Virus record (IMG/VR): IMGVR_UViG_3300034073_004742
Coordinates: 1 to 64,000 of that record
DNA: 64,000 bases
Reading direction: 5' to 3' (one strand)
Source of the DNA: a virus
This document shows positions 1 to 64,000 of the stretch, one piece after another. The notes beneath the pieces are model-generated. The model saw only the letters and a list, made by a program, of their open reading frames with translations. It was not told the origin of the DNA and ran no database searches. Position 1 is the stretch's first letter; every line of letters begins with the position of its first letter. The translations under genes and the position numbers were made by a program.

Positions 1-1238
1 CATTCTATTTTATCGTTTAGTGAGTATGGTGGATTTTTATATAGTTTAATCAAATTTTGTATATTAGTTTTTCGTTTGATATTAATCTTACTATTAGTCA
101 GTAGATTTTCTAAAACTTGTCCTAGATATTTTTGGTTTATATCTAAAAGATCTAATTCTCTAGATGTTAATTCTGATATTATGTCATATTCAAATAACAT
201 TTGTGTGCGTGACATATGATAATAATCAAGGGCTCCGCATGATATTAGTGCCTTAGCGGCTGTAGAGTTTATTTTATTGAGCAATTTTACTAAGCATCCA
301 TACCATGATATAGAATTAAGATCAATATTTTTGACTATTTCCATAATCTTATCATATACCGAATAACCAACACCTTTTATATCTGTTAAACCAAAATAAA
401 TTTTATCATCGTTTATAGTAAAGTGTTTATTAAGTTTTCTTAAATCTGGAACGCAAACAGTAACATCCATTTCTGTCGCGTTTCTAATTAATTCCTTGAT
501 CTCTTTTTGGGGATCCATCTTGTCTTTTGCGAACTTTAAATATGATGCAAAAAATACTTTGGCAAAGTGTGCTTTTGCATATGCTGATGAATATGCATTC
601 ATAGCATAACTTACAGCGTGGCTCTTGTTAAAGCTATATCTTTGACTTTTTTCTATCCAACCAAAAATTTCTTCGCTCTCGTCTTCTGAGACAATATTAA
701 GTTTTTTAACACCATCTTTGAATTTAACTTTGATTTTTGCCATTTCTTCTGGTTTCTTTTTGCCTATGGCCTTACGAAGCATATCGGCTTCTTGAAGATC
801 GAACCCGGCCACCGCCTGAGCGATTTGCATGGCCTGTTCTTGATAAATCATCTCGCCATAGGTGGATTTTAATGAAGGCTCAAGAGAAGGATGGAAGTAG
901 TCTAATTCTTCTAGACCATTTTTTTTATCTATATAATGATCACTGATGCTTTTGCCTTCCCTATATGCCTCTAATGATCCTGGTCGCATAATACTAATCA
1001 ATGCAGAAAGTTGCTCTATATTTTGTGGTTTAAGTTTTTTGGACATGCTAGAGCCTAGTCTGGATTCTAATTGGAAAACGCCTTTTGTGTTTCCTTGTGC
1101 TATCATATCCCATGTTTTGGAACATTCTAGATTCAGATTTTCTAGTTTGCCATCGAAATCTATTCTAGGAATACCATCCTGGGTATAGTCCAATACCTTA
1201 AATTTACAACCACAATCAAACGTATAGTGATGATTCAT
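1..1238 (-). CDS. dnaE: DNA polymerase III alpha subunit, C-terminal piece (partial at window edge)
   Basis: This is the third piece of a split bacterial-type replicative polymerase; it runs off the left edge. About 412 residues are visible. They carry the GVFQLES finger motif near residue 64, an IMRPGSLEAY segment, and a NKSHAVSYAMNAY stretch near residue 210, all typical of the fingers and linker after the palm in DnaE. The start ATG at 1238 follows the exonuclease stop by five bases and has no clear ribosome-binding site. The N-terminus has a Cys/His cluster (HHYTFDCGCKF) that could bind metal. The palm and PHP parts are encoded separately at 2120-3004 and 3815-5113. I infer that the three polypeptides assemble into one enzyme; splicing cannot be seen. 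Confidence 0.9.
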   Translation of the reverse strand, partial: MNHHYTFDCGCKFKVLDYTQDGIPRIDFDGKLENLNLECSKTWDMIAQGNTKGVFQLESRLGSSMSKKLKPQNIEQLSALISIMRPGSLEAYREGKSISDHYIDKKNGLEELDYFHPSLEPSLKSTYGEMIYQEQAMQIAQAVAGFDLQEADMLRKAIGKKKPEEMAKIKVKFKDGVKKLNIVSEDESEEIFGWIEKSQRYSFNKSHAVSYAMNAYSSAYAKAHFAKVFFASYLKFAKDKMDPQKEIKELIRNATEMDVTVCVPDLRKLNKHFTINDDKIYFGLTDIKGVGYSVYDKIMEIVKNIDLNSISWYGCLVKLLNKINSTAAKALISCGALDYYHMSRTQMLFEYDIISELTSRELDLLDINQKYLGQVLENLLTNSKINIKRKTNIQNLIKLYKNPPYSLNDKIE

Positions 1239-1243
1239 AAATA

Positions 1244-1945
1244 TTATGCGGACGCTGTGGCGAACGCGTTTTTGAATTTAACCTTATTACCAAGATTTCT
1301 ATGAAGTTTCATAAATCTAATAAGAATATCAGCCGTGGCTCTTACATCATTTAGAGCATCATGAGATCCACTATTGCCAAGACCTAGGTATTCTCTAACA
1401 TTATCTAATGTATAGTTTTTTAGTTCATTGTTTCCTTCAAACCAATAAAATATAACATTCATTAGATCTATAACGTCTCGTGGATAAAAAAGAGATGTTC
1501 TTCCCTCCTTATTGACATTATTATATTTCGTACTTAGTCTTTCTATAATTCTAAGATCAAATCTATTTATATTGTATCCAGCAGCTATTGGTGCTGTAAA
1601 ACAAGATTTTTTATCTGATCTTATATGATATTTCTCTAAATAAGATACGAACATTTTCCATCCATTATCCTGATTTTGATAAGATTTCCAGTCCTCTAAT
1701 ATTTTAGTTTTGTCGCATCCTCTAACCTTGGCATGGAAATCAAGAACATCACTATCATCATATATATAATCAGGTTTTTCATCCAATATGGATGGTTTTA
1801 GATTAATATTAAATTCTGAGTCTTTGATAATTTCTAATTTATATGGATCTATTATCAGAGAGGCAATTTGAACGGGGCTACAAAGGTCAGGATTAGCCCC
1901 GTCCGTTTCTAAATCAAATACACAAATTTTTTGTAAATTAGCCAT
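1244..1945 (-). CDS. dnaQ: DnaQ-like DEDDh 3'-5' exonuclease (proofreading)
   Basis: The 233-residue protein has the DEDDh exonuclease motifs: FDLETDG at residues 10-16 (ExoI), GYNINRFDLRI in the middle (ExoII), and SHDALNDVRATAD near residue 195 (ExoIII with the catalytic His). This is the fold of the polymerase III epsilon proofreading subunit and exonuclease I. It lies between the second and third pieces of the polymerase gene, which strongly suggests it proofreads for that polymerase. A GGAGA ribosome-binding site precedes the ATG, and the start overlaps the preceding small gene by eight bases. Its position inside a split dnaE is unusual. Confidence 0.9.
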   Translation of the reverse strand: MANLQKICVFDLETDGANPDLCSPVQIASLIIDPYKLEIIKDSEFNINLKPSILDEKPDYIYDDSDVLDFHAKVRGCDKTKILEDWKSYQNQDNGWKMFVSYLEKYHIRSDKKSCFTAPIAAGYNINRFDLRIIERLSTKYNNVNKEGRTSLFYPRDVIDLMNVIFYWFEGNNELKNYTLDNVREYLGLGNSGSHDALNDVRATADILIRFMKLHRNLGNKVKFKNAFATASA

Positions 1946-2120
1946 TTGTCTCCACTACTGTGTTTCCTGGGAAAAAAGTCCTTTGATTACTATCTGTTGC
2001 AACATGACAATTAACGCTTCTGCAACAGCTTACTCTAACTTCTTGGATCTTAGTATATTCTACATTATTAGCTTTAAAGTTTTCGCCCACAGCAACTTGG
2101 TCTAATGTTTTTGTTAACAT
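1938..2120 (-). CDS. Small conserved phage protein, unknown function
   Basis: A 60-residue protein with a LDQVAVGENF opening, an EYTKI segment and a CCRSVNCHVA core. I recall similar small beta-rich proteins in other phage genomes but know no function. It has a GGAGA ribosome-binding site, and its ATG overlaps the last base of the stop of the second polymerase piece. With the exonuclease gene it forms the unit separating two polymerase fragments. Confidence 0.6.
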   Translation of the reverse strand: MLTKTLDQVAVGENFKANNVEYTKIQEVRVSCCRSVNCHVATDSNQRTFFPGNTVVETNG

Positions 2121-3004
2121 TATAGTTCTCCGTTTTTTAGGTATTCTGATACAGACATGATTTTGTCCAAATAAGCGATACCCAATATATCAAATTTAAT
2201 TAAACCCAAACTCTCTAGATCATTCATCTCCATGCCCGCTATCAGCTGATCATTTCTATTATCATAGACCATAGGACACAGAGATGCAAGATCTTCGGTA
2301 CCTATTATTACACCAGCAGCATGTTTGCTTTGATTAGATTTTGTTCCTTCTAGTCTTATGGCCTGTTCAAATCTTTTTGACAATGGACCAGCCAACGAAC
2401 CATCTTCTGCTATGTAGCACCATTCTTTAAGCTTGTCTGTGTTATTCTCTAAAGCCCATCTAATAATCGAGGCTTCTCCGGTATCTTCTTTCATCTCCTG
2501 AAGTTCGTCGGCTATTTTGGCTTCGTCAGGAATAAATTTGGTAATAGAATTCATTTCTTCGAAAGATATATTACCATATACTCTTAGCACATCTTTTAAC
2601 GCCCCTCTACCTTTCATAGTATTAAAAGTAATCATTTGTGATACTTTGCCATGTCCATATTTACTTTTTATATATTCTAATACTTGTTCTCGTTTATCTA
2701 TTGGAATATCTATATCGATATCTGGCATTTGTATTCTGGCTGGAATGCTTTGTATTGGGCGAGTATTATCAAGCTGATCGACAATACCATATATCCACAT
2801 TATATAACTATTAATAGTGTTTTCGGATAAAATATTTTTATTTACTATTATATGATTATAGTATGATATATTTTCTGGAGCCGAAAGAACTATAGAGCAT
2901 TCATGTTCAAGAAATCTATTATTTTTTTCTTGTTCTAACCTTTCGATTATAGGCTGGCTTTTAATCTCATGTACTAGTCTAGTAAGTGTAGAATTTTTTT
3001 CCAT
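2120..3004 (-). CDS. dnaE: DNA polymerase III alpha subunit, central (catalytic palm) piece
   Basis: The 294-residue product carries the catalytic heart of the polymerase: MPDIDIDIP at residues 93-101 holds the paired metal-binding aspartates, and IKFDILGI near residue 269 holds the third. Between them lie QMITFNTMKGRGALKDV and SKHAAGVIIG, also typical of DnaE. The reading frame is the same as in the N-terminal piece (3815-5113), but a homing endonuclease gene in another frame separates them. No ribosome-binding site is seen before the ATG at 3004, and the frame stays open upstream of it, so the true start or a splice junction is uncertain. The piece stops just after the palm. Confidence 0.88.
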   Translation of the reverse strand: MEKNSTLTRLVHEIKSQPIIERLEQEKNNRFLEHECSIVLSAPENISYYNHIIVNKNILSENTINSYIMWIYGIVDQLDNTRPIQSIPARIQMPDIDIDIPIDKREQVLEYIKSKYGHGKVSQMITFNTMKGRGALKDVLRVYGNISFEEMNSITKFIPDEAKIADELQEMKEDTGEASIIRWALENNTDKLKEWCYIAEDGSLAGPLSKRFEQAIRLEGTKSNQSKHAAGVIIGTEDLASLCPMVYDNRNDQLIAGMEMNDLESLGLIKFDILGIAYLDKIMSVSEYLKNGEL

Positions 3005-3792
3005 TTGTAGTCTATATATAAATGATTGTTTAGTAAATATTTTGCTATAACTTTAATTTCACTCTTGTTTTGGTATATTAACTGATATAAGTCTTTATTT
3101 TTTATTTTTGTTGGTTTTTTATATTTTACAGGCAAGGCTTTGGACACTGTTTCCAAATTTTCTGGAAGATATGAACATATACCTATGTTGTAACCAGTGT
3201 AGACTTTATTTTTATTGGTTTGTTTTTTTATACTAACCCATCCATCAGCATCCCAATATCCTCTTATAAAATCTGGCCATAATAATTGATCCGACGGTAA
3301 TTTTAAAGTACTATACCATGTTTTTCTTGGTATAATACCATATTTTGATATATTATTTGCTAAAATATCGCTAGTAAATTGAAATGTACACCTATTATCG
3401 TAGTCTTTTACTATATTAGAGCCTATTAAAAATTTAGAAAATTTAATCAAATGTTTTTTTGATTCTGACCCCAAGCATAATTGTAGCTTATTACTATCAC
3501 TAATATTTCCATCGCCAAAAATAAAACCAAGCCAATAAGCTGATGCGGCATCTAATTTAGAAAAATCATTTAATAATTTTTTTTTACTATTTTTAGTAAA
3601 TCTAGTTGATTTTGCTAAACAACCACAACTTTTAACATGGTTAATCTTTATCATAGATAGTTTCTTATAACAGATATTGCCGCATTTACATTTACACTTA
3701 GCAATTGTTTCTCCTTTACTATCCGGAACTAAAGTTATTATAGTAAGTAAATTATAACTCTTATTTTTATAGTCTTTTATTTTAGTTTTCAT
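2974..3792 (-). CDS. LAGLIDADG homing endonuclease with N-terminal zinc-finger-like module
   Basis: The protein has two LAGLIDADG-type motifs, YWLGFIFGDGN and RGYWDADGW, the hallmark of a single-chain homing endonuclease. The first 60 residues contain a CKCKCGN...SCGC cluster like the small zinc-binding modules attached to phage homing enzymes. I place the start at the internal ATG at 3792 (272 residues) because GGAGG lies five bases before it; an in-frame ATG at 3825 has no such site. The gene is out of frame with the polymerase pieces on either side and runs 31 bases into the downstream one. It also has a GGTGTATAAA promoter-like element just upstream. Confidence 0.85.
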   Translation of the reverse strand: MKTKIKDYKNKSYNLLTIITLVPDSKGETIAKCKCKCGNICYKKLSMIKINHVKSCGCLAKSTRFTKNSKKKLLNDFSKLDAASAYWLGFIFGDGNISDSNKLQLCLGSESKKHLIKFSKFLIGSNIVKDYDNRCTFQFTSDILANNISKYGIIPRKTWYSTLKLPSDQLLWPDFIRGYWDADGWVSIKKQTNKNKVYTGYNIGICSYLPENLETVSKALPVKYKKPTKIKNKDLYQLIYQNKSEIKVIAKYLLNNHLYIDYKWKKILHLLD

Positions 3793-3813
3793 ATTGCCTC
3801 CGGAATTATACTG

Positions 3814-3823
3814 TTTATACACC
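3814..3823 (-). promoter_or_regulatory. Candidate phage promoter element (GGTGTATAAA)
   Basis: On the minus strand this reads GGTGTATAAA and ends 21 bases before the homing endonuclease start. It matches the element repeated before eight other minus-strand genes. It overlaps the last codons of the first polymerase piece, so the endonuclease could be transcribed separately from its host gene. No mapped transcript supports this. Confidence 0.45.
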
Positions 3824-5113
3824 ATTCTTAAATGTTTGTATAGAAAATTCCGGAAAAGATATGTGTTCTTTTACATTCCTGCCATCGGAATAAAATCTTT
3901 CAAATAGTAATTCATGTTTAATAGGATCTATATCTGTAATACCTATTAAATAAGAAACCAAGCATCCGGCTGCGCTTCCTCGTCCTGGTCCTGCTAACCA
4001 ATTATTATTTTTAACATGTCTTAGTATGTCTTGAACAATTAGAAAATAACTACTAAGCCCAGCATTTTGCAAAACCTGTAGTTCATATTTTATTCTATCA
4101 ACATAAATATCGTGTTGTGATTTGTCAATATTCGGTATAATTCTATTTTTCCAACCTTTTCTACATAATTCTCTTAAATATTCATCCGGAGAGAATCCTT
4201 CGGGACATTCGAATTTAGGCAATTTAGGTGGCGATAGTATATCAAAATTTTCTATTAGACTATCCACAAACAAAGTGTTTTCTATCTCTTCGTCATTATG
4301 AAGAGTTTTCATTTCTTCTGGAGACAGAATGTAGTATTTATCGCTTTTAAAGAAACACTCCATAGGCACAGATTGATTATGAAGCATCTTAGTATTTATA
4401 TCTGATAATGTTGTTTTAAGATTATTACAGAGCAATATTCTTTGATCTATAGCATCGTCCTGTTCACAATAATGAGCATCCGGTGTGCATACCGCTTTTG
4501 TTTTACTTAATTCAGAAATTCTTCTTATTGTATCTGTCAAATATGTTTGTTGTTTTAAATATGCTTGATCAAATAGTTGTGTCTCTAGAAAAAAATTATC
4601 AGTGCCAAATATAGTTTTCATATAGTCCACAAAAGATAATCCATTGTCTATAGCTTTGGATTCGTCGCATAATATCTTATCTGCTAATGTTGATCCCAAA
4701 TGTCCACAAATACCTATAATGTTACCATCCAGTATTTCTGCTAATTTAGCCAGGCTTAAACGCGGCTTATGATAAAAGTAATCGGGTCTGTTAGATTCGG
4801 AAACAATCTTTATTAAGGTTTTCCATCCTTGCAAATTTTTCGCCAATACCAAAAAATGTGATAATGAAGCATTTTCTTTTGTTTGTATACTCGGATCATC
4901 TTCACATATATATAATTCACAACCAAGAATTGGTTTTATATTTTTATTTCGCATTTTCTGATAGAACTGTACAGAGCCGGCGATGTTACCATGATCGGTT
5001 AAGGCACAAGAATTAATGCCTAATTTAGAACATCTATTAGCTATTTGTTCTGGACGATTAAGACCATCCAAAAGACTAAAATGCGAATGACAATGAAGAA
5101 CAGAATAGGTCAT
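3815..5113 (-). CDS. dnaE: DNA polymerase III alpha subunit, N-terminal PHP and palm piece
   Basis: The 432-residue piece starts with a complete PHP domain: HCHSHFS at residues 7-13, LTDHGN near 40, a GCE motif, CGHLGS, and TPDAHYC, the usual metal-binding positions. The start of the polymerase palm follows, with GPGRGSAAGC at residues 375-384 and a LLFERF motif. It ends abruptly after KEHISFPEFS, ahead of the catalytic PDIDID motif, which sits in the next fragment. The ATG has an AGGAT ribosome-binding site and overlaps the upstream nuclease stop by four bases. The break coincides with the homing endonuclease insertion. Confidence 0.92.
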   Translation of the reverse strand: MTYSVLHCHSHFSLLDGLNRPEQIANRCSKLGINSCALTDHGNIAGSVQFYQKMRNKNIKPILGCELYICEDDPSIQTKENASLSHFLVLAKNLQGWKTLIKIVSESNRPDYFYHKPRLSLAKLAEILDGNIIGICGHLGSTLADKILCDESKAIDNGLSFVDYMKTIFGTDNFFLETQLFDQAYLKQQTYLTDTIRRISELSKTKAVCTPDAHYCEQDDAIDQRILLCNNLKTTLSDINTKMLHNQSVPMECFFKSDKYYILSPEEMKTLHNDEEIENTLFVDSLIENFDILSPPKLPKFECPEGFSPDEYLRELCRKGWKNRIIPNIDKSQHDIYVDRIKYELQVLQNAGLSSYFLIVQDILRHVKNNNWLAGPGRGSAAGCLVSYLIGITDIDPIKHELLFERFYSDGRNVKEHISFPEFSIQTFKNGV

Positions 5114-7098
5114 ACTGATCCTGGTGCTTTGTAAGATCCAAAAGAATGATTCGGGTGTTTGTACATACTCATTGTAGCATCGATCCCGTAAAGTTCAAGG
5201 TCGTGCTTGACTTGTTCGCACTTTGTCATGACAGATCCTTTTTGACATATTTGTCCATCTCTATATTCCTCCAAAGGTTGTATGCTAGTATTTTCAAAAG
5301 TGGTTTTACCGAAATGGCATAATTTATTACACATCCATGTTTTATTAAGCTTAGGACGTTTTGTTTTCTTAATAATATCAAATTTTTCTCTCAACATATT
5401 TTCTGTGTCTATGAGATCGCTATCATGAAATACCATAGAAAAAGGACCACCATCATTAATAAAGTAGATAGAAAAAATTACATTTTCAATATGCGGATAT
5501 AATTTTTTAATAGCATAGTGATAAATTTTAAGTTGTGGATCTTTTTCTAACTTTTCTTGGGTTTTTTCTTGACCGGTTGCCCAATCTAGTCTTCGTCCAG
5601 TATTATGTGTTGGAATATAATTTTCTGTACACAGATAAGTATTGTCTGGACTGTCTACGGAAATGCATTGAGTTTTTTGTATAATCGATTCTTCTATTTT
5701 AGAAACTCGTCTAACCCTAGATCTTCCAGATCCCCAATTTACATCCACAAGTTCTTTTTTCCTGTTCAATAGAAAAGGATTAATATCAATTGGACGAAAC
5801 GAAATAGGATATATGATTACGTTTTTTTTGTAATTTGTATCTCTTTTAATACACGCTTGATTCGGTCTTTGCCCAAGGGTTAAAAGTAGGTCTTTAACAT
5901 CGTCGGATAGTTTTTTATTACAAGAAGTAAAGATGGTTTGTTTTCTAATTGGATTTACATTTCCGTCTGTATCCATCAAACCCCTTAGTAAGTCTAGTCT
6001 TTGTTGAAAAGATGCTCTCAAATAAATTTTTGGTATATGTTTATTATTCAATAGGTTTAAAGATTTTAGTATTTTTGTCACATTTAGGATCGATACTGTC
6101 TTATTTTTTGATCTTTTATCATTTTGAATTTTTCCTAGCTCATAACCTCTTGCTTGTATTTCTTCAAAAATTTCGATATCATTGCCACTAATCTCGCAGC
6201 CTCTATTTCTTCCGTCTCCTAACCAGACTCCTAATAGATAAGGATCTATTGGTAGGGATTGTTCATTACATTTTAATGGTTTTGTCACATTAATAGTATC
6301 GCCAATAGCTAGATCCTGTATAGATACCGTTTCACCATTAGATAATTTCCATAAATGCTCATCGTCACAAATTACCGATGTTTTGTCATCAAAAGTTACT
6401 CTGAAACATTTTTTTGTTTTGACTTTTGATTTTCCAACAACGCGACATATATTACCGTATTGATCAAAAACATTACATCCCACATTTATATCTGCAATTG
6501 TTGTCCATCCGTCAAGAGTAGGTAATTTTGTATCTAATGGCAATCCTTTCCAATCTATGACCTCAATAGTATTATCATTGGCCAAAGTTATAAGATCTAT
6601 AGTGCCTTTTAAACCCAAATATCCATCTAGTTTTTGATTATTGATATTATACTCGTATTTAGCCCATGGTTTTTCTATTACCAAATCAAAATGTTGTTCT
6701 GGTCTAAGAATTGTGCGATTTCTAGGATCAAACATACCACCATTAAATTCTATAGCCTTGTAAACCCAATTATAGCAGTCCTTATAATCTTTTAGAGTCC
6801 AAGTATGATGACTATTAGCGGTACTATAATGCTTGTATACTTTTTCTATTATGGTATTAAGACTATAGTCGTTTATATCTATAAGACCTAAGAATTCGTC
6901 GTCGTTTATATGAGATAATTTATCTTGCTGACCTTGTTTGATCATAGCAAGAATTTCTAAAACTTTATGGACTATTGTTCCTTTATCCGCCTTTTGTCCA
7001 CTTGGACCCCTCCATCCTAGTACATATTCAAAAAAAAATTGTTGTTCACACATAGAATGGGCATTATAAGATGAACTACGGAAATAAGTTATAATCAT
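5110..7098 (-). CDS. RecB/Cas4-like PD-(D/E)XK exonuclease interrupted by an intein
   Basis: After removal of a 315-residue intein the host protein is about 347 residues. It has a Cys near residue 17, a conserved GTIVHKVLE helix, GTIDLI near 165 and the nuclease motif EVIDWK/TG, the D-(D/E)xK core of RecB and Cas4 nucleases. The intein sits directly after the catalytic Lys. The C-terminal part has a CNKLC...CQKG...C cluster; with the N-terminal Cys it could hold an iron-sulfur cluster as in Cas4/AddB, but that is inference. Its place next to the polymerase and dNMP kinase suggests a role in phage DNA processing or recombination. Confidence 0.85.
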   Translation of the reverse strand: MIITYFRSSSYNAHSMCEQQFFFEYVLGWRGPSGQKADKGTIVHKVLEILAMIKQGQQDKLSHINDDEFLGLIDINDYSLNTIIEKVYKHYSTANSHHTWTLKDYKDCYNWVYKAIEFNGGMFDPRNRTILRPEQHFDLVIEKPWAKYEYNINNQKLDGYLGLKGTIDLITLANDNTIEVIDWKGLPLDTKLPTLDGWTTIADINVGCNVFDQYGNICRVVGKSKVKTKKCFRVTFDDKTSVICDDEHLWKLSNGETVSIQDLAIGDTINVTKPLKCNEQSLPIDPYLLGVWLGDGRNRGCEISGNDIEIFEEIQARGYELGKIQNDKRSKNKTVSILNVTKILKSLNLLNNKHIPKIYLRASFQQRLDLLRGLMDTDGNVNPIRKQTIFTSCNKKLSDDVKDLLLTLGQRPNQACIKRDTNYKKNVIIYPISFRPIDINPFLLNRKKELVDVNWGSGRSRVRRVSKIEESIIQKTQCISVDSPDNTYLCTENYIPTHNTGRRLDWATGQEKTQEKLEKDPQLKIYHYAIKKLYPHIENVIFSIYFINDGGPFSMVFHDSDLIDTENMLREKFDIIKKTKRPKLNKTWMCNKLCHFGKTTFENTSIQPLEEYRDGQICQKGSVMTKCEQVKHDLELYGIDATMSMYKHPNHSFGSYKAPGSV
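5602..6546 (-). mobile_element. Class 3 intein with LAGLIDADG endonuclease domain
   Basis: The intein spans residues 185-499 of the nuclease. It begins GLPLDTKLPTLDGW, so residue 1 is Gly rather than the usual Cys or Ser, and it ends PTHN before a Thr. The three residues that define class 3 inteins are present: Trp two residues after the block B His (EHLW), Cys at the fourth position of block F (QCISVD) and Thr before HN in block G. The endonuclease motifs YLLGVWLGDG and LLRGLMDTDG lie between the splicing halves. The whole element is in frame, with no stops. Confidence 0.9.
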
Positions 7099-7107
7099 GA
7101 TATCCTA

Positions 7108-7701
7108 TTATTGGGGTATTACATTAAAATGTAACATAAGTTTTTTAAGTTTATCGTATTGCTCTCTAACTGTCATATGTTCATTATTAATGATAGCATT
7201 AAAATTATTCCAATCATATCTACAAGCATCCAATATTGATTCACTAATATGTTCTGATTTGTGTGGATTTCTATTTAGTCGAAATACTATTCCTCCATTA
7301 TTTTTTATAGCTTCTACTTCATTAGGAAATCTACAATCAGAAACTATAACAACTTGAAGTTTACTCTTTTTAATTTTATTGATAAGAGCATTTACCCAAA
7401 CATTATTATTTAATTTTCTAAATAAGTCAGTACCTATTAATTGCATTAAATCTCTAGCTGTTAGTTGCTTATCTTCCCAATAGGCATCAACTAGTTCATT
7501 CTTGTTATGATCTTCGCCATAACACTGAGCATATGATAATCCAAACATATTCATGCATATGTCTTCTTTTAATGGGTCTGCAAAGTTATATATTTCAACA
7601 TCAGAATATCCATTGGATAATAATAATCCTTTTAAAAATTCTGAACAAATAGTTTTGCCAGACTGCTTACGGCCAGAAAATGCTATTATTTTAGTATTCA
7701 T
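7108..7701 (-). CDS. Deoxynucleoside monophosphate kinase
   Basis: A 197-residue P-loop kinase with GRKQSGKT at residues 10-17 and an SDCRFPNEVEAI segment near 120, matching the phage dNMP kinase family (T4 gene 1 type), which phosphorylates dNMPs to dNDPs for phage DNA synthesis. It overlaps the primase stop by one base and continues the nucleotide-supply theme with ribonucleotide reductase and dCMP deaminase upstream in the same strand run. Substrate specificity cannot be read from sequence. Confidence 0.85.
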   Translation of the reverse strand: MNTKIIAFSGRKQSGKTICSEFLKGLLLSNGYSDVEIYNFADPLKEDICMNMFGLSYAQCYGEDHNKNELVDAYWEDKQLTARDLMQLIGTDLFRKLNNNVWVNALINKIKKSKLQVVIVSDCRFPNEVEAIKNNGGIVFRLNRNPHKSEHISESILDACRYDWNNFNAIINNEHMTVREQYDKLKKLMLHFNVIPQ

Positions 7702-8870
7702 TAGTATTTATCTTTTAATTGTGGTAAAATAATCTCTTTTACTTCAGCTACTGACATATCAGCAACATCACTGTGGTCAATATCAATATAGAAAACATTA
7801 TATGTCTTATGACATTTATCATAGATTTTTTGAGCAGCTCTTTTGCCAGCGTCATCATTGTCCATAAGTATATATATGCTCATTGCTCCAGAAATATCCA
7901 ATAACAATTTTTGTTTTTCTTGTAATACAGAGCCGAATAGGGCTACGCTATTATGAATTCCGGCCTCTTCTAGTCTCCAAACATTTCCTGGGCTTTCAAC
8001 CAAAATAATATTTTTATTCTGTTGTATATAGTCTTTTGCATACCATAGATTATATAAATACTCTTGTGTTTTAAATCCCTTATTATGTTTCCACTTAGAA
8101 TATTGCCATGAATAATCTGAATTCGGACAATCTTTTGTTAAATTATGATAACTTTTACATTTAGAGCATTGAGTAAAAATGCTTCTGCCAGAACAACCTA
8201 CCATATGTTCATGAGTGTCGTCGTATACTGGCACAACAGCCCTATCGCCCATTTCTTTTTCGGAACTTAAACATTCACCAACATCATATTTGATAAGTAT
8301 CTCAGGAGAAAATCCTCTACTAATAAAATAATCTGATGGAATTTTTAAATTCTTTACTATTTTATCTCTTGTGATTTTAGGAGTATCGTCAACAGATCTA
8401 ATATCTGTTTGTATATTATTAACAATATTTACAAAATTATTTTTTTCTACTTCTTTTTTACTAACTTTTATTTGACTAGGATTCTTTTTAGTAAAATTAA
8501 TAGCATATTCTACAGCATCATTAAAAGAAACGGTTGGATCGCCCGGTCCTGTCCAACCATTTTGTTTAGACAAACAACCTCTTATAAATCCTATAATAGA
8601 TCCTTTGAATGTTTCTTCGCATTGATGCGTTCTGCATTTCCAGTTGCCTCTATATGAGTCTCCTTTGTAATATAAATTACAAGCAGAATTATTATCTCCG
8701 CCATGAATTGGACATCTCATGGCTATCATGCGATCAAAAGTTTTGTATTCTCCAACATTTAAATTATCTAGTAAATTATCTATATCTTCACATAAATAAT
8801 CAGATAGTATCTTAAGTTGTTGTTGATTATACGAACGGGATTTCTTGATCGTCATTGTTGTTCTCATCAT
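7701..8870 (-). CDS. DNA primase (DnaG-like, zinc-binding and TOPRIM domains)
   Basis: The 389-residue protein has an N-terminal zinc-binding motif (CPIHGG near residue 54, followed by CRTHQC), a second CSKCKSYH...C cluster in the middle, and a TOPRIM domain with ILVESPGNVWR and YILMDNDDAGK. It would synthesise RNA primers on the DnaB-opened fork. It overlaps the helicase gene by 44 bases, consistent with coupled translation of the two partners. An alternative ATG at 8855 would remove five residues. It is shorter than bacterial DnaG and has no recognisable helicase-binding C-terminal domain. Confidence 0.88.
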   Translation of the reverse strand: MMRTTMTIKKSRSYNQQQLKILSDYLCEDIDNLLDNLNVGEYKTFDRMIAMRCPIHGGDNNSACNLYYKGDSYRGNWKCRTHQCEETFKGSIIGFIRGCLSKQNGWTGPGDPTVSFNDAVEYAINFTKKNPSQIKVSKKEVEKNNFVNIVNNIQTDIRSVDDTPKITRDKIVKNLKIPSDYFISRGFSPEILIKYDVGECLSSEKEMGDRAVVPVYDDTHEHMVGCSGRSIFTQCSKCKSYHNLTKDCPNSDYSWQYSKWKHNKGFKTQEYLYNLWYAKDYIQQNKNIILVESPGNVWRLEEAGIHNSVALFGSVLQEKQKLLLDISGAMSIYILMDNDDAGKRAAQKIYDKCHKTYNVFYIDIDHSDVADMSVAEVKEIILPQLKDKY

Positions 8871-10293
8871 TAACGATAAATCCTTTGTCTGTGTTAGTAT
8901 TATTATTTACTAATTCCAATCTTGTCTTACCTTCTTCAATTTTTGCACACCAGCCCTTCATGTGACAATTAATATAGTCATTGTCGTCTAGACCTCCACC
9001 GTGTCTACTAATAATAGGAACAAGTTTTCTATTACCATTAGTCGGTCCGTCTTCGGCAATCTCTTCGTCGCTTTTTCTTTTGAAAATAGTAAAATTGCTA
9101 CATAACCATATTATACGATCAGAGCCGCTGGCGGTATCTGTGGTTTCTTTTGTTATACCATCCCTATTTAATTGTATAAAACCAAGAATAGGAACTTTAT
9201 ATCTGACAGCAAAATTATGTAAGCTTGTCATCATAAAACCTAAAACCTGATACTCTTTCATATCCTGAGATATTCCTGCACTATCCATTAGTTTTAGATA
9301 ATCATAAACAATAACGCAGTCTTTGGCTGTTCCATCTGGGTGTAGCCCAACCTCTTTAACCAACCATCTTCTCATGATAGCCAATTGTTCTTCAAATGGT
9401 TTACCAGCGATTGACTTGTAATACAGTCTAACATCTTTAAGTTCTTTTTGAGCCGTTTGTAATCTATTATTTTTATCCGGAGACTCAAATGCTTTACCGG
9501 TTTCTATACTTGAAATCTCTATTTCTGTCATCATGGCCAAAACCCTATTAAGATGATCGTCTGTGCTCATCTCGGTGTCCATATTTAATACTGGCACTTT
9601 GACATTTTTTGCTATGTGTAAACCAATATTATCTGCTAGCAGAGTCTTACCAGTTTTTGGTCTTGCAGCTATAATACTTACTGATCCTTTTCTAAGACCA
9701 CCACCTATAGCATTGTCATAAACATGAAATCCTGTAGATATGCCAACTTGATCAATGGGATTTTCTTTGATATTATTGATATAATCATCAACGATATTTG
9801 CTATACAAACAGGATTATTGTCGGTATCATTTAGCAGTGTTGAGAAATTGAAGATACTATCTTCTGCTAATCCTATAATCGACGATATTGGTTCGGCACC
9901 GGTTATATCTAATAATTTTTCTTTTGCTTCTTCTAGTTGATCTCTAAGTAATCTAGCTATTTGTAGTTTTCTAATTTTAGCTGCAAATTTTCTAACATTT
10001 TCTAGATTAACCGGAAAATCTATAATAGCTTTTAAATGTTGAGTCTCATTTTTTTGAGATAAAATATGACCAAAATTTAATGATTGAGCAACAGATAGTA
10101 TTGAGGCTATATCTATAGAAGGACTATGATCTTTTTCACATATTTCTTTTATTACTTGATATATCATTATATTACTATCAACAGTAAATGTTGATGGCTG
10201 TATAATATCCGCAATATCTAAGTATGCATTTTCACCGTATTTGCATATTCCAGACAATACCGCTCTTTCTGCGGCAGGATCACAAAGTATCAT
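8827..10293 (-). CDS. dnaB: Replicative DNA helicase (DnaB family)
   Basis: A 488-residue hexameric-type helicase. The first 130 residues look like the DnaB N-terminal helical domain (DPAAERAVLSGI). The RecA-like motor follows, with Walker A AARPKTGKTLL near residue 208, a PVLNMDTEMS segment, and CVIVYDYLKLM as Walker B. GFIQLNRDG and the Arg-rich SRHGGG loop complete the family pattern. It unwinds DNA ahead of the phage polymerase and lies next to the primase. The C-terminal tail is acidic (DENNNDDQE). No intein is visible at the P-loop, a common insertion site. Confidence 0.93.
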   Translation of the reverse strand: MILCDPAAERAVLSGICKYGENAYLDIADIIQPSTFTVDSNIMIYQVIKEICEKDHSPSIDIASILSVAQSLNFGHILSQKNETQHLKAIIDFPVNLENVRKFAAKIRKLQIARLLRDQLEEAKEKLLDITGAEPISSIIGLAEDSIFNFSTLLNDTDNNPVCIANIVDDYINNIKENPIDQVGISTGFHVYDNAIGGGLRKGSVSIIAARPKTGKTLLADNIGLHIAKNVKVPVLNMDTEMSTDDHLNRVLAMMTEIEISSIETGKAFESPDKNNRLQTAQKELKDVRLYYKSIAGKPFEEQLAIMRRWLVKEVGLHPDGTAKDCVIVYDYLKLMDSAGISQDMKEYQVLGFMMTSLHNFAVRYKVPILGFIQLNRDGITKETTDTASGSDRIIWLCSNFTIFKRKSDEEIAEDGPTNGNRKLVPIISRHGGGLDDNDYINCHMKGWCAKIEEGKTRLELVNNNTNTDKGFIVNDENNNDDQEIPFV

Positions 10294-10296
10294 TTT

Positions 10297-10698
10297 TCAT
10301 CCAGCGTTTGTTGAACAGTTATTACATTTATAGCGAGAAGGACTATCATGCACAAGGGCCGGATTTATATTTTCTGTTTTTCCACATACTCTGCATTTCA
10401 CAGATATCGGCTCGTATTCTCTTGTTCGTGCAACTGGTGGATGTTTTGCTAATTTTTCATCTATTAGATTATCATCTTTGTGCATATGAAACTCACTCAT
10501 TTTTTCAAATTTATTACCAGACTGTGCTGGAAGTCTTTTATTTTTAGTACGGATACTATTTGTTAGTTGAGTATCTTCGCTCTCGACAGAGGAAATCTCT
10601 TCTTTTGTTTCAGCTTTTTCGTCTGGTAACAAAGACTGAAGTACGGTAATTAAATTTTTTATTTGTTCTGGGTTGTTTAATAAATCTTTAAGATCCAT
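10297..10698 (-). CDS. Hypothetical protein with C-terminal zinc ribbon
   Basis: A 133-residue protein whose last 35 residues contain CRVCGK...YKCNNC, a four-Cys zinc-ribbon pattern. The middle is charged and probably flexible. It lies immediately upstream of dnaB and overlaps the gene before it, so it belongs to the replication operon. It could be a helicase loader or a single-strand-binding accessory factor, but nothing in the sequence proves this. Confidence 0.6.
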   Translation of the reverse strand: MDLKDLLNNPEQIKNLITVLQSLLPDEKAETKEEISSVESEDTQLTNSIRTKNKRLPAQSGNKFEKMSEFHMHKDDNLIDEKLAKHPPVARTREYEPISVKCRVCGKTENINPALVHDSPSRYKCNNCSTNAG

Positions 10699-11179
10699 GT
10701 TTACTTTTACTCTTTTGGATGGAAATCATAACATCAGATAAGTTTTTTATACTATTAGCAAGATATTGCAATCTATCACTACGTTGTTTTGCATATTTTT
10801 TTATACTATTCAATCCATTAGCTTTTTCATTATGTTTAATAGCCTGTATTGATTTTTCAATATAACCATATCCTTTATAGTTATTAATATCGTCTGCTAT
10901 AACTTCTTTTATATTTTCGTCCGCCCAGTTATATCTTGCTATTTCTCTATTTAAACTACGTTGTACATAGAAAGAGAATTGGGATAATCTATATGATATT
11001 TGCGCACAATCTTCTGGACTTAATTTCTCTATTTCATCTCTGTTCATTGATGTATATTTATTAATTTCTTCCGATGGTATAATACTAGCAGAGAATTCCG
11101 ATAAACCTATAGAATTTTCGTATTCGTCTAAGATTTTATCCCAATACTGTAATTCTTCTTTAGATGATTTGCTGTTCAT
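10688..11179 (-). CDS. Helical hypothetical protein, possibly a recombination mediator
   Basis: A 163-residue, mostly helical, charged protein with no signal peptide. Its size, helical pattern and place between recA/uvsX and dnaB recall T4 UvsY, but I see no diagnostic motif, so the name is only a suggestion. It overlaps its neighbours by 11 and 20 bases, which supports it as a real gene in the replication operon. Confidence 0.5.
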   Translation of the reverse strand: MNSKSSKEELQYWDKILDEYENSIGLSEFSASIIPSEEINKYTSMNRDEIEKLSPEDCAQISYRLSQFSFYVQRSLNREIARYNWADENIKEVIADDINNYKGYGYIEKSIQAIKHNEKANGLNSIKKYAKQRSDRLQYLANSIKNLSDVMISIQKSKSKHGS

Positions 11180-11579
11180 GATTTATTCTTTGTGTCCATT
11201 GATCTATATTTTCATGATATGGTAATTCTATGTATCTTATATTATTAATATTGCACCATTCTGATTTTTCTCTATCTTTTTTTTGAGCTTTAAGAAAACT
11301 CATCATGTTACCATGATAATATGGCACATACTTATAGTGTTGTTCTCCATGAACCTCAACACACCATTTTAATAGTGGTAGATAAAAATCTAAATATGCT
11401 ATTTGGCCTTTTCTTATTGGTATCAAAACTTCTTCCAAGATTTGTAGTGTTGGATGAAGAGAAATTAATAGGTTTCTTGCCTGCAAATGGTATGACGACT
11501 TATTCTGTATTTTACCTTTCGAAACGTAACCTGTCAAGGCCCAAGAAACAACTTCTCCATCCAAATTAGTTATATTCAT
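11160..11579 (-). CDS. Vsr/DUF559-like PD-(D/E)XK endonuclease
   Basis: A 139-residue protein with YLDFYLP, VEVHGEQHY and a C-terminal RYIELPYHE segment. This D...ExHG arrangement followed by a basic helix (KKDREK) matches very-short-patch-repair-like and DUF559 endonucleases. Phages use such enzymes as free-standing homing or recombination nucleases. Its ATG overlaps the recA stop region, so it is co-translated with the recombinase; a role in recombination or repair is inferred from that. Confidence 0.7.
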   Translation of the reverse strand: MNITNLDGEVVSWALTGYVSKGKIQNKSSYHLQARNLLISLHPTLQILEEVLIPIRKGQIAYLDFYLPLLKWCVEVHGEQHYKYVPYYHGNMMSFLKAQKKDREKSEWCNINNIRYIELPYHENIDQWTQRINHEQQII

Positions 11580-12592
11580 TACTTTTTAATACCCAACAGG
11601 CTTTTAACAGAATCTTCGACCTCTTTTGCTATTTCTGGATTTTCCATCAAAAATATTCTGGTTTTTTCTGCTCCTTGAAATTTATGAGAGTCTTTGCTGG
11701 TTTTGATGGTATACCATGCTCCACCTTTATTTATAACTCCGACGTCCGAGGCCAAATTAACAAGCTCTGTGAGCTTATCTATACCTTCGTTATACCGAAT
11801 AAAGCTTTTTGCTACTCCTCCAGGAGGACCGAGAGCAGAACAAATAACTTGCCATTCAACCTCTTGGCCTATCTGAGTATCGTCTGCTCCTAAAGACCAT
11901 GGTTTAGAACTTTTTGCTCGTAGTTTAATATCGGTTTGATACGCGATACCTTGACCGCTTTTCTCCTTAAATTCTGCCCCGTATCCTGTTGGATTACCCA
12001 TCAAATGAGTAATCCCAATCACAATATTTTTATTTACAGGAATAACATTAGAAACTTTTCTACAGAATTTAGCTAATAATTTTGCACCGTCTGCTCTTTG
12101 CATTTTATCCATATCGCTGGTGATTTCAGCTTCTGTGCATAGCGCAGAATAAGAGTCGATGATTACTATCGAGCCAGGAATTTCATTAATAATTCTTTCT
12201 GCTATTTGTAGATATTCTTCAGCATGTAAAATCTTACCCTGTTGAGATCCTATAATATGAAATCGAGTTAAATCTAATCCTTTAATACCCAATAAATCTC
12301 TTTGTTTTAGTCTACCTTCAATATTTAGGTAGTACACTTCTCTGGGATTTTTTAGATCTCCTTGGTATTCTGGTTTTTGTGCTGTGGTGGCAAAGTCTAG
12401 TGAGGATAAAGTTTTTCCACATTTAGGTTGTCCTGTAAATATCACAAAACTACCTTCTGGTATTCCTCCGCCTAGAACTATATCCAGAGCAGGACTAATA
12501 GGAATAGTGAGTATCTTTTTTTCTACCAGTGAATTACCTGATAATATAATATCGTCTCCAAAATTTTTAATTATATCTTCTTTAAGACTCAT
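11579..12592 (-). CDS. RecA/UvsX-like recombinase
   Basis: The 337-residue protein has the RecA core: PISPALDIVLGGGIPEG, Walker A FTGQPKCGKTLSS near residue 53, IVIIDSYSAL as Walker B and GITHLMGNPTG as the L1-adjacent segment. It lacks the long C-terminal domain of bacterial RecA, as in phage UvsX-like proteins. It would form filaments on single-stranded DNA for strand exchange and recombination-dependent replication. It overlaps the small genes on both sides. Confidence 0.9.
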   Translation of the reverse strand: MSLKEDIIKNFGDDIILSGNSLVEKKILTIPISPALDIVLGGGIPEGSFVIFTGQPKCGKTLSSLDFATTAQKPEYQGDLKNPREVYYLNIEGRLKQRDLLGIKGLDLTRFHIIGSQQGKILHAEEYLQIAERIINEIPGSIVIIDSYSALCTEAEITSDMDKMQRADGAKLLAKFCRKVSNVIPVNKNIVIGITHLMGNPTGYGAEFKEKSGQGIAYQTDIKLRAKSSKPWSLGADDTQIGQEVEWQVICSALGPPGGVAKSFIRYNEGIDKLTELVNLASDVGVINKGGAWYTIKTSKDSHKFQGAEKTRIFLMENPEIAKEVEDSVKSLLGIKK

Positions 12593-13004
12593 TATCTATA
12601 TCCTCTAGTTTTGAAAGTATATTATTAGATTTTTTATGATTGTTTGTTTTATATTTTTTATGAGATGATCTGTCTATATCTTTTGAAAATTCTTTGTTTT
12701 GTGAATCTAAGATTTTCTGATGATGTTCTATAATAGGTTTGAGCATGGGCGCTCGCAACGAATAAGTATTCACGGTTTTGCTATCTTGTAAGGCTTTTAC
12801 TATAGCCAAAGGATTATATTGTTTGACTAACTTATTTGCTGTTGCAATCTGATTTCTATAAAAAGCAGACCATTCTTTATTTAGCCAAAATTTATAGTGA
12901 ATATCTTTTTTGTCAAGTTTTGCCTTTTTTTCACAAATAATTTCTGTGATATATTGGGCAGCAGATACTTCCTTATTATTGGAGTATCTAGATATGAATT
13001 TCAT
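12582..13004 (-). CDS. Hypothetical basic protein
   Basis: A 140-residue Lys-rich protein with no recognised domain. The central part is helical (WLNKEWSAFYRNQIATANKL), and the C-terminal third is a low-complexity basic stretch ending EDIDNES. It overlaps recA by 11 bases and the preceding gene by four. A DNA-binding accessory role is possible but unsupported. Confidence 0.5.
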   Translation of the reverse strand: MKFISRYSNNKEVSAAQYITEIICEKKAKLDKKDIHYKFWLNKEWSAFYRNQIATANKLVKQYNPLAIVKALQDSKTVNTYSLRAPMLKPIIEHHQKILDSQNKEFSKDIDRSSHKKYKTNNHKKSNNILSKLEDIDNES

Positions 13005-13315
13005 TTGGTGAACGGTTTGAATATATGGTCTGGTGACTTTTGCGGATTAGACAATTTTGATCTGTTATGGTCGTTCATCATAGATGCTTCTTGTGTCATA
13101 ATAGCAACGGTGTTATTTTTTTTAACAGCAGTTTTTGTTATCATCAAATCTTTAGCTGTTGGTTGTTGATTCACTTTTATCAGATTTTCTGATTCTATCA
13201 CCGATTGTACGCTCTCAACAGATAAATTAGTTTCAGAAGCTATTTGTTCTGTTGTAAAATTCTGAGAAAATAAATATTTGATAGCGTAAATATTATTTTT
13301 TGATATTTTTGCCAT
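13001..13315 (-). CDS. Small helix-turn-helix protein
   Basis: I choose the ATG at 13315 (104 residues) because GAGAGGAT lies just upstream and the stop of the preceding gene overlaps it as TAATG. The sequence NFTTEQIASETNLSVESVQ near residue 17 fits a helix-turn-helix. The rest is basic and unstructured. It may bind DNA as a phage regulator or as part of a replication complex; no target is visible. Confidence 0.55.
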   Translation of the reverse strand: MAKISKNNIYAIKYLFSQNFTTEQIASETNLSVESVQSVIESENLIKVNQQPTAKDLMITKTAVKKNNTVAIMTQEASMMNDHNRSKLSNPQKSPDHIFKPFTK

Positions 13316-13707
13316 TACATCCTCTCTCTTTCTGCTTTGATAAGCCAAGCTGAATTGCCTGTTAATAAAAAATTTAGATAAAATGAAAATGTGATAGAGT
13401 TTACAGATACAAATTTACTAGCTGGTCTTACAACATTATGTAGAAAACTGTAGCTTTGTTCTCTGTCTAATTTTGATATTGGATTAAATAATTGATTATT
13501 ATTTGAAACTTTTATTTGATAAAACGCATTATTGTCTTTATACAAGATTTTGGCCAATGTATTAGAATTCTCAGAAATAGTTCTGCCATAATTATTATCA
13601 TCTATAAAATCAGCATACTCTTTTTGACAAAAATATTGATTTTGTAATATTTTTTTTGTATTTGTGTCTTGTTTAAAAATGAAATTTTCAGTTATATTTT
13701 GATCCAT
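13315..13707 (-). CDS. Hypothetical protein, paralogue of 14405-14812
   Basis: A 130-residue protein of unknown function. Its second half resembles that of the gene at 14405-14812: both share an (L/I)FNP...S(Y/L)SF(L/I) core and end with a WL(I/K)(K/D)A(E/Q)R stretch. The two are separated by only two small genes, so this looks like a local duplication. No catalytic motif is evident. Confidence 0.5.
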   Translation of the reverse strand: MDQNITENFIFKQDTNTKKILQNQYFCQKEYADFIDDNNYGRTISENSNTLAKILYKDNNAFYQIKVSNNNQLFNPISKLDREQSYSFLHNVVRPASKFVSVNSITFSFYLNFLLTGNSAWLIKAERERM

Positions 13708-14056
13708 TGACTTCTGCTTTCTCTGCTGATGTTAGCATACAGTTTTCTAGGTAATTAAAAAATATTTTTACATATTCATTATGGTCGTTTCCAGATGGCA
13801 CCGGTATAAAATAATTATTAGCATAAACGTTTCTGTGTTCTGGAAATTCGGAGCCTTCTATATTTTCCATAATATTTGCTGTCATATTTATGAATATTTC
13901 GTATTGAGCATTGGTTTGTTTTCTAATTTTATTTATATCGTCAAAAATATACTTATATTCTGATAGATTTACAGACTCTTCATCTGTTATTTGTTTTATT
14001 TGGTTTCTTAAAAAGTCTGCATAGTCAGTACCAGATGGTAAGGGCTGATTATCCAT
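13688..14056 (-). CDS. Hypothetical protein
   Basis: A 122-residue acidic, mainly helical protein with no motif I recognise. It starts MDNQPLPSGTDYADFL and overlaps the following gene by 20 bases. It lies within a run of small early-type genes between phoH and recA. Confidence 0.45.
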   Translation of the reverse strand: MDNQPLPSGTDYADFLRNQIKQITDEESVNLSEYKYIFDDINKIRKQTNAQYEIFINMTANIMENIEGSEFPEHRNVYANNYFIPVPSGNDHNEYVKIFFNYLENCMLTSAEKAEVNGSKYN

Positions 14057-14059
14057 ATG

Positions 14060-14401
14060 TTAAGTCCATTTCGTTTTTGGTGGTTTTTTTATTCTATTCA
14101 TACCTTTTGGTAAAACATTATCATTTGTTGATTTATATGAATTATGTTTTGAATAAAGAGTTTGTTTTTGGTCATCGCTCAGTCTGTCTCTATTCCTATT
14201 AGCTAAATCCCCGATGGTTTTTAGTTCACTATCATGTTTTTTAATAGATCCTTGAATGCTTGATACATCATCAGCATAACTTCTTTCTGTTTGTTTACTA
14301 TTACACAAACTACATTTTGGAGAAGCTATATAGTCTTTAATATAAAAAAATAGTTCAAATTTTTTGGAACAGGAGTTGCATATGTATGTGTAGGTCGGCA
14401 T
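14060..14401 (-). CDS. FmdB-type zinc-ribbon protein
   Basis: A 113-residue protein beginning MPTYTYICNSCSKKFE, with a second pair CSLCNSKQ near residue 31. Two CxxC pairs right at the N-terminus are the pattern of the FmdB/CxxC regulatory zinc ribbon. The C-terminal 70 residues are polar and probably disordered. Phages often carry such short zinc ribbons; function is unknown, with transcriptional regulation the usual guess. Confidence 0.65.
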   Translation of the reverse strand: MPTYTYICNSCSKKFELFFYIKDYIASPKCSLCNSKQTERSYADDVSSIQGSIKKHDSELKTIGDLANRNRDRLSDDQKQTLYSKHNSYKSTNDNVLPKGMNRIKKPPKTKWT

Positions 14402-14404
14402 GAT

Positions 14405-14812
14405 TTATTTTAGGTCTCTTTGAGCATCTTTTAGCCAAGATAGATTTTTTGTCTTTAGAAAAGTTATGTATTTTTGAAATACTTGTGGGGTGACCTCTTT
14501 AAAATCCCATTCGCTTTTACATATGCTATTAATAAATGATAAAGAATTTTTTTCTTCTATAGAAGATAGAATTTTCTTAGGATTGAAAATTTTTGAATTT
14601 GGATCCAATTTAATGTAATATCTACCATAAGATTTATCATTATCGGTAAAATGTTTTGGTTTTTTAGAAAATACTATTTTGGCAACAGCATTTGACATAT
14701 TCTCGTTGTTTAATCTTGGATATCCATCATCATCAAGATAGTCTTCGAGTCCTAATAAACAATAAAATTTATCTTCATTAGAAGTAGATCGATTTGTATT
14801 AAAAATAGCCAT
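14405..14812 (-). CDS. Hypothetical protein, paralogue of 13315-13707
   Basis: A 135-residue protein of unknown function, related to 13315-13707 through its C-terminal half (KIFNP... and NLSWLKDAQRD). It overlaps the HNH endonuclease gene by 14 bases. The N-terminal part mentions no known fold by eye. Confidence 0.5.
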   Translation of the reverse strand: MAIFNTNRSTSNEDKFYCLLGLEDYLDDDGYPRLNNENMSNAVAKIVFSKKPKHFTDNDKSYGRYYIKLDPNSKIFNPKKILSSIEEKNSLSFINSICKSEWDFKEVTPQVFQKYITFLKTKNLSWLKDAQRDLK

Positions 14813-15386
14813 CTATATATTTTATCCATTCTTTTTGATCTGAATCACTACTATATATAGTAGGAAGTTCTTTTGCTAGCGGCAAGTATCTTGGCTCATA
14901 AAATGGTTTTTTAGGAACATTCAGTAATTTCATATTAGCTTGTTCGGGCGTTTTATTTGATTTTTTCCTATTACATTTAACACAAGCGGTTGCTATATTT
15001 AGCCAATTAGTAGCATCCTTTTTATTAGGATGAAATTGACTTTTTGGAATAACATGATCATAAGTTAATTCGTTATGATTAAATCTTAATCCACAATACT
15101 GACAAGTATGATCGTCTCTGATAAATAGATTTTTTCTAGAAAATTTTAATGATCTATTATGAATGTTGAAATATTTTTGCGTTTTTGCCACTAATGGAAC
15201 TTTAAATTGTTTATCATTAGTTCCTTGAATATATTTGTCTTTATAATATTCAATAATTTCTATCTTAAAAGTTGGATTATCCTCATATTTTATAGACCAA
15301 ATAATAGCTTTTTGCCAACTAATAATTCTTAATGGTGAATAATCAGCATTTAATAATAAACACTTACTATTTTCTGCCTTGTTCAT
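14799..15386 (-). CDS. HNH endonuclease
   Basis: A 195-residue protein with the HNH signature: CQYCGLRF (first Cys pair), TYDHVIPKSQ (catalytic DH), NIATACVKCNRKKSN (second Cys pair). This matches the McrA/RRXRR-type HNH nucleases common in phages as homing endonucleases and found in many bacteria. The N-terminal 80 residues (LLLNADYSPLRIISWQKAI) match the usual partner domain of this family. It overlaps phoH by 20 bases. Confidence 0.88.
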   Translation of the reverse strand: MNKAENSKCLLLNADYSPLRIISWQKAIIWSIKYEDNPTFKIEIIEYYKDKYIQGTNDKQFKVPLVAKTQKYFNIHNRSLKFSRKNLFIRDDHTCQYCGLRFNHNELTYDHVIPKSQFHPNKKDATNWLNIATACVKCNRKKSNKTPEQANMKLLNVPKKPFYEPRYLPLAKELPTIYSSDSDQKEWIKYIDGYF

Positions 15387-16104
15387 AATTATCTAGTTTT
15401 GCTAAAATTTTAGCTATAATAGGATTACGAATGATATCATGATCAGTTAATGTAGCAATACCTATACCATCTACATCCGATAAATTTTTTATCATTTCAT
15501 GAAAACCGCCCTGTAAATGTCTAGCAAGATCTGATTGCGAAACATCTCCAGTTAATACCATTTTACTGTTTTGACCAATTCTTGTCAATAGCATTTTTAG
15601 TTGTTCATAGGAAGCGTTTTGGCATTCGTCTGCTACTATAAAACAATCATGAAAATTTCTTCCTCTCATAAATCCCAAAGGAACAATTTCTATCTTATTA
15701 TTTAATTTAAGAGTTGCGTTTAATGCTGGACCAATAAAATAATTTATCTCATCTTCTATAGGTAATAGATAAGGAAATAATTTTTCTTCATATTTGCCTG
15801 GAAGGTAACCTATTTTTTCTCCTGCTTCAACAACTGGTCTGGTTATTATGATTTTTTTGATTTTATCTTCTAATAAATGTTCTAAGGCTAAGCCAACAGC
15901 GCAATGAGTTTTGCCACTACCGGCACTACCTTGACAAAAAGTAATAGTATTTTCTATGATAGATCGTATATATTCTTTTTGATTTTCTGTTCTTGGCTTT
16001 AATCTATTCCTAGATGATAGTCTTGTATTATCTTGATTAAGGGGCGAATTTGTGAGATCAATGATTTTTTCTTTTCTAGTGCTACCATTTTTTTTCTTTC
16101 TCAA
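15367..16104 (-). CDS. phoH: PhoH-like ATPase
   Basis: A 245-residue P-loop ATPase with QGSAGSGKTHCA near residue 57, IITRPVVEAGEKIGYLPG, FIVADECQNA and VLTGDVSQSDL, a full match to PhoH. Phage PhoH proteins are common, but their role is debated (RNA-linked ATPase). I keep the TTG start: AAAGGG lies seven bases before it and no ATG occurs before the conserved region. A GGTGTATATT promoter-like element is upstream. Confidence 0.92.
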   Translation of the reverse strand: MRKKKNGSTRKEKIIDLTNSPLNQDNTRLSSRNRLKPRTENQKEYIRSIIENTITFCQGSAGSGKTHCAVGLALEHLLEDKIKKIIITRPVVEAGEKIGYLPGKYEEKLFPYLLPIEDEINYFIGPALNATLKLNNKIEIVPLGFMRGRNFHDCFIVADECQNASYEQLKMLLTRIGQNSKMVLTGDVSQSDLARHLQGGFHEMIKNLSDVDGIGIATLTDHDIIRNPIIAKILAKLDNYEQGRK

Positions 16105-16147
16105 GTTATGCCCTTTATAATAAGTTATATATTAATAACGACATATT

Positions 16148-16157
16148 AATATACACC
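16148..16157 (-). promoter_or_regulatory. Candidate phage promoter element (GGTGTATATT)
   Basis: On the minus strand this reads GGTGTATATT in the 58-base gap between mazG and phoH, 43 bases before the phoH start. It is one of nine matching gap elements. No clear -35 box accompanies it. Confidence 0.5.
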
Positions 16158-16162
16158 ATATA

Positions 16163-16528
16163 TCATATTACAAACGACTTAAGATCAGGAGCTTTCCATC
16201 CTTCTGGTTTTAGTACTTTGCCGTCTTCTCTCTTTTTTACTTTTCCTGTAACAGGATCCACTTTAGCAAAATTCGTTTTCATCACCTCGTCCCATGCTCC
16301 TTGGGCATTACTACCAGTGCTATTTATAGCACCTGCCGTAACCACAATAATATCTATTAAGGCATCTAGTATTTCTACTCTATCTATATTGTTGATAGCC
16401 TCCTGAAGCTCCGACACTTCTTCTTTTATAAGAGTGTGATACATATCAAATTGAGATTGATTCCACTCGCATACTGTTTGATCACAGGCTACCATAAACT
16501 TGGTTTGGTCTTCAAACACATTACCCAT
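16163..16528 (-). CDS. MazG-like nucleotide pyrophosphohydrolase
   Basis: A 121-residue all-helical protein with KEEVSELQEAI and ILDALIDIIVV, the ExxE...ExxD metal-binding pattern of MazG/PRA-PH-type NTP pyrophosphohydrolases. It would hydrolyse (d)NTPs or ppGpp-like nucleotides to monophosphates. It sits between nrdA and phoH, a typical phage arrangement. Substrate is unknown. Confidence 0.8.
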   Translation of the reverse strand: MGNVFEDQTKFMVACDQTVCEWNQSQFDMYHTLIKEEVSELQEAINNIDRVEILDALIDIIVVTAGAINSTGSNAQGAWDEVMKTNFAKVDPVTGKVKKREDGKVLKPEGWKAPDLKSFVI

Positions 16529-16546
16529 AATTTAATATCCTTTATA

Positions 16547-18199
16547 TTAAGATTCACAGTTTGTACAAGCTAAAATATTACGTGCTAATTCTTGTGCTGG
16601 ATTAGCACTTCGTTGATAATAAAAGGTTTTGATTCCTAATTTCCATCCTTCTATGAGAAGATCGCTTACTTGTTTTGGCGGTATGTCTGGTCCAATCATT
16701 AAATTCAAAGATTGAGACTGATCTATATGTTTCTGTCTTTGAGATGCTTGAATAATAATTTCTTTCTGACTAATTTCACCAAATGTTTTAAATACTTCTT
16801 TTTCATTATCAGATAAGAACTTTAGATGTTGAACAGAGCCTCCTTTAACCAAGATACTCTTCCAAACTGTTTCATCGTTTTTATTATATTTTTTGAGAAT
16901 TTCTTTTAGATGAGGGTTCTTATATGTGAATTTTCCTTTTGCTAAATTCTTAACAAAATAATTACTATTCAATGGTTCTATGCTAGGACTTACTTGCCCC
17001 AATATAAAACTACTACTAGTTGTAGGAGCAATGGCTAATGTTGTGACGTTTCTACGACCATATCCTTCGAGGATAGGAGCTTCTCCGAATTTTTCTGCTA
17101 ATTCTCTTGATGCTTTGTCTGATCGTTCTCTAATAGTTTGCCATATATTAGCATTAATTAGTTTAGCTTGCATACTTTCAAAACTTATCATTTTGCTTTG
17201 AAGATACGAATGCCATCCCAATACTCCCATGCCTAATGCTCTATGATTTAGAGCAAAGTTTCTGGCGCTCTTCATAAAACGAATATTTTCTGTTTTGTTT
17301 ACAAACTCTTGATTAACACTGTCTAAGAAATATATAAGAGTTTCTATTGCATCTGTTTGTATTATTTCGTCCCAATGAAGCAGATTAAGAGAGCTTAGAA
17401 CACAAACAAAACTATTATTTTCGTCTGATGCTAAACTAATTTCTGAACATAGATTACTACTATTTATTTTTATATTCTTGTCTTTATAAGCTTGTGGGGC
17501 GTTATTATTTACAGTATCATAAAAGAATATGTATGGATATCCACTTTCAAATCGTTTTTGAATAATTTTAGCCCAAATTTTTCTTTTATGTTTGTCTCCT
17601 TCAACCATGCTATTCATCCATTCATCAGTAATGGTAACGCCAATACTCATATTTTGAATAGGATGGCCTTCATTACGAATTTGTAAAAACTCTTCTATAT
17701 CAGGATGTTCTACGGGTAAATATGCTGCAAAACTTCCTCTTCGTGCTGATCCTTGACTAATCACATCTGCTACTTTATCAAACAACTCCATAAAGTGAAC
17801 AGGGCCGCTACTTTCTCCACCAACACTAATACTTGCGCCTCGTGATCTTAATTCACCAAAATAACCACTAGTGCCACCCCCTAATTTGCTCATCATACCA
17901 ACTTCGGCCACTTTATAAAGAATACTATCCATCCTATCGCTAATGTGAGAATTAAAGCAACTAACTGGTAATCCTCGGGAGTTGCCGTAATTGGTCCAAA
18001 CGGGAGTGGATAATGAGTAATATCCTAAACTCATATAACGTTCAAATTTTTCTGCAAAACCCGGGATGTTTAATAGTCTCTCAGAGTTTTGCGATATGCT
18101 TTTTATTCTATCTTCTGGAGAAACGCCTTGTTCAAGGTATCCTCTTTCTAAGAATAAGCGACTATGCGAATTAAGCCAATAGTACGGTTGCGTTGTCAT
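16547..18199 (-). CDS. nrdA: Ribonucleotide reductase class Ia alpha subunit, lacking ATP cone
   Basis: The 550-residue protein has NrdA motifs: LPVSCFNSH (first redox Cys), GGGTSGYFGELR, NLCSEISL (radical Cys and Glu) and CVLSSLNL (second redox Cys). The tail ends CTNCES, the mobile Cys pair that takes electrons from thioredoxin or glutaredoxin. It reduces ribonucleoside diphosphates with NrdB. It starts directly at the catalytic barrel and lacks the N-terminal ATP cone, so it is about 200 residues shorter than E. coli NrdA. Loss of the cone implies altered dATP feedback, an inference from family knowledge. Confidence 0.93.
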   Translation of the reverse strand: MTTQPYYWLNSHSRLFLERGYLEQGVSPEDRIKSISQNSERLLNIPGFAEKFERYMSLGYYSLSTPVWTNYGNSRGLPVSCFNSHISDRMDSILYKVAEVGMMSKLGGGTSGYFGELRSRGASISVGGESSGPVHFMELFDKVADVISQGSARRGSFAAYLPVEHPDIEEFLQIRNEGHPIQNMSIGVTITDEWMNSMVEGDKHKRKIWAKIIQKRFESGYPYIFFYDTVNNNAPQAYKDKNIKINSSNLCSEISLASDENNSFVCVLSSLNLLHWDEIIQTDAIETLIYFLDSVNQEFVNKTENIRFMKSARNFALNHRALGMGVLGWHSYLQSKMISFESMQAKLINANIWQTIRERSDKASRELAEKFGEAPILEGYGRRNVTTLAIAPTTSSSFILGQVSPSIEPLNSNYFVKNLAKGKFTYKNPHLKEILKKYNKNDETVWKSILVKGGSVQHLKFLSDNEKEVFKTFGEISQKEIIIQASQRQKHIDQSQSLNLMIGPDIPPKQVSDLLIEGWKLGIKTFYYQRSANPAQELARNILACTNCES

Positions 18200-18227
18200 T
18201 TAAAGTCCTATAAACCATTAATAATGA

Positions 18228-19199
18228 TTAAAACAAAGCCTCTATATCAAACGATAGGGCTTTCTTAGAGTATTCTACGGGGCGAGAATGAAAGAAATCG
18301 GTCATATTGTTACCAAGAATTTGTTCATCAAACCACAGTGTTTTTGATAACAATTTTTGATCAATATCGAATACCGGTTCGTATCCTATTTGATCTAATG
18401 ATTCGTTTAGTCTGTTTTTAATAAATTCTTTAAGAAGATCGGAGTTTAAGTTTTCTTCTGCATAGCCATTAACAATCCAGTCAATTATTTCACATTCGTA
18501 TCTAACTGATTCTTTAGACTCGTGAATAATCTTATCTTCTAGTTCTTTATCGAACAGTTCTGGATATTCTTGTTTGATGGTATTGATTATTTTAATACCT
18601 ATCATAGCATGAAGATTCTCTTCTCTGCTAGTATATTCAACTTGTTTATTTGTGTCTTTAAGCAAATTCAAGAATCTGCCAAAATAACTAATAGTATAAA
18701 ATTGAGAAAATAATGCTATGTTCTCAACAAATAGAGTAAATAGAATAAGAGAATAAATAAATTGTTTCTTATTGTCTTGATGAAATTTGTGCAAATGCTT
18801 ACGAAGGTAATTTACTCTGCCTTTAATAATATCTAATTCTAGAATTTTTTCAAAGTTATCATCTATACCCAAAACCTCCAAAAGTCTTTCGTAGGCATCT
18901 CCATGAATAACTTCCACATGAGCCATTGTGTAGCCTAAATCATTAAGAGAAGGATGAGGTAAATTATCACCAAGTTTGGCCCAAAATTTCTTTACACTAA
19001 TTTCTAATTGACCAATGGTGGATAATGCTCTAATAATAATCTGTTTTTGTTGTTCTGTTAAATTTACTCTAAAATCTTGAACATCGCTACTAAAATTAAA
19101 TTCGCGATGAGTCCAGAACCCATTATGCATAGCTTCTATAAAGTCTTGGGTCCAAGGATAATTGTCGGGTTTTCTGGAAATTTGTTCGTCGAATATCAT
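18228..19199 (-). CDS. nrdB: Ribonucleotide reductase class Ia beta subunit
   Basis: The 323-residue ferritin-like protein has diiron ligands in HVEVIHGDAYERL (Glu, His and the likely radical Tyr), FVENIALF and REENLHAMIG. This gives a standard tyrosyl-radical NrdB, partner of the nrdA product 28 bases downstream. The ATG overlaps the stop of the 50-residue upstream gene as ATGA, suggesting coupled translation. Confidence 0.93.
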   Translation of the reverse strand: MIFDEQISRKPDNYPWTQDFIEAMHNGFWTHREFNFSSDVQDFRVNLTEQQKQIIIRALSTIGQLEISVKKFWAKLGDNLPHPSLNDLGYTMAHVEVIHGDAYERLLEVLGIDDNFEKILELDIIKGRVNYLRKHLHKFHQDNKKQFIYSLILFTLFVENIALFSQFYTISYFGRFLNLLKDTNKQVEYTSREENLHAMIGIKIINTIKQEYPELFDKELEDKIIHESKESVRYECEIIDWIVNGYAEENLNSDLLKEFIKNRLNESLDQIGYEPVFDIDQKLLSKTLWFDEQILGNNMTDFFHSRPVEYSKKALSFDIEALF

Positions 19200-19348
19200 A
19201 ATGGTTTTCTTTCTTTTTTTACTAAAATAGCAGCTAAACCTAATATTGTTAAAGTTGTAAATTCTTTGCCAATAGGATTAAAGTTTTCTACTAGATATAG
19301 TTGTACGAAGTATATGATAGATAAAATATAAAATAGGGTAACCATCAT
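19196..19348 (-). CDS. Small two-helix membrane protein
   Basis: A 50-residue reading frame between dCMP deaminase and nrdB. It has two hydrophobic stretches (residues 3-20 and about 31-43) and a basic end (KKERKPL). It overlaps both neighbours by four bases, which argues for a real translated gene. No family is recognised; a small membrane protein is the most that can be said. Starts at 19348 or 19345 are equally possible. Confidence 0.5.
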   Translation of the reverse strand: MMVTLFYILSIIYFVQLYLVENFNPIGKEFTTLTILGLAAILVKKERKPL

Positions 19349-19827
19349 ATTACACCATTCAATTGTCTCAGCCACTCAAGATTTGGATCTATATAAGAAA
19401 TTTTCATACCGCTCATTTCAACGAACATATCGAATCTATTTTTTGCATCATTATCAAATAAAATTGTGCCATGATCGTCTATCATATAAACTGTATCTAT
19501 GCCCTCTTGGTGTAGAGCTATTATGCAATCATTACAGCATTGACCAGTAACATAAGCTGTGCCACCATCCGGCCTAACAACACAATTAGCGAGAGCATTT
19601 TTTTCGCTGTGTACCATCCAATGGTATTTTTCAGGTCTTGTTAGAGGCAATTGGCTATCATCCAACCCTTTGGGAAATCCATTGTATCCTACCCCGAGAA
19701 TACGATTTTGTTTATCGGTTATGACACATCCGTGCTGGGTATGAATATCGTGGCTTCTTTGAGAAACCACTTTGGCTAACCCAAGAAAATAATCGGTCCA
19801 TGACGGTCTGTTTTTTGATTGTATCAT
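19345..19827 (-). CDS. dCMP deaminase
   Basis: A 160-residue zinc-dependent deaminase with HSEKNALANC (His and Glu of the active site) and TGQCCNDC (the zinc-binding Cys pair). It converts dCMP to dUMP, feeding dTMP synthesis, and is a standard phage gene beside ribonucleotide reductase. A near-consensus sigma-70 promoter lies just before the start, with -10 at 19834-19839. The predicted transcript start is close to the ATG, so this message could be almost leaderless. Confidence 0.9.
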   Translation of the reverse strand: MIQSKNRPSWTDYFLGLAKVVSQRSHDIHTQHGCVITDKQNRILGVGYNGFPKGLDDSQLPLTRPEKYHWMVHSEKNALANCVVRPDGGTAYVTGQCCNDCIIALHQEGIDTVYMIDDHGTILFDNDAKNRFDMFVEMSGMKISYIDPNLEWLRQLNGVI

Positions 19828-20783
19828 TCATGTATTATACTGTCATTCCTGATCGTGTCAACCCGTTTTTGTATGATCGTGGCTTTGTCAACAAACTCAT
19901 ATTTTTGAATAGGATTTGGTAGCATATGATGCCATTTGATTGTGAAATTTGATTCTGATTCATCTAATATGTGGCCATAAACATTAAGATCTTCTTGTAA
20001 ATAACAGTCATTATTATATAGTTTTACCATATGAAAATAATTATTTGGAGCTTTAGTGTTTAAAATTTTTATACATTGTAGTTGAGGATAATAAAAATTA
20101 AGATGATTATATGGAATAATATAACCAAATATTCTTTCCAAAGAATGAGAATACGTTCCCAGCATTGATTCATTTACTTTTTTAGTCTCTTGAGATAATA
20201 ATTTCTGAAGTAAATGGTTGTAGGGTAGAAAATGCTGTTTAAATAACTCTGTTTTGCTCATAAACATATTACCACCAAAAAAAGAATATTGATATATGTT
20301 AGAATATTGAATATTTAATATGTCACACAAATATAAAATTTTTTGATTATGATATAGTTCATTATTGCTAGATAGTAAAAATTTATTACCAATAGCGCCA
20401 CAGTTGCTATGATGTATTGTTTTATAGTTGTTATTAAAAATATCATTATCACCAAAAAAATCGTGTAATAAAATGTGTCTCCAAGCAATTTGATTGTATT
20501 GTCCTAATAAGCTTTTTTTACTATGTAGTTTTATAAAATATGGTTCTTTAATTAATTCTAAAATATTGAGAAAAGGAGCAACATCTGCTCCATAATTATC
20601 ACAAAATAAAATTGTTGTATCAAAATTTTTTTCTGCATTTTTTATAATATGTTTTTGAGATCCGTTATCGTTATACAAACAGAGGTAGAGATGGATATGA
20701 TCCTTAAAAGGAGATAATATCTGTAAAAAATTGTTCCATAAATCTAAATAATACAAAGATAAACTAATAGCTAATTTATTCAT
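19824..20783 (-). CDS. RgpF-like (rhamnan synthesis F) glycan-biosynthesis protein
   Basis: I start at the ATG at 20783 (319 residues) because the conserved sequence begins there (MNKLAISLSLYYLDLW). Motifs DNYGADVAPFL and FIKLHSKKS are typical of rhamnan synthesis protein F, a family that builds or modifies cell-wall rhamnose polymers. LERIFGYI near the end is shared with the paralogue at 26176-26874. Its 3' end contains the sigma-70 promoter of the next operon. It probably takes part in phage-directed glycan synthesis. Confidence 0.75.
   Translation of the reverse strand: MNKLAISLSLYYLDLWNNFLQILSPFKDHIHLYLCLYNDNGSQKHIIKNAEKNFDTTILFCDNYGADVAPFLNILELIKEPYFIKLHSKKSLLGQYNQIAWRHILLHDFFGDNDIFNNNYKTIHHSNCGAIGNKFLLSSNNELYHNQKILYLCDILNIQYSNIYQYSFFGGNMFMSKTELFKQHFLPYNHLLQKLLSQETKKVNESMLGTYSHSLERIFGYIIPYNHLNFYYPQLQCIKILNTKAPNNYFHMVKLYNNDCYLQEDLNVYGHILDESESNFTIKWHHMLPNPIQKYEFVDKATIIQKRVDTIRNDSIIHE
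19834..19861 (-). promoter_or_regulatory. Near-consensus sigma-70 promoter for the nucleotide/replication operon
   Basis: On the minus strand TTGACA (19861-19856) and TATAAT (19839-19834) are both perfect consensus, with a 16-base spacer. The element sits inside the 3' end of the upstream RgpF-like gene and points at dCMP deaminase, nrdB, nrdA and the replication genes. It looks like an early promoter for host RNA polymerase. Confidence 0.75.
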
Positions 20784-21468
20784 CTTGTATATTAGGATAA
20801 AAGTTTTGTAGCAAAAGAATTTCAAATTGAAGTAAGGATTTAAGATTTTGTAAAACTTTTTTGGATATATTTGCGTTATAATTATTAGTATTTACTCTTG
20901 ATTCTTCCAAAATAAGACCGAATGGATTGTTATGATTCAATTCTGTAATTGATTCATTCATATAATCTGATTTTATAATAAAATTATATTTTGATAATTC
21001 TTCTATAGCGATATTATATTTTGTTTCTATATCTAAGTTTAGATGGCCATATTTAAAATATGTTAAGTAATCTATGGTTATGTTACCGTATTCTTTAGTT
21101 TTTTCTTTTAGTATATTGTATGAACAGTATTCTGGATTTAATTTATCAAAAAAATACATATGGCTAATAAATCTTAATATAGGATGTCTAATACTAATAA
21201 TCCTGAATGTTGAAGAAATATCTAAATTAAAAGTTTTTTCAAAAAAATATGCATAACTATGATCAGCAAATAATTTTGTGTCATTATGAATAATGGGTAT
21301 ATATTGGTTATCTTTTTGTAAACATATATTATTGTGTGTAAATTCTGATATATATATTGGGGTTTGTGAGAAATATGGGTTGGATAAACAAGCTTTATAT
21401 AAGGATGTTTTAAAGCTACTTCCTCCACACTTTGGGATATGATTAAAAATTATTTTAGAAAATTTCAT
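20776..21468 (-). CDS. Sulfotransferase family protein
   Basis: A 230-residue protein beginning with NHIPKCGGSSF, the loop that binds the 5'-phosphosulfate of PAPS, followed by ISIRHPILRFISH, the 3'-phosphate-binding segment. It would transfer sulfate to a carbohydrate or lipid hydroxyl. It is overlapped by the genes on both sides in the glycan cluster, so the acceptor is probably a glycan made by its neighbours. Confidence 0.78.
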   Translation of the reverse strand: MKFSKIIFNHIPKCGGSSFKTSLYKACLSNPYFSQTPIYISEFTHNNICLQKDNQYIPIIHNDTKLFADHSYAYFFEKTFNLDISSTFRIISIRHPILRFISHMYFFDKLNPEYCSYNILKEKTKEYGNITIDYLTYFKYGHLNLDIETKYNIAIEELSKYNFIIKSDYMNESITELNHNNPFGLILEESRVNTNNYNANISKKVLQNLKSLLQFEILLLQNFYPNIQDE

Positions 21469-22106
21469 AATAAATACCCCATAGCGTTTTCTATTTTTAT
21501 ATCTAAATTTGATTTTATAATATCATATATTTCTTTTTTAATTTCATATTCTTGTTTTAAAAAATTATTTTTAATATCTGTATATGGTTCAATATTTAAT
21601 TTACTAGATATTATGTCTTGAATTTGTGATATATTGTTGCACAAGTCTTCGTATCTTATAAAGATATAATTTTGTGCAATTTTTGGAAGTTTATAAAGTA
21701 AATAATTATATTTTATATTTCTCATTTCAAAAATATTTTTATATCTATCTAAAGTATATATATTTCTTTCAAAAATAATTTCTTTTTCTAAACAAAGATT
21801 TCCATTTTCTGTTTCATATGAATATATGGGGTTTAATAAAAAATCTGTAATATTATTTTCAGTTTTCATATGATATGGTTGTTTAAACATCGCGTGAATC
21901 CATTGAAATGGATCTCTAGTTATGCATATAAATAATGTGTTTTTCCCGCTAAGTATTATTTCTTTATTATGAAAACCAAAAAAATGTTTCCAGCCAAAAA
22001 AATATGTAACTGGTATATTATAATAATCAATAATAAGAGATTCTAAAAATTTTGTTCCGCAGTGTCTTTCTGCATAAATAGTAAAATTATTTATTTGTGT
22101 ATTCAT
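21465..22106 (-). CDS. Sulfotransferase-like protein
   Basis: The preferred ATG at 22106 gives 213 residues. The start IYAERHCGTKFLESLI and the segment ICITRDPFQWIHAMF follow the sulfotransferase pattern (PAPS loop and RxxxxWxxS-like region), but the loop lacks the usual GS/GG-S and differs from the neighbour. An ATG at 22130 is also in frame. I am fairly sure of the fold, less sure of activity. Confidence 0.6.
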   Translation of the reverse strand: MNTQINNFTIYAERHCGTKFLESLIIDYYNIPVTYFFGWKHFFGFHNKEIILSGKNTLFICITRDPFQWIHAMFKQPYHMKTENNITDFLLNPIYSYETENGNLCLEKEIIFERNIYTLDRYKNIFEMRNIKYNYLLYKLPKIAQNYIFIRYEDLCNNISQIQDIISSKLNIEPYTDIKNNFLKQEYEIKKEIYDIIKSNLDIKIENAMGYLL

Positions 22107-22887
22107 ATAATTTTTTATATGCGTAATCATGCATTTCTTGACTATGATAATAATTATTTATTATTTTATCTTTTATTTTGTATGGTAAACCGTCTGCACA
22201 CACACATTCTACATAATTAGAACATAAATTACTCATAGATTTTATCATATCTCTATTTATAAAATGTGGAAATCCACCCCAGTAACTTTTTATATCTGTA
22301 TATAGTTCTTCATATTCCGGAGCTCTTGTAGATAAATACAATAAAATTTTATTAGTTTTTATGTTGTTAAATAATATCTTCATTTCATTTAAATAATTTA
22401 TTCTATTTTGTATTTTAATATTTTCAGCTAAATTTTTATCTTTTAATATTTCTTTATATATAGTTTCTGCCATTTGAAATATAGAGTCAGAATTTTTATA
22501 TCTAACCTGACCTTGATTTTTTCCTAACTCAAGTAAATCATTGTATATAGATCTACCAGAAAATATCTCAATTATACAAAACTCTGCTTTATTTATAAAA
22601 TCAAATATATGTTTATATTGATTAAAATATGATGGACCAGCGCCAGAAACTCCTAAATTAAATCCATTTATACCAATAGTTTCTGATAACTGTTGAGTAT
22701 ATGGTCTTTGGCAATATCTACCAAATGTTCCAGCGGCACCTATTGACACAAAATATTTTTTATTAATATCAATTGGTTTTGGTCCTCTAATGGCCCAATT
22801 TATTTTATCAAGCGTCCAAACTTGGTAATCTATAATATCTTTATCTTCTAGTTGATATCCTATATTGTGATTAATTATATTATTCAT
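22087..22887 (-). CDS. DUF6473-like protein of polysaccharide clusters
   Basis: A 266-residue protein with GYQLEDKDIIDYQVW, RGPKP, IGAAGTFGR and NLGVSGAGPSYF. These resemble DUF6473 proteins, which have an SGNH-hydrolase-like layout and often sit in surface polysaccharide clusters. The GxSGAGP segment could be an oxyanion-type loop, but the catalytic Ser and His are not certain. It overlaps the sulfotransferase-like gene by 20 bases. Confidence 0.55.
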   Translation of the reverse strand: MNNIINHNIGYQLEDKDIIDYQVWTLDKINWAIRGPKPIDINKKYFVSIGAAGTFGRYCQRPYTQQLSETIGINGFNLGVSGAGPSYFNQYKHIFDFINKAEFCIIEIFSGRSIYNDLLELGKNQGQVRYKNSDSIFQMAETIYKEILKDKNLAENIKIQNRINYLNEMKILFNNIKTNKILLYLSTRAPEYEELYTDIKSYWGGFPHFINRDMIKSMSNLCSNYVECVCADGLPYKIKDKIINNYYHSQEMHDYAYKKLYEYTNK

Positions 22888-22902
22888 AGAATAAATTCTT
22901 TA

Positions 22903-23232
22903 TTATAGTAGATATTGATAAATATAATCACTATGTTGAAAACACAAGTCTACTGTTTTTTTACACCCGACATAAGGACCAACATTATTTTTTTCATAAT
23001 ATTTTATAATTTTTTTAAATTTATCAGAAGTGTAATTTTTGATGTAATTTATAAGATTCTTATTTTTTTCTATCCAGTCGGGTCTATTGTAGAGTAAATT
23101 ATCTGAAGAATCTACAAATAGAACTAATGTGTATTTATTAGCCCCATAGCATTGTTCCAATTTCCCTAACACTAATTGAAGTATTTCGAGTTTAACAAAA
23201 CATTGTATTCCTATAACAAAATTATTTTTCAT
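22903..23232 (-). pseudogene. Truncated GT-A glycosyltransferase (N-terminal part only)
   Basis: The 109 residues look like the first half of a GT-A glycosyltransferase (IGIQCFVKLEIL, LVLFVDSSD, KTVDLCFQHSDYIYQ). The frame ends where the metal-binding ExDD motif should follow, so the catalytic part is missing. It has its own ATG and sits between intact genes. I read it as a decayed or rearranged copy; a genuine short protein cannot be excluded. Confidence 0.55.
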
Positions 23233-23246
23233 TGATTATAAACTTT

Positions 23247-26183
23247 CTATAATACATATTCTAGTTTAGTAAAATTAATATTTGGATCAAAATCCCAAAA
23301 ATAGTTTGGATTTTTATTGTGATTTAATTTGAGAAGTTTGTTTCCGGATAAGCAGCTATCTTTTAAGATAGTGTATAGTTGCTCATGTGTTAAGGGCTTA
23401 TGAAATAGCGACTGTTGTCCTCTTTCATCTGCATGAATATCTGTTGCGCTCCATCCATAAATTCCTATGTGAGCGTGTCTATTCATTTCTGGCGCTATCG
23501 CTATAAGATTATGGGTATGTAGTATACGATTTATATCAAGATCTAATCCACATATTTCGTCTGATCTTATAGAATCATAAAATGATTTAATATATTTATA
23601 AAACTTAAATCTGCTAATTACACAAGATCTTATAGATACATCGGATTTAACAATTTTATTTGGATTGCCTTTTGGTTTTTCCCAAGCGCCTATATGAAAA
23701 TATAAGATATGGTCGTCTTTTCCAAGAGCTGCGTCGTGTAGTGCTAGTTCTTCGCACATTCTTAAATAATCTTTGCTAATTAATACATCATCTTCTCTAG
23801 TTATTACGTAATCATAATCGGTATTATCAAAAATATATTTAACACTATCATACCAACTATATTTACCACTATTTTTAGTCCAGTTTATTCTTTTATATTC
23901 GCTAGTAATTACCTTGTCGTAGTCTGATACTATACCATATTCTCTATGAGGATCAACAAAAATATACGTTTCAAAATTTTCAGAATTTTTAGCATTTTTT
24001 TGGTATTCTAAAGACAATTGTAACATAGCTGATCGGTCATAGTATGTGGGTATAACTATACATATTTTATCATGGCAAGTATTGTTTTTTATATAGTTTT
24101 TTAATTGATTATTTTTTATAACATCTATAAATTTAAGTCTATTAATTTCTTGAAATCGCTTTGTTCCGTTCTCAATGTTCGTGCCAGCGCTAGATCCTTC
24201 GTTGTGAATAGCTATAGCTCTAGGTTCATATAAGGTATTTAAACCAAAGGAATGTCCTCTGTATTGTAATTCGCTATCCTCATAATACATAGGATAAAAC
24301 GTAGTATTAAATACACCTATTTTATTTATGGTTTCTCTTTTGATTAATAAAAAACATCCGGAACAATATCCAACATATTTAGGTATATTATATATGAGAC
24401 TATTTGGATCATCATATCTTCCTATATTTCTACCAAATCCGTCTTCATACAATTCTGCCCCTGCTTCCGCTAATCTTCCATCAGGAAAAATAGTTTTACC
24501 GCCAACAAAACCAATATCTCCGGAAGAATATGCGGATGATACCATATGCGATAGCCAATCTTCTGATACTATTTCAATATCATCGTTAATCAATACTACA
24601 TCAGAATTTTTATATTTTATATCTAGCATTACTTTATTATTTGGAATAATAAAAAATTCATTACTTTTATTTTTAATATAAGTAACTTTATTTTCTATGT
24701 TATTTTCTTTTAAAAAATCTCCTATAGAATTTTCTATTTGCTGTGTTGTGCTATTATCTGTAACTACTATATGATAATTTTTATAGCTTGTTTTTCTTAT
24801 GATAGAAGATAGGCATTTGTATAGTCGTTCTTTGTTATTAAAAGCAACAATACTGATCACCATATGTTTATCTTCTAATGTATTTTTTAAAACATCAATA
24901 CTTCTTTGTGTAGACACTATATTATGTATATGTTTTTGTCCTAAACTTGCTATTTTTTGTTGTTCATTGATGTTGTTTTTATAGAAAGCACATAAACTTT
25001 TAACAAAACTATCGTTACTAGTACAAATAAATCCATTTACAGAGTCAGTAAGATTTATGCCCTCATTACCTATTGGCGACGTTATAATCGCTAGATTTGC
25101 CATAGCGGCATCGCATATTTTGCCTTTTATACCAGCACCCCAATTTAATGGGGCTAATAATACCGAACATTTTGAATATATACTGTCCAAATCAGGAACA
25201 TGATCAGTAATAATTATCTGTTTATCATTATAAATATCAGAAGAAAAATTGATATTTTTACTATTAGGACCAACAATAAATAATTTTGGTTTTTGGTAAA
25301 TAATATTTTTGTATTCTTTAGTTTCTTGAAAATTTTTATATATTTGAACAGCTTGTTGTGCGGCATCTATATTTGGGCGATGATCATAACTACCAACAAA
25401 TAAAATATTATATTCTATTTTTTTTATATTTTTAGGATCATGAATATTACTAAGAATTTTGATATTATTATTATATCCTATTTCTTTTTGTAGAAATATT
25501 TTATCATCATTTGTAACAGTAAATATAACATTCGCTTTTTTATAAGTATTTATTTCTTTGTTTTTATTACTATATAATAGTTCGTCTGTGATATTTAATA
25601 ATCCCGCATTTTTTCCTCTGTGTTCTCTAATCCAATGTATATCAACAGTATCAATAATAATTTTAATATTAGGATAATAAGATTTTACAATATCAACATA
25701 TTGATCTGCTATATCATACCAAGAAAATATTGCATTGTTATATATAACATTATTATCAACTGCTTTTTTTAGATTTATATCAAAATATTTATCATTTTTT
25801 ATATCTGGTAAATTAATTGTTATACCTAGTTGTTGTAATTTTTTAATATGATAATTTTTTTTATATCCATTACAAAAAAAAGATACGTTATATTTCAAAT
25901 ATAATTTTAGAATTGTGAGTATTTGTAAAAGTCTATTACCTCCGCTGCTCATGTCGTAGTCTGGTGCGATTGGTGAAAAATAGAGCAGATTTTTTCCACT
26001 ATTCCAAAATTCTGCATTATTTTTTGTTTTATAATCTATATAACGTCTATTTTGTTTGATTCCAAAATTTAGATAGTGTTCTATACATGCTTTATCATTT
26101 GGTAATATTGATTGTATATCTTTGTTAATCTCAAAATATTTTTTAGGATTAAAGTTTATTGGTAACATGCTATAGTTAGTCAT
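23247..26183 (-). CDS. Three-domain glycosyltransferase (GT4 + GT2 + GT-A)
   Basis: The 978-residue protein joins three parts. Residues about 60-435 are a GT-B enzyme of the GT4 kind (SSGGNRLLQIL, FVGSYDHRPNIDAA, LNWGAGIKGKICDAAMANLA). Residues about 440-690 are a GT2 domain (MVISIVAFNNKERL, VLINDDIEI, GGKTIFPDG, YYEDSELQYR). Residues about 705-950 are a further GT-A domain (ICIVIPTYYDRS, VITREDDVLIS). Such fusions build several sugar linkages in one pass. It is the largest gene of this cluster and probably central to making the phage-encoded glycan. Confidence 0.85.
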   Translation of the reverse strand: MTNYSMLPINFNPKKYFEINKDIQSILPNDKACIEHYLNFGIKQNRRYIDYKTKNNAEFWNSGKNLLYFSPIAPDYDMSSGGNRLLQILTILKLYLKYNVSFFCNGYKKNYHIKKLQQLGITINLPDIKNDKYFDINLKKAVDNNVIYNNAIFSWYDIADQYVDIVKSYYPNIKIIIDTVDIHWIREHRGKNAGLLNITDELLYSNKNKEINTYKKANVIFTVTNDDKIFLQKEIGYNNNIKILSNIHDPKNIKKIEYNILFVGSYDHRPNIDAAQQAVQIYKNFQETKEYKNIIYQKPKLFIVGPNSKNINFSSDIYNDKQIIITDHVPDLDSIYSKCSVLLAPLNWGAGIKGKICDAAMANLAIITSPIGNEGINLTDSVNGFICTSNDSFVKSLCAFYKNNINEQQKIASLGQKHIHNIVSTQRSIDVLKNTLEDKHMVISIVAFNNKERLYKCLSSIIRKTSYKNYHIVVTDNSTTQQIENSIGDFLKENNIENKVTYIKNKSNEFFIIPNNKVMLDIKYKNSDVVLINDDIEIVSEDWLSHMVSSAYSSGDIGFVGGKTIFPDGRLAEAGAELYEDGFGRNIGRYDDPNSLIYNIPKYVGYCSGCFLLIKRETINKIGVFNTTFYPMYYEDSELQYRGHSFGLNTLYEPRAIAIHNEGSSAGTNIENGTKRFQEINRLKFIDVIKNNQLKNYIKNNTCHDKICIVIPTYYDRSAMLQLSLEYQKNAKNSENFETYIFVDPHREYGIVSDYDKVITSEYKRINWTKNSGKYSWYDSVKYIFDNTDYDYVITREDDVLISKDYLRMCEELALHDAALGKDDHILYFHIGAWEKPKGNPNKIVKSDVSIRSCVISRFKFYKYIKSFYDSIRSDEICGLDLDINRILHTHNLIAIAPEMNRHAHIGIYGWSATDIHADERGQQSLFHKPLTHEQLYTILKDSCLSGNKLLKLNHNKNPNYFWDFDPNINFTKLEYVL

Positions 26184-26874
26184 TATAATATAAACCTATT
26201 TTAAGATTATGATGAGATACTATATATCCAAATATTCTTTCTAAAGAGTGAGTATACGTTCCGTGTTCTTCATTAATTTTATTTTTTTCATTTTTCAGAT
26301 AAGACTCAAGTATCGAATACTGCGGCAGTAATATTTGTTTAAACATATTAGTTTTACTAATAAAGGTTGATCCAGCAAAAAATGGACTATTTTTTAATTT
26401 AGTATAATTTAATTGTAGTAAATTACATAATGTTTTTATTTTATTTATATGTATAGATTTATCATTATTATGTAGTAAATATTTTTTATTTCCTATCATT
26501 CCTATTGTGGGCAATGATAATGTTTTAATAGCGCGATCTACAATAGATGGTTTAAGTAAATGATTTAAATCATATCTCCAATTGGTATTTCCGTATCCCC
26601 ATAAACTTTTTTTACTGTGTGTTTTTATAAAGAATGGTTCGGAGATAGCTTTTAACTGATATAAAAATGGTGCTATATCAGCTCCATAATTTTCATGGAA
26701 ACTTAGAGAATAGTTCCAAGACAAATTAGATAGGTCTTTTAGAATATGAGAAAAATTAGTATTAATACATAATCCTAAATATAATTTTATCTTATATTTT
26801 ATATTTTCAATTAGTTCTTTATACTCGTCCCATAAATCTGTATGATATAGATATAATGCTACAGCAATTTTCAT
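26176..26874 (-). CDS. RgpF-like protein, short paralogue
   Basis: A 232-residue paralogue of the protein at 19824-20783, sharing LYLYHTDLW, ENYGADIAPFL, FIKTHSKKSLWG and HSLERIFGYIV. It is shorter at the C-terminus. It overlaps the triple glycosyltransferase by eight bases and shares one base with the stop of the preceding gene. It probably acts on the same class of glycan. Confidence 0.72.
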   Translation of the reverse strand: MKIAVALYLYHTDLWDEYKELIENIKYKIKLYLGLCINTNFSHILKDLSNLSWNYSLSFHENYGADIAPFLYQLKAISEPFFIKTHSKKSLWGYGNTNWRYDLNHLLKPSIVDRAIKTLSLPTIGMIGNKKYLLHNNDKSIHINKIKTLCNLLQLNYTKLKNSPFFAGSTFISKTNMFKQILLPQYSILESYLKNEKNKINEEHGTYTHSLERIFGYIVSHHNLKIGLYYND

Positions 26875-28451
26875 TACTGGTTAGTTGGTGTTTGGGTAAT
26901 TGTTGGTGTTAATGTGGTGGTAGATGTTGGGGTTATTGTGGGTGTTAATGTGACGGTGGGTGTTGGGGTGGAAGTTTTTGTTACTGATGGAGTAGGAGTT
27001 TGTGATACATTCGGCATTTCTTTTACTAACATAATTTTATCATTGATACGTCCTTCTAAAATAAAACCCTTATATAATACTTTGATGTCATCATTACTAT
27101 AAATATTAGGATTATATTGTAGTTGTCCAATTTTAAATGTATCACATAGAGCTTTAGTAGAAGTAGGAGTTGGAGTATATGTTGGTGTTGGTGTTGGCGT
27201 GTGAGAGGATGTAAAGCTTACTGTGGGTGTTGGTGTTTGAGTTCTAGTAACCGTTCTAGTGGGTGTTTTTGTAGGTGTACGAGTAGGAGTTGATGTTTTT
27301 GTTTGAGTCGGAGTTTGAGTATTTGTAACAGAAGGCGTGAGTGTGGGTGTTGGGGTAGCGCTTGCTGTAAGAGTTGTTGTTGTGGTTAATGTTGGTGTAC
27401 AAGATGGAGTTAAGGATGGGGTTGTTGAAGGAGTGGGCGTTGGACTACTTGTTATACTTGGTGTGGGTGTTGGGCTAAGACATGCTCCAGGACTACCAAA
27501 AGTATTGTTTGCTATTCCATTATTAACATTAACTGTTATAGAGTATGGTTCTGTGTCGCTTTGTGTAGCATATAGCCAATATCCACCTGTTCCATTTTTT
27601 GTTGGATCATAATAGGCTGCTTTTACCCACTCATCACGATCAGGAATCCAATAATATGTTTTATTTGAGGCTGTTGGTTTAACAAGAGGATTAGTGAAAT
27701 TAAGAGAATATACCCCTGTTTCTGTCGAATTTACTGCTAGGCCACCGCTGTTAGGCTTGCTATTACTTAACCAATTAATATATCTAGCCGCGCTATACCA
27801 GTTAACAAAATTAACTGGTTTTTTAGCCATATTATCTTTAACAGTATATACTATAGGATTAGTACCTGTTACTACTATACCACCTCGAATATTTGTGGTC
27901 ATAGAACCTATATATGGCCATATACTATTAGCTGGTACCGCCAAAGCATTATTTAAAGCAGGAACTCTTGCCACATTATTTAAAAATAAGACATATTCTT
28001 CATTTGTTATAGTAAATTTAGATATTTTATATTCATAATTAACTTGTCCAAGATCATCTCCATAATGATTTCTATTTGTGTCTCCAATATTAGAACCAGA
28101 TACTGTTACAAAGTTACTATCTGAGATACCAGAATTTGCACAAACTCTAAATCCGAATCCTGGTCCTGTGTTTCTTATATCTATAGTGAAACCATCGATA
28201 CTTATTAGGTCTACTAATCTTGAATTATAAGAACCGCCGTAATATAATATGCTTTGCGATGATGGTATTTGATAATCTATAATTTCCCATACATTGCCAT
28301 TTTGATCGAATGTGCCATAAAAACTAGATTTGCCGTTTCCGCCAACACTTGTAATATTACCATTATTATCTATGGTTGATGGCCATAAAGCCGTACTATC
28401 ATAGTTTGCACTATTACAATTTCCTAATACAGAATATTCTGGAACACTCAT
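26874..28451 (-). CDS. Circularly permuted formylglycine-enzyme-like domain with Pro/Thr-rich tail
   Basis: The first 325 residues match a formylglycine-generating-enzyme/SUMF1-type domain, but in swapped order. The part that normally ends the domain (GTFDQNGNVWE ... GFGFRV) comes first, and the part that normally starts it (FTITNEEYVLFLNNV ... PVNFVNWYSAARYINWL ... IPDRDEWVKAAYYDP) follows. A Pro/Thr linker of about 110 residues, a small domain (FKIGQLQYNP ... EGRINDKIMLVKE) and a second Pro/Thr tail finish the 525 residues. No signal peptide is seen. A carbohydrate- or receptor-binding virion protein is likely, by analogy with C-type-lectin-fold phage proteins. Confidence 0.75.
   Translation of the reverse strand: MSVPEYSVLGNCNSANYDSTALWPSTIDNNGNITSVGGNGKSSFYGTFDQNGNVWEIIDYQIPSSQSILYYGGSYNSRLVDLISIDGFTIDIRNTGPGFGFRVCANSGISDSNFVTVSGSNIGDTNRNHYGDDLGQVNYEYKISKFTITNEEYVLFLNNVARVPALNNALAVPANSIWPYIGSMTTNIRGGIVVTGTNPIVYTVKDNMAKKPVNFVNWYSAARYINWLSNSKPNSGGLAVNSTETGVYSLNFTNPLVKPTASNKTYYWIPDRDEWVKAAYYDPTKNGTGGYWLYATQSDTEPYSITVNVNNGIANNTFGSPGACLSPTPTPSITSSPTPTPSTTPSLTPSCTPTLTTTTTLTASATPTPTLTPSVTNTQTPTQTKTSTPTRTPTKTPTRTVTRTQTPTPTVSFTSSHTPTPTPTYTPTPTSTKALCDTFKIGQLQYNPNIYSNDDIKVLYKGFILEGRINDKIMLVKEMPNVSQTPTPSVTKTSTPTPTVTLTPTITPTSTTTLTPTITQTPTNQ
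26880..27470 (-). repeat. Pro/Thr-rich coding repeats in the permuted-domain protein
   Basis: Two blocks (about 26880-26995 and 27165-27470) encode imperfect TPT, TPTPT and TKTPT repeats. On the plus strand they appear as repeated GGTGTTGG and GGAGTT hexamers. Similar blocks occur in four other genes of the window. Confidence 0.8.
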
Positions 28452-28466
28452 TGATTATCCCGATTT

Positions 28467-28715
28467 TTATTTATTAACAAATTTATTATATAATATAAGG
28501 CTTAATATGCCACCAGCCACGCCCATAAATATTCCTGATGGACTCAAACTATCATATGTTCCTAAAATATAAAGTATTGCGCCTCCCATATACGAGCCAG
28601 CAACACCAAGAGCAACAGTTTGAAAAAAACCTAATCGTAAATTAATAGGAACTATAGCTTTTGCTAAAGAACCAACAAATAAACCATAAACTATCCATAT
28701 AAGCAGATTAAACAT
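28467..28715 (-). CDS. GlsB/YeaQ/YmgE-type small membrane protein
   Basis: An 82-residue protein with three hydrophobic helices and a Gly pattern (WIVYGLFVGSLAKAI, GVAGSYMGGAI, GVAGGILSLILY) typical of the transglycosylase-associated GlsB/YeaQ family. In bacteria these are stress-related inner-membrane proteins. In a phage it may alter the host membrane or support lysis; no direct evidence. Confidence 0.7.
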   Translation of the reverse strand: MFNLLIWIVYGLFVGSLAKAIVPINLRLGFFQTVALGVAGSYMGGAILYILGTYDSLSPSGIFMGVAGGILSLILYNKFVNK

Positions 28716-29097
28716 TGGTAGCCTCCAGAAGTGTTAAGGATTCGTTATCATCGAGATTCTTACCAACTTCCATGATGGCATTTTTTAAACTAACTCCGTA
28801 TTGTTGATATTGTTTTTTGCTCAAGTGTTGTTTTAATATTTTATTTAGTCTATAATTATTTAACCAGCTATCTTTAATAGTTAAATTAACTATAGTATGT
28901 CTTAAGTCTAAAGCTTCACTCATTTTATCGTTCTTGCGTCTTTTGCTTCTACATTCCTGAATTACTCTTATAAGACTTAGTATAACACCGATTACTATAA
29001 TTATTGTTATAGGATCAAAACCATAGTTATTATTTTTAATGTTTGCTTTGTCTATAACCTTTTGAGCAATACGTTCCAGATTAGGATCTACTTGCAT
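28708..29097 (-). CDS. Hypothetical membrane-anchored protein
   Basis: A 129-residue protein with one hydrophobic helix (ITIIIVIGVILSLI, residues about 27-40) and a basic, helical C-terminal part. It overlaps the GlsB-like gene by eight bases. No family is recognised. Confidence 0.5.
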   Translation of the reverse strand: MQVDPNLERIAQKVIDKANIKNNNYGFDPITIIIVIGVILSLIRVIQECRSKRRKNDKMSEALDLRHTIVNLTIKDSWLNNYRLNKILKQHLSKKQYQQYGVSLKNAIMEVGKNLDDNESLTLLEATNV

Positions 29098-29112
29098 ATT
29101 TTTGTCTTTCTA

Positions 29113-29343
29113 TTAAGGTAAACAATATCCACAATCAACCATTTTGATTCCGTCTCCACTCAAATATTTTCCACTTCCTTTACAAACTGGACACTCTTTT
29201 CTTTTGTATTTTTTAATTGGTTCATTACCTATATGTTTAACTATAGATCCGGATAAAATAACAGGAGCTGTTGATGATCCGTTATATTTTATCGAAGTAA
29301 AAAATAATGATACGAATAAAATTGGTAATATTAATTTATTCAT
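29113..29343 (-). CDS. Small secreted or membrane protein with DnaJ-like zinc motif
   Basis: A 76-residue protein with an N-terminal hydrophobic segment (ILPILFVSLFFTS) and a C-terminal CPVCKGSGKY...CGYC motif like one DnaJ CxxCxGxG zinc finger. It could be exported with a small zinc module outside the membrane. It overlaps the upstream gene by eight bases. Confidence 0.5.
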   Translation of the reverse strand: MNKLILPILFVSLFFTSIKYNGSSTAPVILSGSIVKHIGNEPIKKYKRKECPVCKGSGKYLSGDGIKMVDCGYCLP

Positions 29344-29521
29344 TTTTATCTCTTGGAAATAATCTTTTACGTTTTAATAGTGGTTTTGGAATAGGAGGAA
29401 AAGGATTTATATCATCCAATTTATCTTTTTGTTTAGGTATTATTAGTTTTACTATATTTAGTATAAAATTAAGTATTATACTAATTAGTCTATTTAATGC
29501 TAACTTATCAAAAAAATTCAT
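29336..29521 (-). CDS. Small hydrophobic hypothetical protein
   Basis: A 61-residue protein with an amphipathic or membrane helix (residues about 10-30) and a basic Pro-rich end. It is the first gene after a GGTGTATATT element 23 bases upstream and overlaps the next gene by eight bases, which supports it as a real gene. Confidence 0.45.
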   Translation of the reverse strand: MNFFDKLALNRLISIILNFILNIVKLIIPKQKDKLDDINPFPPIPKPLLKRKRLFPRDKNE

Positions 29522-29544
29522 AAAATAATTCCTTATTATGTAGT

Positions 29545-29554
29545 AATATACACC
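29545..29554 (-). promoter_or_regulatory. Candidate phage promoter element (GGTGTATATT)
   Basis: Minus-strand GGTGTATATT in the 55-base gap after the gene at 29577, ending 23 bases before the start at 29521. It matches the recurring element and would start the transcript for four small membrane-type genes. Confidence 0.5.
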
Positions 29555-29576
29555 AAAGGTTAGGTTACTAAAATAT

Positions 29577-31040
29577 TTAAGAACAACTATAGTTACTATT
29601 TATTGGTCCATTACCATTAACATCGGCAGTAACACATGTTGGATCGGTGTCACTTTGAGTGGCATAATTCCAGTATCCTGCGTTAGTACCGCGGCCTTTG
29701 TAATAAGCCGCTTTGTACCATTCATTTTCACTAGGAATAAAATAGTTAGCATTAACATTACGAGTAATACTCACTCCAGAAGTTGCTCCATTTAGAGTAT
29801 AAGCTCCGTCTTCGGTAGTAGTATTATCTTGGTTTCCAGAGGACTTACCATTATGTAACCAGTTGCAATATCTTGCACAATCAAACCAGCTAACATAAAC
29901 TACGGGTTTGTTCCCCATATTGGTCTTAACGGTGTAGGTATAGCTTCCGCTAGAACCAGATCGAGTTATGCCGCCTCTAGCACCGCTATCCATATTTGTA
30001 TTGTATAAATTGTAAGTATCAGTACTCGCTACTGCGTTAAGAAATTCCGCATACTCACAATTGGTAACATGATATTGAGCAATACTATACACATAGTTTA
30101 CGATTCCATAACCAGTACTATCAGCACTATTATAAACATCACCAACACTAACAAAATATGAAAGAGATAAAGGGTTAAGGGAACTTGCAAGACGAAAACC
30201 GAGGTAGATGTTTTCAACCAACGGGAGGTCTGCGGCACTACTGGAGGACGACACGCTGGACGCGCTGGCGACCCCCCAGTTGCCGCCCCGAGCAACACGA
30301 GACGAGCCTGTAATAGCTTCGGTCCAATTCCACACATTTCCGCTCTGGTCATATGTTCCATAAGCACTTGGCCCGCCATTACTTCCAACGGTTGTAACAT
30401 TACCATCTTGACCATTCCAATCAGCGCAAATGTTAAAATTAGCACTATTGGCCCCTATTGGAAAAGGCGGAAGTGTTGGCGTAGGGGTTATCGTTGTAGT
30501 AGGAGTTGGCGTAATGGTGTTGGTTGGCGTGTTAGTAGGCGTAATGGTGTTGGTTGGCGTGTTAGTAGGCGTAATGGTGTTGGTTGGCGTAATGGTGTTG
30601 GTTGGCGTAATAGTATTGGTTGGCGTAATAGTGTTGGTAGGTGTAATAGTTGAGGTCACTGTATTTGTTGGAGTAACGCTATTTGTTGGAGTAGGAGTAT
30701 TCGTCTCGGTAGTAGTTGGTGTTGCTGTAGGTGTTGATGTAGCCGTATTAGTCGGAGTAACTGTTGGTGTAGCCGTATTAGTCGGAGTAACTGTTGGTGT
30801 AGCCGTATTAGTCGGAGTAACTGTTGGTGTAGCCGTATTAGTCGGAGTAACTGTTGGTGTTGTTGTTGGAGTAATACTACTGGTAGGAGTAACGGTGTTT
30901 GTTGGAGATACCGATGGCGTAACCGACGTTGTCGGGGTAATAGTTGGAGTTGTGCTATTTGTCGGAGTTATACTCGGCGTGATCGTCGGCGTGGGGGAAG
31001 GTATGATAGGACAACATTTAATATTAACAATATTTTTCAT
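29577..31040 (-). CDS. Pro/Thr-stalk protein with circularly permuted formylglycine-enzyme-like head
   Basis: Residues about 15-190 are a Pro/Thr-Asn stalk (repeats such as [10 protein letters not shown]). The rest is a formylglycine-enzyme-like domain in permuted order: [26 protein letters not shown] and the GGNW...GFRLAS segment come first, then [55 protein letters not shown] and [12 protein letters not shown]. The end INSNYSCS would join the domain's beginning in an unpermuted protein. The segment between GNW and GFR is very GC-rich and resembles a hypervariable region. Likely a virion or surface adhesin. Confidence 0.78.
30190..30310 (-). other. GC-rich segment resembling a diversity-generating variable region
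   Basis: This segment encodes the stretch from GGNW to GFRLAS, which is the position diversified in C-type-lectin-fold targets of diversity-generating retroelements. In 30241-30300, 43 of 60 bases are G or C, against an AT-rich surrounding. Many codons are NNC (GTC, GCC, AGC, TCC, GAC, CTC, ATC, TAC), as expected from adenine mutagenesis of AAC codons. No reverse transcriptase or template repeat is seen in the window. Confidence 0.45.
30511..30860 (-). repeat. 30-base in-frame repeats encoding the Pro/Thr stalk
   Basis: A 30-base unit at 30511-30540 recurs exactly at 30541-30570, with shortened copies to 30660. A different 30-base unit occurs as three perfect copies at 30751-30840, with partial copies on both sides. 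Each unit encodes ten residues such as [11 protein letters not shown] very similar unit is found at 40021-40140 in another gene. Confidence 0.85.
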
Positions 31041-31327
31041 GATGATGCTAAAGGAATATTGCTTAATTGTCCTTCTATAGTAGTTAGTCTACTATCCAAT
31101 GTTTGTAATTGAATATTGAGTAATGTAGAAGTTTGTTCTAGTGTGGTATTTAACAGATTGAAAGTATTGATGGAGGGCACGGTGTCAACGGGTTTTGAAT
31201 ACGGAAATTCTACTATAACTAAAGATGGAGGACTAGTGTCTTGATTAATAGCCCATACTTGGTACTCTGGTAATGGAGGTAAACTAAATGGTAGTCCACT
31301 TATACTTATTAGTCTTGGTAAATTCAT
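31037..31327 (-). CDS. Small hypothetical protein with C-terminal coiled coil
   Basis: A 96-residue protein: a Pro-rich first half ([17 protein letters not shown]) and a heptad-like helical end ([20 protein letters not shown]). It overlaps the stalk protein by four bases (ATGA). It might be a chaperone or trimerisation partner of that adhesin, which is inference from position. Confidence 0.5.
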
Positions 31328-31347
31328 AATAAACTCATATTATATAT

Positions 31348-33294
31348 TTATGAAGATAAATAATCAAAACCATAGTCTGGTAATTTTTGTAATGGAAATC
31401 CATCAAAGTCACTAAAAGCGTATGCTCCATTACCTTTTAACATACCGGCTGCTACATCTGCTTTTATTAAAAATGATCCGTTTGGAATAGTGTCCCATTC
31501 AGGATGTCCTCCAGAGTTCCAACTATTCCCACACCAAACAGCCCTTCCGTTTCTTCTAACATACATAATATGATTAGGAATAGTAGCACAATATATTTTA
31601 CCATTATAAGGTAATAATATTGGTTTTGTTCCATTATGTTCTCTTGGTGTTAGTGAAATTTCTTTTATATTAAGTCTATATTCTTTATGTCTAGTTATAT
31701 TTTTATGACCATTTTTTCCATTATCTCTACCAATACGATCAACCTCTATTATATCTGCGGCTAATCCTATTTTTAGTATTAGTTCTTGCATATCATCTGC
31801 TAGTTTTTTTGAGGATGTATAATAATTAATTTTACCATTAGACCTAGAACCGTCTCCTAGCATCATAGCATCAAAAAATATTTTTTGTTGTCTTGATGAC
31901 AAATTTTTTATATAGTCTGGGATATATTTTTGATGAGCTTTACCATAAATTTTCAATTTATTATATAAGTTTTTGTCATAAGACACCATATTCGAAGAAA
32001 ATCTAAATGGTAGCTTATTTATACAATTTTGTATTATTTCTCTTGATTCTTTTTTATTCTGACTTATACCAACTAATCCATAATATTTAATATCTCCATT
32101 AGACATTACTTTTTTATGATTACAAGTATGTCCTTCAGAAATAAAATATCCTAAAAATTCTAACCATAAGTCCATAGATATAATATTTGAGCCTATTTTT
32201 ATATTCTCGACTTCTTCCCCTTTCCATTTTGCATTTTTTTTAATATGAATATATTTAGGGCAATTTTGTGATTCTATTAATTGCCAAGAATCAATTTTAT
32301 CTAAATCAGAATTTAACTTACCAATATACATATTATGATTATCTGTAACTAATAAATCTACTCCTCTAAAATGATAATGATTTAAATAGCCATTATAATC
32401 ATACTCAAATTTTTGTTGAATTTGTTGCCACTCTAAATAATGATTATTTGGATTTAATGTTGCTAATATGTCAGTGTCTGTTAAGTTTTTAAATAATTTC
32501 CATCCTGTTTTAGTAAGCACTTCAGTATCGTCTGAATAACAACCCCAACTATTTTGTACTAAAAACGCTGGTTCACTACCAGTATCATCACAAGCAATCC
32601 AGGCCATAGCGTGAGCCCAAGAACCTTGTGGTTTAGCAAAACCCTTATTATCTCTTTTATTACTAAAACCATACATACTACAAACACTAATACCATAACC
32701 ATTAGCTAAGGCATCTCGTGCTTCTTCTACTGTTCTTACTAAACTAACAGTTTTTACTTGATGATCATTAGCTAAATCTATAACTTTATCTGGTAGTCCT
32801 CGTCCTCCCCAACCAGCACCTAGCATACCTTGATATTTTGTTAAATCTATAACACCCTTATAATCTTTTCTGACTAAAACTCCACCATACTTACTTACAA
32901 ATTCTGCTGCTCTAGCACAACTCATACCCTGACCACCATGTCCTCTTGCTCCATAAATAGCTTCTGTTGCTCCTCTTGCTATCCATGCTTCTCTATTTCT
33001 CTTAACATCTATTTCTACAGCACGAGTAACATCTACCGCATTACGGGTAGAGTGGCTAACACAGTCACTCGTCACCTGACGCTCATTATATGGATTCTTA
33101 TCAAACTTCAAAACACTTTTGTATGGAGTAGATAGTTTACCCTTGCCTGTCCCAACTATTCTTTTTGCTCCATCACCAAAATAAGCATATTTAGAAACTT
33201 CTAATAAATGATCAAAAATATGCTGTTCCCACAAGCACCCTTGAAATCCATCCTTATAAAGTTTGTATAATTGTTCTGGTGAGTATCTAGCCAT
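31348..33294 (-). CDS. Papain-like (C1) cysteine peptidase interrupted by an intein
   Basis: Without its 339-residue intein the protein is 309 residues. It has a catalytic Cys in SDCVSHS (residue 78), the catalytic His in WAHAMAW (residue 228) and the Asn motif QNSWG (residues 247-251), as in C1 peptidases. The intein splits the Asn motif right after NSWG. There is no signal peptide or propeptide that I can identify. Its place among membrane and holin-like genes suggests a role in virion maturation, host entry or release; the substrate is unknown. Confidence 0.85.
   Translation of the reverse strand: MARYSPEQLYKLYKDGFQGCLWEQHIFDHLLEVSKYAYFGDGAKRIVGTGKGKLSTPYKSVLKFDKNPYNERQVTSDCVSHSTRNAVDVTRAVEIDVKRNREAWIARGATEAIYGARGHGGQGMSCARAAEFVSKYGGVLVRKDYKGVIDLTKYQGMLGAGWGGRGLPDKVIDLANDHQVKTVSLVRTVEEARDALANGYGISVCSMYGFSNKRDNKGFAKPQGSWAHAMAWIACDDTGSEPAFLVQNSWGCYSDDTEVLTKTGWKLFKNLTDTDILATLNPNNHYLEWQQIQQKFEYDYNGYLNHYHFRGVDLLVTDNHNMYIGKLNSDLDKIDSWQLIESQNCPKYIHIKKNAKWKGEEVENIKIGSNIISMDLWLEFLGYFISEGHTCNHKKVMSNGDIKYYGLVGISQNKKESREIIQNCINKLPFRFSSNMVSYDKNLYNKLKIYGKAHQKYIPDYIKNLSSRQQKIFFDAMMLGDGSRSNGKINYYTSSKKLADDMQELILKIGLAADIIEVDRIGRDNGKNGHKNITRHKEYRLNIKEISLTPREHNGTKPILLPYNGKIYCATIPNHIMYVRRNGRAVWCGNSWNSGGHPEWDTIPNGSFLIKADVAAGMLKGNGAYAFSDFDGFPLQKLPDYGFDYLSS
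31525..32541 (-). mobile_element. Class 1 intein with LAGLIDADG endonuclease domain
   Basis: The intein covers residues 252-590 of the peptidase. It starts CYSDDTEVLTKTGW (nucleophile Cys 1), has a VTDNHNMYI block B, endonuclease motifs FLGYFISEGH and FFDAMMLGDG, and ends MYVRRNGRAVWCGN before Ser. The penultimate residue is Gly, not His, as in many phage inteins ending GN/S. Splicing would restore the NSWG active-site motif, so peptidase activity depends on it. Confidence 0.92.
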
Positions 33295-33794
33295 TATTTA
33301 CTACCCTCATAAAAAGCCCATGCTAAACCATTAAAAGCTTCTACGGCCTTTTTCCTAAGTTCAGGATCTAGGGCTACATTATCGTCTCCGATATGCTGTA
33401 CAACAACATAAGTAGCGGCCTGCGTTAGATCAGGATATTTACCCTTAAGATCAAGATTATAAAAAGCTCCAGCTATTTTATTAGCTTCTCTAATTTCATC
33501 GGTATTTTTAATTACTTCATTTTCACCATCTAGTTCTATTAGTCTTGCCAAGTCAGAGAATAATCCGCTTAATTTCACACCATCAACTGATCGATCCGAG
33601 CTTCCGGATTTTAGGATCTCGGTTACTTTTTCACAATTATCCTTTAGTAACGGATCCAACGGAGCTAATACCGATGGAATATGATTTATTGGATTGGTGG
33701 ATAGATTATTTTTAATAACTGGTCCAAGTAATCCGTATGTTAATAATAGTCCTCCAATAACTAGAACTATTATATTGGTATTTTTAATATTCAT
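33294..33794 (-). CDS. Membrane-anchored hypothetical protein
   Basis: I choose the ATG at 33794 (166 residues): AGGAGA lies four bases before it. Residues about 7-28 form one hydrophobic helix, followed by a soluble helical domain with no recognised motif. Its start overlaps the preceding stop as ATGA, and its stop overlaps the peptidase start, so it probably functions with the peptidase. Confidence 0.55.
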   Translation of the reverse strand: MNIKNTNIIVLVIGGLLLTYGLLGPVIKNNLSTNPINHIPSVLAPLDPLLKDNCEKVTEILKSGSSDRSVDGVKLSGLFSDLARLIELDGENEVIKNTDEIREANKIAGAFYNLDLKGKYPDLTQAATYVVVQHIGDDNVALDPELRKKAVEAFNGLAWAFYEGSK

Positions 33795-34126
33795 TTTGTC
33801 TCCTGGCCGCATGTGTTGGGACTAAGATGTGGAAATGCGCTATCTAAAACCTCAACAGCTTTTGGACACTTCATTTTTTCTGCTAAATCCCTAGTATTTT
33901 TCCAACTACTAATTAATTTTAGAAAATCATTATCATTTTTTGCAACAGCAGATTCTGTACTGACTCTGTTTATCAATTTACCAATAAGCCCAGAGACATA
34001 ATCTTTAACTGGTACTAATTTATCCTTAAATAGTACAAATAATATAAGAGCGGCTCCTCCATAAACCATTAGATCTGTTCCTGATAATCTACTACTAAAT
34101 TCTTGAAAACTTTCGGCATAATTCAT
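33791..34126 (-). CDS. Membrane-anchored hypothetical protein
   Basis: A 111-residue protein with a hydrophobic helix (MVYGGAALILFVLF, residues about 20-33) and a helical soluble tail containing two Cys. It forms a translationally coupled pair with the next gene. No family is recognised. Confidence 0.5.
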   Translation of the reverse strand: MNYAESFQEFSSRLSGTDLMVYGGAALILFVLFKDKLVPVKDYVSGLIGKLINRVSTESAVAKNDNDFLKLISSWKNTRDLAEKMKCPKAVEVLDSAFPHLSPNTCGQETK

Positions 34127-34139
34127 AAGATTCGTCCTT

Positions 34140-34568
34140 TCAGACTAGATAATTGTGTTGAACTGTTAATTTTGGTTTAAAAACACCCGCTTCTCTAAAG
34201 ATTTTAACCATACTATCAATTGTTGAACTGACCAAAATCATGAGAAAACTTTTAACATAAGAATGAATGTACCCTTCTATTATGTGCGGCACAACTGGAA
34301 TGTCAACTGCTAAAAATAAGCTATCGTAAAATTTACTAATCATGCTCATAGCTAGCTCTTTTTTTTGTGGACTACTTAAATCCCGACCAATAATTTCTAT
34401 AATTTGAATGATACTAGCTATTGCTAATTGCAATAGTTTCCATGCTTGATCTATTGCAAATCTTTTAATATCCTTATATGATTCTTTTGTTCTACTTATT
34501 AGTTTTTCTACTTCGTTTAGTATTAGTTCTTGGCTTTTTGGTGTTTCTGGACTTTCTTGGTTTGTCAT
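34140..34568 (-). CDS. Helical hypothetical protein
   Basis: The ATG at 34568 (142 residues) has GAGGAG upstream and is preferred over the ATG at 34607. The protein is helical with semi-hydrophobic segments (LLQLAIASIIQIIEII, SFLMILVSSTIDSMV) that may lie on the membrane. It overlaps the holin-like gene by 77 bases in another frame, an unusually long overlap. Confidence 0.5.
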   Translation of the reverse strand: MTNQESPETPKSQELILNEVEKLISRTKESYKDIKRFAIDQAWKLLQLAIASIIQIIEIIGRDLSSPQKKELAMSMISKFYDSLFLAVDIPVVPHIIEGYIHSYVKSFLMILVSSTIDSMVKIFREAGVFKPKLTVQHNYLV

Positions 34569-34836
34569 CTTTTTTCTCCTCATTAACAACTGGTACGGTA
34601 TTGACAACTTCTGGTGTAATTTCTGTTTTAATATTTTTTCTACTATTAATATACTTATATAATATTACAAATTGACCACCAATGAGAATGCAACTTTCTA
34701 CAGCATGACTAACAACACTAATAAGTTCTTCTTTATTAGTATGATCATTAATGATACCGGTCAGATATAATCCACTAAAAATAAAACTAACGAGTGTAAA
34801 CCAGAACTCACTTGTGCGATAGCCGGGTTTAATCAT
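34492..34836 (-). CDS. Holin-like two-helix membrane protein
   Basis: A 114-residue protein with GYRTSEFWFTLVSFIFSGLY as the first helix, a second helix SCILIGGQFVILYKYI, then a very basic tail (KKPRTNTKRSRK). The GYxTSEFW start, two membrane helices and charged C-terminus are common among phage holins and holin-like proteins. A GGTGTATTGT element lies 29 bases upstream. A lysis role is plausible; no endolysin is recognised beside it apart from the peptidase. Confidence 0.5.
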   Translation of the reverse strand: MIKPGYRTSEFWFTLVSFIFSGLYLTGIINDHTNKEELISVVSHAVESCILIGGQFVILYKYINSRKNIKTEITPEVVNTVPVVNEEKKDDKPRKSRNTKKPRTNTKRSRKTNK

Positions 34837-34865
34837 AATTTATCTCCAAAAATAAATACTAAATA

Positions 34866-34875
34866 ACAATACACC
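34866..34875 (-). promoter_or_regulatory. Candidate phage promoter element (GGTGTATTGT)
   Basis: Minus-strand GGTGTATTGT, ending 29 bases before the holin-like gene start. It is a weaker match downstream of GGTGTAT than the others. It lies in a 180-base gap that otherwise holds only a glycosyltransferase remnant. Confidence 0.4.
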
Positions 34876-34898
34876 ATACTGATTTTTATTATTGTTTA

Positions 34899-35012
34899 TC
34901 AAATTTTACGGTTTTTAAAGCTTGATTGAATATATTTTGTTTTATATCGTAAAAATATTCCGTTGTAATTATCGTATGTTGCCATGCCAACTGTTAATAA
35001 TTTTTGACTCAT
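34899..35012 (-). pseudogene. Glycosyltransferase N-terminal remnant
   Basis: A 37-residue frame in the gap after the sulfotransferase-like gene begins MSQKLLTVGMATYDNYNGIF, which looks like the start of a GT2 enzyme. It then runs into unrelated sequence and stops. A shift of one base would continue a short helical stretch, but no catalytic part remains. I call it a remnant with modest confidence. Confidence 0.4.
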
Positions 35013-35016
35013 AAAA

Positions 35017-35493
35017 TTATTGATTCACCAATGACTCCCATAATTCAATATCTGTTGCATATATTTCACGAACTCTATTTTCTTGTTCTGGCGTTAAAAC
35101 GGGTTTATTTTCACTAGCATCCAAATGTGGCAATGGCACGGTAATTCCAAGCCAATCTGCACAGTCTTGTAGTTGCGTTTCAAATAAAAATGCTCTGTCA
35201 TAATTTGTAATATGGCAGAACTCACAACCGTATATTGGATTTTCTAATTGTTCTTCAACTGTTCTATTTCTATGAGCCACCATAGATCGAAATCTTTCAA
35301 TTGGATTTCTAACAATAACACATTTTTGACCATTGTCTTGGCTAATTGGATAAAAATAAGCAGGATGATAAGAGTCTGTTATTTCTATATCTGGATAAAA
35401 GGATTGTAACATAGCCATTGCTATTGAGTGCGATCCACTGCGAGGAATTAGAATTATACTATTTCCATTCGGGCTTGTTAATATGCTTGGCAT
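35017..35493 (-). CDS. Sulfotransferase-like protein
   Basis: A 158-residue protein with IILIPRSGSHSIAMAML (PAPS 5'-phosphosulfate loop) and CVIVRNPIERFRSM (3'-phosphate loop with the conserved RxPxxR pattern). It is compact compared with full sulfotransferases. It sits directly downstream of the Gly/Thr-rich protein gene, which could supply a glycosylated target. This is the third sulfotransferase-type gene in the window. Confidence 0.72.
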   Translation of the reverse strand: MPSILTSPNGNSIILIPRSGSHSIAMAMLQSFYPDIEITDSYHPAYFYPISQDNGQKCVIVRNPIERFRSMVAHRNRTVEEQLENPIYGCEFCHITNYDRAFLFETQLQDCADWLGITVPLPHLDASENKPVLTPEQENRVREIYATDIELWESLVNQ

Positions 35494-35495
35494 AA

Positions 35496-36899
35496 TTATG
35501 TAAAGTAAAGTATTACTGCTCCTGTTTCTCTAGTTTCATTTGTACCGTATCCATTACCGCCACCTATACCACCAGAAATAAATCCTCCTACTTTATTAAA
35601 ATAGCTACCAGCACCAAATACATTTGGATTACTAGGATTAATATTTTCTATATTTGTGGTTGGGTCTATTCCTAATAGATTTAATACGGCAAATAGACCA
35701 TCTACATCTGTTGCTTTAAATACTATATGTCCTCCAATATTTTGTGAGGTATTTCCACCAACCGCCCCCGCAGACCAAACTCCGTTACCCAAATATTGTG
35801 TTGATCCTCCTATAGCTCCACCGTCTCCGCCAGAAAATTCTCCACCGTTAAATTTGAGAGTTCCATTGCTTGCTCTACCGCCACCAAATCCAGTAATAGT
35901 CGTTCCATTATATGTTACTGTTGTATTATTACCGGGCGCATCAAAATTGGTATTACTAACAGCAGCACCAACTGTATAAGCTACAGAAGAGCCACTATTA
36001 ACATTCCAAGTTTTATATGCTGTTCCACCAGCGGATCTTTGATAATTTCCACCACTTCCAATAGCCCATGCTTTCATAGTGGTGGCACCAGTTGGTACTG
36101 TATATGAAGAACCCGTTGTTAGCACGACTGCCATTGGTGAAAATTGTGTCGCAGTGGTGGGTGTTGTCGTTGGTGTTGCTGTTGTTGTTGGGGTTGTTGT
36201 TGCTGTTGTTGGGGTTGTTGTTGGAGTTTCTGTTGGTGTTGTTGTGGGTGTTGTTGTGGTGGTTATGCTTGCTATTGATAATATCGCTGTAGCGGTGGGG
36301 TTCTGCCCATATGGACCTTCATCTTTCATCCAGCGAACGACAAGATGCTCGCCCTCAGTCACAGAGGCAGTGCCGGTCAGCGTACTACCACCAATGGCGC
36401 TATTAGATATCGCAGTGCCGCCAGAGATAGTGGAGCTGCTTGACCATTCATGCTGACTAGGTGTTCCAGCATGACGAAACAGTCTTGCTTCGCCCTGATA
36501 ACCGCTGCCAGAAAGCGATATAGACCATGATAACGTTCCAGTCTGGTTGACCAACAGCCATACGCGATGATCCTCGTCATCTGTTGCAGCATTTCCGCCC
36601 CCTACAGTGACCGTCATCGGACTGCCAGACGTTCCCTGACCAGACACGCTGTACTGATCTGGGAATGGATTTACGTTGTCAGCAGATGCCTTGTAATAAT
36701 TAGAAAATGATAAATTGTTTTGTGCTGCTGGAGTAGCCGTGGGCGTAAGAGTGGTCGTTGTGGTTGGAGTTGGTGTAGGCGCAATCGTTGTGGTTTGACT
36801 CGGAGTTGGTGTGGGCGTAATAGATTCCTCTGATTTTCTAACCTTGATAGATCCATTACTATTTAATGCTTTATTTAAATTAATTTTAAAAACAGTCAT
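35496..36899 (-). CDS. Mosaic surface protein: Pro/Thr linkers, GC-rich beta domain, Gly-rich C-terminal domain
   Basis: The 467-residue protein starts with a short basic segment and a Pro/Thr linker (to about residue 58). A beta-rich domain of about 140 residues follows (DQYSVSGQGTSG, VWLLVNQTGTLSW, LFRHAGTPSQ, GEHLVVRWMKDEG). A second Thr-rich linker ([11 protein letters not shown]) leads to a Gly-rich C-terminal domain with GSGGNYQRSAGGT, TITGFGGGRA and GAVGGNTSQN, as in phage tail-fibre tip or glycine-rich adhesin domains. The first domain is encoded by GC-rich DNA. A virion-associated adhesin is likely. Confidence 0.65.
   Translation of the reverse strand: MTVFKINLNKALNSNGSIKVRKSEESITPTPTPSQTTTIAPTPTPTTTTTLTPTATPAAQNNLSFSNYYKASADNVNPFPDQYSVSGQGTSGSPMTVTVGGGNAATDDEDHRVWLLVNQTGTLSWSISLSGSGYQGEARLFRHAGTPSQHEWSSSSTISGGTAISNSAIGGSTLTGTASVTEGEHLVVRWMKDEGPYGQNPTATAILSIASITTTTTPTTTPTETPTTTPTTATTTPTTTATPTTTPTTATQFSPMAVVLTTGSSYTVPTGATTMKAWAIGSGGNYQRSAGGTAYKTWNVNSGSSVAYTVGAAVSNTNFDAPGNNTTVTYNGTTITGFGGGRASNGTLKFNGGEFSGGDGGAIGGSTQYLGNGVWSAGAVGGNTSQNIGGHIVFKATDVDGLFAVLNLLGIDPTTNIENINPSNPNVFGAGSYFNKVGGFISGGIGGGNGYGTNETRETGAVILYFT
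36290..36680 (-). other. GC-rich patch, probably a transferred domain
   Basis: Within the mosaic protein gene this stretch has clearly higher GC than the Pro/Thr and Gly-rich segments beside it. It coincides exactly with the beta-rich domain between the two linkers. The match between a domain boundary and a composition boundary suggests it came from a different genome by recombination in the linkers. Confidence 0.5.
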
Positions 36900-36909
36900 A
36901 ATTTAAATC

Positions 36910-37113
36910 TTATAGAGTTCCTGAGCCTATTGTATAGTAGCGAATATCATCAAATCTTTCATCATATTTATTTTCTATATCAGTAATAACTGGTTTATTA
37001 TAAACGTTAGAGTTTTGATATTGAAAACTATTTGTAAAAGGAGAAGGAGATACTACAAGAGTGCCATGTTTGATAGCTTGATCACTTTTTGATAAACCAA
37101 TATCATTTGCCAT
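36910..37113 (-). CDS. Small hypothetical protein
   Basis: A 67-residue polar protein (MANDIGLSKSDQAIKHGTLV) with no recognised motif. It sits between a coiled-coil membrane protein and the mosaic surface protein gene, and could be a small structural or assembly factor. Confidence 0.45.
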   Translation of the reverse strand: MANDIGLSKSDQAIKHGTLVVSPSPFTNSFQYQNSNVYNKPVITDIENKYDERFDDIRYYTIGSGTL

Positions 37114-37114
37114 A

Positions 37115-37435
37115 TTATGCCCTTTCTATTCTTTCTTCTAATGCTTCTAGTGTTTTGCCTAGTGTGACTAATTGAATTTTGAGTTCGTTCATAACTTCTG
37201 TGTTTCGTTGTAATGCAGAGGCGAACGCTGCTTGGCTCTCTTTATTAGCTGCTAATCTTTCCATAATAAATTGACGATCTTGAGAATACGGACTTTGAGT
37301 TTCTATCATATGTAAAACATCATTTTTTGTGGCCATATTTTTTCCTACTGTTACCCAAAATCCCACAAGGGTCACAACTATTCCGAAACTTGTGGTAGCA
37401 ACTACTTGCCAAAAATCGATAATATTTTCATTCAT
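37115..37435 (-). CDS. Membrane-anchored coiled-coil protein
   Basis: A 106-residue protein with an N-terminal membrane helix (TTSFGIVVTLVGFWVTV) followed by a long amphipathic coiled coil to the end. The layout resembles XhlA/hemolysin-like or spanin-like phage proteins, but no specific motif is seen. A GGTGTATAAT element lies 38 bases upstream. Confidence 0.5.
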   Translation of the reverse strand: MNENIIDFWQVVATTSFGIVVTLVGFWVTVGKNMATKNDVLHMIETQSPYSQDRQFIMERLAANKESQAAFASALQRNTEVMNELKIQLVTLGKTLEALEERIERA

Positions 37436-37473
37436 AATATAATCTCTATAGTTATGATTAGTAAAATAATAAT

Positions 37474-37483
37474 ATTATACACC
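37474..37483 (-). promoter_or_regulatory. Candidate phage promoter element (GGTGTATAAT)
   Basis: Minus-strand GGTGTATAAT, the best form of the element, in the gap after the LecA-like gene and 38 bases before the start at 37435. TATAAT within it is a perfect bacterial -10 box, but no TTGACA-like box lies at the right distance. Confidence 0.55.
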
Positions 37484-37509
37484 AAAATAAACTTATTAAA
37501 TTTTATATA

Positions 37510-38814
37510 TTATGGCACAAAATTGTATTGCTGACCGGAATAATATTCTGTTTTAGATGGTGTGACTGTTGGCGTTGTTGTTGGAGTAGGTGTTTCTGAG
37601 GATGTTAACGAAATTGTGGGTGTTGGAGTTGGTGTTTCCGAAGATGTTGGAGTTGGTGTGGAGGTTGGTGTTTCTGAAGGTGTTAGGGTGGGGGTTGGTG
37701 TGGGAGTTGGTGTTTCCGAAGATGTTTGTGTAGGAGTTGGTGTTGCGGTCAATTCTATTGAAGAGCTAGGAGTCTGGGTCTGTGTCACAGAAGCTGTTGG
37801 AGTAGGGGTTAATGTGGATGTTAGTGTCGAAGTAAAAGTTGGAGTGTTTGTATTTGTTATTGATGGTGTTGGAGTTAATGTTTGAGTATTGCTTGGAGTC
37901 AATGTTGGTGTTGGAGTTGATGTTGGTTGTGATGTGGATGTTACTGTTGGGGTCTTTGTTTGGGTGGGCGTTTTTGTAGGAGTTCTTGTTTGTGTTGGTG
38001 TTTTTGTTGGTGTTTTTGTTGGTGTTCTGGTTGGCGTTTTTGTAGGTGTTCTGGTTGGATTCGGAGTTTTAGTGGGAGTTCGTGTTTGTGTTGGTGTTGG
38101 TGTGCTAGTTTTTGTTGGTGTTGGAGTAATAGTAGGTGTTAGAGTATTGGTAGGAGTATTTGTTGGAGTTGGAGTTGGTGTTTTTGATGGTAAAATAATA
38201 GGACTAGTACTACTACAATTAATAAATAAATTACTAATAATATTAACTAAATCACCATTTGTTTGTATCGGATCACTAGTATACAAAGGATTTGTCACAC
38301 CTTTTTTATATAGTTTTATTATGTGATAATTATTTTCTTTACTATTTTTACTAGTATTATAATTTTTGAAATCTAATGATAAATTACAAGAACAAGGCCG
38401 AATTATTTCGGCAGATGCGCAAAAATTGCCAATATTATCAAACCATGTTCCAGTATCAAAGATACCCAAATAAAGATATCCTGTTGTTGATGCTGTAAAT
38501 ATATGATTAGTTCCTATTGTAATACTATTATTTGTAGTAAAAGGTATTGTGCTACTATTTATATTAGATATAACACCAAAAGCAGTATTATAGTACAGTC
38601 CATTGAATCCATTTGCGTCGCTATTACAAAAAGTTCCATAATAACATGATACGCATCCTCTAACATTCACAGAAACTATATCTCCAGCATTTACAAACAA
38701 TGATGTGTTTTTTAAGGTTGAGCCATCATTATAGTTTAATCTGGTTTCATTATTATTACAAATTGTTTCAATAATATTAGAACAATTATTTTGTATATTA
38801 TTAGTATTATTCAT
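37510..38814 (-). CDS. LecA-like domain protein with long Pro/Thr stalk
   Basis: In the 434-residue protein the first 210 residues form a beta-rich head. [32 protein letters not shown] and WFDNIGNF recall the fold of PA-I/LecA galactose-binding lectins, though this is recognition by eye. The remaining 200 or so residues are almost pure Pro/Thr/Ser repeats ([13 protein letters not shown]), ending with a short YYSGQQYNF tail. No signal peptide is visible, so it is more likely a virion component than a secreted protein. Confidence 0.6.
37560..38190 (-). repeat. Pro/Thr stalk repeats in the LecA-like gene
   Basis: About 630 bases encode imperfect [17 protein letters not shown] and SETPTPT units. 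The plus strand is a run of GGTGTT/GGAGTT hexamers. The block is one uninterrupted linker at the C-terminal side of the head domain. Confidence 0.85.
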
Positions 38815-38832
38815 AATGTATTACTTAAAATT

Positions 38833-41800
38833 TTATGTTGTAATTATTCTTTCTGTCCAAGAAATTCCACTATCAGTACTGGTATAAATATGTCCGACAT
38901 ATACAGTGGAAACTAGTTTGGTTCCATCGGCACTACTAGTAATACGATACCAGTTTCGATTATTTTCTCTCGCTATCCAAGACACCCCACTATCAATACT
39001 TGTATAAATTTGTCCATTTTCTACAACAGCAGCAAGTTTAGTTCCATCACTACTACTGGTTATATCTATCCATTGTCTTTGTCCTGATGCAAATCGTGCA
39101 ATCCAAGTTGCGCCACTATCGGAACTAGTATAAATATATCCATTATATACAGTTGCTGCTAATTTAGTTCCATCACTGCTGCTGGTTATAGCAGTCCAAG
39201 CATGAACCATATTAGAAATAGATCTGACTGTCCAATTTACTCCGCTATCAGAACTAGTGTAAATATCTCCATTATTAATTGATACTGCTAATTTTACACC
39301 ATCACTACTACTAGTAACTCTAATTAAACCAGCAGAAATTGTGGTTATTCTGTTCGTCCAATTAGCTCCACTATCAATACTAGTCGAGACTCCACCGCTA
39401 TTACTTGCAACTAGCTTAACCCCATTAGAATTACTAGCTATATCAATCCAAAATATATAATTATTATTTTTTAGTGTCCAATTGATTCCACTATCGGAAC
39501 TAGTATAAACATCACCATTACCTATAATTGCTACAAGATTATTTCCATCGTCACTACTAGCAATAGCTTTCCATTGTCGATTACTTTGTGTTGCTAGTCT
39601 TGCTATCCAGTTGGTCCCACTGTCACTACTTGTATAAATTTGTCCATTCCAAGCAACAGCAGCAAGTTTAGTTCCATCACTACTACTGGTAATATCGCTC
39701 CATGGTTTGCTATAGTTTGTTGGAGTAACTGTTGGCGTGACTGTTGGTGTAGTGTTTGGTGTTGTCGCGGGAGTAGATGTTAGCGTAATAGTTGGCGTTG
39801 GAGTAGTTGTTTGGGTTACTGTATTTGTGGGAGTAACTGTTGGTGTTACTGTTGGAGTAAGAGTATTAGTCTGGGTGGTTGTTGGTGTAACTGTGTTAGA
39901 TGGAGTAACTGTTGGAGACACTGTTGGTGTTGCCGTATTGGTAGGAGTAACTGTCGGTGTTACTGTGTTCGATGTAGTAACAGCTGGTGTTGCTGTAACT
40001 GTTGGCGTTGTCGTATTGGATGGAGTAACTGTTGGGGTTACAGTATTACTCGGAGTAACTGTTGGGGTTGCAGTATTACTCGGAGTAACTGTTGGGGTTG
40101 CAGTATTACTCGGAGTAACTGTTGGGGTCGCAGTATTACTCGGAGTAACTGTTGGAGTAACTGTGTTGGATGGAGACACCGTCGGCGTTACTGTTGGAGT
40201 AACTGTGTTAGATGGAGACACCGTTGGCGTTGCTGTTGGAGTAATACTACTTGTAGGAGTAACTGTCGAAGTGGCTGTTGGTGTGGTGGTTGGTGTTGTT
40301 GTTGGAGTAGATGTTGGCGTAATAGTTGGTGTTGGAGTAGGCTTGGGAGTATTTAGTATAATTTTAATAGATTGATTTTTAATATCACAATAATTATTTT
40401 TAATATGAGGATTATAAGAATTTATAGTTGGTTGAATATATGATTGATTATTACTAATAATTTTAATATGATTGCTACAAGAGATGTTATTGGATTGTAC
40501 AACGTGAGGATTAATATGATTAATAGTTGGTGGAGTATACAGCATATTATTTCCAATAATTTTTATAGAAGAGTTATTTGAACATTGTTTTTGATATGTT
40601 ATTGGTTCAACATAAGGATTGTCGCATCCGTAGCATCTAGACTCTTTTGTTGATGCTTTGATAGTGCTTCCATTGGAACTAGCACAATTACCATAAATTA
40701 TTATTTGATATTTATCAGTATAAAAATTAGTTATTTCAATAGGATCGAATGTGATATTTGTAGAATTAATAACGCAATTATTTTTTTCAACATATTCTTC
40801 TACACATATATAATAACAGCATTCTCCAACACAAGACGATGGAAGCGGCGTAGATGCTGGTGTTGGCGTTGGCGTGAGTGTGGGAGTTGCTGATGGTGGT
40901 GGTCGCGGACTTGGGGACGAAGATGGTAATGGCGGAGACGGTGGACTCGGAGGACTAGGTGGCGATGGTGGACTTGGTGGACTTGGTGGACTTGGAGGCG
41001 ATGGAGGACTTGGTGGGCTTGGAGGTGATGGAGGACTTGGTGGCGATGGTGGACTCGGTGGACTTGGAGGTGATGGTGGACTTGGTGGACTTGGTGGCGA
41101 CGGAGGACTTGGCGGCGATGGTGGACTTGGTGGCGAAGGCGGCGATGGTGGACTTGGTGGCGAAGGCGGCGATGGTGGACTTGGTGGCGAAGGCGGCGAC
41201 GGTGGACTTGGAGGCGATGGTGGACTTGGTGGACTTGGTGGACTTGGTGGACTTGGCGGCGAAGGCGGACTTGGTGGACTTGGTGGCGACGGAGGACTTG
41301 GCGGCGAAGGCGGACTTGGTGGACTTGGTGGCGAAGGCGGCGATGGTGGACTTGGCGGCGATGGTGGACTTGGCGGTGAAGGAGGACTTGGTGGCGAAGG
41401 CGGCGATGGTGGACTCGGTGGACTCGGAGGACTAGGTGGCGACGGAGGACCGGGTGGCGGTGGCGGTGGTGGCGGCGAACAACCCTCGCTACTACAAGAA
41501 GGACACTGAGGACAAGCAGATGCTCCGCCGCCTTCTTCTATACATTGACCACACGTTGGACTAGAAGGATTGGTATCGCAAAATAGAAATTTAGTACAGC
41601 ACGGATCTTGTTCTGGACAAGGATCCTCTGGTGTGCAGACTTTAACTAGGTTGTTCGGGCTGTTTGGGCAACAACGACTCTCAGGATTTACTCCATCAGT
41701 TTCTTGATTAAAAATTATATTACAATCGTTTTCATCTTTACCCATATAACAACTACCTTGTACTAATCCTGTAAAAACTCCATTCTGATCTGCACAAGCT

Positions 41801-41982
41801 TCAAAACTTGTAGTATAGAACGGAGCACCTTGACAAGTTCTAAGACCATTATTACAATCAACAATTTGCTCAACTGGACATTGTTGATCGCATGGTATCT
41901 GTGAAACTATTTTACAAGTGCCACATATACCTCCTTCATATTCTAAACTATTAATAGTATCTTGTAATTGTAATTTTTTCAT
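38833..41982 (-). CDS. Giant modular protein: Cys-rich head, Pro-Pro-Ser stalk, Pro/Thr stalk, seven-repeat Asp-box propeller
   Basis: The 1049 residues show a clear order. Residues 1-175 are Cys-rich ([23 protein letters not shown]). About 170 residues of PPSPPS repeat follow, then a second Cys-containing domain ([14 protein letters not shown]) and a segment with repeated SIKI(I/L)/HIKII units. A Pro/Thr stalk ([10 protein letters not shown]) leads to a C-terminal domain of seven repeats. Each repeat has an SSDGTKL strand and an Asp-box (SSDSGTNW-type), the pattern of a seven-bladed BNR/sialidase-like propeller. No enzymatic residues are evident, so binding to glycan or protein is likely. 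Confidence 0.7.
40021..40140 (-). repeat. 30-base repeats in the Pro/Thr stalk
   Basis: Four near-identical 30-base units in tandem; the copies at 40051-40080 and 40081-40110 are identical. They lie within a longer Pro/Thr coding block (about 39720-40345). The unit is closely related to that at 30751-30840 in the permuted-domain gene, giving short homologous tracts about 9 kb apart in the same orientation. Confidence 0.85.
40930..41450 (-). repeat. Pro-Pro-Ser (PPSPPS) coding repeat
   Basis: About 520 bases built from 9-base units encode a continuous PPS repeat. On the plus strand it reads as GGTGGACTT and GGCGATGGT variants. The codons for each Ser and Pro differ between units, so the peptide is more regular than the DNA, which suggests selection on the protein. 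Confidence 0.9.
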
Positions 41983-42036
41983 TTTATTTTTTAAAAATAA
42001 GAATTCTTTTTAATTAACTGTGATAATATACAGTGA

Positions 42037-43497
42037 TTATGCTCCAGGAACATCAATACATATTCCATTTCTACAAATTTGTCGATCAGTACAGCAATTA
42101 CGTCCACAACAAGGATTATGATCTGGACCGGCGATAGGACACGCCATAAAATCACAACATACGTATTCACTTTTCTTTAGACATTGTAAATTAGCAATAT
42201 TAGTAATATCTCCACAACAAACTTCATTGTCTTCACAACAATTTGCGCTTCCACAACAAAATTTATTATCAGGACATATATGAGCCAACGGCGTACCAGC
42301 AAAACAACATTTGCTTCCTCTTTGCTGATAGCAACCACCACCCGGACAACAAGTTTCACCAGGATTGCAGCTTTCGATGTCCGATCCTCCTTTATCGGGA
42401 CAATTTTTACATACTCTTCTACATTTTCCATCTCCGCATACTTTTTCGCCTTGTTCGCAGCATCTAGGCTGTCCACTCCCATCTTTTCCGGCTCTACGCT
42501 CTGAACAACACTGGCCGGCATGCCATTTGTGTCCTTTAGCACAACATACTTCTGTATTGCGCTCGGGAGCAGGAAAACACCTTTCTCCTGCTTTTGTGTT
42601 GCAGTAAGAACCTGTATCGCAATTACATCGTATAAATCCTGGATATTCGCAAAATACATTATTACACACTGGATCCCATTGGGCAGTGCCTTTTTTTCCA
42701 GATTGTGGAGGGCATGTAAAACAAGTTGGACCCTGAGGTGTGTTCTTGCAGTCTTCCCTGACACAGCATTTTCCACCACAAGAAATCTCTCTATTACTAC
42801 AACACTGTTTTGTTCCATCATTTTTCTGTATAATTTTATCAGTCCTACAACATGTTCCATTAGATAAACATGAATGTGTAGCCATATTACACGGTTTTTT
42901 ATTACAGCATACAAATCCGTCCTTGAGCAATATTCCATTACAACATTGCTCTTCATCTACACAATTATCTTCGCAACATATTTGCCCACTATCAGTATCA
43001 CAGCCACATCGTTGCTCTCCACACGGTCCTGCGCAATTTGCATCAGCTTGAGTTGAGAATTCTTCATTATTTACTATAAATCTATCACATTTAGTTTTTA
43101 TAATTTTACCATCACAACATTCTTCGTCCAGAGCTAAAATCTTTCCGCCACAACAGGCTGTTGATAATACGCATTGTCCATTACAACAAGTTTTTATACT
43201 ATTAGTAGTATCACAACATGAGTCTCCGCAAGTTGTTAATGGAGGTTTTTGATCTTCACAAGTATGATATTCTGTTGTGCTCCACGATGTATAATGCACA
43301 CATTCTCCATACTTAATATCTCCATCATTGCAACTATCTCCTAAATTATCATTTGTGGAACAATAACAATTATCATCACAATCTTGCTCTAAAAACCACA
43401 TAGGTTTGGAAAAAATTTCATTTTGAACTTCTATACTAATATGTTCTAATGAAGGAATTCCACATCTCCACCAGCAAGAAGAATTACAATTATTCAT
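42037..43497 (-). CDS. Cys-rich repeat protein (granulin/EB-like)
   Basis: A 486-residue protein with very many Cys in CCxxxC arrangements: GDSCCDTTNSIKTCCNGQC, CCGGKIL, EECCDG, QICCEDNCVDEEQCCNG, and a closing NPCCGRNCCTDRQICRNGIC. Similar CC/C spacing is seen in granulins and small disulfide-rich repeats of secreted eukaryotic and planctomycete-like proteins. It has no signal peptide that I can see. Disulfide formation would need an oxidising setting such as the virion exterior. It follows the 931-residue Cys-rich gene and probably works with it. Confidence 0.6.
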   Translation of the reverse strand: MNNCNSSCWWRCGIPSLEHISIEVQNEIFSKPMWFLEQDCDDNCYCSTNDNLGDSCNDGDIKYGECVHYTSWSTTEYHTCEDQKPPLTTCGDSCCDTTNSIKTCCNGQCVLSTACCGGKILALDEECCDGKIIKTKCDRFIVNNEEFSTQADANCAGPCGEQRCGCDTDSGQICCEDNCVDEEQCCNGILLKDGFVCCNKKPCNMATHSCLSNGTCCRTDKIIQKNDGTKQCCSNREISCGGKCCVREDCKNTPQGPTCFTCPPQSGKKGTAQWDPVCNNVFCEYPGFIRCNCDTGSYCNTKAGERCFPAPERNTEVCCAKGHKWHAGQCCSERRAGKDGSGQPRCCEQGEKVCGDGKCRRVCKNCPDKGGSDIESCNPGETCCPGGGCYQQRGSKCCFAGTPLAHICPDNKFCCGSANCCEDNEVCCGDITNIANLQCLKKSEYVCCDFMACPIAGPDHNPCCGRNCCTDRQICRNGICIDVPGA

Positions 43498-43527
43498 TTT
43501 GATAATCCTTTGAAGTTTTATTTAAAT

Positions 43528-46323
43528 TTAGCACCATTTAATACATTCGGTATAAGTATCACTATCTTCGTCAATATCACATTTCATACACCTATCTCCA
43601 AAACTACAGCCAACACAAGATCCATCAACGCATTTTCTACATAATTTTTGACTACATTGATTAATACAAACAGCAGAACCTGGAAAAATTGATGAGCTAC
43701 ATATCTCACATTTTGTAGTGTCGCACTTTAGTACACACTCTCCATTTTGACACTCTTCGCATTTTTTAGGATCGCACTTAGTGACACATTGTCCATTTAT
43801 ACATACTTCACATTTATTTTTATCACATTTGTTAACACATCCACCTTTATTATCACACTCTTCGCATTTTTTACTATCGCAATTGATTATACAATTACCT
43901 CTAGAGTCGCATGTTTCGCATTTAGCAGCGTCGCATTTTGCAACACATTTATTATTTTCGCACTTTTCACATAATATGCTACAATTAGGTACACAATTTC
44001 CACGTTCGCATCTTTCGCATTCGTTACATTTTGATTCGCATTTTCCTTTTCCATCACATATTTCACAATTATTGCGATTACAAACAACAACACAACCGAT
44101 TGGGCCACATACTTCACATTTGTCTGGATTACATATATATATACAGTTTTTATTTATACAACTTACGCAAGGATTGTTTTTACATTGCGAAACACAATTT
44201 CCACCAATACATTCTTCACATAAAAATTCGTTACATGATGATTTACATACTCCTTGATCGCAATATTCACATTCTTTACAAGTAGACACACAATTTCCTT
44301 TGCCATCACATTGTAAACATTGTTTTGAGTCACATCCACCATCTACACATTGATTATTAACACAAATTTGACAGTCATTACATATGTTGGTACATTTTCC
44401 ACTAAGATCACAATCCGAACAATCTCCACACTTAGGAACACACTCTCCTTTTGCATTATCGCATTTTAAACACGGAGATGCTTCCGAACATGATTTATAT
44501 CCCTTATCGGTACAAACCGTACATGGTGGACCTGATTCTACACAACTTCTACTACCATTTATCATTACACATTTTCTACCGGAACATTGTGGAGTAGAAC
44601 ATGGATCAACACACTTTCCATTTACACAATCTAAACAAGGATCATCACAAAAACATTTTTCGTCTTTACATTTGCAAGATCCACATTCACAACAAGGGTC
44701 TTTTACACATTTTCCATCTTCACAAATTTCGCATAATAATTCATTGCATGACGATTTACAATGTCCATTTTTACATATTTCGCAATTATCTGGTTTACAA
44801 AATATTTTACAATCACCGAATTCTTTATCGCACTCTTCACATTGTTCGGCTCTGCAAGTATATACGCATCTTCCTTGACCATCACACTCTAAACATTTTT
44901 TTGGATCACATGATGATACACACTGTCCATTTTCACATATTTCGCAATTTAGATAATCACAACTATCTTTACAAAAAGATCCAGTACATCTCAAACAATT
45001 ATTACTATCGCAACTATCTACACATTTTCCATTTTCACAGTCGTAGCAGCCGTTACATTTGGGTGTACACCATCCACCAGAACAAATTTCACATTCATTG
45101 CATTGATTTTTACATACTCCGTTGTCACAAATTTCGCATTTACTTTTGTCACATTTAGAATAACATCTTCCAGATAAACATTCTAAGCAGCTTTTGGGAT
45201 CGCAAGGATCTACGCATTTAGAATTACCGTCACAAACTAAACATGAATTTTTACCACCACAAGCACTTACACATTGGTCATTTTCGCACACCATACAATT
45301 TTTACCGTCACAACCATCCACGCACTGATCGTCGATACATCTTTGACAACCACTACACGAATTGTAACATGTGCCATCGCAACGCAAACAATTACCACTA
45401 CATTTTGGAACACATTCACCTGTTTGATAATTACATACTAAACACGAAGACGCTTGAGAACATGGTAGATAACCCTGTTGTGTACAAGCTCTACAAAATC
45501 CTCCATTATCAACACACGAAGGTTCTCCATCTACTAAAACACATTTTCTACCAGGACACTCTGGTGTAGTACATCGATCAACACACTCTCCGTCTTTACA
45601 AACTTCACAAGCACTATCACAAACACATGTTTCGTTTTCGCATTTACAAGATCCACATTCGCAGCAAGGATCTTTTACACATTCACCGTCTTCGCAAATT
45701 TCACATTCTTTACAAATTGATTCACAAACATCTCCTGCGCAACGTTGACAATTTTCTTTCTTACAAGGATTAATGCATTTACCATTTTCACAAACATTAC
45801 ATCCTTTACAGATTATACCACAACATTTATCTCTATTTCCACAACAAGGATCATTTGATCCGCAACATGGATCGGTGTTATTGCAGCATGGTCCACGACA
45901 ATTTTTATATCCGCCGGGAGACGGCGGGCTTGGTGGACTTGGTGGACTAGGAGGAGACGGCGGGCTCGGAGGAGGCGGTGAAGGAGGAGGAGGTGGTGGT
46001 GGTGGTGGTGGTGGTGGTGGTGGTGGTGGTGGTGGTGGTGGTGGAGGTGGCGGGGGAGGAGGTGGAGGAGATGGCGGTGGCGGGGGTGGAGGCGAAGGAG
46101 GTGGCGACGATGAACATATTCCTCCATAAACCTGGCCATTTGTTGGGTTGGCTACTGGAGGAGGTGGACAAAAAGGTTCACATCCATCGGGACAAGGTAT
46201 AGATATCATCCATGTACAAGATTGAGATCCATCATCATTGGCCACACAAACAGCAGTGTATTGACAGTCACATCCTGGTGTGCTGGCTAGTGGTTCTATA
46301 TTAAAAATATTTTTTATTTTCAT
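43528..46323 (-). CDS. Large Cys-rich repeat protein with polyproline stalk
   Basis: The 931-residue protein has a short Cys-containing head (residues 1-70), a polyproline/Pro-Ser stalk (residues about 74-137) and then dozens of units of the form CxxCxxGxCVxxCD, about 17 residues each. This resembles furin-like or variant-surface-protein Cys repeats. A long segment is duplicated: CCECGSCKC appears near residues 219 and 542, each followed by a matching series including GRKCV and GECVPKC. The ATG overlaps the upstream stop as ATGA. A rigid, disulfide-braced fibre is my inference. Confidence 0.65.
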   Translation of the reverse strand: MKIKNIFNIEPLASTPGCDCQYTAVCVANDDGSQSCTWMISIPCPDGCEPFCPPPPVANPTNGQVYGGICSSSPPPSPPPPPPPSPPPPPPPPPPPPPPPPPPPPPPPPPPPPPSPPPPSPPSPPSPPSPPSPPSPGGYKNCRGPCCNNTDPCCGSNDPCCGNRDKCCGIICKGCNVCENGKCINPCKKENCQRCAGDVCESICKECEICEDGECVKDPCCECGSCKCENETCVCDSACEVCKDGECVDRCTTPECPGRKCVLVDGEPSCVDNGGFCRACTQQGYLPCSQASSCLVCNYQTGECVPKCSGNCLRCDGTCYNSCSGCQRCIDDQCVDGCDGKNCMVCENDQCVSACGGKNSCLVCDGNSKCVDPCDPKSCLECLSGRCYSKCDKSKCEICDNGVCKNQCNECEICSGGWCTPKCNGCYDCENGKCVDSCDSNNCLRCTGSFCKDSCDYLNCEICENGQCVSSCDPKKCLECDGQGRCVYTCRAEQCEECDKEFGDCKIFCKPDNCEICKNGHCKSSCNELLCEICEDGKCVKDPCCECGSCKCKDEKCFCDDPCLDCVNGKCVDPCSTPQCSGRKCVMINGSRSCVESGPPCTVCTDKGYKSCSEASPCLKCDNAKGECVPKCGDCSDCDLSGKCTNICNDCQICVNNQCVDGGCDSKQCLQCDGKGNCVSTCKECEYCDQGVCKSSCNEFLCEECIGGNCVSQCKNNPCVSCINKNCIYICNPDKCEVCGPIGCVVVCNRNNCEICDGKGKCESKCNECERCERGNCVPNCSILCEKCENNKCVAKCDAAKCETCDSRGNCIINCDSKKCEECDNKGGCVNKCDKNKCEVCINGQCVTKCDPKKCEECQNGECVLKCDTTKCEICSSSIFPGSAVCINQCSQKLCRKCVDGSCVGCSFGDRCMKCDIDEDSDTYTECIKWC
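45915..46110 (-). repeat. Polyproline coding repeat with (GGT)n microsatellite
   Basis: The plus strand is a nearly pure GGT run from about 45992 to 46043, flanked by GGA/GGC variants, encoding polyproline on the minus strand. Slippage would change the stalk length in whole residues without breaking the frame. Confidence 0.85.
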
Positions 46324-46742
46324 AGTATATTATTTTTATTCATATTAATTGTTTCTATAAGTTTAGTTTTAGAAATAATTTTTAATTTTAGATCAAAAAA
46401 ATAATCGATAATATAATTATTAGTATCAGTTAAATTAGTATAATTAATATCTATACTTTTTTTAGAATACTTAAACATATCTATATATTCATTTGAGTCT
46501 AAAATTTTTGTTCTAATTCCATGACTACTTAGAATACTATTAGCTTCTAGTGCTCGATCATATCTATAAAGAGTATTAAATATATTTAGTAAATTATTGA
46601 TACTATCTTCTATTATAAAATCCATATCGTTTGATTTACTCATTATTTTATATCCATAATAATTAGCTGCAACACTTCCTGTTAGTATCATATTAACGTT
46701 ATTATTTAATAATTCTTGTATTAATTTTAATCTTGGCGTCAT
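46320..46742 (-). CDS. Nucleotidyltransferase-fold protein
   Basis: A 140-residue protein with MILTGSVAANYYGYK and SNDMDFIIED. The GS...DxDF pattern matches the small nucleotidyltransferase fold of MNT/AbiEii-like proteins. A third acidic residue may lie in SIDINY. It could modify RNA or a protein or act in a toxin-antitoxin-like role; no partner gene is obvious. It lies downstream of a terminator and overlaps the large Cys-rich gene by four bases. Confidence 0.6.
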   Translation of the reverse strand: MTPRLKLIQELLNNNVNMILTGSVAANYYGYKIMSKSNDMDFIIEDSINNLLNIFNTLYRYDRALEANSILSSHGIRTKILDSNEYIDMFKYSKKSIDINYTNLTDTNNYIIDYFFDLKLKIISKTKLIETINMNKNNIL

Positions 46743-46777
46743 AAAAAATAAGCCAAGGTTATTAGCCCTGGCTTATT
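46741..46777 (-). terminator. Rho-independent terminator
   Basis: Read on the minus strand, AATAAGCCAGGG pairs with CCTTGGCTTATT around a seven-base loop (11 of 12 positions pair), followed by a T run. It lies 29 bases after the gene at 46806 and would end that transcript. It overlaps the first bases of the next gene. Confidence 0.8.
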
Positions 46778-46805
46778 ATAAACAAACTATTAGTTAAAAT
46801 TATAA

Positions 46806-47333
46806 TCAGCCGGTTTTGGCTTTATAATTATCTTGAACCGGAACCTTGGCTCCTGTTTTGTATACCAATTCACCAGGAACGCTACGGGTTGGTGTTGCTG
46901 CTTCGTCTGTGCCTGGACTTTCTGTTGTGGCTGTTGGAGGAGTAGTCCAAGTGCCAGTATAGATATTCCAGTAACCAGCTCTTATAGCAGTAGCAATTTT
47001 ATTAACTTTGTAACTTTCTCTTTTGTGAAGTAGTCTTAAATTACCAGGAACAAGAGCACCACTTTGTAGAAATGGCTTACTAACTGTAGCAAGGGTTGTT
47101 GTTACTCTTTTTGCTACTGGTCTTTGATTGTCATATTTGAATGTGCCAGCGCTTAAAGATTTGTCTGTGTCTGCTCCGTCTACCACAGTAGAACCAAAAA
47201 CACTAACATTTTGATCGCCTAAAGCCACATTATCAACTAGTGTTGATGAACCAGCATTTTTCACAGCACCGCCAACATTTTTGGTGCTAGTTGCTGTTAC
47301 AGCAGATGTACCATCGCTTTGAACTGTTGCCAT
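46806..47333 (-). CDS. Hypothetical protein, possibly an abundant structural protein
   Basis: A 175-residue, Ala/Thr/Ser-rich protein with a low Cys and aromatic content. It begins MATVQSDGTSAVTATSTKNV and has KYDNQRPVAKRVTTTLATV in the middle. No domain is recognised. It has its own GGTGTATAAT promoter-like element 33 bases upstream and a strong terminator just downstream. This single-gene, sharply bounded unit is typical of a highly expressed structural protein such as a decoration or tail protein. Confidence 0.55.
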   Translation of the reverse strand: MATVQSDGTSAVTATSTKNVGGAVKNAGSSTLVDNVALGDQNVSVFGSTVVDGADTDKSLSAGTFKYDNQRPVAKRVTTTLATVSKPFLQSGALVPGNLRLLHKRESYKVNKIATAIRAGYWNIYTGTWTTPPTATTESPGTDEAATPTRSVPGELVYKTGAKVPVQDNYKAKTG

Positions 47334-47366
47334 AATAAAATCTCCATTATGTTAGGAATGCAACAG

Positions 47367-47376
47367 ATTATACACC
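47367..47376 (-). promoter_or_regulatory. Candidate phage promoter element (GGTGTATAAT)
   Basis: Minus-strand GGTGTATAAT in the short gap between the DeoC-like gene and the gene at 46806, ending 33 bases before the start at 47333. With the terminator downstream it frames a single-gene transcript. Confidence 0.6.
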
Positions 47377-47382
47377 AAAAAA

Positions 47383-48033
47383 TTATATTGATGAAATATT
47401 TTGATTAAATAATTTTAATCCATTAATATTACTAACTCTGATGCCGGCCATACCAGACTTGATAATATTATCTATATGTTCTTTTGTCCAAATATTTCCA
47501 GTAAGAATAATATTTATATTTACATTTTTTTTACTAATCATACTAGCAGCAATAATATTATCATTAATATCGTCTAAAAAGTATCCTGTTGATAAAAGAA
47601 TAGTAGAAATACCAAAATCTAGCAAAATTTGTGTTAACTTATATAATAATTCATAAGAATATTTCCTATATTCTAATATATATCGTATATCAATATTATG
47701 CTCTATTCCTAGATTATTAAAATTTCTAATATCCTCTCTAAATTTATCATATTTCCTATTTCCAATAAGTTGAGCAGGAAATGTGACGTCTAGCACTCTA
47801 GCGCCATTTTTTATGGCAAATTCTCCCATAGTTAATCTTGTTTTACCATCGTTAATACCAATGGGAAAATCTATTGGACAAATTATTGGAATATTAGTTA
47901 ATTGAGCAACATTTTTTGCATAATAAGAAAAAACTGAAATATAATCGGGTTTATATTTAATAGCTTCTAGAATAATTTCTTTGTTCTCATGTTCATTGAG
48001 AGTATAATCATGTTGACAAAACTCTAGAAGCAT
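47383..48033 (-). CDS. DeoC-like aldolase-fold protein without the catalytic lysines
   Basis: The 216-residue protein follows deoxyribose-phosphate aldolase: CPIDFPIGINDGKT, GARVLDVTFPAQLIG, REDIRNF, TILLSTGYF and IILTGNI...GIRVSN. In DeoC the Schiff-base Lys lies in the VKTSTGF motif; here it is Leu (ILLSTGYF). The second Lys (of the VKxxGGI-like motif) is also replaced (IILTGNI). The barrel is conserved but classical aldolase chemistry looks impossible. It may bind a nucleotide-sugar phosphate or serve structurally. Confidence 0.7.
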   Translation of the reverse strand: MLLEFCQHDYTLNEHENKEIILEAIKYKPDYISVFSYYAKNVAQLTNIPIICPIDFPIGINDGKTRLTMGEFAIKNGARVLDVTFPAQLIGNRKYDKFREDIRNFNNLGIEHNIDIRYILEYRKYSYELLYKLTQILLDFGISTILLSTGYFLDDINDNIIAASMISKKNVNINIILTGNIWTKEHIDNIIKSGMAGIRVSNINGLKLFNQNISSI

Positions 48034-48709
48034 TATTTTTATTCCTTTTTAAGGATTTTATACTGTCTATTGTTGTATAAGGTTTATGACCCAAAATACC
48101 ATCTGCAAAATTATATTGTACCGCTTCTGTTGCTGTTAATATCCAGTCACATTGGTTTGCTAGTTGTGACTGAATATGTTTTTTTGCCATTAACTTTTTC
48201 CAATTTTTACTCTTTGCCATCTCACCTTGAATACACCGTTCAGTAAATATATCTATCATCTTATCGCATTCTCGCTCGTTCCATTTTAGACTACTTGCTG
48301 CTGCTTTACTATGTTCGCTGTCAAGACTTATACTTCCATAATGAATCATCATTGTAACATTAGGCATAAGTATTCTAACATTAGGAGCCTGTAATATAAC
48401 ACTACTAGCAGACTGTACTTTTCCATAAGCTAAAATAATAGTTTTAGATTTACTATGCTTAATTGTATCATAAATACCTAAACAGTCTTCCCAGTCACCA
48501 CCGGGCATATGCATATGAATAAGAATAGGTTCGTTAGATATAAGATTTAAGTATCTCATATTTTTTTCGAATACTACAGCGCCCCTATAATCAACTCCCG
48601 GTTCTTCGTCTCCTTCACTAATATAAGAATGTAAAAAAATTTCTCTATTTTTAGCATCTAGATTATATGCGTGTATTGATAGAAGATCAGAGTCGTTATT
48701 GATGGGCAT
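48008..48709 (-). CDS. ClpP-like serine protease
   Basis: A 233-residue protein with the ClpP fold: ILIHMHMPGGDWEDCLGIYD (oxyanion and GG turn), YGKVQSASSVILQA holding the likely catalytic Ser, MMIHYGS with the catalytic His, and an EAVQYNFADGIL end with the Asp region. Phage ClpP-like enzymes often act as head maturation proteases; host-style ClpP partners would need a ClpX-type ATPase, not seen here. It overlaps the following gene by 26 bases. Confidence 0.8.
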   Translation of the reverse strand: MPINNDSDLLSIHAYNLDAKNREIFLHSYISEGDEEPGVDYRGAVVFEKNMRYLNLISNEPILIHMHMPGGDWEDCLGIYDTIKHSKSKTIILAYGKVQSASSVILQAPNVRILMPNVTMMIHYGSISLDSEHSKAAASSLKWNERECDKMIDIFTERCIQGEMAKSKNWKKLMAKKHIQSQLANQCDWILTATEAVQYNFADGILGHKPYTTIDSIKSLKRNKNNASRVLST

Positions 48710-49142
48710 TGGTCAATTCCTTATAAACATTTTTATTAATAGTCCTCATAACCATAGAGTCTTCAAAAGCTTTGCCAACACTAATTCTAAATCTATATCT
48801 TGTATATATATCTAATGTTTCTACACCTTCGGTAATCTCGATGGTTTCGGCAACTCTTCTAGTTATATCGAAATTGGTGTGTCCCATCCAAAAATTAAAA
48901 ATTTTACTGCTAGATGTATGATCATTAACTGGAATTATTCCCATGGGTGTTGTGATAACCTTGACTCCGTAACGAATTCTTTTATCTGCTAAAAATTCTT
49001 CGATTTTACTTTTATCTTGAGTATCATCTTCGGGGTCCTCATTCTCTTCTATTGTATAATTATCAAACTCTTCTTTGATTTCCTCATCTCTACCAAAAGG
49101 ATCTACCCATTTTTGCCATACAATTATATTATCATTTTGCAT
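48696..49142 (-). CDS. Hypothetical protein
   Basis: A 148-residue protein with an acidic N-terminal half (EENEDPEDDTQDKSKIEEF) and a beta-rich second half (RYGVKVITTPMGIIPV, IFNFWMGHTNFDI, LDIYTRYRFRISVGKAF). I see no known motif. It is the first gene after a GGTGTATTAG element and is translationally coupled to the ClpP-like gene. Assembly-related function is possible from context. Confidence 0.5.
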   Translation of the reverse strand: MQNDNIIVWQKWVDPFGRDEEIKEEFDNYTIEENEDPEDDTQDKSKIEEFLADKRIRYGVKVITTPMGIIPVNDHTSSSKIFNFWMGHTNFDITRRVAETIEITEGVETLDIYTRYRFRISVGKAFEDSMVMRTINKNVYKELTNAHQ

Positions 49143-49175
49143 AGTATGTTCCTTATTTGGTATATTAGCTCCATA

Positions 49176-49186
49176 CTAATACACCC
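49176..49186 (-). promoter_or_regulatory. Candidate phage promoter element (GGGTGTATTAG)
   Basis: Minus-strand GGGTGTATTAG in the 88-base gap upstream of the gene at 48696, ending 33 bases before its start. It is a variant of the recurring GGTGTAT element. Confidence 0.5.
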
Positions 49187-49230
49187 TTTATAGTAGGCTG
49201 AAAAAATACAGAAAAAAGCCTATTTTCTTG

Positions 49231-49662
49231 TTAAATAGATTTAAAAACAGAGGATGGTTTAATTAAAGGACCATTATCTTTTTTAGATGATTTAAATTCT
49301 TCTTGCAGTAGATTATGAAAAAATAAAATATTGTCTAATAATAAGGTTTTTTTATCATTATTCATATTGATTTTCTTAAGATCCTTGATAACTCGTAATA
49401 ATTCTTTTTTCATCAAACCATTATTGATCAGCACTATAAGATTTGCTGCGTTTTCGGCTAACTGGGAGATATCTTCTACTATATCGTCTTTTACTTCTTT
49501 AGTAACAAAGACTATATCAATATTATTTTCATTAGTTAGTTTAAAACTAACTTCGCAAACATAAGACTCTGTTTCTGTAATATTTTTAATATCTTCTGGT
49601 CTTGGAATAATAATTTTATTTTTGTAGAATAGTTTCTTAAGTAAAGTATATAATAATTTCAT
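49231..49662 (-). CDS. Hypothetical protein
   Basis: A 143-residue, charged, helical protein with Lys-rich patches at both ends (LLKKLFYKNKIII, SSKKDNGP). Its start overlaps the sigma-factor stop by one base. The central region (DDIVEDISQLAENAANLIVLI) is amphipathic. No family is recognised; a role with the adjacent sigma factor is only suggested by coupling. Confidence 0.45.
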   Translation of the reverse strand: MKLLYTLLKKLFYKNKIIIPRPEDIKNITETESYVCEVSFKLTNENNIDIVFVTKEVKDDIVEDISQLAENAANLIVLINNGLMKKELLRVIKDLKKINMNNDKKTLLLDNILFFHNLLQEEFKSSKKDNGPLIKPSSVFKSI

Positions 49663-50234
49663 TATGCTAATGCTCTTATTGATCCTATGGCTCTTTTAAT
49701 ACTTTGTCTTATTGCTTCTCTAGTTACTCCATAACACTTACCTATTTCTGCCAAGCTCATATTTTCGAAATAGTATTTGTATATTTGATCTTTTTGTTTA
49801 TCACTTAGTATAGAAGAATTAAGAATAAAAGATATATCATTATGGGTGTTAGACTCTTGCTCATTCTCTATAATAATATCTAGTGGGTCTCTACTATTTT
49901 TATCGGAGATAGTAGAGTACATAGTGTTGCTATTATCGTCTAATACAAAATCTAAACTGCTCAACTTTTTACTTTTGTATTGTTTGGTTACATATGTTTT
50001 AATCGCCCAAAGACCACACTGATTTCTGTAAGAGTACAAAGTTTTCTTTCCGTGACCGGAGCCTTCTCTATTTGGATCAAAATTTTTGTCAGCATTCATT
50101 AATGCCACAGCCACATCGCTTATAGCATCTTCATCGTTAAGCATATGCTTAACAATAAATTTTGGTGCAAACTTATTGATAATCTTTTTAGATAGCATTA
50201 AGTATGTAGATAGGCTCTCGTATTTTTTTTCCAT
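49662..50234 (-). CDS. Sigma-70-family RNA polymerase sigma factor
   Basis: The 190-residue protein has a region 2-like segment (DEDAISDVAVALMNA, TLYSYRNQCGLWAIK) and a clear region 4 helix-turn-helix (MSLAEIGKCYGVTREAIRQSI). It would redirect host RNA polymerase to phage promoters, most plausibly the GGTGTAT elements, though this pairing is inference. AAGGA precedes the ATG. Typical phage late sigma factors are small like this one, and no region 1 or 3 is evident. Confidence 0.8.
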   Translation of the reverse strand: MEKKYESLSTYLMLSKKIINKFAPKFIVKHMLNDEDAISDVAVALMNADKNFDPNREGSGHGKKTLYSYRNQCGLWAIKTYVTKQYKSKKLSSLDFVLDDNSNTMYSTISDKNSRDPLDIIIENEQESNTHNDISFILNSSILSDKQKDQIYKYYFENMSLAEIGKCYGVTREAIRQSIKRAIGSIRALA

Positions 50235-50274
50235 AATCTTTTTCCTTTAAAGTATTTTCGTCTTAAAAACTAAT

Positions 50275-50766
50275 TTATTTCTTTTTTGAGTCTTTGGTTA
50301 AATTTTTCCAAGCTTCTGGATCTGGTCTATCAGGGTCTCCTTTTTTAGCGGGCTTGTACTTTTTACCTTCTCTTTCTTTTTTCTTTCGTATATTTTCCCA
50401 TAGACCAGGAAGATTCTTTGCCGCTTCGGCTCCTTCTGTATCGGTTTCTGTTTCTCCGAACATGAGAAAATTGTGTATCGTTAACATATAATCTTCTGTA
50501 ACAGCAATTTTACCCTGTAGCCAGCTTTCTGTCAAGCCATCTTTTATGATCCCGTTCTCAACAGCATCAACAATAACCTGTGCATGTTTTGCAATAGATT
50601 TGATCGAACCAAGGCTCATTTGATAAAAATCATACTTGTATTCCATAAGTTCCATTTCTGGACTTTCAACTTCCATTTCTTCAACTCTTGTAAAATCATT
50701 TTCTGCTTGAGTTTTATCTTTTAAATTTTGTTGAATTTGATTTAGAATATCATGATGTCTATTCAT
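50275..50766 (-). CDS. Conserved phage hypothetical protein
   Basis: A 163-residue protein with a helical core (YKYDFYQMSLGSIKSIAKHA, SWLQGKIAVTEDYMLTIHNF) and a basic Pro-containing tail (KKYKPAKKGDPDRPDPEAW). I recall similar proteins in large phages but not a function. It overlaps the phosphatase gene by eight bases. Confidence 0.5.
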   Translation of the reverse strand: MNRHHDILNQIQQNLKDKTQAENDFTRVEEMEVESPEMELMEYKYDFYQMSLGSIKSIAKHAQVIVDAVENGIIKDGLTESWLQGKIAVTEDYMLTIHNFLMFGETETDTEGAEAAKNLPGLWENIRKKKEREGKKYKPAKKGDPDRPDPEAWKNLTKDSKKK

Positions 50767-51406
50767 TGAAAATTCCTTTTAGTTTATTGAATAAGATTGT
50801 TGAGAAGATTAATGATGCGTCACAGTCACTAGGATAGTGTACTCCTTGTAACATACGAGCTTGAGTTGTTTGACTAACAATATTATCTAATTTAGTTTGA
50901 TCTATTTGATTATACTTATCTTTGAGAATCAAACTTACCAATTTACTATACACCGTATGTCCAGAAGGATAAGCTGCTGTATGATGTGTTTTGGTAACTA
51001 TTACATCTATATTCAGATTAAAATAAGATGCTAATTGATTTGGTCGTGGTCTATTATAATAGCCTTTAGTGTTTTGTAAAATAGGTCTAATAATATGATA
51101 AAATTCTTCTATGTGTGTTTTGGGATACTCTACTCCATAACTCGAGCATAATAATTCAAATGGAGTATCCAAATCTTGATCAATATTATATACTAACTCT
51201 ATTTCTTTTGGTGTTCTATTTTTTGTAAGACTAGCTAGTAACTCAAGTTCTTTTAGTGTAACTTTACTAGTATTATTCGGAGGATTACTTAGTATTTGTT
51301 TCCAGTTTATATCTTTCACTATATCAGATACTGGTTGTTCTAGATATACGGTATCATATCCTAAAGAATCTAATTTATCTTTATGAAGATAATAGAGAAG
51401 ATTCAT
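50759..51406 (-). CDS. PAP2-family phosphatase
   Basis: The 215-residue protein has the three PAP2 signatures: YYNRPRPNQ, YPSGHTVYS and ARMLQGVHYPSDCDAS, giving the Arg, His and Asp residues of acid phosphatase/vanadium haloperoxidase active sites. It is short, with no clear transmembrane helices, so it may be a soluble acid phosphatase-like enzyme. Substrates could be lipid or sugar phosphates. Confidence 0.82.
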   Translation of the reverse strand: MNLLYYLHKDKLDSLGYDTVYLEQPVSDIVKDINWKQILSNPPNNTSKVTLKELELLASLTKNRTPKEIELVYNIDQDLDTPFELLCSSYGVEYPKTHIEEFYHIIRPILQNTKGYYNRPRPNQLASYFNLNIDVIVTKTHHTAAYPSGHTVYSKLVSLILKDKYNQIDQTKLDNIVSQTTQARMLQGVHYPSDCDASLIFSTILFNKLKGIFNE

Positions 51407-51409
51407 GGG

Positions 51410-52072
51410 TCACCAAGCTTTGCATGACCAATATCTGGCTTTCCATTTTGGGCCAGGATTATCACAATTGTGTCTTGCTCTAAAGCTTTTTCGTCGTTCC
51501 GGAATATTTTTCTTAATTTTCATATTTGGATCACCAAAATTGACCTTCACCACATTTCCTTTTTCGTTCTTAACATAAACGCTAAATTTTTTAGGACCAT
51601 CGGATGTTCTAAACGGTTTATTAAGAGTAACTTTTCTACCTTGATATTCTGATCCTTTGCCGACATATACCAAAGGACGACCATTCTTTTTATAAGTATT
51701 CATTCTATCGAAGTAGAATATTTCGTTAGTAGTTGGATCTGTATATTTATACTTAGCTAGTGCGGATAGATCAAACTCTTCTGTTGTTTCTCCAAAATCA
51801 ACATAATCTTCATTTGAAGGTATAAATAAATTAGATATTGTTAGTTCTTCTTCGTCTTCGTCATCGTCTTCCTCATACTCTTCATCTTCGCACTCTGATG
51901 AGTATTGAAGATATGCGCAAGTTTGCTGTAGCAGAAATCCTTTTGTTTGTCCAATACATATGGCATATCTTTGAGAAGAATTTTCATAATCCTTAACCAT
52001 AGTATCATTGCCCATACATCTTGATAAAAAGTCTTTTTTGGATTCGTCTTTATTTGGTTTTGGTATAGGCAT
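51410..52072 (-). CDS. Conserved phage head-associated-like protein
   Basis: A 220-residue protein with three parts. The N-terminus (MPIPKPNKDESKKDFLSRCM ... QRYAICIG) is a segment often found at the start of phage portal, protease or scaffold proteins. An acidic stretch follows (EDEEYEEDDDEDEEE). The C-terminus (FSVYVKNEKGNVVKVNFGD ... RRKSFRARHNCDNPG) is a motif shared by many phage proteins. I infer a virion or assembly role. An AGGAGA site precedes the ATG. Confidence 0.55.
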   Translation of the reverse strand: MPIPKPNKDESKKDFLSRCMGNDTMVKDYENSSQRYAICIGQTKGFLLQQTCAYLQYSSECEDEEYEEDDDEDEEELTISNLFIPSNEDYVDFGETTEEFDLSALAKYKYTDPTTNEIFYFDRMNTYKKNGRPLVYVGKGSEYQGRKVTLNKPFRTSDGPKKFSVYVKNEKGNVVKVNFGDPNMKIKKNIPERRKSFRARHNCDNPGPKWKARYWSCKAW

Positions 52073-52082
52073 ATATTATCTC

Positions 52083-53150
52083 CTATGTATTTATACACCC
52101 AAAAAGAGTTTTTGCAGAATTTAACCAACTAAATTTTTTAGCTGTTTCTACACCATTAATATTAGTAACAATTTTATTGTTATATACATATCTCATATAA
52201 TCAATTATTTCGTCTTTTTGTTTATTATCAATCTTTGCCCAATTACCTTGTCCTACAAACGCTTTGCCATCGTAAGCTTTTTCTGTTTCGTTTATATTTA
52301 CAAGATAAGAGTTGTCTTCGTTACAAAACTCTGTATGAGCAGAATACTTTGTTGCTATTACTGGTTTATTCATACTCATCATTTCTAGTAGTTCTAAATT
52401 CCATCCCTCCGCTCTAGAAGGAAATAAGCCACAATCGGCATAATTAATAACTTCGGCTATTTCTGTATGAAATTTTGTTCCATTTAGTAGCTTTACTCTT
52501 TTATCGCTAGAATACATATTTTTCCATTGTTGTAATTCTTGTTCTGATGAATAGTTATTAGTATTTTCTGATGCTAATAAACAAAGTTCAACATCTGTTT
52601 CGTCAGGAAAAGCTTTCTGAAATAATTCTAATAATATATCGTGTCCTTTTCTAATTTCCCATTTACCTATATTCATAAAAGTATATTTTTGTTTATTTGG
52701 TTTTGTATACTTTGTATCATCAAATATGTTTCTATCAACACCCAATGGTACCACTTTAATAGGCGTATCAATACCATTTTTTTGTATAATATCCTTAGCC
52801 CAATTGCACGTTACCAATATTGTATCCGGTACTTTTAGGTGAGACAGCTCCAAACTATTAAAGGTGTCTAATTCAAAAAAAGATAGGGCATAGTAATGTC
52901 CTTTGCCAGTATGGTTGGCTAAATCGAATTGGTGCCAAATTTTTATAAACGGAGCAAACGGATCAAAATTTGTATGACTATTCCTGTATAATTTTACTAT
53001 CAGTTCATGATCATTTTTATCGTCTGCGCTTGGTTGTCCTATTGGAAAATAGGATATATTTTCATTGATAGAATATAAATTCTTAAGAATATTCCATGAA
53101 GCTATACCATATCCAGTAGAATTTATAGCACAAGAAAAGTTTATGTTCAT
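52083..53150 (-). CDS. Glycosyltransferase family 4-like (GT-B)
   Basis: A 355-residue GT-B enzyme: NSTGYGIASWNILKNL at the N-terminus, NIGKWEIRKGHDILLELF and LFPSRAEGWNLELLEMMSMN with the donor-binding ExxxxxxE pattern. It would transfer a sugar from a nucleotide sugar. It is coupled to the GMP reductase gene by a four-base overlap. No export signal is seen; it acts in the cytoplasm. Confidence 0.82.
   Translation of the reverse strand: MNINFSCAINSTGYGIASWNILKNLYSINENISYFPIGQPSADDKNDHELIVKLYRNSHTNFDPFAPFIKIWHQFDLANHTGKGHYYALSFFELDTFNSLELSHLKVPDTILVTCNWAKDIIQKNGIDTPIKVVPLGVDRNIFDDTKYTKPNKQKYTFMNIGKWEIRKGHDILLELFQKAFPDETDVELCLLASENTNNYSSEQELQQWKNMYSSDKRVKLLNGTKFHTEIAEVINYADCGLFPSRAEGWNLELLEMMSMNKPVIATKYSAHTEFCNEDNSYLVNINETEKAYDGKAFVGQGNWAKIDNKQKDEIIDYMRYVYNNKIVTNINGVETAKKFSWLNSAKTLFGCINT
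52089..52100 (-). promoter_or_regulatory. Candidate phage promoter element (GGGTGTATAAAT)
   Basis: Minus-strand GGGTGTATAAAT, ending 16 bases before the start at 52072. It overlaps the last codons of the upstream glycosyltransferase gene. The short distance would give a very short leader that still contains AGGAGA. Confidence 0.5.
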
Positions 53151-54262
53151 TTACGATTTATCCTTACAAATTTAGCGCATTTATTAAAATCTTTTAGATA
53201 TTTAGCTCCAATATATGTTCCACAACTTCTCAAACCACCAAGTATTTCTTGCACAATATCTTCGACTGGTCCTTTATACGGAACTTTTTCTACTTTTCCT
53301 TCACTCGCTCTGTATGTTTTTTTTCCCTCTCCGTGTTTTTGTTGAGCATAATGACTACTCATTCCATAAAACTTTAAAGATTTTTTTCTTTTTTCTGGTG
53401 GATCATAACCAGGATCATTTGGTTGCCACCATTCGTCAACTACTTCTCTGTCGTTATTTACTATTGCGCATCTGTATTCGTACTCCCATTCTCCTTCACA
53501 AGGATCTGTTCCAGAAAATAATGTTCCTAGCATTAGAAAATCAGCACCTCCACAAATGGCTTTGCATACATCTCCGCTGGTTCTACAACCGCCGTCGCTC
53601 ATGATTAAACCTAGCCTACCGGTCTCTGTTTTAAGTCCATGTGCAGCATGACCACATTCATTAACACAGCTGAATGTGCCGTAGCCAACGCCAGTAACCA
53701 TTCTGGTTTGACAAAACTGGCCGGGACCGATCTGTATTTTACAAATATCTACTCCGCCATGAATAATTAGTTCTTCACAAATTTCTGGAGTTGTTACATT
53801 GCCAGCACAAATAATACTATCATTAAAAGTATTTCTGACATCTTTGCAAAATTTAACAAAACTTTCCATATATCCATTAGGTACATCGATTACTATGTTT
53901 GGATTTTTTCCTAGTTTTTCTGATACAATTTTTAATTTTTCTATATCATCATAGGATTTTCCTATACTAATCCAAGCATAGTCTACCCCAGCCTCATTAA
54001 CAATATTAACTAGCTCGTTAGCATCATAATATTTATGTAAGGCTGTGATCATTTTGAATTTTGATAATCTTAAAGCCATATCTTTGGTGGTAAGAGGAAC
54101 CATATTGGAGCATACTATGGGGATACCTGTCCATATTCTTGGACTGTGATAAAATTTAAAATTCCTTTCAAGCACAACTTCTTTTCTACTCTCAAGTGTT
54201 GTTCGTTGTGGCACAATAAGAACATCATCAAAATCTAACTTAATATCTTGACTAATTAGCAT
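53147..54262 (-). CDS. GMP reductase / IMP dehydrogenase-family enzyme
   Basis: The 371-residue barrel protein begins LISQDIKLDFDDVLIVPQR and carries ICAGNVTTPE, CKIQIGPGQFCQTRMVTG with the catalytic Cys, SDGGCRTSGDVCKAICGGAD, MLGTLFSGTDPCEG and a late FYGMSS segment. It lacks the CBS pair of IMP dehydrogenases and matches GMP reductase (GuaC) best, which deaminates GMP to IMP. A purine-salvage role in infected cells is likely, but IMP dehydrogenase-type chemistry is not excluded. Confidence 0.78.
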   Translation of the reverse strand: MLISQDIKLDFDDVLIVPQRTTLESRKEVVLERNFKFYHSPRIWTGIPIVCSNMVPLTTKDMALRLSKFKMITALHKYYDANELVNIVNEAGVDYAWISIGKSYDDIEKLKIVSEKLGKNPNIVIDVPNGYMESFVKFCKDVRNTFNDSIICAGNVTTPEICEELIIHGGVDICKIQIGPGQFCQTRMVTGVGYGTFSCVNECGHAAHGLKTETGRLGLIMSDGGCRTSGDVCKAICGGADFLMLGTLFSGTDPCEGEWEYEYRCAIVNNDREVVDEWWQPNDPGYDPPEKRKKSLKFYGMSSHYAQQKHGEGKKTYRASEGKVEKVPYKGPVEDIVQEILGGLRSCGTYIGAKYLKDFNKCAKFVRINRK

Positions 54263-54467
54263 CTTTTATATACTCCATGAAATCACTAATATCGTAACAA
54301 AACCATTCTTTAAAAGAATCAAAGCCTTTTTCTGTTACACAAATTTTTGAACCAACTAATAAGCCTCTGTGTTTGTAATATTTTAATGTCGCAACTATCG
54401 CGTCTTTGTAGTTATCTCTATCTATAATATATCTAATATGACCAGATTTAATATAGTATTTAGGCAT
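54252..54467 (-). CDS. Small conserved hypothetical protein
   Basis: I start at the ATG at 54467 (71 residues), which overlaps the preceding stop by eight bases; a longer frame from 54518 overlaps more. The protein begins MPKYYIKSGHIRYIID and has a KICVTEKGFD segment and an acidic, aromatic tail. Small proteins of this type seem recurrent in phages, but I cannot assign a function. Confidence 0.5.
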   Translation of the reverse strand: MPKYYIKSGHIRYIIDRDNYKDAIVATLKYYKHRGLLVGSKICVTEKGFDSFKEWFCYDISDFMEYIKDAN

Positions 54468-54993
54468 TATTAAAAAATTGCCATCTATTATGAGTTTGTA
54501 TTTTTTCTGAAGAGTCAATATGATTCAAGTAATTTTTAACTTCGTCCCATGAAGATAATATCATCTCGTGTGGTATCGTTCCAAACAACCAATCTGGAGC
54601 ATTGTTTTTTCCTTGTTCCATATGAATAATTACAGGTTTTTTACTTCTATTAGCTAAAAAAATCTCCTCATAAGTACCACAAGGATGCACATCTATATCA
54701 AGATTAACTATTAAAAAATCACTAATATCAACAAGTCTTAAGTCAACGCAACGAATATTTTTCATTATTTTTTTAAGCTCATCATACTTTTCTTGTTGTT
54801 TTAATTTTGTTTTGTATGCATGAACAGTGTGATCTTCGTTACCATCTAAACATGGTTTCTTTATTGGATTAAATACCGTAATGCCTAGATTCATAAGAAA
54901 AGGAGTTATATTGTCTCTCCATGTTGAGCCCCTATCTGGTACTCGATCCATAGCCCCTGCTAGATATACTCTCTGATTATATAGTCTATTCAT
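54460..54993 (-). CDS. Nucleoside 2-deoxyribosyltransferase-like protein
   Basis: A 177-residue protein with RVYLAGAMD at the start, IRCVDLRLVDISDFLIVNLD in the middle, and CGTYEEIFLAN. This pattern (GAM, D-LVD, NLD, GTxxE) fits nucleoside 2-deoxyribosyltransferases and related hydrolases of N-glycosidic bonds. It could recycle deoxynucleosides for phage DNA or remodel modified bases. It overlaps the small following gene. Confidence 0.7.
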   Translation of the reverse strand: MNRLYNQRVYLAGAMDRVPDRGSTWRDNITPFLMNLGITVFNPIKKPCLDGNEDHTVHAYKTKLKQQEKYDELKKIMKNIRCVDLRLVDISDFLIVNLDIDVHPCGTYEEIFLANRSKKPVIIHMEQGKNNAPDWLFGTIPHEMILSSWDEVKNYLNHIDSSEKIQTHNRWQFFNNA

Positions 54994-54994
54994 T

Positions 54995-55141
54995 TTAGTC
55001 TATAAATAAATAAGTAAAAATATTCTTTGATGGTTTTACTCCAAGGCTTGGATTTCTTTTGACCTGTTGCATATCGTTTAGTCCTTGGAATATACCACAA
55101 ATTCCAGATATAATTATTCCAACTAATATAATATAATTCAT
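54995..55141 (-). CDS. Small membrane protein
   Basis: A 48-residue frame with an N-terminal hydrophobic helix (ILVGIIISGICGIF) and a basic tail. Its ATG overlaps the glycosyltransferase stop as ATGA, and it ends two bases before the next start, so it looks translated. No family is recognised. Confidence 0.45.
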   Translation of the reverse strand: MNYIILVGIIISGICGIFQGLNDMQQVKRNPSLGVKPSKNIFTYLFID

Positions 55142-55902
55142 AATATTTTTCCTAAATATCCAAAATATTGACTTCTCATAGAGTTTACTTCACCAACCAT
55201 CTCTTTTAATGTTTCCGGATTAGTTGAGCGACCAGTTGGATTTTCATAGTATAGACCAACCGGATGGTTGACCATCTTTATTGTAGCACCGCCAACGGCA
55301 CAACGCAACCAAAAATCTCCGTCCGCTGCTGTTTTGTAGTTTTCATCAAAGTATCCAAATCTATCGTGAAGACTTTTTTTCCATAACGGCATACAATGAG
55401 GACTATTATTTCTTAAAAGATTCTCGAAACTATGTGGAAGATAAGGATAAATTTGAGTATAATTATTATCTATGTATTTTTCATTAGCTTTGTGGGAAAC
55501 GTATGTAAATCCATATATTAAATCTAGTTCTGGATCTTTGTCGAATTGATACAATAAGATCTCCAGTCCTTCTTTATTTTTACGATCATCAATGTTCCAG
55601 TTGCCAATAATAGGCGACGAACATTTTTTTATCGCTATATTCCAACCAGCGTATAGTCCAGGATCATTGTTTAATTTAAAATATTTAATATTAGAATATT
55701 CTTGTATTAATGGTAATATATATTGTTCTTCATTTTCTGGAGAGTTACAATTTAAAAAAATAAATTCTATATTTTTAAACACCGTTTGTTCTATCAGATT
55801 ATCTAAATAAGATTCTATAAATTTTTCTCCGCGATAGAAAGAGCAAAATAGAGAACAATAATAGTTATATATTTTTTTTTGAGTTATAAAACCATTTTTC
55901 AT
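55138..55902 (-). CDS. Glycosyltransferase family 2 protein
   Basis: A 254-residue GT-A enzyme: LFCSFYRGEKFIESYL at the start, NDPGLYAGWNIAIKKC, NWNIDDRK as the metal-binding DxD-like motif and TAADGDFWLR as the catalytic-Asp region. The order and length fit a soluble GT2 enzyme. It belongs to a gene run devoted to sugar transfer; donor and acceptor are unknown. Confidence 0.82.
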   Translation of the reverse strand: MKNGFITQKKIYNYYCSLFCSFYRGEKFIESYLDNLIEQTVFKNIEFIFLNCNSPENEEQYILPLIQEYSNIKYFKLNNDPGLYAGWNIAIKKCSSPIIGNWNIDDRKNKEGLEILLYQFDKDPELDLIYGFTYVSHKANEKYIDNNYTQIYPYLPHSFENLLRNNSPHCMPLWKKSLHDRFGYFDENYKTAADGDFWLRCAVGGATIKMVNHPVGLYYENPTGRSTNPETLKEMVGEVNSMRSQYFGYLGKIL

Positions 55903-56054
55903 ATTAGATATATTTCATTTTCAAAATTAGTAATAAATAAAAAATCACCATTGTACCCAGCATTATAAAGACTTGATATGCATAATTTAGCCAATTTGAT
56001 ATAGTTGATATTATTATTTAAAGTAAAATATATTAAATGTTTATTTATGTTCAT
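55899..56054 (-). pseudogene. Glycosyltransferase N-terminal remnant
   Basis: A 51-residue frame between the methyltransferase-like and GT2 genes begins MNINKHLIYFTLNNNINYIK and has SLYNAGYNGDFLFITN, the opening of a GT8-like glycosyltransferase. It then stops; the catalytic part is absent. It overlaps the next gene as ATGA. I read it as the leftover of a deleted gene. Confidence 0.45.
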
Positions 56055-56664
56055 AATTTTTATTTTCAGCTATAATAAAACCATTTCTATCATCAGAATC
56101 TATAAGTATGTTATAATTATTTATGTTATGTAGTATTTCTTCTCTAATTAGTTGACATTTATTAGTTTTTGTATCATCCAATGCTACTATATGTATCCTA
56201 TTTTTTAATAGAATCCATTCAGGATATGTAGAATATTCTCCCCCATCAAATAAGCAAAAATCTATATTAGTAGGTAATATACTAACTACATTAGTATTGT
56301 TGTTTATATCATTTAAATCAGATATGAGCCATGATTTATTTGATAATATTTGTTTTTGATTAATATATTCAAAAATATCTTTGGCTTCTATAATTCTACC
56401 ATGAATTAAATTTACATAAGTTAAGTATTCATTTAGATTGTGCTTGGCTTCTGTATAAAACTTTAGATTGGATTCTAAGCTAAGAAAATTACAATTTAAA
56501 TTATTATATATAATAGCATCTATAATACATTTAGTTGAACCAAGACCTCTCCATGTTCCTATTTCTAGAATATTTTTGGGTTTATATTTAGATATAACTA
56601 AATGAATATTGTTACAAAAATTTGTATTAGGTAATATTTGTCCATTAATTTGATTTGGTATCAT
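56041..56664 (-). CDS. SAM-dependent methyltransferase-like protein
   Basis: A 207-residue protein with NILEIGTWRGLGSTKC (SAM-binding loop), FLSLESNLK (acidic ribose-binding position) and IDFCLFDGGEY. This is a class I methyltransferase layout, close to those found in sugar-modifying clusters. It overlaps the exostosin-like gene by 20 bases. Confidence 0.65.
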   Translation of the reverse strand: MIPNQINGQILPNTNFCNNIHLVISKYKPKNILEIGTWRGLGSTKCIIDAIIYNNLNCNFLSLESNLKFYTEAKHNLNEYLTYVNLIHGRIIEAKDIFEYINQKQILSNKSWLISDLNDINNNTNVVSILPTNIDFCLFDGGEYSTYPEWILLKNRIHIVALDDTKTNKCQLIREEILHNINNYNILIDSDDRNGFIIAENKNYEHK

Positions 56665-57442
56665 ATAGAATTTTTTCTTTCCAGTAAAAAGAATTTAAGA
56701 TTTCTAAATTATATTGTCTATTAATAATATTATCGTATTTATTTTTAATTAGATCATAATTTAATAAATTTTCTATGTTATCTAGTATAATAATTGGCAA
56801 TTCTTTATATAGTTTATATATTTTATAATCTCCAGTTTTTATAGTTACTGGTATTTTATGACTATATAACACCTCCCATAATCTGTGGGTATCAATCCCA
56901 TTACCAGCTGGACAAAGAACCATTTTATGGTCTTGTATTTTTTGAAACATATCATATAGACTCAATGTTGGATTATCCAATGTAATATATTTCGATTGTT
57001 TGGCCATATCGTATATTTTTTGTCTGTATGCCGGATTTGTTGTAATATTAAAATTACAATATAAGAATTGAGTTGGTATATAGTCTTTGTCTAGATTTTG
57101 TAGTATAGATTCTTTTAGACTAGCCCTATCTGGATATCCTATTCCATGACCATCTCTTGTTGAAAAATATTGATTTTCTAACCCAAGAGGAATGGGCTCT
57201 ACCATATTGCTATGGGTAAGAGCATTAACAGCATACCATTTTTTAATATTTTTTGGAGCTAAAGATACTATTTGGTCCGTTATGGGATAATCAGAGTTAC
57301 CTGTGATCAAAACAACTTCGTTATCTAACTTAGTAATAGTTTCAAAATCTTGTAAAAGATAATCTGTTTTACAAAAAAATACAGTTTTTCCATCATGTAA
57401 ACTGGAAAGTTTATTATGTTCTAAAAAATCAGTATGGTTCAT
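56645..57442 (-). CDS. Exostosin-like glycosyltransferase
   Basis: I choose the ATG at 57442 (265 residues) over a TTG five codons upstream. The C-terminal part has MVLCPAGNGIDTHRLWEVLY and HKIPVTIKTG, the acidic-His-Arg nucleotide-sugar pocket of exostosin/GT47-like enzymes. The N-terminal part is diverged. It would add a sugar to the phage-directed glycan. Confidence 0.65.
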   Translation of the reverse strand: MNHTDFLEHNKLSSLHDGKTVFFCKTDYLLQDFETITKLDNEVVLITGNSDYPITDQIVSLAPKNIKKWYAVNALTHSNMVEPIPLGLENQYFSTRDGHGIGYPDRASLKESILQNLDKDYIPTQFLYCNFNITTNPAYRQKIYDMAKQSKYITLDNPTLSLYDMFQKIQDHKMVLCPAGNGIDTHRLWEVLYSHKIPVTIKTGDYKIYKLYKELPIIILDNIENLLNYDLIKNKYDNIINRQYNLEILNSFYWKEKILYDTKSN

Positions 57443-57806
57443 AAGATTTTTCTTCAATAAAACTAGATTCGCTCAGAATATTAATATCTTTTTTTATAGC
57501 AGCTCTTTTATCGTTTGTTATATAAACAGACCTAGCCAACTCTATAAATTCTTTATCAAATATTTTTTGTTTTTCTTTTAGTCTTATATGATCTTCAATA
57601 TTCCATAGTTCTTTATTTATAGTTTTTAAAGTGAAATAAAGCTGTTTAATTTGAATATTATCTAATAGATGTAAGCATTGTTGTTTTATGTATTCTAGTT
57701 CTTTAGTAATATTAGATAATTTATCTGTTTCTTTAATGCAGTCGCTCTTGATCTCTAGTATTGTTAATTTATCTAAAATTTCGCCATTTGATATTTGTAT
57801 ATTCAT
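57429..57806 (-). CDS. DUF6165-like protein
   Basis: With the ATG at 57806 (125 residues; overlaps the upstream stop as ATGA) the protein begins MNIQISNGEILDKLTILEIK. It has NKELWNIEDHIR and FIELARSVYITNDKRAAIKK, the pattern I recall for DUF6165. These small helical proteins sit beside glycosyltransferases in many genomes. Molecular function is unknown. Confidence 0.6.
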   Translation of the reverse strand: MNIQISNGEILDKLTILEIKSDCIKETDKLSNITKELEYIKQQCLHLLDNIQIKQLYFTLKTINKELWNIEDHIRLKEKQKIFDKEFIELARSVYITNDKRAAIKKDINILSESSFIEEKSYEPY

Positions 57807-58447
57807 ATTATGATCCAATTTTTTTTCAAAATAAAATTGCTATGATTTTTAGATATAAAATTTTTATGATATACTAATTTGGTTTTTTTAGATGTTTCTA
57901 TTCTATCTATTAGATGTATATAAGAAGAATTAATACAATGTATTTCTGTTGCATTCTGTATAAGATCTATATTATCAAAAAAATTACCATTATTACTATA
58001 AATTTTTTGTAAAGTATGATCTATTTTTGTATAATCAAGCCTATCTATGCCATCCGAGCCCATATGACATAGAAAACCATAAGGTTCATTTGGTACAGGA
58101 TTTTGCGATTTCGGTTTGTTTATGAAAAAATTATTCCAAGATAATTCGTATGAAAGACCAATTTGATAATAAAATACTTCGTCCCACATCAAATTTGAAG
58201 GAAAATTGGAATTTAATGATATTCCTAATCTAATATAGTTTGAATTTTGTAATCCAATATCGGTGGCCTCATTATCATTCTCTACACACAATATTTGTAT
58301 ATTAGAATTATTTTTATACATATAAGATACGTTTTGATAATTCTTATGTTTACAAAATAGTTTTATATTTTCTTTTGCTGCAATGGTTCTTATTAGTCCG
58401 TTGCATATAATATGATCTCCTAATCCTAGATGGTGATGAATTATCAT
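57803..58447 (-). CDS. Heptosyltransferase/GT9-like protein
   Basis: A 214-residue protein that begins MIIHHHLGLGDHIICNGLIR, the GD-containing loop typical of GT9 ADP-heptose transferases, and ends with a HCINSSYIHLIDRI donor-binding region. It is shorter than bacterial heptosyltransferases (about 320), so one Rossmann domain is reduced. It overlaps the next gene as ATGA. Confidence 0.6.
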   Translation of the reverse strand: MIIHHHLGLGDHIICNGLIRTIAAKENIKLFCKHKNYQNVSYMYKNNSNIQILCVENDNEATDIGLQNSNYIRLGISLNSNFPSNLMWDEVFYYQIGLSYELSWNNFFINKPKSQNPVPNEPYGFLCHMGSDGIDRLDYTKIDHTLQKIYSNNGNFFDNIDLIQNATEIHCINSSYIHLIDRIETSKKTKLVYHKNFISKNHSNFILKKNWIII

Positions 58448-59226
58448 ATTTTATTTTTGATATTTTCTAGAATATTCTTTGCTTCATTTGGGTCTTTGCA
58501 TCCATGAAAACAATAAAATTTAACAGGGCAATTCAACTTTAAATACGATTCGTAGAGTTCAAAGCTGTTGTCTATATTATTAGATATATAATCTTTATAT
58601 ATAGTGCTGTTTGGAAAAAAATTATATCCTAGATCATAATTAACTTGGTATTTAGCCAATAAGCAGTTGAGTATTCCTTCGTCTTCTATGTATGGGATAG
58701 AATTATTCTTATGGAATAGATCAATAGAATCTATGATTTCTTGTATGAAAGATTTATGATTTTTTATCACTAACCCACAAGCATATACATACTTCATGCT
58801 GGGCTGATTGGATGTAAACATATCAAGCATGTTTTTTAAATGATATTTATGTATAGGATTTTCAAAAGGATTGTGTGGATGTTTTGCAAATAGTGGGAAC
58901 TGACATGAAGCTATACGATTAACATTTTCATAGAATAATTTGTCTACTTCTGGTAGAGCAATCATATCTGCGTCTAACATTACTGTTAAGTCATAAGTAC
59001 TATCTAATAGTGTTAACCATTTGTATTTATAAAGATGGCTGTTTGTTATGATTCCAGTTTCTCTAATTTTTTTAGAAATAACTTGAGTGTTTTTAAAATC
59101 ATAATCAAAATTTATACAGTTAACAGTTATCGGATATTCGCTAAACGAGCAGATAGAGTCTATTAGAATCTCAACTAGCGGCAGCCAATTCCTGGTGCAA
59201 AAAGTGTTGAACCCAAAATTGTTCAT
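58444..59226 (-). CDS. GT-A glycosyltransferase
   Basis: A 260-residue protein with GFNTFCTRNWLPLVEILIDS, LTVMLDADMIALPEVD (metal-binding DxD motif) and YIEDEGILNCLLAKY. This is a GT8/nucleotide-diphospho-sugar transferase layout. It overlaps both neighbours by four bases. Confidence 0.75.
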   Translation of the reverse strand: MNNFGFNTFCTRNWLPLVEILIDSICSFSEYPITVNCINFDYDFKNTQVISKKIRETGIITNSHLYKYKWLTLLDSTYDLTVMLDADMIALPEVDKLFYENVNRIASCQFPLFAKHPHNPFENPIHKYHLKNMLDMFTSNQPSMKYVYACGLVIKNHKSFIQEIIDSIDLFHKNNSIPYIEDEGILNCLLAKYQVNYDLGYNFFPNSTIYKDYISNNIDNSFELYESYLKLNCPVKFYCFHGCKDPNEAKNILENIKNKI

Positions 59227-59873
59227 GATGTTATGTATTTCTGGTATTCTGGATGTCTATTATTGAACTCATCAAATACGTCTCCAACAAATTCTGTATT
59301 TTGTCTTGCTGTTGGAAATGGTTGTTTATCAAAAAATTCATCATGTACTAATTTATCATCACCTATTAAAGGATACAATTCTTCTGTAAAAAATTTATAA
59401 TCAGTACCATAGTTATTTGTTTTATTGAAAGATTCTAATAATATTTGCATAGGATATTTATTGTTATTTTTATATCCCCACATACCTCCAAGAATAGGAA
59501 ATTTGTGATATGGATGATCTCTCATAATATGAAAGGTTTTATTAGACTGTAACCATTCATCTACTGCATATTTTTCTCTTAGCGACAATCTACTATCGGT
59601 ATCTCTAAAAATACTTACATTCACATCAATATCATACGATGCTTCGAATCTCCAAAACATACTTCTCCAATCACCTTTGATGTTTTTTTTAATAATTTGT
59701 GTATTGGAAAAAGATTCTAGTTTTTGTATTGTTTCAATTGGAACTTCCGAATCTATATAAAATCTACACACCCAATCAGAGTATATATCTTTAGCAAGTT
59801 CTGCATTTTTTATACTACCAAAAGTATATTTTGGATTATTGCCCCAAAGACTAAAGCTAATAATTTTATTCAT
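59223..59873 (-). CDS. GT-A-like glycosyltransferase
   Basis: A 216-residue protein with ISFSLWGNNPKYTFGSIKNA at the start, VSIFRDTDSRLSLREKYAVD (DTDSR as the metal-binding motif) and ILGGMWGYKN. It fits a small phage/bacterial glycosyltransferase family. Its start overlaps the macro-domain gene stop by four bases. Confidence 0.7.
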   Translation of the reverse strand: MNKIISFSLWGNNPKYTFGSIKNAELAKDIYSDWVCRFYIDSEVPIETIQKLESFSNTQIIKKNIKGDWRSMFWRFEASYDIDVNVSIFRDTDSRLSLREKYAVDEWLQSNKTFHIMRDHPYHKFPILGGMWGYKNNNKYPMQILLESFNKTNNYGTDYKFFTEELYPLIGDDKLVHDEFFDKQPFPTARQNTEFVGDVFDEFNNRHPEYQKYITS

Positions 59874-60427
59874 TTTACTGGATTATATACAGTAACAAAA
59901 AATTTGCCCCATATATCGTTAATTAGTTCGCTTATAAAGTTCCAATTACCACCAGCTAGTCCACTACCGAATTTAGGACAATGAATTTCTATTTTTTCAT
60001 TTTTGTTTACGAAACCAGTATTCATATGAATATATTGAGAAACCTTATACATGCTTTGTCCAAGAGCAAAATAATTCAATGGTCTGCTATTGTTGAAGTT
60101 CTTAACACCATTTTGAGCAATCATATTAACAAAAATTAATTTATGTCTATATTGAGGTTCCTCATAAACTTTTATAATTTGAGAATAACCTAGATTAGCA
60201 GATAAAAAGTTTCTACCAAGAAGATGATAGTCGGCCTTGACTACCGGATATTTTTGACCAACTTGGTATGCGAATCCAGCATCAAATAGGTCGATATTAT
60301 TACATACATGAGGAACAAAAACTGTTGCTCCATTTTCTTTTGAATGAACTCTTTGTTCGATTATGTCGAATATATTTTTATTTGAAAGAACATATGGTTC
60401 TTTTTTTAGCACTTTTTGATTAGGCAT
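59870..60427 (-). CDS. Macro-domain protein (ADP-ribose-1''-phosphate phosphatase-like)
   Basis: I start at the ATG at 60427 (185 residues), where AAGGA has proper spacing. The protein has FVPHVCNNIDLFDAGFAYQV, VNMIAQNGVKN and CPKFGSGLAGGNWNFI, the loops of macro domains that bind ADP-ribose. Phage macro domains can remove or read ADP-ribose marks and may blunt ADP-ribosylation-based host defence; that role is inferred. Confidence 0.72.
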   Translation of the reverse strand: MPNQKVLKKEPYVLSNKNIFDIIEQRVHSKENGATVFVPHVCNNIDLFDAGFAYQVGQKYPVVKADYHLLGRNFLSANLGYSQIIKVYEEPQYRHKLIFVNMIAQNGVKNFNNSRPLNYFALGQSMYKVSQYIHMNTGFVNKNEKIEIHCPKFGSGLAGGNWNFISELINDIWGKFFVTVYNPVK

Positions 60428-60656
60428 TTTCATTATCCTTTTTTCTTTCTTTTATCGCTAGTATATTACTATCTTTGTCAAAAGTAAAAAGATCAATAGG
60501 ATCTATTATTTCTTCCGGGCTTAACCATCTTCCATGTCCGGTTCTGAGATTAATACAAAGTTTTTTACCGTCTTTTTTAAAGTCGCTAGTTGTTATAAAG
60601 TATTCATTACCTATAACAAAACATTCTCCTGTTGATATTTCCTCTAAATATTTCAT
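60420..60656 (-). CDS. Small conserved phage protein
   Basis: The ATG at 60656 (78 residues) follows the upstream stop by two bases. The protein has YLEEISTGECFVIGNEYFIT and LRTGHGRWLSPEEI. Similar short proteins with GECF/GxGRWL patterns occur in many phages. Function unknown. Confidence 0.55.
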   Translation of the reverse strand: MKYLEEISTGECFVIGNEYFITTSDFKKDGKKLCINLRTGHGRWLSPEEIIDPIDLFTFDKDSNILAIKERKKDNENA

Positions 60657-60658
60657 GA

Positions 60659-60862
60659 TCAATGATTATAATATCTGTCCCAATCTTCCCATTCTTCTTC
60701 CTGATAACTTTCTTTTATTTTTTTTAGTTCTTTTTTTGATATATTTTTTCTTTTGTTTATATCATCTTCCTCAAAATAATTATCACCATTTTGGTGTTTT
60801 TTCTTAAATTTTTCTCGTCTTTTTTCTTTTTCGTTTGAAAAATCGTTATCGAAGTTATTCAT
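60659..60862 (-). CDS. Small highly charged protein
   Basis: I start at the ATG at 60862 (67 residues); a longer frame to 60952 would run through a strong promoter. The product is almost all Lys, Glu and Asp with aromatic ends (EEEWEDWDRYYNH), likely disordered. It is the first gene after a sigma-70-type promoter, so it is probably expressed early. Confidence 0.5.
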   Translation of the reverse strand: MNNFDNDFSNEKEKRREKFKKKHQNGDNYFEEDDINKRKNISKKELKKIKESYQEEEWEDWDRYYNH

Positions 60863-60894
60863 AGTATTGTTTGTTTGACCGCTTGAACAGATGT

Positions 60895-60922
60895 ATAATA
60901 CACCCAATCTCTGGTTTGTCAA
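60895..60922 (-). promoter_or_regulatory. Sigma-70-type promoter, leftward
   Basis: On the minus strand TTGACA (60922-60917) and TATTAT (60900-60895) are 16 bases apart. GGGTGTATTAT is also a match to the recurring GGTGTAT element, and its start is 33 bases before the gene at 60659-60862. The two promoter classes coincide here. Confidence 0.7.
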
Positions 60923-60945
60923 CACTAAAATTAGCATTTCGTGTC

Positions 60946-60973
60946 TTGACAAAGATTCACATAGTACTATTAT
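60946..60973 (+). promoter_or_regulatory. Sigma-70-type promoter, rightward
   Basis: TTGACA at 60946-60951 and TATTAT at 60968-60973, spacer 16 bases, on the plus strand. It points at the rightward glycosyltransferase operon starting at 61015. With the leftward promoter it forms a divergent pair at the strand switch. Confidence 0.7.
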
Positions 60974-61014
60974 TGGTGCAGCTGGGTGGTATTATATTTC
61001 TTAGGTCTACAATA

Positions 61015-62670
61015 GTGATAAATTCTACTATAGTAACTGGTATATGGGATCTTAGTAGAGATTCTTTGTCTGAAGGATGGGGTAGAAATTATCAGCATTA
61101 TATTGATAATTTTTCTAAATTATTATCTTCTTTACCAGATGACACACCTTTGATGGTTTTTGGAGATCAAGAATTAGAAGATCTTGTCTTTAGGCATAGA
61201 AATAAAGAAAATACAAGATTCTATATACATAAAAAAGTTGATTTTGATGGAAATTTCTTTCCTTTTTTTAAACAAGTACAGCAAATAAGACAAAGCGATA
61301 ATTGGTTAAATCAAGTTGGATGGTTAAGAGATAGTACTCAAGCAAAACTAGATTACTATAACCCTATGGTAATGAGCAAAATGTTTCTTTTGCATAATGC
61401 CAAGATATTTAATCCATTTAGTACAGAGTATATATTTTGGTTGGATGGTGGAATAACTAATACTGTTCATCCTGGATATTTTAGCCATGATAAAGTTCTA
61501 AATAAATTAGAGCATATTGTTAAAAAATTTCTATTCATATGTTTTCCATATGAAACCACAACAGAAATTCATGGGTTCGATATCGATCAAATGAATCAAA
61601 TTTGTGATGCTAGTGTTAACAGGGTAGCTAGGGGCGGATTTTTTGGTGGTCATATAGACTATATTTCTCAAGCTAGCAGTCTATACTATAGTTTATTGAG
61701 TCAAACTTTGAATAATAATCTTATGGGAACTGAAGAGAGTATATTTACAATAATGACCTATAAAGATCCAGACACTTATACTTATGAACCTATTGAGTCA
61801 AATGGATTAATAAATACATTTTTTGAAAAACTTAAAAATAGCCAAACATTAATAGAAACTAAAGTTCAAAGTACCAGAAAACCTTTTAAAAATAATGATA
61901 CGGTTTTATATATTAATGCTTTTAATTCTCCAGACCAATTACAAATGGTATTAGATAGTTTTGAAAAATATGATAATAATTTTATTAAACAAACTAGTAA
62001 AATATTATTAAATAATTCGACTAAAGAAGAATTATTACCTATATATGATATAATATGCGATAAATATAATTTTAAAGAACATCTAAAATATGGAAATAAA
62101 GGAGTTTGTGGATCTCGACAGTTTGCAGCGGAACATTTTTCCGATTCTGGATCCAGATATATGATATTTTTTGAAGATGATATGCTTTTAGATTTTAATG
62201 GATTTTGTAATTTTGGTTTTAATAAAAATATTCATAATTTATTTAATCGCATTGTTAAAATAATGAAAAATGAAGAATATGATTTTCTTAAATTTACTTT
62301 TAGTGAATTCTATGGCCATAATGGAGAACAATGGAGTTGGCATAATGTTCCTGGAGAAAAAAGATTAAAATATTTTGGTCGTACTCAAAAAAAACCAAAC
62401 ACAAAATTCTCTTGCATAAAATCTATAGATGGTCTTCCTTATGCCGAGGGAGAGGTTTACTACAGTAATTGGCCTCATATTATAGATCAAGAAGGTAATC
62501 AAAAGTGTTTTCTTGATACAAAATGGGATCATCCTTTCGAGCAAACATGGATGAGTCACATATACACTTTAACAATCGAGAATAAAGTAAAACCAGCAAT
62601 TCTATTAGCTAGTCCAATAACACATAATAGAGTCCATTTTTATGAATCAAATGAAAGAAGAGAAAATTGA
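61015..62670 (+). CDS. HtrL/YibB-like plus GT-A two-domain glycosyltransferase
   Basis: I place the start at the GTG at 61015 (551 residues), after the promoter; a longer frame from 60871 would start before the promoter. Residues 1-290 fit HtrL/YibB-like glycosyltransferases (TIVTGIWDLSRD, SKMFLLHNAKIFNP, IFWLDGGITN). The second half has LYINAFNSPDQLQMVL, GSRQFAAEHFSD and MIFFEDDMLL, a GT-A enzyme with an EDD metal motif. The fusion resembles the multi-domain enzyme at 23247-26183. Confidence 0.75.
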   Translation: MINSTIVTGIWDLSRDSLSEGWGRNYQHYIDNFSKLLSSLPDDTPLMVFGDQELEDLVFRHRNKENTRFYIHKKVDFDGNFFPFFKQVQQIRQSDNWLNQVGWLRDSTQAKLDYYNPMVMSKMFLLHNAKIFNPFSTEYIFWLDGGITNTVHPGYFSHDKVLNKLEHIVKKFLFICFPYETTTEIHGFDIDQMNQICDASVNRVARGGFFGGHIDYISQASSLYYSLLSQTLNNNLMGTEESIFTIMTYKDPDTYTYEPIESNGLINTFFEKLKNSQTLIETKVQSTRKPFKNNDTVLYINAFNSPDQLQMVLDSFEKYDNNFIKQTSKILLNNSTKEELLPIYDIICDKYNFKEHLKYGNKGVCGSRQFAAEHFSDSGSRYMIFFEDDMLLDFNGFCNFGFNKNIHNLFNRIVKIMKNEEYDFLKFTFSEFYGHNGEQWSWHNVPGEKRLKYFGRTQKKPNTKFSCIKSIDGLPYAEGEVYYSNWPHIIDQEGNQKCFLDTKWDHPFEQTWMSHIYTLTIENKVKPAILLASPITHNRVHFYESNERREN

Positions 62671-63317
62671 TAAATAACGAAGAACTAATTAATATATTTA
62701 CAAAAAATAAGTCTGTTACTTATTTTAATAAAAAATCTTCTGATAATGATCTTTTTCCATATTTAAATTATTGTTTAGATCATTCTTTAAAATCAAAAGA
62801 CTATTTATTTATGGAATTAGGAGTGTTCACAGGAAATACATTTAGTTGTATAAGATCCTCACTACCAGAAGATATTAATCTATATGGTTTTGATACATTT
62901 ACTGGACTACCAGAGGACTGGATGATAAATGAAAAAGATGTTCTATATGCAAAAGGTACATTTGCTCTAGACTATATTCCGCATAGCACCCATAATACAG
63001 AATTTATAGTTGGAAATATAGAAAATACAATGACTCCATTTCTTCAAAAACATGACAAAAAAATTTCTTTTGTACATTTTGATATGGATCTATATAATCC
63101 AACATTTTTTGCTTTAAAAGAAATGCATAATTATTTTTTAAATGGTACTGTTTTAGTATTTGATGATTTTTACAATTTACCTGGATGGGAAAATTATTCA
63201 TTTAAAGCACTTTTAGACTATGTTAATTTTTATAATGTTGAATTCGAACCATTATCAACAGTAGGCTGGTACGACGGATGGGCTTCTGCTGCTATTAAAA
63301 TAATAAATAGGATATAA
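62667..63317 (+). CDS. TylF-like SAM-dependent methyltransferase
   Basis: The 216-residue protein has LFMELGVFTGNTFSCI, YGFDTFTGLPEDW and VHFDMDLYNPT, the signature of TylF/MycF sugar O-methyltransferases. It starts with TTG, overlapping the upstream stop as TTGA, preceded by AGAAGAG. It likely methylates a sugar in the phage glycan. Confidence 0.8.
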   Translation: MINNEELINIFTKNKSVTYFNKKSSDNDLFPYLNYCLDHSLKSKDYLFMELGVFTGNTFSCIRSSLPEDINLYGFDTFTGLPEDWMINEKDVLYAKGTFALDYIPHSTHNTEFIVGNIENTMTPFLQKHDKKISFVHFDMDLYNPTFFALKEMHNYFLNGTVLVFDDFYNLPGWENYSFKALLDYVNFYNVEFEPLSTVGWYDGWASAAIKIINRI

Positions 63318-63318
63318 T

Positions 63319-64000
63319 ATGAAAAAGACAAAATTAAAAAACAATACTATATTTATACAAATAGCCTCTTATAGGGATCCTCAATTATTACCGACCCTTA
63401 AAGATATGCTAGAAAAAGCTAAGTATGCAGAAAATCTAAGAATAGGAATATGTTGGCAACACTCTTCTCAAGATGAATGGGATAAACTAGATGATTATAA
63501 AAATGATTCTAGATTTAGAATTATCGATGTTCCACACACGGATAGTCAAGGTGTATGTTGGGCAAGAAATAAGGTTCAATCCCTGTACCAAAACGAAAAA
63601 TATACTTTACAACTCGATAGTCACCATAGATTTGTACAAAATTGGGATTCTGAACTAATAGATATGCTAAAAAATCTTCAGAAAAAAGGACATAAAAAAC
63701 CACTAATAACTTCTTATATTCCCAGTTTCGATCCTGACAATGATCCAGCAGCAAGAGTAAACGAACCTTGGAAAATGAATTTTGACAGATTTATACCAGA
63801 GGGAGCAGTATTCTTTCTTCCTGCTTCATTTGATAGTTCAGAAGATAAAACTAGTCCATTACCAGGTAGATTTTATAGTGCTCATTTTGCTTTTACAGTA
63901 GGAGATTTTTGTAAAGAAGTTCCTCATGATCCCAATTACTATTTTCATGGAGAAGAAATCAGTATCGCTGTTAGAGCATTTACGCACGGATACGATATTT
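63319..64000 (+). CDS. GlcNAc-transferase-like glycosyltransferase (partial at window edge)
   Basis: About 227 residues are visible before the right edge. IFIQIASYRDPQLLPTLKDM, IGICWQHSSQDEW, SQGVCWARNKVQSLY and YTLQLDSHHRF match the Skp1-type (GlcNAc, PF11397) glycosyltransferase family; LDSH marks the metal-binding region. It is the third gene of the rightward operon and follows the methyltransferase by one base. Confidence 0.82.
   Translation, partial: MKKTKLKNNTIFIQIASYRDPQLLPTLKDMLEKAKYAENLRIGICWQHSSQDEWDKLDDYKNDSRFRIIDVPHTDSQGVCWARNKVQSLYQNEKYTLQLDSHHRFVQNWDSELIDMLKNLQKKGHKKPLITSYIPSFDPDNDPAARVNEPWKMNFDRFIPEGAVFFLPASFDSSEDKTSPLPGRFYSAHFAFTVGDFCKEVPHDPNYYFHGEEISIAVRAFTHGYDI

Follow-up and report, generated by a model that had tools for sequence, protein, structure and literature searches.

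Mobile endonucleases usually reside in introns or inteins, which allows repair of the host gene once it has been expressed. In cyanobacteria, the replicative alpha subunit DnaE is split at a different site from those described here and is rejoined covalently by a split intein. The split-intein fractured genes of phages also hold an endonuclease between two gene halves, which are rejoined by protein splicing. Separately encoded pieces can also form active enzymes, as in the homing-endonuclease-split Aeh1 NrdA and the split gp43A/gp43B of phage 25 (PMC2988022). In Aeh1 NrdA/mobE, T4-type gene 60 and 43A-43B, an endonuclease lies in or is associated with an essential phage gene, and two polypeptides with new ends reassemble into an active enzyme (PMC2988022). 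The endonucleases are of the HNH or GIY-YIG type, and the splits are single cases in a ribonucleotide reductase, a topoisomerase or a family B polymerase (PMC2988022). Group 2.2 jumbo phages carry a split, two-piece minimal DNA polymerase III alpha (Pol III alpha), divided into nucleotide-binding and Mg/template-binding parts (PMC7824862). This version lacks the PHP and other domains, is encoded by distant genes and is accompanied by a family B polymerase (PMC7824862).

Intein-free splits are also found in two deposited phage genomes. Cellulophaga phage phiST (NC_020842) encodes Pol III alpha as products of 525 aa and 673 aa, split between the FERF and PDID motifs. The stretch coding both halves (L207, 41629-45229) has no listed feature in the RefSeq annotation. 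In Rossellomorea phage phiT1 (gp20/gp19/gp18, PV767480), the split separates palm from fingers, and a small ORF lies in the gap. Endonuclease-split enzymes and intein-free split Pol III alpha are thus already known or deposited. The novelty of the locus described here is therefore confined to a recurrent cassette with its own conserved domain. A full-text literature search, with most subscription journals outside its reach, turned up no account of a Pol III alpha split by an endonuclease.

We analyzed a window of 64,000 nucleotides that begins at the end of a 77.7-kb virus contig. Its first 5.1 kb encode, in order along the minus strand, polymerase piece 1, a LAGLIDADG endonuclease, piece 2, a 60-aa ORF, an exonuclease and piece 3. 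Piece 1 (3815-5113; 432 aa) holds the PHP domain and the N-terminal palm (GPGRGS...FERF) and ends in a short new tail, HISFPEFSIQTFKNGV (3818-3874). The LAGLIDADG homing endonuclease gene (2974-3792; 272 aa), with GGAGG at 3801-3797, carries the motifs GFIFGDG and GYWDADG and matches Pfam LAGLIDADG_3 (E 3e-8) and phrog_4645 (E 6e-28). Piece 2 (2120-3004; 294 aa) consists of an N-terminal extension of 92 codons, here called ext (2729-3004), and the catalytic palm (PDIDID, KFDILG). Ext is not present in uninterrupted polymerases, and its start overlaps the 3' end of the endonuclease gene by 31 nt. The 60-aa ORF (1938-2120) has no Pfam or PHROG match and is conserved in the same gap of relatives. 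The DnaQ-like 3'-5' proofreading exonuclease gene (1244-1945) matches RNase_T (E 6e-9) and phrog_192, 'DNA polymerase exonuclease subunit' (E 4e-22). Piece 3 (1-1238) comprises the fingers and the HhH part (DNA_pol3_finger, E 9e-48; HHH_6, E 1e-10). Because the window begins at the contig end, this copy is cut at position 1; the full-length piece in relatives is about 540 aa.

The three pieces tile the 1022 positions of TIGR00594 (piece 1, 3-403; piece 2, 393-572; piece 3, 580-910), and Pfam agrees. They therefore represent successive segments of a single Pol III alpha. All three catalytic aspartates (PDIDID and KFDILG), which we take by homology to be E. coli D401, D403 and D555, lie in piece 2. 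GPGRGS lies in piece 1, and the fingers and HhH in piece 3. With a PHP domain, a palm bearing three catalytic aspartates and fingers, the enzyme is of the bacterial (C-family) type. It resembles the group 2.2 jumbo enzyme in being divided, and it differs in that PHP is present and the pieces are adjacent, with no PF00136 match that would point to a family B polymerase. A preliminary description of this DNA had proposed three Pol III alpha ORFs at these coordinates, with the aspartates together in one piece, the proofreading exonuclease inside the second gap and no intein at the piece ends. Our searches bear out each of these points, including an intein-free enzyme in three pieces, as intein models had no match on any piece. 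That account of one gene divided in three is correct as to the pieces; the two breaks are separate events with different origins. It also overstated how rare an intein-free split is, given the two-piece enzymes of jumbo phages, phiST and phiT1. The LAGLIDADG gene in the first gap, the non-polymerase nature of the first ~92 codons of piece 2 and the 60-aa ORF in the second gap are additions to it.

The identical layout was present at ~98-100% identity on eight independent viral contigs (L003-L009, L087) and on a binned MAG contig (L206). These independent contigs, together with the empty-site series below, rule out an assembly or frameshift artefact, which the preliminary description had considered.

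Break 2 separates palm from fingers. Relatives were drawn from two protein scans of viral contigs, giving ~160 loci. In every relative readable on both sides, with the sole exception of L195, break 2 is present. PHP-palm and fingers are separate ORFs, with a small ORF and/or the exonuclease between them. In L195, ext, palm and fingers are fused in a single 820-codon frame. This locus branches within the break-2 clade in the palm+fingers tree, so either L195 was re-fused or several splits occurred. Comparison across the loci shows break 2 to be an old split, shared by a large clade of uncultured phages as their normal condition. For these large phages, the normal replicative polymerase would be a multi-subunit palm/fingers enzyme. 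PhiT1 is split likewise; its gap lacks an exonuclease, break 1 is absent, and it forms a distant branch in the tree.

Piece 3 starts with a CGC-containing N-terminal leader, MNHHYTFDCGCKF. A (F/Y)(D/E)CGC(K/R)F leader is conserved on most fingers pieces (1238-1190 in the window, and in relatives) and is missing in L116 and L195. It is possibly a docking element at break 2 that binds metal. In L024, L026 and L059, the break-2 gap has been invaded by HNH-type endonuclease genes, which lie between the palm and the 60-aa ORF; L064 shows an extra gap of the same size there.

Break 1 lies between FERF and the catalytic PDIDID and is rare among the relatives. Two empty-site loci, L010 and L011, are near-identical to the window outside the insert and carry PHP and palm in one frame. 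In L010, the counterpart of piece 1 continues through the palm as a single 648-codon frame. A single PHP-palm ORF is also found in nearly all other loci (tens). The insert consists of the LAGLIDADG gene, ~90 in-frame codons on the palm (ext) and the short new tail of piece 1. An endonuclease ORF thus stands between the halves of a gene that is uninterrupted in relatives. PhiST is broken between the same motifs, and differs in that its two genes are adjacent, with no endonuclease or ext, a different tail and the fingers still joined to the palm.

The flank next to the insert also differs from the empty site. From ~4081 to 3854, identity to L010 in 60-nt bins drops from 98-100% to 67-87%, against 92-100% for the remainder of piece 1 upstream of this stretch and for the palm starting at PDIDID. 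Alignment to the empty site shows this minus-strand stretch (3854-4081) to be a one-sided co-conversion tract, as expected for homing from a divergent donor. The cassette occurs at the same codon in six lineages (the window type, L057, L100, L101, L116 and L195). In a tree of 35 taxa it occupies five separate tips, among uninterrupted relatives; L100 carries the cassette and was left out of this tree. A shared insertion site across lineages and co-conversion of the flank are the signature of homing. The insertion, the tract and the recurrence show, at the level of sequence, that break 1 is a recent and recurrent homing-endonuclease insertion. The endonuclease is decayed in L100 and L116, where a C-terminal remnant alone is left and ext and tail are still there. 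Identities of ext and palm are 50% and 79% for L003-L057, and 49% and 47% for L100-L101. Over 15 non-independent pairs, ext identity does not follow palm identity (r=0.28), which fits a mobile unit. Aeh1 and the T4-type splits offer no parallel to such a pattern, in which one cassette with a conserved ~90-aa domain is found in several Pol III alpha lineages.

Ext is conserved as protein. In six sequences of 22-33% GC it has 0 stops in 85-92 codons (shuffle P 0.0000-0.0012), against 7-17 stops in the other two forward frames over the region. Its pN/pS is 0.43-0.75, substitutions are in excess at third positions, and each indel in the alignment is a multiple of three. A conserved motif, YYkhIInn...NSYIMWIYDkvD, runs through it. 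Within NSYIMWIYD the amino acids are nearly invariant and third codon positions vary. These patterns show ext to be protein-coding and under protein-level constraint. The piece-1 tail follows a pattern, [IV]xFxE, that recurs in split homologues (read from translations of L003, L057, L100, L101, L116 and L195). It too appears constrained at the protein level, more weakly than ext because it is short.

AlphaFold2, given seven ext sequences, predicted an all-helical domain (pLDDT 80, pTM 0.71). No known family was found for ext in Pfam, PHROGs or PDB sequences, and a Foldseek structure search also returned no relative; isolated Pfam or PHROG matches of single members were not common to the others. 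Among eight weak Foldseek matches, four were Pol III alpha entries (E-values 4-9). Descent of ext from the polymerase's own helix preceding GPGRG, as a diverged duplicate, is unproven. The top-scoring alignment (YYKHIINN...NSYIMWIYDKVD with YVDRIKKE...SGYFLIVQDIVN) has no gaps and is plausible; shuffles reach its score in 7-13% of cases, and hhalign found nothing. A search for ext in cellular genomes gave just one binned phage contig.

We consider it probable that the LAGLIDADG cassette splits the palm active site and that three polypeptides assemble non-covalently into Pol III alpha. The cassette entered a PHP-palm gene that was uninterrupted until then, immediately ahead of PDIDID. Repair of a double-strand break, presumably made by this endonuclease, would have copied in, from a divergent donor, ~230 bp of the upstream flank. 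In place of one peptide bond, piece 1 gains a new tail and piece 2 gains the helical domain ext. The active site may then be completed in trans, with the dNTP-binding loop from piece 1, the catalytic aspartates from piece 2 and the fingers from piece 3. On the simplest reading, the pieces are in use and, with the active site divided among them, have to meet. Ext and the tail probably aid this assembly as a splint or chaperone, which is the weakest step of the scheme. We suggest, tentatively, that the mobile cassette carries in ext and the tail the means of holding the severed enzyme together, and that it passed as one unit from one phage replicative polymerase to another.

If so, a homing endonuclease would have a third way to persist in an essential gene, as neither intron nor intein. 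Several lineages would then live with a replicative polymerase whose active site is permanently severed, also where the endonuclease has decayed. This persistence suggests a non-covalent repair carried by the element itself. The locus would also offer natural split sites in Pol III alpha and a candidate small splint domain.

Alternatively, the pieces could assemble by themselves. Ext and tail would not be splints, and ext would serve the cassette, by translation coupling or by blocking re-cleavage, and be tolerated. The split Pol III alpha enzymes of phiST and phiT1 are without ext, and break 2 of the very enzymes studied here has no comparable domain. Docking was not predicted either. In an AlphaFold2 read-through of L100 pieces 1 and 2, pLDDT was <50 for tail and ext, with no confident placement, so docking of ext is not supported. 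Against self-assembly with a merely tolerated ext, the domain remains open and constrained even where the endonuclease has decayed (L100, L116), and so is not kept for homing. Ext also recurs wherever this cassette splits the palm. We regard this alternative as rather unlikely.

A different proposal is that break 1 is a self-splicing intron, group I or other, with its endonuclease. The mRNA would be spliced and break 2 would be the sole real split. Endonuclease-bearing introns are common in phage polymerase genes, and an in-frame junction, ...HISF|PDIDID..., would give back the normal sequence. However, Rfam gave no match at E up to 1 over positions 1-7200, or at E up to 10 over the insert and L100. 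The nucleotide preceding PDIDID is G, G, T and A in L003, L057, L100 and L101, so the only junction that would restore the sequence lacks a conserved terminal G. Ext folds as RNA no better than shuffles (z +1.05, -1.13) and is conserved as protein, not RNA. The intron would also need to end in a native-like RISM leader. Neither a catalytic RNA core nor a conserved splice boundary of a group I or II intron was found. An intron at break 1 is thus very improbable, and the spliced transcript that the preliminary description had named as a possible refutation is disfavored by the lack of an intron signal and by the coding nature of ext.

It is very improbable that the cassette simply inactivates the polymerase and that the phage depends on another. 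The contigs are incomplete, and a host enzyme could serve. However, the catalytic residues are all intact, and the palm is near-identical to that of the empty-site relatives. Between L003 and L057, PHP, palm and ext all display a purifying substitution pattern. Neither the contig nor any of 12 relatives (<=238 kb), all of them genome fragments, encodes a family A or B DNA polymerase or another intact Pol III alpha.

Protein trans-splicing of pieces 1 and 2 by a very short or atypical split intein is extremely unlikely: although ext holds an invariant Asn-Ser pair, relatives use split inteins in this gene and atypical split inteins with short N-halves are known, the tail has no conserved nucleophile (Asn in L100), ext is predicted all-helical rather than as the beta-rich HINT fold, its end at the polymerase boundary lacks Asn plus nucleophile, and the intein HMM is silent on the window pieces, yet matches L026 and L116. 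In these two loci, the N-terminal intein model found N-halves at GPGRG|SAAG of this same polymerase, and they serve as positive controls. A split intein at either break, including the atypical short-N version, was rejected on the failure of intein models to match.

True inteins do occur nearby and in relatives. In L026 and L034 (3542-6612), a true split intein divides the polymerase at GPGRG|SAAG, and the gap holds a nuclease gene that is Vsr-like by eye. In L116 (3157-9866), Pol III alpha is in four pieces, divided by a split intein, by the break-1 cassette with its decayed endonuclease and by break 2, and the fingers piece additionally holds a contiguous intein. One of its joints is repaired by the split intein and two apparently are not. 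L026, L034 and L116 exactly match the fractured-gene arrangement, whereas break 1 has no intein halves. In the window itself, a PD-(D/E)XK (Cas4/RecB-like) gene at 5110-7098 on the minus strand contains an in-frame LAGLIDADG intein. This intein begins with Gly, not Cys (DWK|GLPLDTKLPT...PTHN|TGRR), and the same non-Cys start is seen in L195. With a Cys in QCISVDSP and the junction PTHN|T, it looks like a class 3-type intein.

Follow-up and report, generated by a model that had tools for sequence, protein, structure and literature searches.

The 64,000-nucleotide stretch of viral DNA analysed here (the window; positions 1 to 64,000 of IMG/VR record IMGVR_UViG_3300034073_004742, 77,698 bp in all) almost certainly encodes a class 3 intein with a LAGLIDADG homing endonuclease, placed directly behind the catalytic lysine of a phage Cas4/RecB-like nuclease. 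The observed basis of this reading comprises the sequence, the predicted fold, the class signature, empty sites in relatives, purifying selection and a recent transfer with co-conversion-like tracts. The whole precursor is a 662-residue ORF on the minus strand (5110 to 7098), made up of an N-extein of 184 residues (6547 to 7098), an intein of 315 residues (5602 to 6546; 945 nt; ORF residues 185 to 499) and a C-extein of 163 residues plus the stop (5110 to 5601). The intein begins with GLPLDT after EVIDWK and ends with PTHN before TGRRLDW, and the boundaries and motifs that the preliminary description had given for it, next to the catalytic Lys of the nuclease, proved exact to the base. It is the kind of intein published in cluster C1 mycobacteriophages, and as such a sound and largely expected finding.

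The joined exteins match PF12705 (PDDEXK_1) with an E value of 2.5e-16. They contain a PD-(D/E)XK set with QxxxY, in which H44, D168, D182, K184, Q522 and Y526 are invariant across 10 aligned precursors. The N-extein contributes Cys17, His44, Asp168 (in GTID) and, within EVIDWK, Asp182 and the catalytic Lys184, and the C-extein contributes Gln522 and Tyr526 of QxxxY together with Cys590, Cys594 and Cys627, so that the intein lies between Lys184 and QxxxY, directly behind the lysine. The four cysteines (C17, C590, C594, C627) are also invariant in the 10 rows and, by analogy with Cas4/AddB-type nucleases, are likely Fe-S ligands. The Pfam match and the invariant motifs bear out the earlier view of the host as a RecB/Cas4-like nuclease interrupted at its active-site Lys. 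They support a Cas4/RecB-like PD-(D/E)XK nuclease, as judged from its sequence, and Cas4 proper is not claimed; with the CRISPR Cas4 model TIGR00372, scanned with the intein in place, the score is 22.7 bits, below the cut-off of 65. The gene sits in a replication module with a dNMP kinase, a primase, a DnaB-like helicase and DNA polymerase III alpha. Searched on its own, the nuclease extein finds nothing in the GenBank phage set at an E value of 1e-5, and the nuclease is therefore without a close cultured relative in that set; the 619 phage matches arise through the intein part.

The insert is absent from many relatives. The 78 viral loci that are related to the precursor divide into 34 with the intein and 44 that encode the nuclease without it. 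In these 44 contigs the insert is cleanly absent exactly at the DWK|TG junction, where most read DWK|TGKRLD or a near variant. Deleting the insert from the window's own precursor raises the PDDEXK_1 score of the host from 46.5 to 60.8 bits. A phmmer search of the PDB returned the class 3 DnaB intein of M. smegmatis (6bs8, E 1.7e-13), followed by that of M. chimaera (6rix, 5.6e-12) and then gp41-1. Together, the PDB matches, the clean empty sites and the gain in host score exclude a chance origin. The Pfam model Intein_splicing (PF14890) has no match anywhere in the virus record, which indicates that this general profile misses the intein class and is not counter-evidence.

Motifs, PDB relatives, alignment, tree and predicted fold all contribute to the class 3 assignment. 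The class is defined here by the WCT set, following Kelley 2016 (PMC5050341) and PMC7664689. Residue 1 is Gly (6544 to 6546, minus strand, as are all positions in the precursor), hence there is no Cys or Ser nucleophile at that position. The signature motifs are DEHLW, QCIS and PTHN, and motif reading and alignment place their key residues in the columns of the set: Trp66 at block B position 12 (6349 to 6351), Cys294 at block F position 4 (5665 to 5667), which is invariant in the alignments and is the proposed first nucleophile, and Thr313 at block G position 5, within the terminal Thr313-His314-Asn315 (5602 to 5610), whose Asn would cyclise. The first C-extein residue is Thr500 (5599 to 5601), the candidate second nucleophile from the sequence. 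In 28 other phage inteins aligned with it, Trp occupies B12 in 27, and Cys at F4 and a terminal THN are present in all 28. The class 1 sequences in the same alignment, Npu DnaE (checked against the PDB) and Mxe GyrA, have Asp or Ser at F4.

The tree and the fold agree with this signature. The preliminary description had expected a family-wide alignment to place the intein in the class 3 clade, and the splicing-domain tree does so, grouping it with class 3 inteins of TerL and DnaB (support 97/93). All class 3 rows stand apart from four class 1 inteins with a modest support of 83/60, because the class 1 branches are long. The splicing-domain tree was used because very long branches made a full-length intein tree with the Npu and Mxe class 1 outgroups unstable. 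The model of the intein alone (mean pLDDT 89.1) superimposes on PI-SceI over its entire length (Z 26.0, 312 residues) and, in its splicing domain, on the class 3 intein 6bs8 (Z 21.2, rmsd 1.5 Å, 124 residues); the model of the full precursor is weak (pLDDT 68.6). The intein is, from its predicted fold, full-length, with a HINT splicing domain and a two-motif LAGLIDADG endonuclease. The endonuclease domain, a point absent from the preliminary description, spans approximately intein residues 96 to 278 (5713 to 6261) and is identified by PF14528, a PI-SceI-like fold (Z 26) and purifying selection. Its two motifs, LLGVWLGDG (6211 to 6237) and LLRGLMDTDG (5962 to 5991), were located by sequence and alignment, and both end in acidic residues as in a LAGLIDADG enzyme.

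The signature, together with studies of other class 3 inteins (PMC5050341, PMC7664689), leads us to infer that the window intein follows the class 3 pathway. Cys294 would attack the bond between Lys184 and Gly1, and the N-extein would then be carried as a branched thioester at block F until Thr500, at +1, takes it over. Cyclisation of Asn315 would free the intein, and an acyl shift would form a native Lys-Thr bond, so that DWKTG is re-created and the nuclease becomes active. The unspliced nuclease is plausibly inactive, since a 315-residue domain follows its catalytic Lys. The endonuclease, in turn, may cut inteinless alleles at the codons of DWK^TG, after which repair of the cut allele would copy the intein and some flanking DNA into it.

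Comparisons of alleles show sequence patterns of this kind. The window and locus L009 are 96 to 99% identical from about −1.05 kb through the end of the intein, whereas on either side of this tract identity is about 80%; dS between them rises from 0.03 in the intein to 0.14 in the N-extein and 1.05 in the C-extein. The occupied locus L007 and the empty locus L035 are 98.99% identical over 6155 bp, and 14 of their 62 differences lie in a 90-bp segment that includes the site (hypergeometric p about 1e-13), in a comparison of site flanks that leaves aside L004, L008 and L009 as out of register or diverged. The two patterns are those expected from homing with co-conversion, although general recombination could mimic them. 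On the basis of these allele comparisons, with their co-conversion-like scars, the intein has moved recently. The two pairs, one occupied and empty (L007/L035) and one recently exchanged (window/L009), are natural allele pairs for the study of class 3 homing and co-conversion. Both domains of the intein are under purifying selection, with dN/dS well under 1 (about 0.08 to 0.27 in the splicing domain and about 0.04 to 0.28 in the endonuclease domain). The same precursor also occurs at 99% identity on a Lanier contig (L095) assigned to the Alphaproteobacteria MAG bin LLD_269, which is probably a phage contig inside a bacterial bin.

These data bear on three other readings of the insert. It could be a degenerate intein or a bacterial-intein-like domain that has lost splicing and now either cleaves or remains in the protein, and eroded endonucleases do occur in the same family: L031 (264 aa) has LGDS, and L033 (239 aa) lacks most of the first motif region. 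Such erosion is what the decay phase of the homing cycle usually brings. Against a loss of splicing stand splicing-block residues that are invariant across relatives 48 to 78% identical over the whole precursor, a dN/dS of about 0.1, and an interrupted nuclease that is otherwise conserved with its motifs intact, which make this reading very unlikely. Less credible still, to the point of being scarcely tenable, is a class 1 or class 2 intein using residue 1 or direct attack by the +1 residue. The HINT fold is common to class 1 inteins, but Gly1 is found in every close relative, the block F Cys and block B Trp are invariant among them, and the nearest solved relatives are class 3. The class 3 reading, already proposed in the preliminary description, is thus upheld by the W/C/T set, the lack of Cys or Ser at residue 1, the nearest solved structures and the splicing-domain tree.

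The third reading makes the intein a regulated switch that keeps the nuclease inactive until splicing is induced by a cellular cue. Its position directly behind catalytic Lys184 and ahead of QxxxY would suit such a role, and a mycobacterial DnaB intein has been reported to act as an oxidative stress sensor (PMC6195587). However, most relatives are free of the intein (44 of the 78 loci), and the mobility signature accounts for its position without any benefit to the host, so that a switch is improbable, if less so than the two readings above. The preferred reading remains that of a mobile class 3 intein, from which we infer its splicing chemistry, the activity of its endonuclease and the inactivity of the unspliced nuclease.

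Class 3 inteins in nucleases of this type have been described. In cluster C1 mycobacteriophages, Kelley et al. 2016 (PMC5050341) reported 40 Cas4/RecB-like exonucleases that contain an intein, with a single insertion site in the PD-(D/E)XK motif, and assigned the C1 inteins to class 3. The rarity implied when the preliminary description gave DnaB and terminase genes as the main class 3 hosts is therefore not supported. The intein of the C1 phage Pleione (gp218; VELK^S...THN^T) shares with that of the window its class, a Cas4/RecB-like host and an insertion in the PD-(D/E)XK motif. It differs in having Ser rather than Gly as residue 1, in being only about 30% identical as an intein, in the wide divergence of its host nuclease and in its separate position in the tree. 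The Cas4 family exonucleases of the Fromanvirus mycobacteriophages Traft412 and Zeeculate (VVDYK^GLDLDT...PTHN^TG) are closer, with the same site, a class 3 signature and about 42% intein identity; their records annotate these proteins only as exonucleases, and the neighbourhood of the host gene is different. M. smegmatis DnaBi1 (6bs8) and M. chimaera DnaB1 (6rix) resemble the window intein in the sequence and fold of the splicing domain and in the WCT set, but are mini-inteins without an endonuclease, in DnaB. The phage TerL inteins (ECD7, Synechococcus B23, Clavibacter CN1A, Thresher) are likewise class 3 with LAGLIDADG and 31 to 36% identical to it, but lie in another host gene, several of them inserted after GK before Thr or Ser, as in the ATPase P-loop.

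At least five further nucleases, which have diverged widely, carry an intein at the same catalytic (D/E)xK^T position (DxK in these). They are found in Traft412, Zeeculate, Pseudomonas phage Rollin, Streptomyces phage Frankenweenie, the gut phage MT835539 and a gene of a Nonomuraea fuscirosea genome, and Pfam recognises only some of those tested. Their inteins and that of the window form one branch, with a weak support of 86/87, and the published C1 intein falls outside it; forcing one clade that includes the C1 intein is mildly rejected (AU p 0.03). These two results suggest that the codon of the catalytic Lys was probably colonised at least twice. It is possible, though we rate it somewhat below even, that one class 3 lineage is specialised on the Lys^Thr codon of PD-(D/E)XK nucleases and has crossed between diverged nucleases in phages of unrelated hosts, the C1 lineage having arrived independently. 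The range of class 3 inteins at the catalytic Lys of nucleases is widened beyond C1 mycobacteriophages to include uncultured phages from other lineages. That diverged nucleases are hit repeatedly at one catalytic codon is relevant to the question of why inteins come to lie in active sites.

DNA polymerase III alpha is encoded on the minus strand (2120 to 5113) in two ORFs, 3815 to 5113 and 2120 to 3004, separated by a LAGLIDADG ORF (2974 to 3825) just before the catalytic PDIDID motif. The polymerase is uninterrupted, as a single ORF, in L009 and L036, and L017 has the same split at 55 to 70% identity, including an 88-residue N-terminal extension whose dN/dS is about 0.34. Rfam models match no intron around the interruption, even when the threshold is permissive, and it looks as though a homing endonuclease had turned the polymerase into genes in pieces. 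Between about +2400 and +2700 from the intein start, the identity of L007 to the window drops from 97 to 99% to 80 to 87%. The drop adjoins the polymerase insertion, which L007 does not carry, and suggests that this insertion also moved with flanking DNA.

A second intein in the window (31348 to 33294, minus strand) is class 1-like, with Cys1, a GN^S end and a LAGLIDADG domain, and interrupts, at QNSWG^SWN, a protein that has a papain-like motif. Pol III alpha of L019 (9105 to 12175) carries a class 1-like intein as well (GPGRG^C...HN^SAAG), which is probably a split intein since it lies in two ORFs about 0.8 kb apart. Finally, two minus-strand ORFs of the window (26874 to 28451 and 29577 to 31040) contain FGE-sulfatase domains, which are formylglycine-generating-enzyme-like.
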